Source: Candidatus Accumulibacter necessarius (GTDB lineage: Bacteria > Pseudomonadota > Gammaproteobacteria > Burkholderiales > Rhodocyclaceae). From it: DNA of 46,784 bases. The stretch is from the NCBI GenBank assembly GCA_017302435.1, contig JAFLDL010000038.1:1-46784 (forward strand). The letters run 5' to 3'. A program made the position numbers and the translations under genes. Below, in pieces: positions 1-46,784 of this stretch. How positions within the stretch are numbered: the stretch's first letter is position 1; every line of letters starts with the position of its first letter. The notes below the pieces were generated by a model. The model was not told where the DNA came from and ran no database searches. It was given only the letters and a program-made list of their open reading frames with translations.

Positions 1-1067
<1,067 letters not shown>

Positions 1068-1127
1068 ATGAGCCGAAGCCACACGAATCCCTGAGCCGCG
1101 GCGGTGATGTTGTCGGATTGGGCGCGG

Positions 1128-1308
1128 CAAGGGGCAAGGCCGGGCACGCCAACACCGCGACCGACCCGGCACCGACCGAGATGTTCGAGACGGTGATCAA
1201 TCTCAGGCCCGAAGCCGAATGGCGCGCCGGCATGACCACCAACAAGCTGATTGCCGAGCTCGACCAAGCGCTGCGGTTCCCAGGTGTCCCCAACGCCTGG
1301 ACGATGCC
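1128..1308 (+). pseudogene. CusA/CzcA-type RND efflux pump, internal fragment
   Basis: About 60 residues match the periplasmic domain of heavy-metal RND pumps (GKAGHANTATDPAP, then an ETVINLRP-EAEWR segment, MTTNKLIAELD and FPGVPNAWTMP). Nothing before or after belongs to the family: upstream is an unrelated lead-in from the ATPase stop, downstream is transposase DNA. It is a relic of a pump gene that probably lay in the same copper cluster, cut at 1308 by the IS-derived segment. It makes no functional protein. Confidence 0.75.
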
Positions 1309-1860
1309 AAACAGATGGATGGGCCAACTGCTCCGCAGTTTCGGCCACCCCGCCTTGAAGCAAGGCAGAGACTCGCGTCAGTGCCGCCCGCGCTTGCGCG
1401 AAGTGAGCATGCAATCCGGTGAGCGTAACGGTGGTCTGCCCGGCATGCTCGGTCTTGCGCCCGACGGATGTCATGAGCCAGGGGCGGCTGGTGATGGCCT
1501 CGCGCCGAGCTTCCGGATGCGCCAGTCGAACGAACAGACTCCACCAGTTGTAGATCAGAGCCACGGCACGAGCAGCCAACTGACAGCGATGCAGGTCGTG
1601 CGTCGTATAGCCGCCCCAACCCCACTGATTCTTGAGTTCATCGAAGGCGGTCTCGGCATCCGCCCGATCCCGGTAGAGCTGACCGAGGCTGAGAATCTAG
1701 TAGTTGGTGTTGGTCACGAGAACGGCGTACTCGTGACCGGTGATCTCCTTCCCCCTTTTCCGGTTGGCCTCAATGAACGACAGCATCAACTGGTGAGCAC
1801 GGTCCACATTGGTGATGGATTTTCCTGAATGATCAAGCAGGGTGATGTTGCAGGGGGTGA
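1309..1860 (-). pseudogene. IS1380-type transposase remnant with in-frame stop
   Basis: Read on the minus strand, this encodes the C-terminal half of an IS1380-family transposase: EYAVLVTNTNY, a TAG stop at 1697-1699, then in the same frame ILSLGQLYRDRADAE, FDELKNQWGWGGYTTHDL, ALIYNWWSLFVRLAHP and EAITSRPWL. The YRDRADAE...FDELKNQWGW block is characteristic of the family. The N-terminal half is missing and the C-terminus ends without recognisable terminal repeats, so the element is immobile. It separates the copper genes from the Fic region. Confidence 0.75.
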
Positions 1861-1944
1861 CCCCCCTCAGGGAGCTTGAACAAACGCACCCATTGGGGGA
1901 GTCTATGGTTTCCACTCCAAGAGACCCTGCCAGGGTGCCATACC

Positions 1945-2142
1945 CTACTTCAGAATCCCCTGTTTTTCGATGGTTGTTGCGCGTTGACGCGGAGCTGGCG
2001 GGCGAGGCGCGCGGGGCAGGATGTGCGTGCGGCGGCCTTCTGCGCCGCGCCGACTATCCACGAAAGCCGCGAGGGTGCCCGCCGGACGTGCGCGCCGATA
2101 CTCGGGGCCAAGTTCGTCGCTTTCCGACTTAGTCGTCTTCAT
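1945..2142 (-). CDS. Small antitoxin-like ORF, probably degenerate
   Basis: A 65-residue frame starts with MKTTKSESDELGPEYRR, preceded by a good ribosome binding site (GGAAAGGGG). This opening resembles small conserved antitoxin-like proteins that begin MKTTK...LRPEY. After residue 17 the sequence becomes Arg/Pro/Ala-rich and does not look like that family, so the rest may be out of frame or replaced. No toxin partner is visible next to it. The gene is listed because its start is well supported, not because function can be assigned. Confidence 0.3.
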   Translation of the reverse strand: MKTTKSESDELGPEYRRARPAGTLAAFVDSRRGAEGRRTHILPRAPRPPAPRQRATTIEKQGILK

Positions 2143-2270
2143 ATATTCCCCTTTCCATCCGCATCGCAAATCGCGCGCTGATAATCCGAATCACGTCGCC
2201 ACGTTCCGCTTGCGAAACTCTTAGGAGGAAGCGTCTGGAACGGATGCAGGCTGCGGCGGGGCAAGTCTGT

Positions 2271-2399
2271 TCATAAGTCGAGGCGGTTCATGTCCCGAAT
2301 TATCCGGGCCTTGATTGTGCTTCCAAGGTCTTCGGCAAGGATCTCGGCGAGATGGAAAAGCTGGTTAAGGAAATCGACGTCGCTGCCATCTCTATTCAT
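2271..2399 (-). CDS. 42-residue ORF overlapping the 3' end of fic
   Basis: The ATG at 2399 lies inside the last codons of the Fic gene and the two frames overlap by eight bases, which suggests translational coupling. The product is short and acidic (starting MNRDGSDVDFLNQLFHLAEI) with a predicted amphipathic helix and a basic C-terminus. No family is recognised. It could be a small partner of the Fic protein, or a chance frame; a compact overlap and ordinary amino acid content favour a real gene only moderately. Confidence 0.4.
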   Translation of the reverse strand: MNRDGSDVDFLNQLFHLAEILAEDLGSTIKARIIRDMNRLDL

Positions 2400-3531
2400 G
2401 CTCGCTCCCGGTTGGATGCTCATCCAACACGTAGTTTGTGCTGCGGCCACCCGCATGCGACTTCCGCAGCACGCCCAGCGCCAGCAGGTCGTTGATGTCG
2501 CGCAAGGCAGTGTCCGACGAGCACTTGGCAATGGCCGCCCACTTGCTGCTGGTGAGTTTGCCGTCGAAGCCATCAAGCAGCTTGTTGAGCAACTTCACCT
2601 GCCGCTCATTCAATGGCGTGGTCGCCCAGTGCTGCCAGAACCGCGCCTTGGCCAGTACGGCGTCGAGCGTGTGCTGTGCCTGATCGACGGCGCGATGGAG
2701 CGTGTCGAGGAACCATCCGAGCCACTCGGTGACATCCAGCGACTTTTTCTGGGTTCGCTCCAGGATATCGTAGTAGGCCTTGCGCTCCCGCTGGATCTGC
2801 GCCGACAAACTGTAGAGCCGCTGGGGACTGCCATCGGCACGGGCCAGCAGGAGATCGCCGATGGCCCGGGCAATCCGGCCATTGGCGTCGTCGAACGGAT
2901 GCAGAGTAACGAACCACAGGTGGCCGAGGCCCGCCTTGAGCAGCGGCGGTTCGTTCGCTGGACCATTCAGCCAGTCGAGGAAGTGGCTGATTTCGGCTTC
3001 AAGACGATCGGCGGGCGGCGCTTCAAAATACACCCGCTGCCGACCGATGGGGCCGGACACCACTTGCATCGGACCATTGGCATCGTCGCGCCAGCCGCCG
3101 ACCTTGATCATGGCAAGGCCAGAATATCCGGTGGGAAACAATGCGGCATGCCAGCCGAACAACCGCTCCCGCGACACCGACGCATCGCAGTTGGCAGTGG
3201 CGTCGAGCACCATCTCGACCACGCCTTCGACGTGGCGATCCACGGGGGCGAGCGCGCCAATGTCTACGCCCAGCTTGCGGGCGATGCTTGATCGCACGGA
3301 TTCGACATTGAGCTGCTCGCCCTCGATCTCGCTGGTCTTGACCACATCCTCGGTAAGCGCGGCCAAGCTTGCCTGATCGCGCAGCGCCATGCCCACGTCC
3401 GCCAGACGCCCCAGCAAGAGCCCTTGGGCACGACTCACCTCTGCCATGGGCCCTGCGAGTGCCGCCAGGTCGAAGTGCCAGTTTGGCCAGTCACCGGCCT
3501 GCCAGATGTATTTGTAATCTCCGCTATTCAT
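2392..3531 (-). CDS. Class II Fic-domain protein (AMPylator-type) with C-terminal winged helix
   Basis: 379 residues. The Fic active-site loop is HPFDDANGR at residues 211-219, with the catalytic His followed by the phosphate-binding DxNGR. Upstream, TSEIEG at 66-71 fits the class II inhibitory motif (S/T)xxxE(G/N), so the enzyme should be autoinhibited by the Glu that blocks productive ATP binding. The first ~90 residues match the DUF4172-like N-terminal domain of this subfamily. The last ~70 residues read as a winged helix-turn-helix (KWAAIAKCSSDTALRDINDL), suggesting DNA binding. Such proteins transfer AMP to hydroxyl side chains of targets; the target here is unknown. The start ATG lies within an inverted repeat (3529-3561), which points to autoregulation. 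Confidence 0.9.
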   Translation of the reverse strand: MNSGDYKYIWQAGDWPNWHFDLAALAGPMAEVSRAQGLLLGRLADVGMALRDQASLAALTEDVVKTSEIEGEQLNVESVRSSIARKLGVDIGALAPVDRHVEGVVEMVLDATANCDASVSRERLFGWHAALFPTGYSGLAMIKVGGWRDDANGPMQVVSGPIGRQRVYFEAPPADRLEAEISHFLDWLNGPANEPPLLKAGLGHLWFVTLHPFDDANGRIARAIGDLLLARADGSPQRLYSLSAQIQRERKAYYDILERTQKKSLDVTEWLGWFLDTLHRAVDQAQHTLDAVLAKARFWQHWATTPLNERQVKLLNKLLDGFDGKLTSSKWAAIAKCSSDTALRDINDLLALGVLRKSHAGGRSTNYVLDEHPTGSEHE

Positions 3532-3614
3532 GCGGAGATTATGAACAGCATTCTCCGCATGCGCAAGTTATTCACCGCATATTGTGCGGCGATATATATC
3601 GCCATTCGCCGCAC
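3517..3614 (-). promoter_or_regulatory. Fic promoter/operator with nested palindromes
   Basis: Three inverted structures cluster at and before the fic start codon. CATGCGGAGA (3529-3538) pairs with TCTCCGCATG (3552-3561), ten perfect base pairs spanning the ATG. A third TCTCCGC copy sits at 3518-3524. Farther upstream GTGCGGCGA (3584-3592) pairs with TCGCCGCAC (3606-3614), and within it 3588-3603 is a perfect 16-bp palindrome around ATATAT. Since Fic ends in a winged helix, these are plausible operator sites for autoregulation; that is inference. Confidence 0.6.
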
Positions 3615-3778
3615 GATGGGCTGTCCCCTCTGAATTGGGTGTAAATGGGCGTACTCTTGGTTGGAGCAACGGACACGGATTCGATTCCGGTTTCGGGAAT
3701 TGAACTGGCCCCAGAAAGCAGACGCAGTTTGATGCCCGTTCCCGGCGACCAGCATGACCAGAAAACCTGCTTGCAGAT
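3615..3778. other. Non-coding stretch before the phage remnant
   Basis: No gene recognised. Short frames exist on both strands but none has a ribosome binding site or a recognisable product. The sequence may include scraps of mobile DNA. Confidence 0.4.
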
Positions 3779-4045
3779 CTACAATCCGGCAGGCTTTTCG
3801 ATTGAGTTCGCAATGGTTCGCAACACCCCGCAGCGCTTCGATTCCCTACTTTCAGTAGTCGTTGGGTGCGAGGCGCTGCCGCACCACCAATATCGAAACC
3901 CCAACCGTTCTCGGTCGGGGTTTCTTCTTGCCTGATCGCGCCGGTTTCCGGGTACTCGTGCGGGTTCCTGCGAACGACTGAGCTTGCGCGCGAACCCCTC
4001 GAAGCGCTTGGCCAGCTTGATGGCCGCTGTTGGCACTTCGATCAT
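3779..4045 (-). pseudogene. Phage lysozyme/endolysin, N-terminal fragment
   Basis: The frame opens MIEVPTAAIKLAKRFEGF, the typical start of T4-type phage lysozymes in which the Glu of RFEGF is the catalytic acid. After about 20 residues the similarity ends and the sequence runs through the hairpin at 3895-3924, so the remainder of the enzyme is lost. Its ATG overlaps the stop of the holin-like gene (ATGA), the normal lysis-cassette arrangement. It is a prophage relic without activity. Confidence 0.6.
3895..3930 (+). terminator. Strong GC-rich hairpin resembling an intrinsic terminator
   Basis: GAAACCCC (3895-3902) and ACCG (3904-3907) pair with CGGT (3912-3915) and GGGGTTTC (3917-3924) around a TTCT loop, with one A/C mismatch. 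It is followed on the plus strand by TTCTT. The shape is that of a Rho-independent terminator, although the T-tract is weak and no plus-strand gene is recognised upstream. Confidence 0.55.
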
Positions 4046-4269
4046 GGCCGCTCCTCATCGAACACGCGCCCGAGGAACCAGAAATTCAGCGCCCCGGCCC
4101 ACTGCACCTGATCGGCCTCCGTCCAGGCGTGCAGGATGGCAGTGCCCCAGCCAGCGCCAGTGGTTGCGGCCGTCGCGAACGCGGCCGTCTTGGCCGCGTA
4201 GTACAAGGCCATGAACCAGTAGGTGATGACTGGGCGAACGCTGCAGGACATTGCGTCGGCCCAGCGCAC
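4042..4269 (-). pseudogene. Phage holin-like protein, probably N-terminally truncated
   Basis: The 75 residues resemble the C-terminal part of putative three-helix phage holins: RPVITYWFMALYYAAKT, an alanine-rich helix, then TEADQVQWAGALNFWFLG and a charged end RVFDEERP. Full-length members are longer, and the sequence before the chosen start does not continue the family. The stop codon overlaps the lysozyme start by four bases. The two together are the remnant of a phage lysis module read on the minus strand. Confidence 0.6.
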
Positions 4270-4303
4270 GCCGGTTTTCTCGCCCTGAGTGCGGACCAGT
4301 CTT

Positions 4304-4352
4304 GCAGTCTTGGGGTCACTTGCAGTCTTGGGGTCACAGTCTTGGGGTCAGG
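4304..4352 (+). repeat. Three tandem copies of a 14-17 bp unit at a MITE edge
   Basis: The unit CAGTCTTGGGGTCA (first copy preceded by G, second by TG) occurs in tandem at about 4304-4320, 4321-4337 and, lacking its first base, 4338-4352. The last copy runs into the left terminal repeat of the element at 4344-4471, so the array is a serial duplication of its end plus flank. Confidence 0.75.
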
Positions 4353-4471
4353 TCTTTCTTCTTTCCCGTGATGGAGCAAGAACATGCAGCTCATTCGCTC
4401 TCAGCCCAACCCGAGGCAAATAGCAAGACCGCGCTGATGGTTCTCCGAGGAAAAAAGAAAGATCTGACCCC
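4344..4471. mobile_element. 128-bp MITE-like element with 23-bp terminal inverted repeats
   Basis: The left end 4344-4366 (starting GGGGTCAGGTCTTTC) and the right end 4449-4471 (ending GATCTGACCCC) are inverted copies matching at 21 of 23 positions. The interior of about 80 bases has no coding potential. This is the structure of a non-autonomous miniature element mobilised in trans. No clear target-site duplication was identified because the left flank is rearranged by the tandem repeat. Confidence 0.7.
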
Positions 4472-5005
4472 ATGCTGCCTGAGAGGCGTGACCATCTGAT
4501 ACCTGGAATCCTGCGGGCAGACAATCCATCTCAGCCAACGGCCAGTTTGGTGATTGGACAGGATCTCAGTCTGTAGTCGGTTTTGGTGCTCTTTTCCGTG
4601 GGGCCGAAGAAGGCAAAGACGGCAAGCAGTCAAATAGGCGTTCTGCATAGACGAACCCCATTCGTCTGACCGCGCCCTGATCGAAATACAGCAGCCAAGC
4701 GGCAAGTAGCGCCAGCGAAATGAGCAGGGTCAAGCCTGCGGCGAGCCCCCGAACAGCACAATGCACAGGGTCAAGACGGGCATGGAGGTAGACATCGAAC
4801 CCCCTCGCCTGCTGAGCGCGATGCACCCGCATTTCGTCAACTCTGGGGTCGACCAGGACAGATCGCCAACGACCTCTTCCGGCGACCACAGCCCGAGGCG
4901 CTGAAAGCCATGCCGCTCGGTGCCCCCCGGGATCTTGTGCCGGACCAGGGCGTTCGGGTACATACTGGCGGCCAGCCGCACGATACTGCCGCCCGCCACC
5001 TCCGG
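4472..5005. other. Stretch without a recognised gene
   Basis: Several minus-strand frames of 75-105 codons exist. One (about 4820-4999) contains a protein-like stretch, SMYPNALVRHKIPGG and LGLWSPEEVVGD, and another (about 4600-4750) has a hydrophobic segment LTLLISLALLAAWLLYF. Neither could be assigned to a family and they are in different frames, so the region may be an old gene broken by frameshifts. Confidence 0.35.
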
Positions 5006-6922
5006 TCAGCTCTCGAGCGCTTCCCAGCGCTCGAGCAGGGCCAGCAGCTGGTCATCGATTTCGCCCAGGCGCGCCGACAGCCTCTGGGCTTCCTGAGGCT
5101 CCGCCTGGTACAAGGCCGGATCGGCCAGGCGTTCGGCAATCACCTTCTGTTCCGCTTCGAGGGCCGTGATGCGCTGCGGCAGTTCGGCCAGCTCGTGCGT
5201 CTCCTTCCACGACAGCTTGCCGCCCACAGTCGCTTTCTGCCGACCCGGCTTTGCCGCCTCTGCCGGGCGCTGGTCACCACGCTTGCCTGCGCCCGCTGGT
5301 GGCGTTTCTTCCTTGCGCCGAGCGGCCTGATAGTCGGCCCAGTCCTGATAGCCGCCGGCGTATTCGCGCCAGCAGCCGTCGCCTTCGGCAGCAATCGTCT
5401 GGGTCACGACGTTGTCGATGAAGGCGCGGTCGTGGCTGACAAGGAACAGCGTACCGCTGTAATCCTGCAGCAGTTCCTCGAGTAGCTCGAGCGTCTCGAT
5501 GTCGAGGTCGTTGGTCGGCTCGTCAAGCACCAGCACGTTGGCCGGGCGCGCCAGCAGGCGCGCCAGCAGCAGGCGGTTGCGCTCACCGCCGGACAGCGAA
5601 CTGACCAGCGAACGCGCGCGCTGCGGGGCAAACAGGAAATCACCGAGGTAACTGATCACGTGCTTCTTCTGGCTGCCGATCTCGACGAAATCCGATCCCG
5701 GCGAGATGACATCGATCAGCGTCGCCTGTTCATCGAGTTGGCTCCGGAACTGGTCGAAATAGGCGACCTGTACCTTGGTCCCGAGCGCCACCCTGCCCTT
5801 GTCCGGCGCCAGTTCACCGAGGATCAGGCGGAGCAGCGTCGTCTTGCCGGCACCGTTGGCGCCGATGATGCCGATCTTGTCCCCGCGCTGGATACGACAG
5901 GAGAAGTCGCGCACCACGACCTTGTCGCCGAAACACTTGCTGACGTTCTCCAGCGAGGCCACCACCTTGCCGCTTCGGTCGCCGGCATCGACCGCCAGCT
6001 CGACCTTTCCCTGTCGCTCCCGCCTTGCCGCCCGCTCCCGGCGCAGACGTTCGAGCCGCAGCACGCGGCCCTCGTTGCGTGTCCGGCGGGCCTTGATTCC
6101 CTGCCTGATCCACACTTCCTCCTGGGCGAGAAACTTGTCCGAACGGGCGTTATTCAGGGCCTCGTCGTGCAGCATCGCCTCCTTGCGGGCCTGATACTCG
6201 CTGAAGCTGCCCGGACAGGAAAGCAGGCTGCCGCGGTCCAGTTCGACGATGCGGGTGGCGACGCGTTCGAGAAAGCGGCGATCGTGGGTGATGAACACCA
6301 GCGTCACGCCCGAGCTGACGAGCATCTCTTCCAGCCACTCGATGGCTGCGACATCAAGGTGGTTGGTCGGCTCGTCGAGCAGCAACAGCTCGGGTGAAAT
6401 CGCCAGTGCCTGGGCCAGCGCGAGGCGCTTCTTCTGGCCGCCCGACAGGGTGCCGACCAGGCTGTCGGCATCGAGCGAGAAGCGCTGAATGACGCGCTCG
6501 GCCTGCGCCTCGAACGACCACGCCTGCCGCGATTCGAGTTCCGTCTGCAACGCGTGCATGCGCTCAAGCAGTCTTTCCTGCTCGGCACCGGGCTCCCCGA
6601 GTGCGTGCGACACCGCATGGTACTCGGCCAGCAAGGCCGACAACTCGCCCATGCCAGCCACGACAGCCTCGAAAACCGTCAGATCGGGGTCAAACGGCGG
6701 CTCCTGGGGAACGTAACCGATGCGCAGGCCCGGCTGCAGCCAGACCTTGCCATCGTCGAGCCCACCACAACCGGCGAGCGCGCTCAATAGCGAGGACTTG
6801 CCGGTGCCGTTGCGGCCGATCAGCGCCACCCTTTCGCCAGCGTCGAGCTGGAAATCCGCATGGTCAAGCAGCGGCACGTGGCCAAAAGCCAGCGAGGCGT
6901 CAGAGAGAATCAGGTACGGCAT
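5006..6922 (-). CDS. uup: ABC-F family ATPase Uup
   Basis: 638 residues with two ABC domains and no membrane segments. Domain 1 has Walker A GRNGTGKSS, signature LSGGQKKRLALAQAL and Walker B LLLLDEPTNHLD; domain 2 has GANGAGKTT, LSGGERNRLLLARLL and VLVLDEPTNDLD. The linker is Arg-rich, as in ABC-F proteins that contact the ribosome, and the last ~90 residues form the coiled-coil extension typical of Uup. Uup affects branch migration, transposon excision and ribosome function in E. coli. The ATG at 6922 (MPYLILSDASLAFGH) is chosen over an upstream ATG because it matches the family start. Confidence 0.95.
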   Translation of the reverse strand: MPYLILSDASLAFGHVPLLDHADFQLDAGERVALIGRNGTGKSSLLSALAGCGGLDDGKVWLQPGLRIGYVPQEPPFDPDLTVFEAVVAGMGELSALLAEYHAVSHALGEPGAEQERLLERMHALQTELESRQAWSFEAQAERVIQRFSLDADSLVGTLSGGQKKRLALAQALAISPELLLLDEPTNHLDVAAIEWLEEMLVSSGVTLVFITHDRRFLERVATRIVELDRGSLLSCPGSFSEYQARKEAMLHDEALNNARSDKFLAQEEVWIRQGIKARRTRNEGRVLRLERLRRERAARRERQGKVELAVDAGDRSGKVVASLENVSKCFGDKVVVRDFSCRIQRGDKIGIIGANGAGKTTLLRLILGELAPDKGRVALGTKVQVAYFDQFRSQLDEQATLIDVISPGSDFVEIGSQKKHVISYLGDFLFAPQRARSLVSSLSGGERNRLLLARLLARPANVLVLDEPTNDLDIETLELLEELLQDYSGTLFLVSHDRAFIDNVVTQTIAAEGDGCWREYAGGYQDWADYQAARRKEETPPAGAGKRGDQRPAEAAKPGRQKATVGGKLSWKETHELAELPQRITALEAEQKVIAERLADPALYQAEPQEAQRLSARLGEIDDQLLALLERWEALES

Positions 6923-7132
6923 GGGCGTTGTCGCTTCCGTGGAGGTGGGTAACGTCGACGGCTGCACGCGCCGCGAGCGCCGGCCGCTGCTTGCCTGCGG
7001 CCGCAGGGCGCGATTCTACCGCGGCTGGCGAAGCGCCAGAGGCCCAATGCGAGAGCATCGGAGCGATGGCCGCGGGTTACCAGGCAAATGCCGAGGCGAA
7101 TGCCCGGGCAGCGCCGTCTCAGCCGCGTTGAA

Positions 7133-7162
7133 TTGGCGCAATTCGGGGGCAGCGGCTACAAT
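7133..7162 (+). promoter_or_regulatory. Sigma-70 promoter for tRNA-Arg
   Basis: TTGGCG (7133-7138) and TACAAT (7157-7162) are separated by 18 bases and lie just upstream of the tRNA. The GC-rich run after the -10 box is typical of stable-RNA promoters. Confidence 0.65.
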
Positions 7163-7172
7163 ACGCGCCCGA

Positions 7173-7244
7173 CTCCTCGTAGCACAATGGACAGTGCACA
7201 CGCCTCCTAAGCGTGGGATACAGGTTCGATTCCTGTCGAGGGGA
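7173..7244 (+). tRNA. tRNA-Arg (anticodon CCT)
   Basis: A full cloverleaf folds: acceptor CTCCTCG (7173-7179) with CGAGGGG (7237-7243), including one T/G pair; D-stem GCAC/GTGC; anticodon stem CACGC/GCGTG around loop CTCCTAA, giving anticodon CCT; T-stem ACAGG/CCTGT with loop TTCGATT. The discriminator is A and CCA is not encoded, so it must be added by the nucleotidyltransferase. It reads the rare AGG arginine codon. Confidence 0.93.
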
Positions 7245-7596
7245 CTTTCCGGGAGTCCGGCAGGGTCCGCCGCAATCCAAAACCCCAATGTATTCAGATG
7301 ATCGGCCTTTCCTTCCCACTCACGGCCAAAGCCGACAAAGCGCCGTGTAGGCACCAGCCGCTTTTGCGGAACTGGATTGTTCTTTCACAAAAACAGATGC
7401 TTAAAGCGTAGTTGCGTCTACTGGCTAGAGGAAGATCCGTCGGTGAGCGGCCTCGTGGAAGTGACGGGCGTGGCCCCAGTTTCACGATGGCGGATGTCGC
7501 GCTGGAATCGGCCCAGGGCGCGTCCCAGCTTGCCAAGGGAAGAAAAGGCAATTCCTGGACTCTTGGCAGTAGACTGACTCTTTGTCCGCTGAGTTG
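7245..7596. other. tRNA to tag spacer
   Basis: No gene recognised. Only unsupported short frames are present and no clear terminator for the tRNA was found. Confidence 0.5.
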
Positions 7597-8178
7597 ATGT
7601 CGATGGAACGTTGCCCTTGGTGCGAAGGTTTTGACCTTTACCGTGAATACCATGATTCCGAATGGGGCGTACCGCTCTACGATGATCGGTCGCTTTTTGA
7701 GTTGCTGATCCTGGAAGGAGCGCAGGCCGGTTTGTCTTGGGCGACGATCCTGAAAAAAAGAGAAAACTATCGGCGTGCTTTCGATGGTTTCGATCCTGTC
7801 AAGATTGCCGAGTATGACGACGCAAGAGTTGCAGCACTGTTGGCAGATTCGGGGATCGTCCGAAATCGCGCCAAGGTTGCCGCAGCCATCCAGAACGCCA
7901 AAGCGTACCTGGCTCTCACAGACGATGGACAGTCGTTCAGCGCTTTTCTTTGGCGCTTCGTTGATGACTTACCGATTCAGAATCAATGGACTTCAATGGC
8001 AGAGGTACCGGCCAGGACGACACGGTCGGACGCTATGAGTAAGGCTTTGGGTCGAGCCGGGTTCAAGTTCGTTGGTTCGACGATTTGCTATGCGTTAATG
8101 CAGTCGGCTGGCATGGTTAACGACCATCTGACCACGTGCCCGCGTCACGGAGAAGTCAAAGGTCGCTTGCGCAGGTGA
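7597..8178 (+). CDS. tag: DNA-3-methyladenine glycosylase I
   Basis: 193 residues covering the whole Tag family. The zinc site is visible as Cys in ERCPW, His in EYHDSEWG, and the His and Cys of NDHLTTCPRH. The LILEGAQAGLSW segment carries the helix that faces the lesion. The enzyme excises 3-methyladenine from alkylated DNA in base excision repair. ATG at 7597 is chosen; the next in-frame ATG at 7603 is equally possible and there is no strong ribosome binding site for either. It stands alone between the tRNA and a phage fragment. Confidence 0.95.
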   Translation: MSMERCPWCEGFDLYREYHDSEWGVPLYDDRSLFELLILEGAQAGLSWATILKKRENYRRAFDGFDPVKIAEYDDARVAALLADSGIVRNRAKVAAAIQNAKAYLALTDDGQSFSAFLWRFVDDLPIQNQWTSMAEVPARTTRSDAMSKALGRAGFKFVGSTICYALMQSAGMVNDHLTTCPRHGEVKGRLRR

Positions 8179-8254
8179 TTCTTCCTGTCACTCGCGCGAA
8201 CAGCTTGGCTGACTGTTCATAGGCCAAGGCCGCTGTTCATGGTTTGCTACCTGC

Positions 8255-8446
8255 GTGGCAGGCTGCGCCCTGCTCGCCACCATCCAGGTCATCTTGATGA
8301 CGCCGCCGCGCTCGACGCGCGAGTGGGCTGTCGGACTGATCAGCACCGTGGTCACCGCGATCGGTGGCGTGGCCATTGCGGTCCAGTACTTCCGGTTGCA
8401 GGAATGGGTGGATTCGGTGACCTGTCTCATGGCAATGGGCGGCTTG
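8255..8446 (+). pseudogene. Second phage holin-like membrane protein fragment
   Basis: The translation ALLATIQVILMTPPRSTREW, then VGLISTVVTAIGGVAIAVQY and FRLQEWVDSVTCLMAMGGLI, has three hydrophobic segments and resembles a class of phage holins with a TPPRS-EWAVGLIST core. Similarity stops near 8446, where the frame turns into Arg-rich sequence. It is a remnant unlinked to the lysis remnant at 3.8-4.3 kb and on the opposite strand. Confidence 0.5.
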
Positions 8447-9022
8447 ATCTGTGACTGTCGAGCGAGGGCGCTCGGTCTTCAACGTCATCGAGAAGAAGCG
8501 GGATGCCAGAATAGAAGATGTCGCCGGGCGGCGAAGGAGGTGCGGTGATGGATGCGCGACACTTCGTCGCGTTGATAGCGGTATAGGCGCAGTTGCGCCA
8601 AAACGACCGGTGTGACGGCGACAGGCGAAACTGCGCAAACCGCTACTGGGCCTTGCACCGTATCACTTCTGCGGCAAGCAAGACGAATTGCTCTTTGGTC
8701 TCATGCTGAACAAAGGGGCCACCGAATATCGTGCGATGCTCGAATCAGGAACAATCTCAGCACGGTAGCGAACCAGGGCTCCGCTCTTAGTTTCCGACAG
8801 CGCCATTTCACTTTCAAACCGCTTTGCATTTCCTGTGAGTTGTATGGCGAGAATCCGTTTCATTGGCTCAAGCTGTATTTCTCTCACGGAGGCAGATGAG
8901 TGAGGCCTGGCTAGGCGCGAGTGCTGATGTCCCAGCCGGGAGATGGACGGTTCGGGTCCTTTTTTGGCCACCGTCACCCGTTCCCTCTCGGGGGCTACCC
9001 ATTACAGCCACGGCGCGCACTG
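8447..9022. other. Region without recognised genes
   Basis: Frames of up to about 100 codons occur on both strands, but none shows family features or a convincing start. GC content is somewhat lower than around it. It may be decayed phage DNA continuing from the holin fragment. Confidence 0.4.
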
Positions 9023-9373
9023 CTAGGGAATGGCCTCCTGTGACTTGCGCTGTTCGACTTCAGCCCAAAGGGCTTTGCCAAACGCCTTCCAGGCTGGGCC
9101 TCCGTGGCATTCGAATCCCACACCAGCACATTCCTCCATCGTCTTGAGCATGATGCCGGCAAGACCGAACAGATCAACCTTAGCCATGAGCTTGCGGTCG
9201 ATAGGGCTGGAAGCGGAAAGTTTGATCTCGGCAGCGGACTGGTCAAGCGCTTCCTTTGCCAGAGCACGCACCTGGACGTCATTCGTCCAGTCGATACCGA
9301 GAACAATTCCCTTCCGCTCAATTTCTAGCTCAATCTCCTTTGCCTCTTCAACGTAGTTCTCAAAACCGGCCAT
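9023..9373 (-). CDS. Conserved small soluble hypothetical protein
   Basis: 116 residues starting MAGFENYVEEAKEIELEIER with a clear ribosome binding site (AAGGAG) eight bases upstream. The protein is rich in Glu, Lys and Ala, is predicted mainly helical and has two cysteines around residues 82-89. No signal peptide or membrane segment is seen. The family is not recognised by function. It diverges from the fluoride operon that starts 60 bases away on the other strand. Confidence 0.7.
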   Translation of the reverse strand: MAGFENYVEEAKEIELEIERKGIVLGIDWTNDVQVRALAKEALDQSAAEIKLSASSPIDRKLMAKVDLFGLAGIMLKTMEECAGVGFECHGGPAWKAFGKALWAEVEQRKSQEAIP

Positions 9374-9431
9374 CGTGTTCTCCTTCGCCCGTAGTACTCG
9401 ACTCTAGCAGGATAGAGGATAGTCCAGGTTA

Positions 9432-9461
9432 TTGTCTGCTTCTGCGCTTGTATGGGATAAT
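9432..9461 (+). promoter_or_regulatory. Sigma-70 promoter of the fluoride operon
   Basis: TTGTCT (9432-9437) and GATAAT (9456-9461) are separated by 18 bases. The predicted start site near 9468 coincides with the first bases of the riboswitch aptamer, as expected for a 5' leader. Confidence 0.65.
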
Positions 9462-9465
9462 TTGA

Positions 9466-9535
9466 ACCGGAGATGGCATTCCTCCATGAATCTGCGGATT
9501 CAGAACCGCCCCAGTAGGGGACGATGATACCTACG
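9466..9535 (+). promoter_or_regulatory. Fluoride riboswitch (crcB motif)
   Basis: The aptamer core is recognisable: GGAGATGGCATTCCTCC at 9469-9485 (stem GGAG/CTCC), AACCGCCCC at 9505-9513 and GATGATACCTACG near 9523-9535. GGCAT in the first loop can pair partly with ATACC, matching the pseudoknot of the motif. Between the two halves lies an additional perfect hairpin, GAATC-TGCG-GATTC (9488-9501). Its place directly before crcB supports the call. Fluoride binding would permit expression of the export genes. Confidence 0.85.
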
Positions 9536-9565
9536 CTCAACCCGGACGGGAGGCGTGGGCGTAGC

Positions 9566-9598
9566 TCCTGTCCAAGAAGATGAACAATACGGACAGGA
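9566..9598 (+). promoter_or_regulatory. Hairpin that hides the crcB ribosome binding site
   Basis: TCCTGTCC (9566-9573) is a perfect 8-bp complement of GGACAGGA (9591-9598). The latter contains the Shine-Dalgarno-like GGACAGG immediately before the ATG at 9601. Pairing would block translation, so this is a candidate expression platform for the riboswitch. An ATG at 9580 lies inside the loop. Confidence 0.6.
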
Positions 9599-9600
9599 CC

Positions 9601-9984
9601 ATGTGGAAACCGATCCTCACAATCTCTCTGGGTGCCGCCTTAGGCGCTCTTCTGCGCTGGCAGTTGGGGCTCAGACTCAACACTTTATTCCCTTCGCTTC
9701 TGCCGGGCACGCTGACCGCCAACCTCATTGGCGGCTACATCATCGGACTCGCGGTCGCCTACTTTGCCCAGGCTCCGAATATCGCACCGGAATGGCGCTT
9801 GCTCATTGTTACGGGTTTTTGCGGCGGGCTGACGACCTTCTCCACCTTTTCCGCCGAGGTTGTCACCTTGCTGCAGGCAGGCCGCGTCGCCTGGGCCATG
9901 GGGGCAATTGCGACCCACGTGGCCGGGTCGCTGGGGATGACCCTTGCCGGTCTGGCCACCTGGCAGTTGTTCCGCCACTCCTGA
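9601..9984 (+). CDS. crcB: Fluoride channel Fluc/CrcB
   Basis: 127 residues with four transmembrane helices. Family marks are GALLRW in helix 1, the Asn of TANLIGGY in helix 2 and [12 protein letters not shown] in helix 3, which holds the phenylalanines and threonine of the fluoride path and central Na+ site. It works as a dual-topology dimer that lets fluoride leave the cell. The ATG at 9601 ([15 protein letters not shown]) is preferred to 9580 because family members start with a short MW/ML segment and GGACAGG precedes it. First gene of the fluoride-responsive operon. Confidence 0.95.
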
Positions 9985-9994
9985 GGAGACATTC

Positions 9995-10318
9995 ATGAAA
10001 GGTTATCAGATCACCTTCTTCACGCAGCAGGATCACCGCCATCATGGCAAGCCGCTGGGCCAGTGGCTGCTTCTTATCGCCCGCGAAATGGGCCTGCCGG
10101 GAGCGACATTGATCGCCGGCAGCGAGGGCTATGGTCAACACCGTCGCATCCATTCAACCCACTTCTTCGAGTTGGCCGACCAACCCCAGGAAATCCAGAT
10201 CGCCGCCAGCGAAGCCGATACCGAGCGCCTCTTTGAACGGCTGAAGGCGGAAGGTGTGCAGGTCTTCTATGTCATGAGCCCGGTCGAGTTCGGCATGCTG
10301 GGCGGTGCGGAATCGTGA
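9995..10318 (+). CDS. DUF190 family protein (PII-like fold)
   Basis: 107 residues, full length for DUF190. The ribosome binding site GAGGAGA sits seven bases before the ATG, ten bases after crcB. The family has a PII-like ferredoxin fold and is repeatedly linked to crcB; a role in sensing or modulating the channel is suspected but not proven. Features seen are the N-terminal strand MKGYQITFFT, a long helix with GQWLLLIAREMGL and the terminal VEFGMLGG. Its stop overlaps the GTG start of the next gene (GTGA), showing a tight operon. Confidence 0.9.
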   Translation: MKGYQITFFTQQDHRHHGKPLGQWLLLIAREMGLPGATLIAGSEGYGQHRRIHSTHFFELADQPQEIQIAASEADTERLFERLKAEGVQVFYVMSPVEFGMLGGAES

Positions 10319-10936
10319 CTGAAATATGGGCCCAGGCATCGCTTTGGCTAGGCCTTGCTCTGGTCGCCTCGCTGCTCTCCGTCTGGTTGCGAATCGCCAC
10401 CGCGCTGTCGGAGATCGTCGTCGGCACCATTGCCCAGTTGCTGATCGGTGCGGCGCTTGGCGCTGCACTGTTGACGACGCCACCTGGATCAAGTTTCTCT
10501 CCGGCGCGGGCGCCATCCTGCTGACATTTCTTGCCGGTTGCGAGCTTGATCCAGCGGTGCTCCGCAACCGTTGGAGGGAGGTCAGCGCCATCGGCCTGGT
10601 CAGTTTTGCCGTTCCCTTTCTGGGCTGCACGGCCATCGCACGCTGGGGGCTCGGCTGGTCGCCAGAAGCGAGTTGGCTCGCCGGATTTGCCATGTCCACC
10701 ACGTCGGTTGCCGTCGTCTATGCCGTGATTCTGGAGTTCGGGCTCAATGTCAACGACTACGGCAAAGGGGTGCTCGCCGCCTGCTTGCTTGGCATGGTTC
10801 TCGCCGGCACAGTCGGCAAGAACCATGCGCTGGTTCGCCGGTTGCGCACGCTGACCTTTGGCCTGCCAACACCCTTCTACTTCATTCCCAGCGCCTTCTT
10901 CCTCCCGCGCCACCTCTTGCCTGAAGGAGAAAAATC

Positions 10937-10940
<4 letters not shown>
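10315..10940 (+). pseudogene. CPA2-type cation/proton antiporter, frameshifted and truncated
   Basis: The first ~52 codons (MTEIWAQASLWLGLALVAS onward) read in one frame; from about 10473 the family sequence continues in another frame with DDATWIKFLSGAGAILLTFL, AGCELDPAVL and STTSVAVVYAVILEFGLN. This is the N-terminal half of a Na+/H+-exchanger-type antiporter, one frame change apart. After TPFYFI (about 10890) the protein ends in an unrelated tail, so helices 7 onward are missing. It overlaps both neighbours by four bases. In intact fluoride operons such antiporters are thought to export fluoride; this copy should be inactive. Confidence 0.85.
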
Positions 10941-12397
<1,457 letters not shown>

Positions 12398-12546
12398 TCC
12401 CCGCTGGTCAACGAACTCTCCCCAGACTGGGTAAGTCTGCGAGGTACCCTTGGTCACCGTGTTGCTGAGCACGTCGTGCATCCCGAAGGCGGGCCAACCC
12501 GACCGAACCCGCGAGAACGTCACAGGAACGTAAAGGACAAGATTCA

Positions 12547-13737
12547 GTGCCCTTGAACCACCCCGTCAACAAAATTCCACCTGCCGTCTGGGTTCTGGGT
12601 TTCGTCAGCCTGCTGATGGATGTGTCTTCGGAACTGATTCACAGTCTGTTGCCAGTGTTCATGACTACCGTCCTCGGCGTCAGCGCCTTGACGATCGGTC
12701 TGATCGAGGGCGTCGCCGAAGCGACTGCATTGATCGTAAAGGTCTTCTCTGGCGTGCTTTCCGACTGGTGGGGCAAACGCAAGCCCCTGGCCATACTCGG
12801 CTACGGCTTGGGCGCAATCTCCAAGCCGCTGTTCGCGTTGGCCGGCGGCGCCGGGCTGGTAGTGGCCGCGCGTCTCATCGACCGCCTTGGCAAGGGAATC
12901 CGTGGCGCACCGCGCGATGCGCTGGTCGCAGACATTGCCCCGCCCGGAATACGCGGTGCGGCTTTCGGCCTGCGCCAGTCGCTCGATACCATTGGTGCCT
13001 TCCTTGGCCCCTTGCTGGCGATGGGGCTGATGCTCGCCTGGGCAAACGATTTTCGGGCGGTGTTCTGGGTGGCAATCATCCCGGCTTTTCTTGCCGTTGC
13101 ATTGCTGTTCTTCGGCGTACATGAGCCTGAACGTCATCAGGACGAAAAGCGTGTCAATCCGATATCTCGCGAGAATCTACGGCTCCTCTCGGGAGCTTAC
13201 TGGTGGGTGGTGGGAATCGGGGCAGTGTTCACACTGGCACGATTTTCGGAGGCCTTCCTGGTTCTGCGCGCCGCGCAGGGCGGTTTGCCTGTCGCCTTTA
13301 CGCCGCTGGTGCTGATCGGCTTGAATGTGATTTATGGGGTCAGCGCCTACCCGTTCGGCAAGCTGTCGGACTCAGTGAGCCACCGCCAGCTACTGGCCTG
13401 GGGGTTGGGAGTTCTTATCGCTGCCGATGTCGCCTTGGCCTACAGCAACCACTGGGCCTGGGTTTGGGCCGGCATCTCCCTGTGGGGCCTGCATATGGGC
13501 ATCACCCAGGGCCTGCTGGCGACCATGGTGGCCGACACGGCGCCTGCCGATTTGCGTGGCACTGCCTATGGCTTGTTCAATCTCGTCAGCGGGCTGGCGA
13601 TGCTGGTGGCCAGCGCTTTGGCCGGTCTACTCTGGGACAGCTTTGGCGCAAGCTTCACTTTTGTTGCCGGTGCGGGTTTCGGCACATTGGCGCTGCTGGC
13701 GATCGTCCTGCGTGCCGCGCGACGACCTGCGGCGTAG
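12547..13737 (+). CDS. MFS transporter, substrate unknown
   Basis: 396 residues with about twelve hydrophobic segments. The MFS loop motif appears as GVLSDWWGKRKP between helices 2 and 3, and RLIDRLGKGIRGAPRDAL follows helix 4 as in a bacterial drug/metabolite efflux subgroup. The start is GTG, with AAGGA nine bases upstream. It lies 150 bases after the enolase remnant and may belong to the same transcription unit; whether it contributes to fluoride tolerance cannot be told from sequence. Confidence 0.85.
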   Translation: MPLNHPVNKIPPAVWVLGFVSLLMDVSSELIHSLLPVFMTTVLGVSALTIGLIEGVAEATALIVKVFSGVLSDWWGKRKPLAILGYGLGAISKPLFALAGGAGLVVAARLIDRLGKGIRGAPRDALVADIAPPGIRGAAFGLRQSLDTIGAFLGPLLAMGLMLAWANDFRAVFWVAIIPAFLAVALLFFGVHEPERHQDEKRVNPISRENLRLLSGAYWWVVGIGAVFTLARFSEAFLVLRAAQGGLPVAFTPLVLIGLNVIYGVSAYPFGKLSDSVSHRQLLAWGLGVLIAADVALAYSNHWAWVWAGISLWGLHMGITQGLLATMVADTAPADLRGTAYGLFNLVSGLAMLVASALAGLLWDSFGASFTFVAGAGFGTLALLAIVLRAARRPAA

Positions 13738-13894
13738 CAGTTTCGTGCCATGATCCTGTTTTCGGCGTCGAAGCCTCGTGTTGGCTGCAGCCGTTCGTCG
13801 GCCAGCCTCGTCTCCTTTTTTCACCTCAGTGGTCGGCGTCTCGAGTGCCTTCCTGCGATTACCTTTGCACGATTACTCCAGCGCCCGCCCTTCC

Positions 13895-14312
13895 CCCACT
13901 TCCCAAAAGTCCGACCATCTCGGATGTTGTAGATGCGCCGGAAAGTGGGGATGATTTTCTCTTGATGAGTCACGACGATGATGGCGGTCTGGTATTCGCT
14001 GGCCATCTGGTTGAGGATGCGCATCCCGGCCAGCGCCCGGGTGCGAGCCTCCCCGTTGGGCCGCCCCGCCAGCATGGGTAACAGCGCCACATTGTCGGTC
14101 ACGTCGAGAAAAGGGATCAGGTAGGGCGCCTGGAAGATAAAGCCGATGCGATCCCGGCGCAGCACCCGCAGGTCGGAAATCTTCCAGGCGTTGTCGCAGA
14201 TCACGTCGCCGCCCAGAGTCATGCGGCCGCGCGTCGGTTCGATCACCGCCCCAAAGATTTGAGCAGGGTGGTCTTGCCGGAGCCGCTAGGGCCAATGAGG
14301 CCGACCACCTCG
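13895..14312 (-). pseudogene. MacB/LolD-type ABC ATPase with internal deletion and frameshift
   Basis: Walker A GPSGSGKTTLL lies near 14290 in one frame; the rest (IEPTRGRMTLGG, IGFIFQAPYLIPFLDVTDNV) continues in another frame. After NGEARTRALAG the sequence jumps to MRILNQMASEYQTAIIVVTH. The LSGGQ signature and Walker B segment, about 40-50 residues, are deleted. ATP hydrolysis is therefore impossible. It follows the permease remnant in the order expected for a MacAB-like exporter. Confidence 0.8.
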
Positions 14313-14714
14313 TAGCGACTGCGGATGACGCGCCGACCCGCCACCAGATAGCCGGCTCGCCCGGCTGGTCGGCTCTAAGCCCACCACCATGGCGCGTACG
14401 TCAGTGCCACCTTTGCTCACCTGCAAGGGGAGGTAAGTGACATTGGCGGCCTGCGCCACGCCGGGCATACCGAGAACGCTGCGATACACATCGTCGTGGA
14501 TGCTGGACGACTCGGCATAGGGGCCTAGCGTGTCTTTTTGCACCACTCACAAATCGGCGCCGCTATTGTTGAGCAGCACCTGCGCGTCGTCCACCATGCC
14601 GCGATAGACACCGGCCATGGTCAAAGTAACGCCAATGAGCAGGCCGAGACCCCGTCCAGTGAGAACAAGCTTGCTCCATGAATGCAGAATGTCGCGACCA
14701 GCGAGGCTGATCAT
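14313..14714 (-). pseudogene. FtsX/MacB-type ABC permease, N-terminal part with nonsense codon
   Basis: The frame begins MISLAGRDILHSWSKL, followed by a membrane helix, GVTLTMAGVYRGMVDD and NNSGADL, then TGA at 14547-14549 where a Trp (TGG) is expected, then VVQKDTLGPYAESS and the periplasmic segment. It breaks off after YLVAGRR-like sequence and joins the ATPase fragment. The C-terminal helices are absent. The ATG overlaps the stop of the membrane-fusion gene by four bases, so the ancestral operon order is fusion protein, permease, ATPase. Confidence 0.75.
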
Positions 14715-15093
14715 TTCGCTTTTCCGCCCGATGAAGCAAGCACCTTGATGCGGGCCAGGTCTTGCCGGGCACTCGTCAGCGTGGATTCGGCGGCTGCACC
14801 TTGGGCATCCGCCGATTGCTGTTGCTGTAACTTGCCATCCACCACACTCTGACTGACAAAGCCCTTACGCCCCAAATCGGCAAAGCGTCGCGCCTCGCTG
14901 GCAGCCAATGCCTGGCGGCTCTTCTCATCGTCCATCTGGGCTTGCGCCGTCGTCACTGCGCTACCGGCACGGGCCGTCGACGCGACTGCAGAAGTCGCCC
15001 GCTCTTGGTGGCCACCCAGCCCAAGGCAAGCAACAACCCCATGCCGAAGACGGCAAACCAGGCCTGCCGTGGCAGGGGAAAAGGGATTTTCAT
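14711..15093 (-). pseudogene. HlyD/MacA-type membrane fusion protein with internal deletion
   Basis: The N-terminus reads MKIPFPLPRQAWFAVFGM with a membrane anchor (ATG at 15093). After the anchor the biotinyl-lipoyl region is missing and the frame changes into the coiled-coil hairpin (MDDEKSRQALAASEARRFAD, LGRKGFVSQSVVDGKLQQQQ). It ends with VLASSGGKAK and a stop overlapping the permease start. The adaptor would link an inner-membrane exporter to the outer membrane; this copy is broken. Confidence 0.7.
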
Positions 15094-15184
15094 CGTTGTC
15101 GTCCGATCGGGGGTGCGGCAGCGAGTCGTGCAAAAAACCGCCTATCTATATGATTTGAGGGGCAGCCACAACAGGAGCAAGGGC

Positions 15185-15262
15185 ATGGCACGAAGGACGA
15201 GGCGGAACCACGCACCGGCATTCAAGGCGAAAGTAGCACTGTCGGCGCTGAAGAGCGACAGG
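15185..15262 (+). mobile_element. IS3-family OrfA N-terminal fragment
   Basis: MARRTRRNHAPAFKAKVALS and a few more residues match the start of IS3-type OrfA transposase proteins, including the ribosome binding site (AGGAGCAAGG). The match stops at about 15262, about 18 bases before the stop of glrR on the other strand. No OrfB and no right end are present. Confidence 0.65.
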
Positions 15263-15279
15263 TTTGGCGCCGCAGACCT

Positions 15280-16677
15280 TCACCGCTCGACCACGCCACC
15301 GCCTTCGGCCGCCCCACGGAACATCGCCGGCGTCAGCTCGTACTTCTGCAGCAGACGGTAGAACTCGGTGCGGTTGCGGTCGGCGATGCGGGCGGCGTCG
15401 GCGACGTTGCCGTCGGTCAGCTTGAGAAGCTGCACCAGGTAATTGCGCTCGAAGCGGTGCTTTGCCTCGGCGTAGGACAGCGCTTCCATCGTCGGCACGC
15501 GCAGGGCGCGCTGGATCAGGGTCAGCGGAATCAGCGGCGTGGTCGCCAGTGCGCAGCACTGCTCGACGACGTTGTAGAGCTGGCGGACGTTGCCCGGCCA
15601 GGCAGCGCTGGCGAGTGTCTCGAGTGCCTCCGGGGCAATGCCGGCGATCGGCTTGTTGTACTTCCTGGCCAGCTGCTGGACGAAGCAGATCGCCAGCAAG
15701 GGGATGTCCTCGCGCCGCTCGTCGAGGCGCGGCAGCGTCAGCGTCACGACGTCGAGGCGATAGTACAGATCCTCGCGAAACGTGCCCTCGGCCATGGCGA
15801 CTTCGAGGTCGCGGTGGGTGGCGGAAAGGACGCGCACATCCACCGGTTCGGCACGCGTCGCACCGACTGGCCGCACGGCCCGCTCCTGCAGCACGCGCAG
15901 CAGTTTGACCTGCAGCGCCAGCGGCATGTCGCCAATTTCGTCGAGAAACAGCGTGCCGCCGTCAGCCGACTGGAACAGGCCGGGGTGCGCGCTGGCGGCA
16001 CCGGTGAAGGCCCCGCGGACGTGGCCGAAGAGTTCCGACTCGAGCAACTGCTCGGGAATCGCGCCGCAGTTGATGGCCACGAAAGGTGCCTGGGCACGTC
16101 GGCTGGCGCGGTGGATGGCGCGCGCCAGCACTTCCTTGCCGGTTCCACTGTCACCCCGGATGAGGACGCTGGCGTCGGACGCCGCGACCACCCGCGCTTC
16201 CTCGAGCAGTTCCGCCATGCGGCTGCTGCGGAAGACGATGCCTTCTCGCCAGACCTGGCCGCTGCCGGTCTCGTGTCCGGCGGCGTCCGGTGAGAGCTGC
16301 AGCGCCTGCTCGATCTTCGCCAGCAGCACCTTGCTGTCGAAAGGCTTGGTGAGATAACCGAAGACGCCGCGTGACATCGCCTGCACCGCGTCGGGAATCG
16401 TCCCGTGGGCGGTCAGCAGGATCACCGGCAGGGTCGGTCGCGTCGAGCGAATCTCGTCGAACAGGGCGAGGCCGTCCTGACCCGGCAGGCGAATGTCGCT
16501 GACGACCAATTGCGGCGGTTCAACGGCAATGCGCGCCAGGCCTTCCTCGGCGGAGGCAGCCGTCGATACCCGGAAACCCCAGGCAGCGAGGCGCATCGAC
16601 AGCAGTCGCAGCAGATCGAGGTCGTCGTCGATGACCAGGACATGCGCGGCGTGGGCTCTTGGGATAAGGTTCATCAT
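15280..16677 (-). CDS. glrR: Sigma-54-dependent response regulator GlrR (QseF)
   Basis: 465 residues: receiver domain (about 12-128, phosphoacceptor D61 in SDIRLPG), AAA+ domain (about 148-380) with Walker A GDSGTGKE at 175-182 and the sigma-54 contact loop GAFTGA at 222-227, and a C-terminal Fis-type helix-turn-helix (NVADAARIADRNRTEFYRLL). The family activates sigma-54 promoters after phosphorylation by GlrK and binds TGTC-N10-GACA. Two exact sites of this form lie at 18913 and 18979. The start overlaps the stop of the preceding lipoprotein gene by four bases. Confidence 0.95.
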   Translation of the reverse strand: MMNLIPRAHAAHVLVIDDDLDLLRLLSMRLAAWGFRVSTAASAEEGLARIAVEPPQLVVSDIRLPGQDGLALFDEIRSTRPTLPVILLTAHGTIPDAVQAMSRGVFGYLTKPFDSKVLLAKIEQALQLSPDAAGHETGSGQVWREGIVFRSSRMAELLEEARVVAASDASVLIRGDSGTGKEVLARAIHRASRRAQAPFVAINCGAIPEQLLESELFGHVRGAFTGAASAHPGLFQSADGGTLFLDEIGDMPLALQVKLLRVLQERAVRPVGATRAEPVDVRVLSATHRDLEVAMAEGTFREDLYYRLDVVTLTLPRLDERREDIPLLAICFVQQLARKYNKPIAGIAPEALETLASAAWPGNVRQLYNVVEQCCALATTPLIPLTLIQRALRVPTMEALSYAEAKHRFERNYLVQLLKLTDGNVADAARIADRNRTEFYRLLQKYELTPAMFRGAAEGGGVVER

Positions 16678-17228
16678 GGCCCTCCGGGCGCGTTGCTGCC
16701 AGCCGTCGGGCGCGCCGGCAACGAGCGTTCAATATCGGTCAGCGCGTCGAGTTTCTCCTGCAGTTCGCTGCTTCGGCGCTGGCTGTCCTTCAACTGCTGG
16801 AGGAGCTTTTCGTTCTGCGTCTCGAGCCGCAACCGCTCCCGATACTGACTGGCCAGCACCCGCGTCAGCGGATGCAAGCTGGCTGCCGCCGGCTCCCTGC
16901 TCTTCAGCACTGCGTCGAGGAGGCCCAGCGCGCGGATGAGATCGGTCGGGCCGCGCACTTGCCCGAGCACCATGGCGAGGCGAACCTGCGTCGCCGGGGT
17001 TTGTGGCATGGCCGCCAGGACGCCGCGTTCCCGCTGCAGTTCCTGCGGCGACATCTGTTGCAGCAGTTGCAGGTGACCGAGCAGCGGCAGCATGGCAGCC
17101 TCATCGACCCTGGCCACCGTCATGGGCGGCGACGCCGCCAGCTCCGGCGCCGGCCCGCTGGCACAGGCGGCGAGCAGGGCGGCGGCGAGCAGCCCAGGCC
17201 AGCGACCGCGCGGGCGAGCGGCGATCAT
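16674..17228 (-). CDS. qseG: QseG-like outer-membrane lipoprotein
   Basis: 184 residues. A lipoprotein signal runs from MIAARPRGRW to the lipobox LLAAC, with the lipidated Cys at 22. The mature part is helical with a coiled coil near residues 130-165 (QNEKLLQQLKDSQRRSSELQ). In enterobacteria QseG (YfhG) sits between the GlrK and GlrR genes and modulates the kinase; the same order is kept here. The ATG at 17228 is chosen because it gives a normal signal peptide; it lies 24 bases after the kinase stop. Confidence 0.8.
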   Translation of the reverse strand: MIAARPRGRWPGLLAAALLAACASGPAPELAASPPMTVARVDEAAMLPLLGHLQLLQQMSPQELQRERGVLAAMPQTPATQVRLAMVLGQVRGPTDLIRALGLLDAVLKSREPAAASLHPLTRVLASQYRERLRLETQNEKLLQQLKDSQRRSSELQEKLDALTDIERSLPARPTAGSNAPGGP

Positions 17229-17252
17229 CGCGTCCGCCCCCACGGCGAGCGG

Positions 17253-18662
17253 CTATCCACAGGGCACCTCGATGCGGAAATGCGCTCCCGGTGCCAGGCC
17301 ATCGCCGCGGACCAGCATCACCTGCCCACCCATCGCGGTCATCAGTTCGCGGACGATCGACAGGCCGACACCGCTGCCCTGCCGCGGCGTCGGCGAGGCC
17401 AGGCGCCCCTGGACGAAAGGCTCGAAGATACGTTCCGCATCCTCGGGGGCAATCCCCGGTCCCTGGTCGATGCAGGAAATCCGGATGCTCTTGCCGAAGG
17501 CGGCGGCCTGCAGCCGGATGACGCCCCCTTCGGGGCTGAAATCGATGGCGTTGGAGAGCAGGTTGTCGACGACCACCAGCAACTTGTCTGCGTCGAGGTT
17601 GCGAGTGATCGCCGGCGCTTCGTGCAGCACCGTCAGCTGGCGTGTCTGGATCTGCAGTTCCCGGCCCTGGACGACGTCGGCGAGCAGCCTGCGCAACGGC
17701 AGCGGCCGGTAGGTAGGTCGGCGGGCCTCGAAGCAGGCGGCATTGAGTCGCAGCAGGCTTTCGATGTGCCCCTGCAAGGCCATGACGTTGTGCTGCAGGA
17801 TGTCGACGACTTCCCGCTGGGCTCCTTCGAGGGGTCCTGGCACCTGCTCCTGGAGCAGCGCGATGCCTTCACGCAAGGCGGTCAATGGCGTCTTCAACTC
17901 GTGCGAGACGTGTCGCAGGGTCCGCTCGCGGTCCGTCTCGAGCTCCCCCAGGCGCTGCCGCAGCCATTCCAGCCGGCGCCCGACCCGCCGCAGGTCGGCC
18001 GGGCCACCGATCGCCACGGAGGTGTCGAACCGACTTTCACCGAGGCGCTCGATCACTCGCACGATGCTGCCGATCGGCCGTGACAGCCACCAGCTCATCG
18101 CCAGGGCAACCACGAAGGCGCCGACCACGGTCACCGCGACCAGCCCGGTAAGTTGCAGGCGGTTGTGTTCGAGTTGCGCCAGCCGAAGGGCATTCTGCTC
18201 GTCGATCCACAGCCGGCCGGCGTACGCCAGTTCTCCGTTGATCTCGGCAAGACGTCTCAGAAGGGGTAGCAACTCGACCGCAGGCGCCGATCGGTGGAGG
18301 CCCTGTCTGAGCTGTTCGGCGGCCGCGCGCCAGTCGCGTGTCAGCTTCCCCAGCGCTTCGCCGGGAATCGACTGCAGGCGTCCGACCGCTGCCAGGGCAT
18401 GCTCGAGGTTTGTATCGAAGCGCTCAAGCAGGGTTGCCTCCTTGAGGACCGCGAACTGGCGCGCGCTCCGTTCGAGGTCGACCGTCCGGTCGGCGATCTC
18501 CTGAATCGACCCGCTGAGCTGCAGTACGTGCTGGCCGCTTCGCCGGCTCTCGTCGACAAACTGCTCGAGGACGAACCAGCTGCGCACGGCCGCCCAACCA
18601 AGCAGCGACGCGATCAACAGGAATCCGGCCAGCATGCTTTGCCGGAACGATACGCGAATCAT
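17253..18662 (-). CDS. glrK: Sensor histidine kinase GlrK (QseE)
   Basis: 469 residues: N-terminal membrane helix (about 8-28), periplasmic four-helix sensor region rich in Leu/Arg/Glu, second helix (about 170-190), HAMP, dimerisation domain with phosphoacceptor His in HVSHELKTPL, and an ATPase domain with NLLSNAIDFSPEGG (N box), DQGPGIAP and GSGVGLSIVREL. It phosphorylates GlrR in response to an envelope signal. The start at 18662 (MIRVSFRQSMLAGF) has GGAGAAG upstream and avoids an unlikely 41-residue extension. First gene of glrK-qseG-glrR. Confidence 0.93.
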   Translation of the reverse strand: MIRVSFRQSMLAGFLLIASLLGWAAVRSWFVLEQFVDESRRSGQHVLQLSGSIQEIADRTVDLERSARQFAVLKEATLLERFDTNLEHALAAVGRLQSIPGEALGKLTRDWRAAAEQLRQGLHRSAPAVELLPLLRRLAEINGELAYAGRLWIDEQNALRLAQLEHNRLQLTGLVAVTVVGAFVVALAMSWWLSRPIGSIVRVIERLGESRFDTSVAIGGPADLRRVGRRLEWLRQRLGELETDRERTLRHVSHELKTPLTALREGIALLQEQVPGPLEGAQREVVDILQHNVMALQGHIESLLRLNAACFEARRPTYRPLPLRRLLADVVQGRELQIQTRQLTVLHEAPAITRNLDADKLLVVVDNLLSNAIDFSPEGGVIRLQAAAFGKSIRISCIDQGPGIAPEDAERIFEPFVQGRLASPTPRQGSGVGLSIVRELMTAMGGQVMLVRGDGLAPGAHFRIEVPCG

Positions 18663-18912
18663 GAAAGAAGACTTCTCCGGGCAACGGTGGATAGAAGTGC
18701 CAGTGCGCCGGATGGCGGAGCGGACAACGCGATTGCCGCCGCCGCGTCTGGCGGGGGGCCTCAGGATCGCCACCGGCAGTTCCATCGCGCGCTGCGTCCC
18801 GCCAGTTTAGCCCGCCGCGACGGCGCGTGGGGTAATGAATTAGCCCTGTGTTTGCCGGCGTCGGGCTCGACCGGAAGTAGTGATGCGTTTAAAAGCAATG
18901 CCTTGGCAACCG

Positions 18913-18930
18913 TGTCGCCAAACAGCGACA
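18913..18930 (+). promoter_or_regulatory. GlrR binding site 1 (TGTC-N10-GACA)
   Basis: TGTC at 18913-18916 and GACA at 18927-18930 with exactly ten bases between fit the published GlrR consensus. It is about 155 bases upstream of the sigma-54 promoter. Confidence 0.75.
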
Positions 18931-18978
18931 CGGCAAGTGGCTGTGCTGGAATGCATTTTCAGTAAAGTCCGGCGCTCC

Positions 18979-18996
18979 TGTCGCTTTTTCCCGACA
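18979..18996 (+). promoter_or_regulatory. GlrR binding site 2 (TGTC-N10-GACA)
   Basis: TGTC at 18979-18982 and GACA at 18993-18996, again with ten bases between. The centres of the two sites are 66 bases apart, about six helical turns. An AT-rich stretch (about 19025-19070) between this site and the promoter could bend, possibly with IHF. Confidence 0.75.
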
Positions 18997-19070
18997 GTTT
19001 GCCGGGCAAGCTGCCAGTCCTGTTTCAAGAATATTCCGTAACCAATTGTTTTGTAGATATTCCATACTCC

Positions 19071-19085
19071 TGGCACGAATCTCGC
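19071..19085 (+). promoter_or_regulatory. Sigma-54 promoter of the bactofilin operon
   Basis: TGGCACGAATCTCGC contains the invariant GG (-24) and GC (-12) with exactly ten bases between and matches TGGCACG at the -24 element. It lies 50 bases before the bactofilin ATG. Confidence 0.75.
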
Positions 19086-19134
19086 TAGCCTTCTCCCGAC
19101 CTCAGTACCACCACTCCACCGAGAAGGAAGCGCA

Positions 19135-19830
19135 ATGTTCAACAAACCCAACGTCTTCAATCGCAACGAACCGATCGCTCGTCGCGACGTCCAGCCCAGC
19201 GTCGGCTTCGGCGCCCAGCCCACCGCCTCGCCATCGGGCGCGCCGGCGACCGCCGGCAGGGAGATCGCCGGCAAGGATACTCTGCCGAGCAACGCCGTCG
19301 GCCCGTCTGCCGTATCTCCCAACGAGCTTTCCCAGAATCTCCCTGGCGCCCATCCCGTGCACGCCACCAACGCCCCGGCGCCTGCCAGCGCCCCGCCGCC
19401 GGCCAGCGCGGCGGCAGCGCGCGAGTCGTTGATAAGCGAAAACATGATCGGTGCCCGCCTGCTCGTCGGCCCCGACGTCAAACTCAAGGGCGCCGAAATC
19501 CTCGACTGCGACACCCTGGTGGTGGAAGGTCGGGTCGAGGCGACGATGGATAGCCGAGTGATTCGGGTCGCCGAGAACGGCGCGTTTGTCGGCAAGGTCA
19601 GCATCGATATCGCCGAAATCGACGGGACGTTCGAGGGCGAGCTGACCGCGCGCTGCCAACTGATCATCCATTCGACCGGACGCGTCAGCGGCAAGATTCG
19701 CTATGGCAAACTGGTGGTCGACGAAGGCGGCGAGGTGTCCGGCGACGTCAGCACCCTTTCTGACCATGCATCACCCCAAGGCAGACCGACGATGGAAGCG
19801 CTGGTCGCGGTCAAAGCCGCCGCCGGTTGA
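19135..19830 (+). CDS. Bactofilin with long N-terminal disordered region
   Basis: 231 residues. About 100 N-terminal residues are low-complexity, rich in Ala/Pro/Ser. Residues ~103-205 are the bactofilin (DUF583) beta-helix: ENMIGARLLVGPDVKLKGAE, VVEGRVEATMDSRVIRV, GEVSGD, with the regular hydrophobic/Gly repeat. Bactofilins polymerise without nucleotide into membrane-associated filaments that position envelope enzymes or polysaccharide machinery. The ribosome binding site is GAAGGAA. It is first in an operon behind a sigma-54 promoter with two GlrR sites, which suggests induction by envelope stress. Confidence 0.9.
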   Translation: MFNKPNVFNRNEPIARRDVQPSVGFGAQPTASPSGAPATAGREIAGKDTLPSNAVGPSAVSPNELSQNLPGAHPVHATNAPAPASAPPPASAAAARESLISENMIGARLLVGPDVKLKGAEILDCDTLVVEGRVEATMDSRVIRVAENGAFVGKVSIDIAEIDGTFEGELTARCQLIIHSTGRVSGKIRYGKLVVDEGGEVSGDVSTLSDHASPQGRPTMEALVAVKAAAG

Positions 19831-19832
19831 CC

Positions 19833-20627
19833 ATGCTGACCGCCATCCACGCCGGGCGACCGCCGGGAGCGTCACTCACGCTTGACCGCCAGAGCGTGCG
19901 GCTATCGAGCGCTGCGCGCTGTCCGAGGCCATCCGAACGATCGGCCGCATACCCCACGCAGCGTGCCGACTACGCCGTTCGCCCGGCGCACACGCCGGTT
20001 GAACAGGGCATGGCCAGCATGCTGGTGCGCCGGATGTACGCCTGGCGCGGCTACCAGACGGAAGGCCTCGGGCTCTTGGCGCAAGATCCAAGCCGACTGA
20101 CGCTCGCCGCCTGGCACGGCGACGAGGTGGTGGCGACCCTTACCCTGAGCTGCGATTCCCCTGCCGGTCTGCTCGCCGACGCCCTCTACTCGCTGGAACT
20201 CAGCCGCCTGCGCCGCCCAGGGCACAGCATCTGCGAGGTGTCGAGGTTGGCGGTGGACCCGGAGTTCAGTTCGCCCGCCCTGTTGGTGACCCTGATACAG
20301 TCTGCCCATCGACACGCACAGCAGTACTTTGCGGCCAGCGATGTGGTGATCGAGGTAAATCCGCGCCACGTCCGCTACTACCAGCGCGTGCTGGGCTTCC
20401 GCCAACTTGGCGGTCGGCGGCAGTGTCCGCGTGTGGACGCACCGGCGGTTCTCCTGCACCGGCCACTCGACGGTTTCTCCGTGCGAGGGATGAGAACTCC
20501 AACGGCACCAAATCGAGAAATTTTGAGCTCCAGAGAAGCGGCGTCAATCGCGGAATGGTTCCCGGAAACCCATGAAAAGGACCGCCTGCCCTCTTCGCGT
20601 CAAGGCAGAGGGTGGGCACCGCCATGA
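19833..20627 (+). CDS. FeeM-type N-acyl amino acid synthase / exosortase-associated acyltransferase
   Basis: 264 residues. The core (about 45-205) matches the FeeM/autoinducer-synthase-like GNAT fold: RRMYAWRGYQTEG, ATLTLSCDSPAGL, ICEVSRLAVDPEF and VVIEVNPRHVRYYQRVLGF. Such enzymes transfer fatty acyl groups from acyl carrier protein to an amino acid amine; related proteins accompany PEP-CTERM/exosortase loci. The first ~40 residues and the tail after about 210 are not conserved. It begins two bases after the bactofilin stop, so the two are co-transcribed. ATG 19833 is chosen over an upstream TTG. Confidence 0.75.
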   Translation: MLTAIHAGRPPGASLTLDRQSVRLSSAARCPRPSERSAAYPTQRADYAVRPAHTPVEQGMASMLVRRMYAWRGYQTEGLGLLAQDPSRLTLAAWHGDEVVATLTLSCDSPAGLLADALYSLELSRLRRPGHSICEVSRLAVDPEFSSPALLVTLIQSAHRHAQQYFAASDVVIEVNPRHVRYYQRVLGFRQLGGRRQCPRVDAPAVLLHRPLDGFSVRGMRTPTAPNREILSSREAASIAEWFPETHEKDRLPSSRQGRGWAPP

Positions 20628-20995
20628 ACATCCTGAATAACTGGCAAATGCTCGATTTGGTCACCTCGAAGGGCGAGGCTCTAGTGTGCATCGAAGGGCG
20701 AGTGTACGGCAGTAATCCACGCTTCCCTATCTCGTCACACATCCGGACATCACCAGTCACTGGCTACAGCCTGAACTCCAACTCGATGGTAGTCATGACC
20801 AAGCGGGGCTCCGAGTATCTGTTGGGCAAGCCAGACCCGTCACAGCCCTTTGCACAGCAGCATTTGATGAGGCGCTTTTCCCGACTGCACCAGACCTCAG
20901 CGCCAAGTTTTGACGCGCTTGAATCGCAACTGACCGGCTTCAACGAAAGGATAGAAAATCCCACGGGACCATCGAGAGTACATGAGCTCGCGTAA
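20624..20995 (+). CDS. Hypothetical protein, third gene of the bactofilin operon
   Basis: 123 residues from the ATG at 20624 (MNILNNWQMLDLVTSKGEAL); this ATG overlaps the acyltransferase stop by four bases. A GTG at 20612 is an alternative start. The protein seems soluble with two beta-rich segments (GRVYGSNPRFPISSHIRTSP and MVVMTKRGSEYLLGKPD) and a helical C-terminal part. The family is not recognised with any function. Confidence 0.6.
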   Translation: MNILNNWQMLDLVTSKGEALVCIEGRVYGSNPRFPISSHIRTSPVTGYSLNSNSMVVMTKRGSEYLLGKPDPSQPFAQQHLMRRFSRLHQTSAPSFDALESQLTGFNERIENPTGPSRVHELA

Positions 20996-21059
20996 CGGGA
21001 CGGTCGCCCTCCCCGAAACGACATCTAACTGCCAAAGTGGAGATGCGATGTTCCCACCG

Positions 21060-21429
21060 CCAAGCAGGGACGGGCAGCGAGGCGTGGCCGTCGACCGCAT
21101 TCGCCACAGCGGGTAGCTGCGCGCCGAGCAGACCGCCGCGATCCTCGACGAAAAGCTTCGGCCGCGTCAGGGCGTTTCCGTCCAGCCCGGTCTGGGCCCC
21201 AACGACGACGTCCGGCCGGTGGCGAACACCCTGGCGGCCGAATCGGGCTCGCTGATGGTTGGTCGGCCATCTACCGTTCCTGAGCCGCCTGGCCAGTTTT
21301 CTCCTGACGGACGAAGGCGAGCGCCAGTTGCTCGAGTTCCGCTACGGCGGCCTGGTCGGCCTGCTCCGGGAGCGTGACAAGTGGGCGATCAGATGCGCCA
21401 GTCCATCCGAGCTGACCGCGCTCGAATAG
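21060..21429 (+). pseudogene. sixA: Phosphohistidine phosphatase SixA, decayed
   Basis: The order VDRIRHSG, TAG stop, LRAEQTAAILDEKLRPRQGV, GLGPNDDVRPVA and LAAESGSLM, then in another frame LVGHLPFLSRLASFLL and LEFRYGGLVGLLRE, reproduces SixA. The TAG at about 21114 stands where Lys is usual; a frameshift lies near 21256. The N-terminal part with the RHG catalytic histidine is absent. No product is expected. Confidence 0.8.
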
Positions 21430-21436
21430 GCTCGCC

Positions 21437-21877
21437 ATGCCTGCGCTGCGGCGAGGAGCGAGGCGCCAGAAGTGGCTGGACATCCTGGCTTCGCTTGAAG
21501 CGGGAACGCTGTTCATCGGCGGCAAGTCGATGGGTGGGCGGATCGCCAGCCTGATCGCCGACGAGGCCCGGGTGACCGGATTGATCTGTCTGGGGTATCC
21601 TTTCCATACAATGAACAAGCCGGCTCAACTCCGCGTCGAACGCCTGCAGGCGATCAGGACGCCTACCCTCATCCTGCAAGGCGAGCGGGACCCCTTCGGC
21701 AGCCCGGGCGAGGTCAGCCGTTACCCGCTGTCCAGCCAGATCCGGCTGCGCTGGCTGCCGGCTGGCGACCACAGGTTCCAGCCAGAAAAAAATCATCCAG
21801 GCGCACGCAGGAGGAGAACTGGCGGGAGGCAATCGACGCCATCGTCGTCTTCGTTAGCGCCATCCGGCGGCAATAGG
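21437..21877 (+). pseudogene. Alpha/beta hydrolase (KANL3/Tex30-like), truncated and frameshifted
   Basis: The nucleophile elbow GKSMGGRIASLIADEA, the Asp-containing LQGERDPFGS and the His of GDHRFQP are visible, but the first third of the fold is missing. At the A-run near 21787 the frame changes; the family end ENWREAIDAIVVFV continues in the other frame to TAG at 21875. The homopolymer shift could be a sequencing error, but the missing N-terminus is not. Confidence 0.7.
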
Positions 21878-21891
21878 CGGTGCGCGCCCGG

Positions 21892-23103
21892 ATGATCCTG
21901 CACGTCGACATGGACGCCTTTTACGCTTCGGTCGAGGAACGGGACCGCCCCGAACTGCTTGGCAAGCCCGTCATCGTCGGCGGCACGCCCGAAAGCCGCG
22001 GCGTCGTGGCGGCGGCCAGCTACGCGGCTCGCCAGTTTGGCGTCCATAGCGGCATGCCGGCGATCACCGCGCACCGACTGTGTCCGCGAGGCATCTTCCT
22101 GCGACCACGCATGTCGTACTACGCGGAGATTTCAGACCAGATACGGGGGATCTTCGAAAAGTTCACCCCCTTGGTCGAACCGCTGTCGCTGGACGAAGCC
22201 TTTCTCGATGTAAGCGGCAGCGAGCGACTGTTCGGCACCGCCGAGAGCATTGCCCGGGCGATCAAGCAGCAGATTCGGGAGCGGCTCAAGCTAGTCGCCT
22301 CGGTCGGCGTGGCACCCAACAAGTTCCTTGCCAAGATTGCCAGTGACCTGGAAAAGCCAGACGGATTCGTCGTCGTCGAACCCGCCCGAATCCAGGAGTT
22401 CCTCGATCCACTCCCGGTGGGCCGCCTGTGGGGCGTCGGCAAGGTCACGGGGCGCGCCCTGGCGAAGCTGGGTGTGCACCGGATCGGCCAACTGCGAGAG
22501 CTGCCCGTCGAGTTGCTGCGGCAGCACTTCGGGAGCAGTGGCGATCACCTCCGGGAGCTTTCCCTGGGCATCGACGAGCGGCCGGTGGTGCCGGAACAGG
22601 AAGCGAAATCGATCTCGCACGAAACGACCTTTGCGCAGGATCTGGAAGATCCCGAGTTGATGCGCGCCTGGCTGCTGGAACTGAGCGAGCAGGTGGGATG
22701 TCGCTTGCGGCGCCACGGCCTGCAGGGATGCACGGTGCACCTGAAGGTGCGCTTCGGCGACTTCCATACAATCACGCGTGCGCACACGCTGCCGCAAGCC
22801 ACGAACATCACCCGGGAAATCTGGCAGACAGCGGCGGCTATGTTCGCCGAGCGGCTGCCGACGCGGCGCTTGTGCATTCGCCTGCTGGGTGTCGGCATGA
22901 GCGGTTTCGAGCAACCCGGGCCAAGGCAACCCACCCTGTTTTCCGACACCGAGCACGAGCGGCAGACCCGCCTCGACGAAGTCGCTGACCGGGTCAGGGA
23001 GAGGTTCGGTCAGGCATCCCTGCAGCGTGCCCTGGTGATCCTGCACGAACTTGACCATCGCTCCGGGCCGCCAGGCGTCAGCGATACCCAGTACGGCCGA
23101 TAG
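21892..23103 (+). CDS. dinB: DNA polymerase IV (Y family)
   Basis: 403 residues. Catalytic acidic residues are D6 and D8 in MILHVDMDAF and D101/E102 in SLDEAFLD. The fingers/palm, a thumb with GVGKVTGRALAKLG, and the little-finger domain follow, with a beta-clamp-binding motif QPTLF near the C-terminus. It performs error-prone translesion synthesis on N2-adducted guanine and related lesions. ATG 21892 is chosen because family members begin at this methionine; a GTG at 21880 is possible. No LexA box was seen immediately upstream, where decayed genes lie. Confidence 0.95.
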   Translation: MILHVDMDAFYASVEERDRPELLGKPVIVGGTPESRGVVAAASYAARQFGVHSGMPAITAHRLCPRGIFLRPRMSYYAEISDQIRGIFEKFTPLVEPLSLDEAFLDVSGSERLFGTAESIARAIKQQIRERLKLVASVGVAPNKFLAKIASDLEKPDGFVVVEPARIQEFLDPLPVGRLWGVGKVTGRALAKLGVHRIGQLRELPVELLRQHFGSSGDHLRELSLGIDERPVVPEQEAKSISHETTFAQDLEDPELMRAWLLELSEQVGCRLRRHGLQGCTVHLKVRFGDFHTITRAHTLPQATNITREIWQTAAAMFAERLPTRRLCIRLLGVGMSGFEQPGPRQPTLFSDTEHERQTRLDEVADRVRERFGQASLQRALVILHELDHRSGPPGVSDTQYGR

Positions 23104-23231
23104 GAACGTCGGGCGGGCGTTTTCTGGCAGGGGGTTAAGGTCCGCCGTCACCGGCGGTGCTGCGGATGGCCTCTCAGGGCTTGCCGCCGGCACCAGCTGT
23201 GGTCAGGAATGGCCAGAGTCGGCGGAACTGG

Positions 23232-23915
23232 TCAGTACTTGATCGAGCAACCGTAAGGCGTGGTGGCGGGCACCGACACCGGCTTGCCGGACACGGCCTC
23301 GGCGATCGCAGCCTTGACGTGATTTCGCGCACCAGGGATGTCCGCCGGATTGGTCGAGCGCCGGTCGTCGATCGCGCCGTTATAGACCAGCTGGCCACCG
23401 GGGTCGATCAGATACATGTGCGGCGTCGTTTTTGCGGCGTAAGCCTTGGCAACCGTACCCGATTCATCGAGCGCCGCATGGGTCGGGCTCGCCTTCATTG
23501 CCACCAGCCATTCGCTCATTTGCCTGGCCGACTTGTGGTCCTGATGGCTCGGGTTGGTCGAGTTGATCTGCACCCAGACCACCTTGCTTTCCGCTGCAGC
23601 ACGCTGCGTCGCCTGCATGTTGCCGGCACTGTAGTGCTTCTGGACGAAGGGACAATCCGGGTTGGTCCACTCGAGCGCGACCCACTTGCCCTTGAGTTCA
23701 GCCAAGGAAACCGGCTTGCCGTCGAGCGTCGTAAGGGCAAAGGAAGGCGCCGGGTGGCCCGGCACGACAGCCGCGACCGGGCCACTGGCCAGCGTGGCCA
23801 GGAGAGCAACAGCCAGCAGCGAGCGGCTGCGCCAGCAAGGCTGCTTATCAGCGCAGGCCGCTGGACCCTGCAGCAGCTTCCGCTCAGGGGTGGGAAAGTG
23901 CATCGGGACGATCAT
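23232..23915 (-). CDS. Periplasmic thioredoxin-fold (redoxin/AhpC-TSA-like) protein
   Basis: 227 residues with a hydrophobic signal segment (RSLLAVALLATLASGPVAA, about 32-50). The thioredoxin fold begins at GHPAPSFALTTLDGKPVSL; the active site is WTNPDCPFVQKHY with one Cys rather than CxxC, as in a redoxin subfamily that has DCPFV and a conserved C-terminal YGCSIKY. It starts three bases after the DsbD-like gene, so it is probably a substrate or partner of that reductase in the periplasm. ATG at 23915 has GGAAATGAG upstream; the real start may be the Met at residue 5. Confidence 0.8.
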   Translation of the reverse strand: MIVPMHFPTPERKLLQGPAACADKQPCWRSRSLLAVALLATLASGPVAAVVPGHPAPSFALTTLDGKPVSLAELKGKWVALEWTNPDCPFVQKHYSAGNMQATQRAAAESKVVWVQINSTNPSHQDHKSARQMSEWLVAMKASPTHAALDESGTVAKAYAAKTTPHMYLIDPGGQLVYNGAIDDRRSTNPADIPGARNHVKAAIAEAVSGKPVSVPATTPYGCSIKY

Positions 23916-23918
23916 GGC

Positions 23919-26222
23919 TCATTTCCTTTCGTCGGTTGACAGGGAAGTCCGGCTCGCGTGCTGGCCGGCATCAGGCAAGCGCGCGAGTGCAGAGAGAATC
24001 GAAGTGTGCGTGAGCACCTCAGGCAGCAGTATAGGCTCGCCACGCGGCGGGTAGAGTGCATAGACAGGGACGCCGCTGCGGCCGAGCGCCGCCAGCGCGC
24101 GCGTGATCTCGGGGTCATGCCGCGTCCAGTCGGCGCGCATCAGCTGCACGCCGGCTTTGGCAAAGTCTGCCAGCACGACGTCGCGGGAGAGCACCAGCCG
24201 CTTGTTGACCTGGCAGGTCAGGCACCACGCGGCAGTGAAGTCGACGAACACGCCGGCGTTGGCTTCGCGGGCGGTGCTCAGGGCCGCCGGCGACCACGGC
24301 TCCCATACACTGGGCGGCCCACCTGGCGCGGCCGAAGGTGCCGGGCTGTTCGCCGCCGGCATGACCAGGATCAGCGCCAGCGCGGTGGCCAGCGCGGCGA
24401 TGCCGCCGCCTGTCCGCCAGAACGGGTGCTGCAAATGGAGCAGCCACGCGAGCAAAGCGACGAGCAGCAATCCTGCCCCGAGGTAAACGATAGCCGTTGG
24501 GCCCACCTGCTCGACCAGCACCCAGGCGAGCCAGACGACGGTGGCGTAGAGCGGCAAGGCAAGGAATTCTTTCAGCCGGGCCATCCAGGCCCCCGGCGTG
24601 GGCAGTCCGGCAAGGGCCCGCGGCATGATGGCCAGCAGGGCGTAGGGCAGCGCCATGCCCAGCGCGAGCGCCAGGAAGACCGCCAGGGTCAAGGCAGCCG
24701 GCATGGCGAAGGCGGCTCCGAGCGCCAAGCCCATGAAGGGTGCCGTGCAGGGCGAAGCGACCAGCACGGCCAGCGCGCCGGCGGCGAACGCATCGACGTT
24801 GGGGTGTCGCTGGCGCCAGCTGCCTGGCACGTCCTGCGCCAGGGTCGCAATCGGCAAGGCACCAGAGAGCGACAGGCCCAGGGCGAAGAACAGCAGCGCC
24901 ATGGCGCCGACGAACGGCGGCGACTGCAGTTGGAACCCCCAGCCGAGGAAGGCCCCACCGGCTTTCAGCGCCAGCAGCAGGCCGGCCAGGGAGAGAAAGG
25001 TGCCGACGACTCCCAGGGTATAGAACAGGGCATGCCGGCGACGTTGCCGTCTGCCCTCCGCGGCCTCGCCGGCATGACGCACCAGGCCGAGCAGCTTGAT
25101 CGAAAGGATCGGGAAGACACAGGGCATCAGATTGAGCAGGATGCCACCGACAAAAGCCAGCCCGACCACCGCCGCGAATGACAGCGGTACCCTCCCCTCG
25201 CTAGCAGCGGCTGGCACAGTTGCGTCCGGGGCCGCCGGCGACGCCGGGTGAATCGCGCCAGGCGCCGCGCCGGCGATCGCTTCATCGACGGCAAAGGCGA
25301 TCGGCCCGGTGCCGGCCCCGGCGCCCGGGCTGGCGACCAGAACGCCGGCCAGCGAGGTCCAGTCGCCGATCGGCACTTCGGCACCGGTGAGGGTCAGGAC
25401 ATAGCCCTCGGACTGCCGCCGCAACCGCTGCTCGGCCGAAGGTTGCATCTGCCCCTCGACGAACGGGAAGAAGGTGAGCGAATCGAGCGGCGGCGCGGTG
25501 GCTGGGGTGACGATGCGAACGCTGACCTGGCCGCTTTCGACACGCGCCGAAACCGACCAGCCGGACGGTGGCGACGGCATCGGTACTGCCTGCCGGGCGG
25601 CGGCAAACAGGCCGCGATGCCCGGGCTTCGCTTGTGCGAGGACACCAACGACGGGCAAGTCCAAGGCGAAGGTTCCCGATTCCGGGATGCAATCCTCCTT
25701 GCACACCAGCCAGTCGGCAGCGAGCCGGACAGGGAAGCTTCGCGCCGCGTAATCACCCGGAATCTCGATCGGCACGGCGAGCAAGACCTCGCCCTTGTAG
25801 CCAAAATTGGTCAGGGGCCCGACGGCGATGCGCGTTGGCAACGGCCACGAGATCGCGCCGGCCCGCGCGCCGACGGGAAGCGTCCAGGTGAAACTCGGCG
25901 GGTATCCCGAATCGCCCGGATTGCGCCAGTAGATATGCCACTGCGGCGCCAGCTGCAGCCGCAGTCCCAGCCAGTGGGTCGCGCCCGGTACCACGGCTGC
26001 GACCTCGGCAACGAGCGTGGCGGTGACGCGCGGCGTCGACACCACCGCATCGCGATCGGCGGCAGCGGTCCCGGATGCCGATCCGAGGATTCCCAGCCAG
26101 ACAACGAGCGATCGCGCACTCCGCTGCAGGAACAGGGACGCCACGCCCGGCTTGAGAAAGCACATCGCCACTGCCAGAGCGGCCAGGACCTGGCTGAATG
26201 GCTGACTCATGGCGGCCGACAT
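23919..26222 (-). CDS. DsbD/ScsB-type thiol:disulfide interchange protein
   Basis: About 767 residues. The N-terminal periplasmic domain carries VCKEDC in WLVCKEDCIPE; the central eight-helix electron-transfer domain has the two buried Cys in NLMPCVFPIL and LVASPCTAPFMG; the C-terminal thioredoxin domain has FTAAWCLTCQVNK. It carries electrons from cytoplasmic thioredoxin across the membrane to periplasmic thiol proteins. The domain order with a long N-terminal domain fits the ScsB branch. ATG 26222 is used; a TTG at 26234 overlaps the previous stop, so the exact start is uncertain. Confidence 0.9.
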   Translation of the reverse strand: MSAAMSQPFSQVLAALAVAMCFLKPGVASLFLQRSARSLVVWLGILGSASGTAAADRDAVVSTPRVTATLVAEVAAVVPGATHWLGLRLQLAPQWHIYWRNPGDSGYPPSFTWTLPVGARAGAISWPLPTRIAVGPLTNFGYKGEVLLAVPIEIPGDYAARSFPVRLAADWLVCKEDCIPESGTFALDLPVVGVLAQAKPGHRGLFAAARQAVPMPSPPSGWSVSARVESGQVSVRIVTPATAPPLDSLTFFPFVEGQMQPSAEQRLRRQSEGYVLTLTGAEVPIGDWTSLAGVLVASPGAGAGTGPIAFAVDEAIAGAAPGAIHPASPAAPDATVPAAASEGRVPLSFAAVVGLAFVGGILLNLMPCVFPILSIKLLGLVRHAGEAAEGRRQRRRHALFYTLGVVGTFLSLAGLLLALKAGGAFLGWGFQLQSPPFVGAMALLFFALGLSLSGALPIATLAQDVPGSWRQRHPNVDAFAAGALAVLVASPCTAPFMGLALGAAFAMPAALTLAVFLALALGMALPYALLAIMPRALAGLPTPGAWMARLKEFLALPLYATVVWLAWVLVEQVGPTAIVYLGAGLLLVALLAWLLHLQHPFWRTGGGIAALATALALILVMPAANSPAPSAAPGGPPSVWEPWSPAALSTAREANAGVFVDFTAAWCLTCQVNKRLVLSRDVVLADFAKAGVQLMRADWTRHDPEITRALAALGRSGVPVYALYPPRGEPILLPEVLTHTSILSALARLPDAGQHASRTSLSTDERK

Positions 26223-26230
26223 TCCTCTGA

Positions 26231-26800
26231 TCAAGGGGTCGGGATGCTGCCCAGCCAGCGCGGCGAACCCGAGCCGTTCAGCTGAAAGATGCTGCCGCCG
26301 CCCGAGGGAACACCGGCATCGGCGAAGGCGTTGATGGTGACCTGATGGGTGACCAGGACGACCGGCTGGCCGGCGACCGGCAGTCCGGCGAGAAACGCCT
26401 GCAGCGCACTGACTCTGGCTTGCCGATCCTGAGGTCGGCTGAAGAACGAGTTCAGTGCCGGCAGGGCAGTCACTTCACCCAGTTGCAGCAGTCGGGCGGT
26501 TTCCAGGCATCGGCACCACTGGCTCGAATAGACCGTGGCACGGCCGATACCGGCTGCCGCCAATCGCTCGCCGAGCTCTCTGGCCTGAGCGCGGCCGGCT
26601 TCGTCCAGGTTGCGCTGCGTGACGCAGTCGGTCAGGCGAAAGCCCGGGGGATCGCCAGTGCCGGGAGCGAAGGCATGCCGCAGCATGAGGACGCGGCCTG
26701 GCCTGGCCAGTTCAGCGAGGGGAACGTTGCTGGTGGCAAAGACGCTTCGTGTCGACAGGGTCGCGAGGCCGACCAGGCAGATAAAGCTGCGGCGTCGCAT
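26231..26800 (-). CDS. Exported histidine phosphatase family protein
   Basis: 189 residues. A signal-like N-terminus (MRRRSFICLVGLATLSTRSVFA) precedes the phosphoglycerate mutase-like fold: LMLRHAFAPG carries the phosphoacceptor His (RHA instead of RHG), SSQWCRCLETARLL the substrate pocket, and LVTHQVTINAF the second His. The substrate is unknown. ATG 26800 is chosen because it starts the signal peptide. It is the first gene of a three-gene unit with the DsbD-like and redoxin genes. Confidence 0.8.
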   Translation of the reverse strand: MRRRSFICLVGLATLSTRSVFATSNVPLAELARPGRVLMLRHAFAPGTGDPPGFRLTDCVTQRNLDEAGRAQARELGERLAAAGIGRATVYSSQWCRCLETARLLQLGEVTALPALNSFFSRPQDRQARVSALQAFLAGLPVAGQPVVLVTHQVTINAFADAGVPSGGGSIFQLNGSGSPRWLGSIPTP

Positions 26801-27464
26801 CAGGCCGTGCCAAACCAACCGAGTTGCTGAAACCTGTTCACGCTGACCTCCACGAAACAATTCTGACGCGTTGTTGTCCGCCTGACAATCGCGGTTTTGA
26901 TCCCGACAACAGCGCATGGTTCAACCGCCGCTTCCATGGGAAGCTGGCCATGCCTGCCGCACAGCCGTCGCCGTCGTTGGTCACGCCAGCCTTCACCCCT
27001 GCCCCTTGACCGGCTACGGTCGAATTGCGGGGGGATGCTTCGGGGCGATCGAGGAAGCGCCCGCTTGGACGGGGGCGCCGTGCGCTGCTACAATCCCAAT
27101 ACTGGAATGAGTGGCTTCGATGAGCGGCTTCGTCTTCACTGCGTTGCTTCGGCGCAGGATCACCTCGGCAGCGGGCAGGCCATTCGGCTGGCTCGCAATA
27201 CACTCTACCAGTCTGCTCCGGAGAACCACCCCGCGCGTCGGAGTCGACGGACGGGGAACTGGCTCCGATCAGGGCGGGGGGCAATCGGGCTGGAGTTGGC
27301 TCAGAGGCGGGGCCAATGGTGAGGGAAAGGGTGTCGAGAGTGCCGTGCACTCGCGTTAAACCTGCTCAGTGTGCTGGTCAGGGGCTTGCCTGCATGTGCC
27401 TGCAGCGATGGCCCTTGCGCGGAGTGGCAGCGCTCTCGAGGGTGGTCTTGATGAGCAGATTTCC
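26801..27464. other. Long divergent spacer before glgX-treZ
   Basis: No established gene. A 71-codon plus-strand frame from 27107 (MSGFDERLRLHCVASAQDHL) begins about six bases after the predicted start of the promoter at 27065-27094 but has no ribosome binding site. The remaining DNA likely holds the control region of the glycogen operon. Confidence 0.5.
27065..27094 (+). promoter_or_regulatory. Sigma-70 promoter upstream of glgX-treZ
   Basis: TTGGAC (27065-27070) and TACAAT (27089-27094) with an 18-base spacer. It lies 370 bases before the glgX start, leaving a long leader or an intervening small transcript. Confidence 0.5.
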
Positions 27465-30400
27465 ATGTCCAAAGCGCTGACGGCGATCTGGCCGGGCAAG
27501 CCATATCCCCTGGGCGCCACCTGGGACGGTGAAGGGGTCAATTTCGCGCTGTTCGCAGAGCACGCGGACAAGGTCGAATTGTGCCTGTTCGACGGCAGCG
27601 GCCGACAGGAACAGCAGCGCATCGAGCTGGGCGAGCAAACCGACCAGGTCTGGCATGCGTATCTGCCCGAAGTGCGTCCGGGCCAATTGTACGGCTACCG
27701 GGTCCATGGTCCCTATCGACCGGAGGAGGGACACCGGTTCAATCCGCACAAGCTGCTGCTGGATCCCTACGCCAAAGCGATTGTCGGCGCCGTCGATTGG
27801 AGCGATGCCCAGTTCGGTTACCGTATAGGCAGCCCCCGGGAGGATTTGAGCTTCAGCCGCCGCGACAGCGCGCCCGGCATGTTCAAGTGCCAGGTGGTCG
27901 ATCCCGGTTTCGATTGGGCCGGGGACCGCCCGCCCAATGTTCCCTGGCATCAGACCGTCATATATGAGCTGCACGTCAAGGGCTTCACCCGCCTGCACCC
28001 GCATATTCCGCCCGAAATGCGCGGCACCTATGCCGGGCTGAGTACGCCGCCGGTCATCGACCACCTCAAGCGCCTGGGCGTGACCGCGGTGGAGTTCCTG
28101 CCAATACAGACTTTCGTCGACGACCGTCATCTGCTCGACCGAGGACTGAAAAACTACTGGGGCTACAATTCCATCGGCTACTTCGCCCCCGATCCGCGCT
28201 ATTCGGCCAGCGGTCGTCTCGACGAATTCAAGCACCTAGTCAGGACCCTGCACGCCGCCGGTATCGAGGTCATCATGGATGTGGTCTACAACCACACCGC
28301 CGAGGGCAACCATCTGGGGCCGACGCTGTGTTTCCGGGGCATTGACAACGCCGCCTATTATCGGCTGGTGGCGGACGCTCCCCGCTACTACATGGACTAC
28401 ACCGGCTGCGGCAATACCTTGAATATGATGCATCCCCGGGTATTGCAACTGATCATGGACAGCCTGCGATACTGGGTCATCGAGATGCACGTCGATGGTT
28501 TTCGCTTCGATCTGGCAGCCGCCCTGGCCAGGGAGCTGCACGAAGTGGATCAGCTCGGCGCCTTCATGGACATCATTCACCAGGACCCGGTGCTGTCGCA
28601 GGTGAAGCTGATTGCCGAGCCCTGGGACCTGGGGGACGGCGGCTATCAGGTGGGCAACTTTCCGGTCGGCTGGACCGAGTGGAATGGCAAGTATCGAGAC
28701 GTCGTGCGCGATTACTGGCGCGGCGAGGGGGGCCTGATGGGCCAACTGGCCTACCGTCTCACCGGTTCCAGCGATCTGTACCAGCACAGTGGCCGCCGAC
28801 CCTACGCCAGCATCAATTTCATCACCGCGCATGATGGCTTTACGCTCTACGATCTGGTCAGCCATAACGACAAGCACAATGCGGCCAATGGCGAAGACAA
28901 CCGCGATGGCGACGCGCACAACCGCAGCTGGAACTGCGGCGCCGAGGGCGAGACCACTGACCCCGAGGTGCTGCGGCTGAGACGGCGACAGCAACGCAAT
29001 CTGCTGGCGACGCTGCTGCTCTCGCAGGGCGTGCCGATGCTGCTGGCGGGCGACGAAATGGGACGCACCCAGCGCGGCAACAACAACGCCTATTGTCAGG
29101 ACAACGAACTGAGCTGGGTGAATTGGGATCTGGCCTCGACGTCGGACAACCAGGATCTCTTCGAATTCACCCGTCGCCTGGTCGAGTTGCGCAAGAAGCA
29201 TCCGGCGCTACGGCGGCGGCACTTCTTTCAGGGGCAGCGCATCCGCGGCGCAGGCGTCAGGGACATCATCTGGCTGCATCCGGACGCAGGCGAGATCAGT
29301 GATCAAGACTGGGATCACCATCATGCCCGCTGCTTCGGCCTGTACCTGGTCGGCGAGGCTCTGGAAGAGCAGGATGAACGCGGCCAATGGGCCAGGGACG
29401 ACGATTTCCTGCTGCTGCTGAATGGCCATCACGAGGCGATTCGCTTCACACTGCCGTGGAAGGGGGATTGCGAACTGGTGCTGGATACCGCCCTGGCCGA
29501 AGGCGGCAAGCTGCGGCAGGTCAGCGACCAGTCTTATGGCTTGGCGGGCCGTTCGCTGGCGCTGCTGACCCAGCGGCGCCAGGCGGGCCGGGTAGCGGAG
29601 CCGCTACTGCGCCGGCGCTATTTCATGCCCTTCGGTGCGCAAGTGCTGGAAGGTGGACGGGTCCGCTTTCGCCTGTGGGCGCCAGCGGCCGAACGGGTAG
29701 ACGTGTCGCTGCAAAAAGCGGGGGGTCACACCATCCTCCTGCCGATGGAATCCAGGGAAGCGGGCTGGTACGAATTGACCAGCGACCTGGCGACGGTGAA
29801 CGATCTCTATCGCTATCGGATCGATGGCTTTGGCGAAGTCCCCGATCCAGCCTCCCGTTACAATCCCCAGGGCGTACATGGCCCCAGTCAGGTCATCGAG
29901 CCGGGTCAGTTCGCCTGGAACGACCGCAGTTGGCGGGGCCGGCCCTGGGAGGAAGCGATCATCTATCAGTTGCATGTCGGCGCTTTTACTCCGCAGGGTA
30001 CCTTCGCGGCGGTCAGGGAACGACTGGATTACCTGGTGGAACTGGGCGTCACCGCGATTCAACTGCTGCCGGTCGGTGCCTTTGCCGGGGCGCATAACTG
30101 GGGTTACGACGGCGTGCTGCCATTTGCCCCCGCGGCCAGCTATGGCCATCCGGACGAGCTGAAAGATCTGGTCCAGACCGCCCACCGCAAGGGACTGATG
30201 GTCCTGCTTGATGTCGCCTGTCACTACTTCGGGCCCGAGGGCAATTACCTTTCGGGTTACGCGCCGGCGTTCTTCGCCCGTCGCGCGACTGATCTCGCCG
30301 GCAGGAGCATCGACCTCACGTTGGCAGTCGCAAGCGAGTTCTTCATCCACAATGCGCTGTACTGGTTGGAGGAGTTCCATCTCGATGGCCTGCGCCTGAA

Positions 30401-31394
30401 TGCGGCACTGCTGCAGGAAGATGCGGGTGAGCTCGATCTGCTGGAAGCGCTCGCCGACGCTGTCCGTGAAGGGCCGGGCAAACACCGCCATTGCCACTTG
30501 CTACTGGGTCATGATCAGCGGGCTGCCCGCTATCTCCACTGGAATGATCACAGTGCTCCGCGCCGCTATGAAGCCGTGTGGAATGACGGCGCCCAGCAGG
30601 CCATGCAGGAATTGTTGACCGCCGCACCGGCCGGCGCGGTCGATACCGCCCGGCCGCTCGACCAGCTCGGCGCCTGCCTGAGCAGGGGGTTTGCCGGCAG
30701 CGGGTCAGATCGCCTGCTGCCCACCGCTTACGTGACCTTCCTGCAGGACTATGCGCGTATCGGCGACCGCGCACGCGGCGAACGTCTCCACCAGTTGACT
30801 TCACCACGGCCACTTGGTGCCATGATCGCGACCTCACTGTTGGCGCCCATGCCGCCGGCGCTGTTCATGGGTGAAGAGTTCGCCGCCGCCCAGCCGTTCC
30901 TTTATTTCTGCGACTTCAACCCAGACCTGGTGAAGAACATTGCGATCAACCGGCGCCAGTCCTTTGCTCATCAGCAGGGGTTTCGCACGACCAGGACGCG
31001 GGCACGCATTCCAGACCCCACTGAGCCGGCCACTTTTCAGCGCTGCAAGCTGGACTGGACGAGCGTTAGCCGGTCACCGCATGCTGACTGGCTGAGCTTT
31101 TACCGCCGCCTGCTGGCCGTTCGCCGCCGGGAAATCTGTCCCCGGTTGGCTGGCATGCATGAGGAAGCCGTTCGGTATACCCTGGTCGGAGGGCGAGGCT
31201 TATCGATCCGGTGGACGCTGGGCGACGACTCAGTACTGACCCTGTTGGCAAACTACAGCGGGGTTCCGCTGGAGGGACTGCAACGGCCGGTCGGTGCAGT
31301 CCTCTGGGCCGAGCCAGGCGAAGCCGATCACGCGCTGACGCAAGGACGGCTGCTGCCATGGTCGGTAGTGTGGTTGCTGCGGGGTGCCGCTTGA
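27465..31394 (+). CDS. glgX: Glycogen debranching enzyme GlgX fused to an inactive TreZ-like domain
   Basis: 1309 residues, about twice the usual GlgX. Residues 1-~710 are isoamylase-type GlgX: an N-terminal beta domain ([20 protein letters not shown]) and a GH13 barrel with nucleophile D349 (GFRFDLA), acid/base E385 (IAEPWD) and D457 (TAHDGF). Residues ~715-1309 match malto-oligosyltrehalose trehalohydrolase (TreZ) throughout ([46 protein letters not shown]). In this half the three catalytic positions are N979 (DGLRLNA), H1016 (LLLGHDQ) and A1097 (LQDYARIG) instead of Asp, Glu and Asp. The N-terminal half should debranch glycogen; the C-terminal half probably binds glucan. ATG 27465 is chosen by family start; the frame is open further upstream. 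Confidence 0.92.
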
Positions 31395-31473
31395 TGCCAG
31401 TCACAATAGTTCATGCCGTTGACGTCGTACCGATGTCACAACCGATTGACCCTGACCGAGGGAAGGAAGAATC

Positions 31474-33645
31474 ATGAGAGAAGCGAAGTTGAATGACGAA
31501 CTGATCCGAATCGCCGAGGCTCGCCACCACGATCCGTTTGCGGTGCTGGGAAGGCATCCTTGCGCTGGAGGAGTCCTGGTGCGGGCTTACATCCCGCACG
31601 CGACGGAAGTTTCCATCGTCGAAGGCAATTTGCCGCTGGAACGTATTCCGGATTCCGACTTTTTCGAGTGGCAGGGTTCCGGCAAGAACCTTCCGGAACA
31701 CTATCGCCTGATCTGGCGTGATACCTGGCATCACGACCATATTGCCCACGATCCTTATAGCTACCTGCCGCAGATAGCGGATTTCGATCTGCACCTGCTC
31801 GGCGAAGGCAGACATAGCCACGCCTATAATTTCCTGGGGGCAAACGAACATGAGATTGACGGCGTCGCTGGCATCCTGTTTGCCGTCTGGGCACCCAACG
31901 CCGAGCGTGTGAGCGTCCTGGGGGACTTCAACCACTGGGACGGTCGTCGCCACCCGATGCGCGTGCGTCCGGGGAGCGGCGTATGGGAGCTGTTCCTTCC
32001 CGACATCGCCCCCGGCATCCTCTATCGCTTCGAGATCAGGAACCGGAACAGCGGCGAGGTGCTTACCAAATCAGATCCCTACGGCCGACGCTTCGAGATG
32101 CGGCCGGGAAATGCATCGATTGTCGCTCCGCGCTCGACCTACGTCTGGCAGGACACCGCCTGGATGGAGCGGCGCGCCGCAGCTGACTGGCAGCATGCGC
32201 CGATGTCCACCTATGAGGTCCATCTCGGCTCCTGGCAGCGTGGGTACGAAGGGGAATTTCTCAACTACCGCGAGCTGGCCAGACAACTGGTCGAGTATGT
32301 AACCCGGATGGGCTTCACGCATATTGAACTCCTGCCGATCACCGAGCATCCGTTCGATCAGTCGTGGGGCTACCAGGTCACCGGCTATTTCGCACCGACC
32401 AGCCGTTTTGGCACACCGGACGACTTTCGCTATTTCGTGGATCTCTGCCACCAGAACGATATTGGCGTGCTGCTTGACTGGGTTCCCGCCCATTTCCCCA
32501 AGGATGCCCATGCGCTGGCGCGGTTCGACGGCACGGCGCTCTACGAGCATGAGGATCCACGCAAGGGCGAACATTTGGACTGGTCGACGCTGATCTTCAA
32601 TTTCGGCCGCAACGAGGTAAAGAACTTCCTGATTTCCAGCGCCGTTTATTGGCTTGACGAGTTCCACATCGACGGCTTGCGGGTCGACGCCGTCGCTTCC
32701 ATGCTCTATCTCGACTATTCGCGCACCGAATGGGTACCCAACCAATACGGCGGCCGGGAAAACATCGAAGCGATCGAGTTCCTGCGCCAACTAAACGCCA
32801 CAACCCACACCGAGGCGCCCGGCACGTTGGTCATCGCCGAGGAATCGACATCCTGGCCACAGGTGACGCGCCCGACCTACATTGGCGGACTGGGTTTCGA
32901 CATCAAGTGGAATATGGGCTGGATGAACGATACCCTGCGCTACATGGGACAGGAACCGATCTACCGCCAGTACCATCATGACCTGCTCACCTTCAGCATG
33001 CTCTATGCGTTTTCAGAGAACTTCATGCTGCCTTTCTCGCACGACGAAGTGGTGCATGGCAAGGGCTCGATGATCAACCGCATGCCTGGAGACGAATGGC
33101 AGCGTTTCGCCAATCTCCGACTGCTCTACACCTACATGTTCACTCATCCGGGGAAGAAGCTCCTGTTCATGGGCACCGAGTTCGGTCAGGGTCTCGAGTG
33201 GAACAGCGCGGGGGTCCTCGACTGGTATGTCCTCGACTTTCCTTTGCATGCCGGGATGCAAACCCTGGTCAAGGATCTCAATCACCTGTATCGCGGCTCG
33301 TCCGCCCTGCATGGCAACGAGTTCGACTGGCAGGGATTCGAGTGGATCGATTGCCACGATTCCCAGCAGTCGATCCTGAGCTTTGTCCGCAAGACCGACG
33401 ACGAATTCGTGGTGGTGATCATCAACTTCACCCCCGTGCCGCGCATGGATTACCGCATTGGCGTGCCGCAACCGGGCAGCTATCGAGAGATCCTCAACTC
33501 GGATTCGCATTTCTACGGCGGTGGCGACGTGGGCAATGGCGATGGCCCGCTTGTCGCCGAGGAAATACCCTGGATGAACCGCCCGTATTCATTGTCCGTT
33601 ACGGTGCCGCCGCTTGCCGGCCTTGTCCTGGCGCTGCGGGGCTGA
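31474..33645 (+). CDS. glgB: 1,4-alpha-glucan branching enzyme
   Basis: 723 residues, normal for bacterial GlgB. Two N-terminal beta domains ([30 protein letters not shown]) precede the GH13 barrel with nucleophile D405 (DGLRVDAV), acid/base E456 (VIAEEST) and the transition-state Asp in [12 protein letters not shown], then a C-terminal beta domain. It makes alpha-1,6 branches in glycogen. A strong ribosome binding site (GGAAGGAA) precedes the ATG, 79 bases after the GlgX fusion, so synthesis and debranching genes are probably one operon. Confidence 0.97.
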
Positions 33646-33904
33646 CACCGCACGCAGACTGCCGCGAACGCGCTTTCGGACCAGGCGCAGGTGCCTGGTT
33701 CCGGGAGCTGCATGCGCGACGACTTGACCATGGAGGGCCATGATTGTTCGTGATGTGATGCCATCGCCGGCGGGTACCACCAGCCATGGCGGTGGCTTCA
33801 CTTTTCGACCTATCGCTTGCAGCGACGCAATCGCCGTGCAACCGGCAACTTCGGATGAGATGCTGCGAAGACGGTGAAACCATTGGGCGGCTATCGTGCC
33901 TTGG
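33646..33904. other. Spacer after glgB
   Basis: No gene recognised. ACCAGGC/GCCTGGT (about 33680-33700) forms a 7-bp hairpin after glgB but without a T-tract, so its role as terminator is doubtful. Confidence 0.4.
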
Positions 33905-34158
33905 CGCCGCCCCTGCAATTCGGCTCCTTGCCGGCAAACGGGGCCTGCTTCAAATGCCCCTTTAGTGGAGAGATCACCATCCCGGTGCCTGACGACCCCC
34001 GCTGTCACCCATTTTCGTTGCCCGGAGCCACGCATGGCCGATCCCCTTGGCGTCAAAGCTGTCGCCAAACTCCCCGTCCTCGACTACGATCAGGTCCGGA
34101 ATGAACTCCGGACCGGCGACATCGTCTTCTGCTCGGGCACGTACTTCTTCTCGAAGAC
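33905..34158 (+). repeat. Left copy of a segment duplicated at 38092-38357
   Basis: From the ATG at 34034 to 34158 the two copies match base for base except a few substitutions, without gaps. Upstream of the ATG the similarity is weaker but continues to about 33905 (shared CCTGACGACC, GCTGTCACCCATTTTCGTTG). The match ends exactly at CGAAGAC. Confidence 0.8.
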
Positions 34159-34180
34159 AGGTTTGGGCAATACGCAATGA
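34034..34180 (+). pseudogene. Truncated copy of the YiiX-type peptidase gene
   Basis: It encodes MADPLGVKAVAKLPVLDYDQ and on to TYFFSKT, identical to the gene at 38233 except one Glu to Gln change, then breaks into GLGNTQ and a stop. The catalytic His and Cys regions are absent. The break at 34158 is the left boundary of the sulfur cassette. Confidence 0.85.
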
Positions 34181-34247
34181 TTTCGCGATCACGCGGCAAC
34201 TCACTCAGGCGCAGGCGCATTGCATCCAGGGGAATATGCGCCAAACC
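34160..34247 (-). pseudogene. Rhodanese domain fragment
   Basis: On the minus strand AHIPLDAMRLRLSELPRDRE followed by IIAYC is the middle of a rhodanese domain ending at the catalytic Cys of the active-site loop. The residues after Cys run into the duplicated peptidase fragment, and nothing upstream continues the gene. It is the cut end of a gene of the sulfur cassette (such domains also occur in ArsR-rhodanese regulators). Confidence 0.65.
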
Positions 34248-34388
34248 AAGAATGAACCCTCGCTTCAGCTCTCGCCGTCTACTGTTCTGCCGGCCTTGCT
34301 TCGCAGGCAGTGGAAGCCGCGTATGGGCTCCCGTAGAAAAGGCCTCGGAGCGTTTGCCAACAAGAGAATGCGTTCTCCGTGATGCACT

Positions 34389-36413
34389 TCATTGCTTGTT
34401 CTTGATGGCCTGCGTTTCGTTCACGATCGGAAGTTCCAGACGGGCAGCCCATTCGGTCCATCCGGCATCGTACCAGCGGACATTTGCATATCCCAGCAGG
34501 CGCTTCAATACAAAGTAGGTCTGGCTGGCCTGATGACCTGTACGGCAGTGCACGATGACCAGCGTATCTTTGGCGGGGATGATCTGGCTGTAGGCTGCGG
34601 CCAAGGCTGCGGTCGGCTTGAATGAAACGACTTTGTCGGGACCTGTCACCAGGTCCTCCGTGAACGGGCGGCTGATCGCGCCAGGAATATGGCCGGCACG
34701 GGCCTCGTCGGTCTTTTTGCCCGAATAGAAGTCCGCCGGACGGACGTCGATAACCACGACGCCCGGCTTGCCAAGTTGGGCGAGCACCATTTTGAAATCC
34801 ACGGTGAAGTCATCCGCTTTCTTGTCCACTGGGTATTTCGATTCGGTTACGACGGGCAACACCGCATCGGATGGCCGACTTTCCTGCGCCCATTTCGCGT
34901 ACCCGCCGTTCATAACTGCGTAATTCAGGTGCCCCAGCCGCTCAAACGCCATGGCGGCCAAAGTGGTGTCATATAGTTTGTCGCCGGAGACCAGAACGAT
35001 GCTGTCGGTGCCCTTCAACCCGAGCAGAGAGAGCTGGGCGGCGAGCATGGCGGGTGGCAGAAGCATGGAAGGTACGCCACCGATGTTGCCGCGAAAGCTC
35101 TCAAGATTGACGCTGAGGGAGCCCGGAATGTGTGCGGTGTTGTATTCCGGCTGCGGGCGCAGATCGATGATCTTGAGACCGGGGGTGCCAATCATCGACG
35201 CCAGCGAATGGGTCTCGACGGCCCGAGGCATGGCGACATGAACCGGCGCTGTGGCGACGTCGGACTTGGAAATGGCAGGCCCGGTGAAGAAGGCTCGCCA
35301 AGCGTTGACCCGCGCGGCGTCGGCCATTGACAACGGTTCAGTCCGTAACGAGACAGGCTTGAGGCAACGATCCTGGAAGCCCCGCAGGCCATCCGTCAGC
35401 AGGTAGACGTTATCGAAACCCTGGCGCTGGAGCGAGTCTCGTGCCTGGGCGGGATGTGTCATCCCGTTGGAATAGAGCACGATCAGACCCCTGTTCTTTT
35501 GGAGTTTAAGCGTTTCCGCCAATTCGGCGAGTGGCACGTTGATGGCTCCGCGAATGTGGAATACCTTGAATTCTGCTGCTGGCCGCACGTCAACGATCAC
35601 CAGATCCGGCTCGCCGGCCATCAGGCGGTCGGCGATGTCTTCGGGCTCAATATGGTCCTGCCCCTTCTCGATCCGTCCCATCAGAGTTTTCTCGACGACG
35701 GGGGGTACGATGGACGCGGCTTTCTCACCCGCCTCGGAGGGGGCAGGGCTTAGTACGAACAAACCACCCGCCAAAACTACGAGGGCCAGGCTGAAAGCCT
35801 TTAGAAACGGCGACCCCCTGTACGGTGCGCGGCCCGTACGCACCTTTTCGACCCACTCGACCAGCCAGAAGGCAGCCACGGCCATCAGGGTGAATGCGAG
35901 GATGAACCCGTTGCGCGACATACCCACGGAGGTGTAGGCCATCAACGTCCCTTGATCCCCTGCCGTGTAGAGCACCTGGATTACGGAGAAGAACTCGTTG
36001 AACAGGATGCTGCCGCCCACGACGCCAAGCAGGAATACAAGCGCGTCGATCCGGCCGGCAGCCAGTCCGACCGCTGCCGTGCCTGGGCACCAGCCGCCCA
36101 TGACAAATCCGACGCCGAACAGTAGCCCGCCAACGATCTGGGCACCGTAGATGGTGGGCATGAGGAAGATCTGATCAAGCTGGATCCAACCGAAACCCAC
36201 CAAATACGACAATCCCAGCATCGCAGTGATGAGCGCGGAGAACATCACCTTCACTACAGCCATGTCGGTGAAGTAGAAGACGCCGGCCAAGCGGCGCGAA
36301 CTGCTGAATCCGGCCCGCTCGAGTGTGAAGCCAAAACCACAACCGAGCAACAGGGCCAGGAAAAAGGCTCGGGAAGTGCCCAGCGCATCGAGGCTATAGA
36401 GGGTGTCAATCAT
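34389..36413 (-). CDS. YeeE/TsuA-type transporter half fused to three rhodanese domains
   Basis: 674 residues. Residues 1-~225 form six to seven membrane helices of the YeeE/YedE family with conserved cysteines C25 (LLGCGFGFTLERAGF) and C109 (GGWCPGTAAVGLAAGR). Three rhodanese domains follow: ~255-350, ~398-510 and ~535-662. Only the third has the catalytic loop (HCRTGHQA, C623); the first has Ser at that place (LYSNGMTHP, S315) and the second also Ser (LVSGDKLYD, S476). TsuA transports thiosulfate; the fused rhodanese would accept its sulfane sulfur. The start overlaps the preceding YeeE gene by eight bases. Confidence 0.88.
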   Translation of the reverse strand: MIDTLYSLDALGTSRAFFLALLLGCGFGFTLERAGFSSSRRLAGVFYFTDMAVVKVMFSALITAMLGLSYLVGFGWIQLDQIFLMPTIYGAQIVGGLLFGVGFVMGGWCPGTAAVGLAAGRIDALVFLLGVVGGSILFNEFFSVIQVLYTAGDQGTLMAYTSVGMSRNGFILAFTLMAVAAFWLVEWVEKVRTGRAPYRGSPFLKAFSLALVVLAGGLFVLSPAPSEAGEKAASIVPPVVEKTLMGRIEKGQDHIEPEDIADRLMAGEPDLVIVDVRPAAEFKVFHIRGAINVPLAELAETLKLQKNRGLIVLYSNGMTHPAQARDSLQRQGFDNVYLLTDGLRGFQDRCLKPVSLRTEPLSMADAARVNAWRAFFTGPAISKSDVATAPVHVAMPRAVETHSLASMIGTPGLKIIDLRPQPEYNTAHIPGSLSVNLESFRGNIGGVPSMLLPPAMLAAQLSLLGLKGTDSIVLVSGDKLYDTTLAAMAFERLGHLNYAVMNGGYAKWAQESRPSDAVLPVVTESKYPVDKKADDFTVDFKMVLAQLGKPGVVVIDVRPADFYSGKKTDEARAGHIPGAISRPFTEDLVTGPDKVVSFKPTAALAAAYSQIIPAKDTLVIVHCRTGHQASQTYFVLKRLLGYANVRWYDAGWTEWAARLELPIVNETQAIKNKQ

Positions 36414-36939
36414 GCCATTGCTTCCTTACAAACCAAGCCGCTGCGTAGCCGCTGGCAAAAAGACAAACCAGAAACACGAAACTACCGGAGAGGAGCAGCG
36501 CGCCGCCACTCAGTGCCTGACCAGAGGTGCAACCCTGGGCCAAGCGGCTGGCGAAGCCTACGAGCACGCCGCCCGCAAGGGCGTACCCGAGTCGCCGACC
36601 CACGGATGTAGTGGCGCCGCGTTCAACCTGAATGCGTGCTCGGTTCGCCAAAAGTGCCGAGAAAAGCCCTCCGACAAGGGTACCCACAAACATGAAGACG
36701 AGGTAATAGTGCAGCGGATTCGCCCCCCATTTTCCAAAATACTCGCTGCTCAGCGTGTGAGAGGGCGCGACACTCATGGAGAGCGCGGCACCGACGCGTG
36801 CAATGCCGCCCGAAGCGCCCAGCCCGGCGCCAAGAATTGCGTATGAGGCCAAGAGCACCAGCCCAAGCAGAACCCCCACAAGATAGGGATTCCCGTAGGG
36901 TTCAGGCTCGACGTGATGATGGTCGGTTCCGGGAGTCAT
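36406..36939 (-). CDS. YeeE/YedE-type transporter, N-terminal half
   Basis: 177 residues with about four membrane helices. It carries the motif RLAQGCTSGQALSGGALLLS (C136), which is the N-repeat counterpart of GGWCPGTA in the next gene. Together the two proteins make the full pseudosymmetric transporter that is a single polypeptide in TsuA. It starts two bases after the rhodanese-fold gene. A His-rich N-terminus (DHHHVEPEP) precedes helix 1. Confidence 0.85.
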   Translation of the reverse strand: MTPGTDHHHVEPEPYGNPYLVGVLLGLVLLASYAILGAGLGASGGIARVGAALSMSVAPSHTLSSEYFGKWGANPLHYYLVFMFVGTLVGGLFSALLANRARIQVERGATTSVGRRLGYALAGGVLVGFASRLAQGCTSGQALSGGALLLSGSFVFLVCLFASGYAAAWFVRKQWHD

Positions 36940-36941
36940 GA

Positions 36942-37493
36942 TCAGCAGCCAGCGCTTTTCTTCGTCGATGTTCCACGGGCGGCCGGCGCCGGTGCTGCCG
37001 GTGCTGCCGGGCTCGCCATAGACGTTACGGGAACAGCGGGTTTGATGGAGTTAACAGAAGCCGGAGCCACCGCAGGCAAGAGCGCCGCGGAATCGTTCCA
37101 ATAGGCTTCCATTCCGCCGTAGAGGACCCTGATCGACCGCCGAGTCTTCTGGGAGAGAATGCCGCCGACTGCCATCGCCAGTGAGCCGTCGCGGTCCACG
37201 ATTATCAAAGGAACTACGCCGTTGCGATAAACCGGGTTGGCGATTACATCCTTGATGGTCGCATTGACCGAGCCCGGCAGGCTTAAGTCCGCATAGGAAG
37301 CCCGCGGGCGCACGTCCACTATCTCGAACGTGCCGGGAAGATCAATCATCATGAGTTTGAGTTCTGTTGCGGTAATGCGCTGCGGCAGTGTGACGGACTG
37401 CGCGGCGGACTCGGCCAGTGCCGCTGTTGTAACGATCGTTGCGACTATTAGTGTTGCCGCGCGCAGGCTGTTGGGAAGGGTCAGGTATTTCAT
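36942..37493 (-). CDS. Periplasmic rhodanese-fold protein with C-terminal cysteine
   Basis: 183 residues. A signal peptide (about 1-29, ending TTAALAESA) precedes a rhodanese fold: FEIVDVRPRASYADLSLPGS and LIIVDRDGSLAMAVGGIL, where the catalytic Cys is replaced by Asp/Arg. A 45-residue Ala/Pro/Ser linker leads to KKSAGC-stop. C183 is the only cysteine in the protein. By analogy with swinging-arm carriers it may hold sulfur on its tail and present it to the transporter; this is inference. ATG 37493 with AAAGGAG seven bases upstream is clear. First gene of the cassette. Confidence 0.85.
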   Translation of the reverse strand: MKYLTLPNSLRAATLIVATIVTTAALAESAAQSVTLPQRITATELKLMMIDLPGTFEIVDVRPRASYADLSLPGSVNATIKDVIANPVYRNGVVPLIIVDRDGSLAMAVGGILSQKTRRSIRVLYGGMEAYWNDSAALLPAVAPASVNSIKPAVPVTSMASPAAPAAPAPAARGTSTKKSAGC

Positions 37494-38091
37494 CGCCAAA
37501 CTCCTTTCGGCGCTGGATAAACGCTGGATAAATGCATGCTCCCGTTACTGGCCGCAGCTGATCGTCTTTACTCTTATAGCTTCAAACGCTCTCATCGTCT
37601 GTGCGCTACCGAACTGCATGCTTTCAGGACCTGTTGTTGCGCGAAATTCACAAAAGAGTAGATTCGTGTTAATTCGCGCCTCGATAAGGCCATTCGGCGG
37701 TGGGCGTGAACGGTTACCATTCATCTGGTGCCGCAACTGCGACAACGTAAAGTACATGCGGCGGCGCACCGGGCTCTGGTTGCCCAGCGGGCGGTGCTCG
37801 GCGATGCTGTGCCAGGGGTTGTCGGAGAGTCGCTTGAAAAGTGCATTTGCGCGGGGGAATCAAAGCTCTGACGCAGGATGCGCAGCTTGGCCACCGACAC
37901 GAGCGGTGAAAGCGCGTCGAGGCCACGCGGTGTTGCTCACGCGCCTGCGCATCGAAGCCCAGCGTGCGTTTGAGCCACGACACGAGGCCCGGCTCGCCAA
38001 TGGGCAAATCGGCATTATCCGGGTTGAGCTGAATCCCGCAGGGTCCCAGGCCAGCCACCGGCGCGAACAAGCCGTCGCATTGACGAGGTCC
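37494..38091. other. Spacer between the sulfur cassette and the peptidase gene
   Basis: Open frames up to about 130 codons exist on both strands, but none shows family features or a good ribosome binding site. The part near the cassette should hold its promoter; no boxes could be assigned with confidence. Confidence 0.4.
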
Positions 38092-38357
38092 ATCATACAA
38101 TTGGGATCATTGCCGTCAAACCCGGCACGCTTCAATCGCCCCTTTCGTGAAGAGACCGCCATGCCCGGAGCCAGAAGCTGCCGATGCCTGACGACCCGCG
38201 CTGTCACCCATTTTCGTTGACCGGAGCCAGGCATGGCCGATCCCCTTGGCGTCAAAGCTGTCGCCAAACTCCCCGTCCTCGACTACGATGAGGTCCGGAA
38301 TGAACTCCGGACCGGCGACATCGTCTTCTGCTCGGGCACGTACTTTTTCTCGAAGAC
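38092..38357 (+). repeat. Right copy of the duplicated segment
   Basis: It is the counterpart of 33905-34158 and includes the first 125 bases of the intact peptidase gene. Both copies are direct repeats about 4.2 kb apart. Confidence 0.8.
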
Positions 38358-38823
38358 CATTCAGTGGTTCACGAAGTCCGTCTGGAGCCATGTTGGCATC
38401 ATCTATCGTGACGACCATCTGGAGCGAATCTTCGTTCTCGAGAGCGAAACCGCAATCGGGGTTCGCCTCGTTCCCTTGTCCAAATACCTGCGTGATTACC
38501 ACGGCAGGAACAAGCCCTACAAGGGACGCATCCTGATCGGCCGGATCACCCCGGAGCCGGACAACCAGAAGCTCAAGCAGGCCATCAGCTTCGGCATGGA
38601 TGAGCTTACCCGACCTTACGACAACTGGGAGATCTGTCGCATCGCAATCCGCATTCTGTTCAAGCGCGGCCGCAAGATCCGGGACCGCAAGTACATCTGC
38701 TCGGAACTTGTCTATGAGGCATTTCGCAAGGCGGAGATCGCCTTCAAGTTCAACCGCAGTTCGATCAGCCCGGACGACATCTGGAACGATGGCCGCGTCG
38801 TGATGAAGTTCCGCATCATGTGA
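38233..38823 (+). CDS. YiiX-type permuted NlpC/P60 cysteine peptidase (C92-like)
   Basis: 196 residues. The circularly permuted papain-like order is seen: RTGDIVFCSGTYFFSKTIQW, catalytic His in VWSHVGIIYR, an acidic ESET strand, and the catalytic Cys in YICSELVYEAF. Family members cleave amide or ester bonds in peptidoglycan peptides or lipids; the substrate is unknown. No signal peptide is present. It is the intact copy of the fragment at 34034. Confidence 0.85.
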   Translation: MADPLGVKAVAKLPVLDYDEVRNELRTGDIVFCSGTYFFSKTIQWFTKSVWSHVGIIYRDDHLERIFVLESETAIGVRLVPLSKYLRDYHGRNKPYKGRILIGRITPEPDNQKLKQAISFGMDELTRPYDNWEICRIAIRILFKRGRKIRDRKYICSELVYEAFRKAEIAFKFNRSSISPDDIWNDGRVVMKFRIM

Positions 38824-39032
38824 CGGCGATAGCGGTCGCTGTGGACGGGCCACCGCAGCGATGCTGCCCCCGGCTGCAAGTCAGGCGGTGGCGACAGGCG
38901 TTCCGGTTTGGCAGGAGTCCTTTTCAAGCTGGCACACATCGCCGCTGGACTCGCTATCATCCCGCTGTCAGTTCTGCCGATCGTGGGCCTGCCAGGAACC
39001 CATGAGCGCACAACCCTGAAGAAAGGAACCCC

Positions 39033-40301
39033 ATGACCACCATTGGCCTGGCCGGGGCGGGAACCATCGGTTCCGGCCTGATCCGCCTCCTGAACACCTC
39101 TCCGGCCGCCCGGAACCTGCGGCTCAAGGCCGTACTGGTCCGCGACCTTGCCAGGCCCAGACCCGGAATCCCCGCCGGAGCCCGATTGACCGCGCGCTGC
39201 GAGGATCTGACCGACGATCCCGAGATCGATATCGTGGTTGAACTGCTGGGAGGCGTCGATGAGGCATTTGAGGTCGTCAGCCGGGCCCTTTCGCAGGGCA
39301 AGGCCGTAGTCACGGCCAACAAGAATCTGCTGGCCGAACGGGGCCCCGAGCTCTTTGCCCTGGCCGCCAGGCACCAGGCCCCGGTAGGATTCGAAGCCAG
39401 CGTCTGCGCCGGTATCCCGGTCATCCGGACCCTTCAGGAAGCCCTTCGGGCCGACCGGATCACGTCCCTGGAAGGAATCGTCAACGGGACGACCAACTAT
39501 CTGCTCACCCGGATGAGCGAGGAACGTGCTTCGTACCAGGAGTGCCTGGCCGACGCCCAGCGGCTGGGGTTTGCCGAACCCGACCCCGACTACGATGTTT
39601 CCGGGAAGGATGCGGTCTGCAAGGCCGGCATTCTGGCCACGCTTGCCTTCGGGACCTACGTCGACTTCCGGCGGATTCCCGCCTCGGGCATCGACACCCT
39701 GGAGCTGGAAGACGTCCGCCAGGCTGAAGCCATGGGTTACCGGATCAAGCTGGTCGCTGCCGCCAGGCGGTCTGCCGACGGCCGGCTTGACGCCGAGGTG
39801 GCCGCGGTCCTGCTGCCGGTGGACCACCCCCTGGCCTCGATCCGCATGGAGTACAACGCCGTGCTCATCGAGGGCGACGGCCTGGGGAAGATCCTTCTCT
39901 CGGGGAAAGGGGCCGGACCTGCGCCGACCTCCGTGAGCCTGCTGGCCGACTTGCTCGACATCGCCGAGGGCCGAGGCCGGATTCCCGGTGCGGACCACCC
40001 GTTCATCGCTGGCGTGTCTGACCTCGGCAACCACCAATCCGCTCCGTCCCGGTACTATCTGAGACTGTCGGTCCCCGACCGGTCAGGTACCCTGGCCCTG
40101 GTCGCCGGACTTTTCGCTCAGCACGACATCAGTATCGCCTCGGTCCTCCAGCCCGAGATACCCGACACCGCCGGCAGCGCTCTTGTGCCCCTCATCCTGA
40201 CCACGCACAGCACGACCCGCGGGCGCCTCGACCTGGTCCTGGCCGCTCTGGCCACCGCAGGCTGGAGGCGGAGTGTCGTGCTGCGTATCCAGGATGACTG
40301 A
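39033..40301 (+). CDS. hom: Homoserine dehydrogenase
   Basis: 422 residues: Rossmann NAD(P) motif GLAGAGTIGSGLI, NKNLLAERG with the catalytic-site Lys, EGIVNGTTNYLLTRMSE and the substrate region DPDYDVSGKDAVCKAGILA, then a C-terminal ACT domain (YYLRLSVPDRSGTLALVAG) that in this family mediates threonine inhibition. It reduces aspartate semialdehyde to homoserine in Thr/Met synthesis. A ribosome binding site (AAGAAAGGA) precedes the ATG. No partner thrC or aspartate kinase gene lies next to it. Confidence 0.95.
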   Translation: MTTIGLAGAGTIGSGLIRLLNTSPAARNLRLKAVLVRDLARPRPGIPAGARLTARCEDLTDDPEIDIVVELLGGVDEAFEVVSRALSQGKAVVTANKNLLAERGPELFALAARHQAPVGFEASVCAGIPVIRTLQEALRADRITSLEGIVNGTTNYLLTRMSEERASYQECLADAQRLGFAEPDPDYDVSGKDAVCKAGILATLAFGTYVDFRRIPASGIDTLELEDVRQAEAMGYRIKLVAAARRSADGRLDAEVAAVLLPVDHPLASIRMEYNAVLIEGDGLGKILLSGKGAGPAPTSVSLLADLLDIAEGRGRIPGADHPFIAGVSDLGNHQSAPSRYYLRLSVPDRSGTLALVAGLFAQHDISIASVLQPEIPDTAGSALVPLILTTHSTTRGRLDLVLAALATAGWRRSVVLRIQDD

Positions 40302-40403
40302 CATGGCAGAAATGATCACCACCTCTGGCGGCATCGAAGCGCCCGCGCGGGCCCGAACAAGATTGGTGACGGCGTCGGCGCGGACGCTCGCCAGTCGGCG
40401 ATA

Positions 40404-41447
40404 ATGCGTGCAACCGACCTGCCCACACGCATGCGCCCGACTTTCTCCCTTCAGCTGGTCAACCCGCCGTTTGGCGACCCCGGGCTCCTGGTCGATTTCC
40501 TCTTCGAGAAGCGCGCCGTGCTCTTCGATCTCGGCGACATCCGCGCACTGTCGCCACGCAAGCTGCTGCGCATCAGCCATGTGTTCGTCTCGCATACCCA
40601 CATGGACCACTTCATGGGTTTCGACTGGCTGCTGCGCGTCTCGCTCGGCGGGCCGAACGCGATCCAGCTCTTCGGGCCGCCGGGGATCCTCGCCCAGGTG
40701 GAGGCCAAGCTCGCGGCCTACACCTGGAACCTGGTGCAGAACTACGAAGGCAACTTCACCCTGCAGGTCGGCGAACTGCACCCCGGTGGCGATCTCGAGC
40801 GGGCGCGGTTCGCCTGCCGCGAGCGTTTCCAGCGCCAGCCGCTACCGCCGATCCACTGCGACGATGGCCTGCTCGTCAGCGAACGAGGCTTCCGGGTCCG
40901 CGCCGCCTTCCTTGACCACGAGGTGCCGGTGCTTGGTTTTGCTCTGGAGGAACCCTGGCACGTCAATCTCTGGAAGAACCAGCTCGCCGCAATGGGACTG
41001 CCAGTGGGTCCATGGCTGCAGGGGCTCAAGCAGGCGGTGCTGGCCGGCGCCAGTGACGCGACACCGATTCGCGCCTGCTGGAAGAGCGATGGCCGCAGCG
41101 TCGAGCGGACGCTGACCCTCGCCGAACTCAGGCCGGCGATCAGGATCGTCCCGGGCAGCCGCATCGCGTACGTGACCGACGTCGTCCATCACGCGGAGAA
41201 CGTCCGACGCATCGTGGAACTTGCGCGCGGGGCCGATGTGCTGTTGATCGAATCGGTCTTCCTCGACGAGGACGCCGCACATGCGGCACGGAAGTTCCAT
41301 CTGACCGCCAGGCAGGCGGGAAGCATAGCGCGCGCGGCGGCTGTGGGCCAGGTGATTCCGTTTCATTTCTCGCCGCGCTACGCCGGGCGGGAAGCGGCGC
41401 TGCGGCGGGAACTGGAACAGGCCTTTCGCGGCGGCCAGTCGGGCTGA
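40404..41447 (+). CDS. MBL-fold hydrolase, ribonuclease Z-like
   Basis: 347 residues. The metal-binding motif SHTHMDH (after HVFV), a later GSRIAYVTDVVHH with Asp ligand, and the terminal FHFSPRYAGRE with His are the metallo-beta-lactamase ligands in the RNase Z order. Unlike tRNA-maturing RNase Z, the flexible exosite arm is not obvious, and the protein starts directly with a short strand (RPTFSLQLVNPPFGDPG). RNA or small-ester substrates are both possible. ATG 40404 is used; an ATG at 40431 is also plausible. Confidence 0.8.
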   Translation: MRATDLPTRMRPTFSLQLVNPPFGDPGLLVDFLFEKRAVLFDLGDIRALSPRKLLRISHVFVSHTHMDHFMGFDWLLRVSLGGPNAIQLFGPPGILAQVEAKLAAYTWNLVQNYEGNFTLQVGELHPGGDLERARFACRERFQRQPLPPIHCDDGLLVSERGFRVRAAFLDHEVPVLGFALEEPWHVNLWKNQLAAMGLPVGPWLQGLKQAVLAGASDATPIRACWKSDGRSVERTLTLAELRPAIRIVPGSRIAYVTDVVHHAENVRRIVELARGADVLLIESVFLDEDAAHAARKFHLTARQAGSIARAAAVGQVIPFHFSPRYAGREAALRRELEQAFRGGQSG

Positions 41448-41662
41448 CGCAGGGTTCCGACGAAAATGAGCGCGTCGAGCGAGAGCCCCCGCCAGTGTTC
41501 GCGACCGCGTGCCATGGGAGAAATCCAGGCTGCGCGGAGCAGGAGGTCCCTTTACGGAAGACGCCTCTGCTATCCTCGCAGCGAGCGCGACCGCGACGGT
41601 GACCGCGTGTGGAGGATCACCCCATTCCCGGCTCGCTGGCCGGTTACTCAGGAGGCGTTGAC

Positions 41663-42151
41663 ATGAGGATCTTCAAGTGGCTCGGGGCGAGCGTCGCTTT
41701 GCTCGCCGCTCTGGTCTTTTTCGCCGGTCAACTCGGCCTCTTCCAGGGGGTGCCACCCAGCGACTTGGGGGTGCGCGACGGCAGGCTCAAGCCTCCATCG
41801 AAAACAGCCAACAGCGTCAGCAGCCAGGCGCTGCTTTGGCCTGACCATCCCCAGCGCGAGAACGCCCAGATCGCACCCCTGGCACTGCGCGGCGACGGGC
41901 CCGAGACCATGACGAGGCTGAAGGCACTGCTGCAAGCCGAGCCTGGCGTCAGCATCGTCGAGAGTCGGGCCGACTACCTTTACGTCCAATACACGACACG
42001 ACTGATGAAGTTTGTCGACGACGCGGAGTTCTGGCTGGACCCCGCTCGCGGTATGATCGAGGTGCGGTCATCGTCGCGCGTTGGGCGCCACGATTTCGGG
42101 GTCAATCGGCAGCGCATCGAAGGATTGCGTGAACGACTCGCCGCCGCCTGA
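41663..42151 (+). CDS. DUF1499 family protein
   Basis: 162 residues. A membrane-anchor or signal helix (WLGASVALLAALVFFAG) is followed by GLFQGVPPSDLGVRDGRLKP, NSVSSQA and a C-terminal segment YVQYTTRLMKFVDDAEFWLD with SSSRVGRHDFGVNRQRIE, all typical of DUF1499. Function is unknown; the family is found at the bacterial envelope and in chloroplasts. AGGAGG precedes the ATG at 41663. Confidence 0.88.
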   Translation: MRIFKWLGASVALLAALVFFAGQLGLFQGVPPSDLGVRDGRLKPPSKTANSVSSQALLWPDHPQRENAQIAPLALRGDGPETMTRLKALLQAEPGVSIVESRADYLYVQYTTRLMKFVDDAEFWLDPARGMIEVRSSSRVGRHDFGVNRQRIEGLRERLAAA

Positions 42152-42170
42152 TCACGGCGTCAAAGACGCA

Positions 42171-43181
42171 TCAGGCAAAATCACTTTCGAGCACGACCCG
42201 ATAGCGCGCCTTGCCGGATTCGAGATGGTTCATCGCCTCGTTGACCCGGCTCATCGGAAAATGCTCGGTGATCGGCGCGATCTGGTGCCGGGCACAGAAC
42301 TCGAGCATCTTGCGAATGGTGGCCGGCGAACCCAGAGGCGATCCCGAAACGCTTTTCTGGCCGGAGATAAGCGCGAACGCCGGTACCGGAATCGGCGATG
42401 GAACAACCCCGACCGTATGCAAGCGGCCCTTCGGCGCCAGTACGCCCAGGAACAGCGGCCAGTTCAGGTCGGCATTGACCGTCGACAGAATGAAATTCAG
42501 GGAGCCTGCGATCGCTTCAAGCTGCGAATCGTCGCGCGAGTTGACGACATGATGGGCGCCCATCGCCAGCGCCTCGTCACGCTTGCCGTCGCTGGTGGTA
42601 AAGGCGGTCACCTCACAGCCCCATTTGTTGAGAAACTGCAGCGCCAGATGGCCCAGGCCGCCGATACCGATCACGCCGACGCGGTCGGTGGGCCGGACGT
42701 CGAACTCGACGATCGGATTGAACACCGTGATGCCACCGCAGAACAGCGGCCCCGCTTTCCTTGCGTCGAGACCGGGCGGCAACAGCACCGCCCATTCAGA
42801 ATTGCAGCGGACCTTGTCAGCGAAGCCGCCAAAGCGGCCGACCATCGTCTGTTCGCTGCTGCCACACAAATTGTGGCTGCCGCTCATGCACTGGTCGCAG
42901 GTCATGCAACTGCCGCTGAACCAGCCCAGGCCGACCGTATCGCCGACCTTGAGATGCTTCACATTGCCGCCGGTCCGGGCGATCCGGCCGACCACTTCGT
43001 GTCCCGGCACCAGCGGATAGGCGCTGATGCGCCACTCGTTGTGCAGCATGGACAAATCCGAATGGCAGATGCCGCAGGCAAGCACGTCAATCTCCACCTG
43101 CTCGGGCTTCAACTCGCCGGGATCGTAGGCAAAAGGCTTCAGTTCGCCGCCAGCTTCGTGGGCGGCATAGGCTCGAATCAT
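42171..43181 (-). CDS. Zinc-dependent alcohol/aldehyde dehydrogenase (Ahr/CAD type)
   Basis: 336 residues. Catalytic zinc ligands are the Cys of LACGICHSDL, the HE of VPGHEVVG and a Cys near PLFCGGITVF; structural zinc is bound by four Cys in CMTCDQCMSGSHNLC. The Rossmann motif is GIGGLGHLALQF. The enzyme reduces aldehydes with NADPH, as in E. coli Ahr. The ATG 43181 has AGGAG nine bases upstream. It is convergent with the DUF1499 gene, 19 bases apart. Confidence 0.92.
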   Translation of the reverse strand: MIRAYAAHEAGGELKPFAYDPGELKPEQVEIDVLACGICHSDLSMLHNEWRISAYPLVPGHEVVGRIARTGGNVKHLKVGDTVGLGWFSGSCMTCDQCMSGSHNLCGSSEQTMVGRFGGFADKVRCNSEWAVLLPPGLDARKAGPLFCGGITVFNPIVEFDVRPTDRVGVIGIGGLGHLALQFLNKWGCEVTAFTTSDGKRDEALAMGAHHVVNSRDDSQLEAIAGSLNFILSTVNADLNWPLFLGVLAPKGRLHTVGVVPSPIPVPAFALISGQKSVSGSPLGSPATIRKMLEFCARHQIAPITEHFPMSRVNEAMNHLESGKARYRVVLESDFA

Positions 43182-43509
43182 CGATGGGACTCCTGAAGAG
43201 ATCAACCTGGAAACGGGGCATCCAACGCCCTGTTGCTGAGTATGCTCAGCCTTGCCCGCTGCTGTCAAACCCGCTCCGGGGAGATCAAGCGATGGCTGAC
43301 CATTTCCCTCCGGCTTTGCTACGGTCCTCCCGTCCCAGGGGACCAGCTCTCCACTTGCCGTCGACGCCTCGATCATCGCCGCGACGATCGTCCTCTCGCC
43401 TCGCGGACGCCCTCTTCCCTCAGGGTGAGGGGTCTACGAAAAAAAGGTGACTGCGGCTCGGGACCGGCCGAACCCGTATAATTGCGCTTCCACTCTCGCA
43501 GGCTCAATC
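43182..43509 (+). promoter_or_regulatory. adh-psd divergent spacer with psd -10 box
   Basis: No gene found. TATAAT at 43477-43482 lies 28 bases before the psd start codon and is a good -10 element; a convincing -35 box at proper spacing was not seen. Confidence 0.5.
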
Positions 43510-44364
43510 GTGTCCGACCGTCTCGCCGTACTGTTCCAATACCTGCTTCCAAAACAAGCACTTACCACAATCGCTGGCAAACTCGCCGAAAGCGAGGCCG
43601 GTAGCCTCACCACCCGCGTCATCCGCTGGTTCGTCAAACGCTACGGCGTTGACCTGAGTGAAGCAGTCGATTCCGACCCCGTCAGCTACCGCAGCTTCAA
43701 CGAATTTTTCACCCGCCCGCTGCGCCCTGGCGCGCGACCGTTGGCCGACGCCGACTTCGTCTCGCCGGTGGACGGCGCCATCAGCCAGTTCGGCGCCATC
43801 GAACGCGACCAGATCTTCCAGGCCAAGGGTCATCACTACTCGACCACGGCGCTGGTCGGTGGCGACAGCCAGCTCGCCAGCCGCTTCGACAATGGCGCCT
43901 TCGCCACGCTCTACCTCAGCCCGCGCGACTATCACCGCATCCACATGCCGGTCGACGGCCGCCTGACGCGCATGATCCACGTTCCTGGCGCGCTGTTCTC
44001 GGTCAATCCGGCGACTGCCCGCGGCGTACCCGGCCTGTTCGCGCGCAACGAGCGCGTCGTCTGCGTCTTCGAGACCGACTTCGGCCCCTTCGTCCTGGTC
44101 CTGGTCGGCGCCACCATCGTCGGCAGCATGGCCACCGTATGGCACGGCACGGTCAACCCACCGCGCAGTGGTGCCCTGCGCGAGTGGTCCTACACCGATC
44201 AGTCAATCGTCCTGAAAAAGGGCGAGGAAATGGGCCGCTTCCAGCTCGGATCGACGGTGGTCATGCTCTTGCCGCAAGACACCCTGCGCTTCAACCCCGC
44301 CTGGGCGCCCGAGCGGCCGATCCGCATGGGGGAAATGATGGGCAGCAAGGGCGGCGGTGGCTAA
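43510..44364 (+). CDS. psd: Phosphatidylserine decarboxylase
   Basis: 284 residues, starting with GTG ([18 protein letters not shown]). The catalytic centre includes [23 protein letters not shown] and the autocleavage motif LGST in [13 protein letters not shown], whose Ser becomes the pyruvoyl group of the alpha chain. It converts phosphatidylserine to phosphatidylethanolamine at the inner membrane. Length and motifs fit the proteobacterial PSD-I type. AGG lies at an appropriate distance before the GTG. No pssA is adjacent. Confidence 0.95.
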
Positions 44365-44510
44365 ACACGACCCAAGAGAGCAAACGACACTCCTCGCTTC
44401 CGCGCAGCTGTCGAGCCTTAGCGGCCGGAAAAACCACTGAGCAGCCGCCTTCCACCCGCCCTTTCTGGTCGCTGTTCCCACAATCAACATCCCGCTCCTG
44501 ATCGTCGGCC

Positions 44511-45506
44511 ATGGCCCTATTTCGCTGCAACAAATGTGCACATCTGCAAGAGCAACCCGATGAACAGATTGGAGCGACCATCGCCTGTCCCAGGTGCGCC
44601 CATCCGACACAGGTTTACCCGACCCTCTTCTTCGTTGGCCGGCTACTCGACAAATACTTTGACGCCCAGCGCGAGATCATTCGTCTCAAGGCGCCGCCGG
44701 GTGCGAACCCGACTCTACCGTCGGTCGCGGCAGCTCCCTCCGCACCACCCACTGCCATCGATCTGTCAAACACCGCCCACCTGACCAGCGAACAACAGCA
44801 CGAACCCATTGCTGAATGGTTCAGGCGCAAGCACATCGTGATCCAGATCGACAGCCAGGCAGTCGACACGACGGGCTTTTTCGACGAGGTGGCAATGAGC
44901 ATCGGCGGCAACCTGCCGGTGTTGAAGGATGTGCTGAATCGTATCCGCGGCGCGCAGCAGCGGGCATATTCGAGCACGGTCATCGGATTCGATGGAAAGT
45001 CCCCAGAGGACGTGCGAGCCATTACGTCCTTCTGCCAGCAACTCTACGATTTTTCTTTTGTCGCCAAGGCGATTCCCAACCGACAGAAAAACAATCTCCT
45101 GTTGGCTCTGCAGCCGGCGGCAGCGATCCGGCATTTCTTCAACGGTGAGTGGCTGGAGTGGTTCGCGTTGATGACCTGCCTGGAGTACAGCCGGGAGCGC
45201 AAGAAGGGTTTCTCCTGCGCCCGCAAGCTGGGCCTGACGCTGAGCAATGAGGAACGGCACGAACTCGACGTTTTCATGCTGATCGACGGCCAGTTGCCGA
45301 TCGTCATCGAATGCAAGAGCGGCGAGTTCCGCCAGGACATCGACAAGTACCTCACCGTGCGCAAGCGCCTTGGCCTCAACGGCAAGAACATCGTGCTGTG
45401 CATCGCCGACCTTCCCGACGAACACGCCAAGGGACTGACCGCCATGTACGATCTTACCTTCGTCAGTGAGCGCGGCCTGTTGTCCCATTTGAGCAGTCTG
45501 TTCTGA
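44511..45506 (+). CDS. Zinc-ribbon protein with PD-(D/E)XK nuclease domain
   Basis: 331 residues. The N-terminus has a zinc ribbon with C6/C9 and C26/C29 (RCNKC and ACPRC). A linker rich in Pro/Ala (60-85) leads to a domain beginning EWFRRKHIVIQIDSQAVDTT. The C-terminal part (about 205-331) has a nuclease core: GEWLEWFAL (E213/E216), HELDVFMLIDG (D253) and IVIECKSG (E267-x-K269), in the D-x13-ExK spacing of restriction-like nucleases and DUF1887/Card1-type proteins. Which nucleic acid it cuts is unknown. It stands alone; no CRISPR or methylase gene is near. Confidence 0.75.
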   Translation: MALFRCNKCAHLQEQPDEQIGATIACPRCAHPTQVYPTLFFVGRLLDKYFDAQREIIRLKAPPGANPTLPSVAAAPSAPPTAIDLSNTAHLTSEQQHEPIAEWFRRKHIVIQIDSQAVDTTGFFDEVAMSIGGNLPVLKDVLNRIRGAQQRAYSSTVIGFDGKSPEDVRAITSFCQQLYDFSFVAKAIPNRQKNNLLLALQPAAAIRHFFNGEWLEWFALMTCLEYSRERKKGFSCARKLGLTLSNEERHELDVFMLIDGQLPIVIECKSGEFRQDIDKYLTVRKRLGLNGKNIVLCIADLPDEHAKGLTAMYDLTFVSERGLLSHLSSLF

Positions 45507-45601
45507 GCAACCTTCGCCCCGCTCGAAAACAGACCCTATGACCGTTGTGAGGTTCCCTCGGTTTTTCGTCTTCCAAACGGTGGATTTCATGCCACCCGTT
45601 T

Positions 45602-45660
45602 TTACTGGCGCAACTCTCTCCTCCAGTTCTCCATGAAGTGGGCTGGCGACCTGTAGCCGC
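45602..45660 (-). mobile_element. Possible transposase C-terminal remnant (IS3-like)
   Basis: The minus-strand frame GYRSPAHFMENWRRELRQ-stop resembles the end of IS3-type OrfB proteins (GYxSP-x-FMExW). Nothing else of the transposase remains, and no terminal repeat was identified. Confidence 0.35.
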
Positions 45661-45664
45661 GAGT

Positions 45665-45892
45665 CTAATGCTGTTTTTTCCGCTGTAGAAAGCCTCGACG
45701 TCTTTCAACGGCCGCGACCGCACGGTCGTCAACCCGCGATACCCGTGTCAGGATCAGGCCGCCGGCGCGGAGTTGCTCGACGAGAGCGAGCAGGTCCTTG
45801 ATCTGCCGGCTCCTCGACTCGGGAGGTGTCTTCTGCCCGGTGCTGTTGCCGGCGTGCCTGGTGACGGTGGTCCCCAGCCAGCAATCGAACAT
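45665..45892 (-). CDS. Hypothetical 75-residue protein
   Basis: The ATG at 45892 (MFDCWLGTTVTRHAGNSTGQ) has AAAGGG ten bases upstream. The product contains a predicted helix (IKDLLALVEQLRAGGLI) followed by LTRVSRVDDRAVAAVERRRG and a basic end. No family recognised. It lies 33 bases after the monooxygenase gene and may share its transcript. Confidence 0.4.
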   Translation of the reverse strand: MFDCWLGTTVTRHAGNSTGQKTPPESRSRQIKDLLALVEQLRAGGLILTRVSRVDDRAVAAVERRRGFLQRKKQH

Positions 45893-45925
45893 TGCCAGTT
45901 GCCCTTTGCCAGTCACCGCCGAGCT

Positions 45926-46213
45926 TCAGCCAATCTGCCTGAAGCGATAGATCAACGGCGCCTGTGCGAGCAAACCACTCGCCCGCGCGATCACCGCCGC
46001 CACATGCGCGCTGTTCAGATGGGCGTCAGCCGCCGCCTGGTCGCGCCACCGCTCGACGGTGACAAACTCGCGCGGGTCATCTTCGTTGAGGAACAGTTCG
46101 TAGCCCAGGCAGCCCTCCTCCCGGCAACTCGGGCCGGGCAGTTCCTGCAGCACCTGTTGCAGATCCCCCTCACTACCTGCCCGGGCAGTAATCCGGGCCA
46201 TGATCCTGATCAT
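45926..46213 (-). CDS. Antibiotic biosynthesis monooxygenase (ABM/YgiN-like) protein
   Basis: 95 residues, full length for the ABM ferredoxin-like fold: MARITARAGSEGDLQQVLQE, SCREEGCLGYELFLNEDDP, FVTVERWRDQAAADAHLNSA. In YgiN-type proteins the dimer oxidises quinols or acts on aromatic substrates without cofactor. The ATG at 46213 (MIRIMARI) or the Met four residues later can start translation. Confidence 0.85.
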   Translation of the reverse strand: MIRIMARITARAGSEGDLQQVLQELPGPSCREEGCLGYELFLNEDDPREFVTVERWRDQAAADAHLNSAHVAAVIARASGLLAQAPLIYRFRQIG

Positions 46214-46430
46214 CGCTTCCTCCTCTCGACTTTGCTCAACCCGCGCCGCTTTTCGGGAGCCTACTCTTCGACAACGGTACGTGCGCCAAGGCGTTGCCGC
46301 CCGGATGCTGGACGGAAGCGGGCGTACCCGCCTTCAGTTGCCCGATTGGCCACTCCTCATCGACCCTATCAGAAGCTTGTTCCGCCAGAAAGTGCTTCCG
46401 CCGCCAACGCGCGGCCCGCGCCATTTCCAG

Positions 46431-46784
46431 CTATTCATCCGGCGCTCCATCGTCGTCAGTCAGCGCTTCATCGTCATCTTCTTCCTCGGCCGGTAGTTCC
46501 TCATCCGCCTCGTGGCGAGGCAGCTCACCGGGCAAGGGCAGCTCCCGCGGCACCGGTTCCAGGACCACCGGTCGCACCAGGCTCCGGATGAGACTTCCCT
46601 CGACCTGTCCCGCGATGTGATTGACCCCCGCCAACACGCCGGTCGCGGGGTTCTCCATCAGGTTCTGCCACATGTCGTCCAGCGCGGCATTCAGGGTTTC
46701 CCGCAGTTCCGCTTCCATTTCCGGCCGTTCCTTCTCGTGCGTCATCGCGCCAATGCCGGCCGCGCCCAGCGAAATCACCGCGCC
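46431..46784 (-). CDS. Hypothetical protein with acidic tail, probably 5'-partial
   Basis: At least 115 residues. The frame stays open to the window edge, so the N-terminus may be outside. The visible part has a short hydrophobic segment (ISLGAAGIGAM), a helical region (EAELRETLNAALDDMWQNLM) and a C-terminus of about 25 mostly acidic residues (ELPAEEEDDDEALTDDDG). No family recognised. A GTG at 46778 or the ATG at 46745 would give a shorter protein. Confidence 0.55.
   Translation of the reverse strand, partial: GAVISLGAAGIGAMTHEKERPEMEAELRETLNAALDDMWQNLMENPATGVLAGVNHIAGQVEGSLIRSLVRPVVLEPVPRELPLPGELPRHEADEELPAEEEDDDEALTDDDGAPDE

Follow-up and report, generated by a model that had tools for sequence, protein, structure and literature searches.

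We found that Candidatus Accumulibacter necessarius encodes, in one open reading frame, a debranching enzyme of the GlgX type whose catalytic residues are intact, joined to a trehalohydrolase (TreZ) domain in which all three catalytic residues have been replaced. Judged from its sequence and its predicted fold, this second half is most likely a pseudoenzyme, that is, a non-catalytic, glucan-handling or structural part of the debranching enzyme. The loss of catalytic residues and of a loop near a catalytic motif, the purifying selection acting on the domain and its occurrence in species that lack TreY are supported by the results below. We lean modestly towards the view that the TreZ-derived pseudoenzyme is retained as a permanent non-catalytic part of GlgX, including the role in glucan handling or assembly that we propose for it.

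The gene lies in a stretch of 46,784 nucleotides that was analysed as a whole and is called the window here. The locus comprises the following features.

27369..31394, + strand: fused GlgX-pseudo-TreZ open reading frame, uninterrupted, 1341 residues from a GTG start
27465..29570, + strand: GlgX half with intact catalytic residues, 1154 bits with TIGR02100, CBM_48 at residues 47-135
29571..29618, + strand: linker between the halves, residues 735-750, conserved among fused copies
29610..31391, + strand: pseudo-TreZ half, residues 748-1341
31474..33645, + strand: glgB, branching enzyme, starting 79 nt 3' of the fused frame

Residues are numbered from the GTG start; the original prediction was numbered from an alternative ATG at 27465, which gives 1309 residues, and its numbers are lower by 32. 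Its central reading, an in-frame fusion of GlgX with a full-length TreZ domain, was borne out by one open reading frame with profile matches to both enzymes. The GlgX profile TIGR02100 (NCBIfam) scored 1154 bits (cut-off 640.9) and matched best over residues 43-734; the TreZ profile TIGR02402 matched best over residues 765-1295. The TreZ domain alone scored 508.0 bits, below the TIGR02402 cut-off of 538.8, while the whole fused protein reached 629.8 bits with two stretches counted. The half was homologous to TreZ along its full length, and in the profile searches no family other than those of GH13 type matched it at E <= 0.001. A frameshift or assembly artefact was ruled out, because the identical fused frame and the conserved linker recur in other assemblies, including the single-contig genomes G304 and G312. 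Over the TreZ half, the closest named relatives were Candidatus Accumulibacter conexus (90%), iunctus (88%) and adjunctus (83%). The glgB gene also lies directly downstream of the fusion in genomes G302, G305, G308, G312 and G319, and was absent from the examined stretches downstream of it in G304, G306 and G310. One 3.3 kb contig labelled Methylococcaceae bacterium OWC_0087 (L049) was 94% identical to the window's fused gene where covered; it is probably Accumulibacter DNA binned into the wrong genome.

Several other genes were observed in the window. A homoserine dehydrogenase with an ACT domain is encoded at 39033-40298 (+). At E <= 1e-100 it matched only seven of the 28 genus genomes, counting its own, with 73-79% identity in the remaining six; the gene may be accessory or acquired by transfer, and its matches were too few for a marker of species relationships. 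The protein encoded at 44511-45503 (+) has a weak Card1-like endonuclease domain (PF09002, 26.8 bits, cut-off 26.4); Card1-like endonucleases are a type of CRISPR accessory nuclease. The membrane part of a sulphur transporter and three rhodanese stretches share a single open reading frame at 34389-36413 (-), the adjoining 36406-36939 (-) matches the other part of the same sulphur transporter profile, and a further rhodanese is encoded at 36942-37499, beside these sulphur-transport frames.

We compared the TreZ half with TreZ proteins in alignments and with phmmer, and the following altered sites were identified.

30219..30227, + strand: GH13 region I, YNH changed to CHY at residues 951-953 (TreZ alignments)
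30399..30401, + strand: nucleophile column, Asp to Asn, N1011 (TreZ alignments, phmmer)
30507..30509, + strand: acid/base column, Glu to Gly, G1047 (TreZ alignments, phmmer)
30576..30608, + strand: family motif QWNDDxHHAxH altered, with V1070, G1074, Q1076, Q1077 and Q1080
30690..30719, + strand: point at which 11/11 fused copies lack a 14-residue loop that most live TreZ have
30753..30755, + strand: column of the third catalytic Asp, Asp to Ala, A1129; the preceding His is Tyr in the window

The nucleophile and acid/base columns were identified from structure titles naming D252 and E283, and the last column holds what we take to be the third catalytic Asp. In the alignment, each of the 129 other TreZ rows (100 in its first version; some genomes are present in two collections) reads D, E and D in the three columns, as do 34/34 further TreZ rows from partly overlapping loci. 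Among the fused rows, the Glu and the third Asp were gone in 13/13 and the nucleophile in 12/13, since L044 retains the Asp; the rows excluded from this alignment gave a concordant result. The replacements vary between copies, with Ser at the nucleophile in L047, at the Glu column in L050 and at the third Asp in L045 and L046. Around the Glu column, the alignment places GHDQR in the window where its relatives have ENDxN, so that H1048, the residue after the Glu column, stands where the family has Asn, and D1049 is an ordinary family residue two positions past the Glu. In phmmer comparisons with Sulfolobus TreZ (3vge, D252S; 3vgg, E283Q), residue 252 aligned to N1011 and residue 283 was placed as an insertion between G1047 and H1048, while the Glu of Deinococcus TreZ aligned to H1048. 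Because neither residue 1047 nor residue 1048 is acidic, the Glu is lost in every reading. Displacement of the catalytic residues to neighbouring positions, which would have overturned the loss, was excluded by both the alignment with other TreZ rows and phmmer. The predicted loss of all three residues therefore stands, with N979 and A1097 of the original prediction being N1011 and A1129, but the acid/base column had been misplaced by one residue: it is G1047, not H1016 (H1048 here).

The changes extend beyond the catalytic residues. Other TreZ rows have 118 columns with an invariance of 97% or more; 25 of these were changed in the window and 15 in every one of the 13 fused rows. Among the 15 are family V950, Y951 and N952 of region I, W977, the Glu, N1051, five residues of one motif (Q1070, D1074, H1076, H1077 and H1080) and the third Asp. 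The stretch that contains the deleted loop, before region IV, holds 35-36 residues in 51 of 52 live rows and 24 in the other one, against 22 in 11/11 fused copies. The TreZ half should no longer free trehalose.

The catalytic residues of the GlgX half, in contrast to those of the TreZ half, were found intact in the alignment of fused rows.

28509..28511, + strand: GlgX nucleophile D381, intact
28617..28619, + strand: GlgX acid/base E417, intact
28833..28835, + strand: GlgX third Asp D489, intact

All three, predicted earlier as D349, E385 and D457, were retained in each of the 16 fused rows that cover the GlgX part (17 rows in all, some being one genome present in two collections). With a score above the TIGR02100 cut-off and the catalytic Asp, Glu and Asp present, this half qualifies as GlgX.

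We then surveyed 28 genomes of the genus: ten carried the fused dead domain, nine a separate intact treZ and nine neither, the last including G314 and G315, which are only 72% and 87% complete. In the fused genome G326 a contig end cuts the locus, leaving 171 in-frame residues ahead of the TreZ half. The separate TreZ proteins of the genus matched at 48-49% identity. TreY scored over its cut-off in 9/9 genomes with separate TreZ and in 0/19 of the others, among them the ten fused genomes. TreS was over its cut-off in 9/9 genomes with separate TreZ and in one of the ten fused genomes (G308); partial matches below the cut-off, of 266-274 bits, were detected in fused G302, G305, G312 and G319 and also in G318. 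No OtsA was found in any of the 28 genomes at E <= 1e-20. In the genome of the window itself, TreY did not exceed its cut-off, a second TreZ was not found, and neither TreS (at E <= 1e-40) nor OtsA (at E <= 1e-20) was matched, which agrees with the earlier expectation that a normal trehalose route is not present. As for debranching, a high-scoring GlgX type (1068 bits or more) occurred in 17 genomes, each with fused or separate TreZ; contig ends cut the locus in the remaining two of the 19 TreZ-bearing genomes (G301 and G326), and the nine genomes without TreZ gave weaker GlgX matches only. Every one of the 28 genomes has at least one GlgX, and the fused GlgX may not be the main debranching enzyme in the genome of the window, because this genome encodes a second one.

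The TreZ half was predicted to adopt a complete TreZ fold (pLDDT 87), with TreZ as the best family model and the best structures. A model of residues 142-1341 (1200 residues) had a pLDDT of 59.3 and a pTM of 0.50, values too poor to show how the two halves pack. We propose that the dead half uses its CBM48-type N-terminal part, the remodelled groove of the barrel and its C-terminal part to bind or position alpha-glucan chains, or else keeps the GlgX half in its working assembly. GlgX would thereby change which branches it cuts or how long it resides on glycogen, in the way proposed for noncatalytic ISA2 acting on ISA1 in plants. Binding of maltodextrin ends or glycogen and guidance of debranching, as first suggested for this domain, is a possibility drawn from the retained fold, the CBM48-type part and the ISA1/ISA2 parallel. 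CBM48-type domains are common in GH13 proteins and do not necessarily bind glucan, and the groove may bind none, because the catalytic centre has lost residues that are invariant in the family.

A purely structural partner, with no glucan binding and a role only in the stability or oligomerisation of GlgX, is a possible though rather unlikely explanation. Here the folding or assembly of GlgX would have come to need the TreZ body after the fusion, so that the body was kept. This would fit the retention of 93 of the 118 family-invariant columns in the window, 83 of these 93 being invariant across 11 fused copies, together with the divergence of the stretch that holds the catalytic motifs; oligomers are also known for GlgX-type enzymes. 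It sits less well with 23 derived residues that never vary within the fused set, a number of them in the old catalytic motifs (950, 951, 1070, 1076, 1077 and 1080), which hint at a new function of the pocket, although shared ancestry explains these residues equally well.

Selection on the fused gene was then estimated. ML omega was 0.150 for pseudo-TreZ, 0.086 for its GlgX half, 0.071 for live TreZ of the sister set and 0.061 for GlgX of the sister set, and the corresponding NG86 medians were 0.163, 0.112, 0.113 and 0.124. With an ML omega roughly double the live TreZ value, pseudo-TreZ is under weaker constraint. In relative-rate comparisons, the TreZ half was farther from 23/23 third sequences than either L052 or L100, while the GlgX half was farther in 20/23 (by about 1 point) when compared with L052 and in 0/23 when compared with L100. 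The excess divergence of the TreZ half amounted to 12.5 points in the barrel, 1.2 in the N-terminal part and -4.5 in the C-terminal part, and was concentrated in residues 946-1143, the stretch with the catalytic motifs. The description of the domain as otherwise well conserved consequently holds for the N- and C-terminal parts, which are about as conserved as in live TreZ, but not for residues 946-1143, which are strongly diverged, nor for the 14-residue loop.

The raised omega, the loop deletion, a long stem of 0.80 substitutions per site and the lack of a glgX1-treZ locus match in nine of the 28 genomes (two of them the incomplete ones named above) might suggest that the TreZ half is a decaying remnant, a passenger awaiting removal. 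This reading is already disfavoured, and we regard it as improbable: omega was 0.138-0.161 in each of three sub-domains, far below 1, the divergence falls mostly within one stretch, and no truncation or internal stop was found among the fused copies read to their end. Furthermore, fused copies only about 74-77% identical in the TreZ half still have the domain (18 of 55 pairs listed). From sequence and model, then, the dead half does not resemble a remnant in decay. The search for relaxed selection or truncation in relatives leaves the original proposal of a maintained non-enzymatic part in place, supported by the ML omega, the conserved fusion and the complete predicted fold.

Another explanation is a different ligand or activity in a rebuilt pocket (C951, H952, Q1076, Q1077 and Q1080), for example a sensor of sugar phosphate or nucleotide, and the conservation of the derived residues through the fused set in the old catalytic motifs would be consistent with it. 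We consider it very improbable, given that the GH13 acidic residues are gone, that the TreZ half matched GH13-type families only at E <= 0.001 and that shared ancestry may account for the conservation. That the half is still a trehalohydrolase using non-standard residues is barely credible: L044 retains the nucleophile Asp and D1049 is acidic, but the Glu and the third Asp are missing in every fused row aligned, D1049 is an ordinary residue of the family, and TreY, which makes the substrate, is absent from all ten fused genomes.

As to the origin of the pseudoenzyme fusion, we inferred that it arose from a neighbouring glgX-treZ gene pair. The two genes overlap as an ATGA stop/start in eight of the nine genus genomes with separate genes and are adjacent in the ninth, and fusion from such an overlapping pair would need both a frame change and loss of the stop. 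The gene order treS/mak - glgC - glgX - treZ - malQ/treY is common to G300 and Nitrosomonas aestuarii. A separate glgX adjoins treZ in 40 non-Accumulibacter loci with near-complete glgX, none of which carries an in-frame fusion. Six of the further long frames around TreZ in 300 order, 199 family and 398 phylum genomes were also checked and none was a GlgX-TreZ fusion, as five have glgX and treZ in different frames and L250 has no glgX match beside treZ. The sole other GlgX-TreZ fusion found was in Tistrella mobilis (L171, pTM1, 3850-7779), where it is annotated as GlgX only. In the comparison of fusions called for by the original prediction, the Accumulibacter copies lack the Glu and the third Asp and the Tistrella copy keeps D, E and D. 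Long TreZ frames of another kind, of about 1880-1995 residues, were observed in Azospirillum (L172, L106, L109, L115, L116 and L118), with about 550-650 extra residues before TreZ and 720-742 after it, and with intact catalytic residues; in A. ramasamyi, treY lies downstream of the long TreZ frame.

In the trees, both fused halves fell beside a group including Nitrosomonas aestuarii and Marinimicrobium, not with the separate pair of the genus, at weak support (0.27 for TreZ and 0.67 for GlgX; FastTree only, with the long TreZ stem). Descent from the genus's own separate glgX-treZ operon is not supported by this weakly supported placement, and the fused locus may have been transferred, because its halves group outside that pair. 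On the tree of the second GlgX, the fused genomes did not form one group (four changes against a minimum of one), so losses or transfers within the genus are likely.

Accumulibacter is important in wastewater phosphorus removal and lives by rapid glycogen cycling. Direct comparison is possible between close species, some with live glgX and treZ as separate genes, some with the fused dead version and some with neither. The trehalose route is likely confined to the species with the intact set, as the ten fused genomes lack TreY and their TreZ is dead. This bears on gene inference. A 2020 paper describes trehalose as an osmolyte in Ca. Accumulibacter phosphatis and infers treX, treY and treZ by BLASTp against 59 metagenomes at E < 1e-40 (PMC7778627). 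In our phmmer comparison the fused protein matched Deinococcus TreZ at E 4e-86, so a BLAST or family-model search would label it TreZ, and gene presence by the E < 1e-40 test cannot separate live from dead TreZ. The trehalose measured in that study is not in question.

In searches of open-licence PMC papers, no title or abstract reported a dead TreZ or a GlgX-TreZ fusion. We compared the protein with four known systems. Compared with TreZ itself, maltooligosyltrehalose trehalohydrolase (reference structures 1eh9, 3vgb and 2bhu, and also 3m07, labelled putative alpha amylase), the domain here has Asn, Gly and Ala in place of the catalytic Asp, Glu and Asp, lacks the loop, is fused to GlgX, scores on its own under the family cut-off and resides in a genome without TreY. 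The GlgA-GlgB fusion of Waddliaceae and Criblamydiaceae is likewise a fusion of two glycogen enzymes with a non-functional C-terminal one, a loss that the authors ascribe to the presence of the N-terminal domain, with pathway genes seen as disappearing (PMC7935935); in our case substitutions have removed the catalytic residues, and purifying selection acts on the domain. The Tistrella mobilis pTM1 fusion (WP_014747292.1) has the same domain order, with 56% identity in the GlgX half and 40% in the TreZ half, but its TreZ catalytic residues are intact, treY lies on the same plasmid and it is far away in both trees. It shows that fusion can coexist with a live-looking TreZ and is presumably a separate, bifunctional enzyme, as far as its residues tell.

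The closest working parallel to the fused protein appears to be plant ISA1/ISA2, in which a catalytically dead partner is likewise conserved alongside a live debranching enzyme. According to one study, at least four of five conserved residues of ISA2 were lost in every protein its authors examined and its rate of change was raised, and removing ISA2 from lines with inactive ISA1 further shifted the balance between soluble glucan and starch (PMC12510319). ISA2 (structures 9xvi and 9xvv) is an isoamylase paralog of GH13_11 on a separate chain, whereas the dead partner here is TreZ-derived, falls outside GH13_11 by its best family model and structures, and is covalently joined; the two would be comparable in manner of working only. 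Accumulibacter thus offers a bacterial case for the plant question of why a debranching enzyme retains a dead partner. That it independently evolved a counterpart of ISA1/ISA2, a debrancher with a covalent dead GH13 partner drawn from the trehalose pathway that alters glycogen debranching, is a tentative proposal, to which we give somewhat less than even weight.
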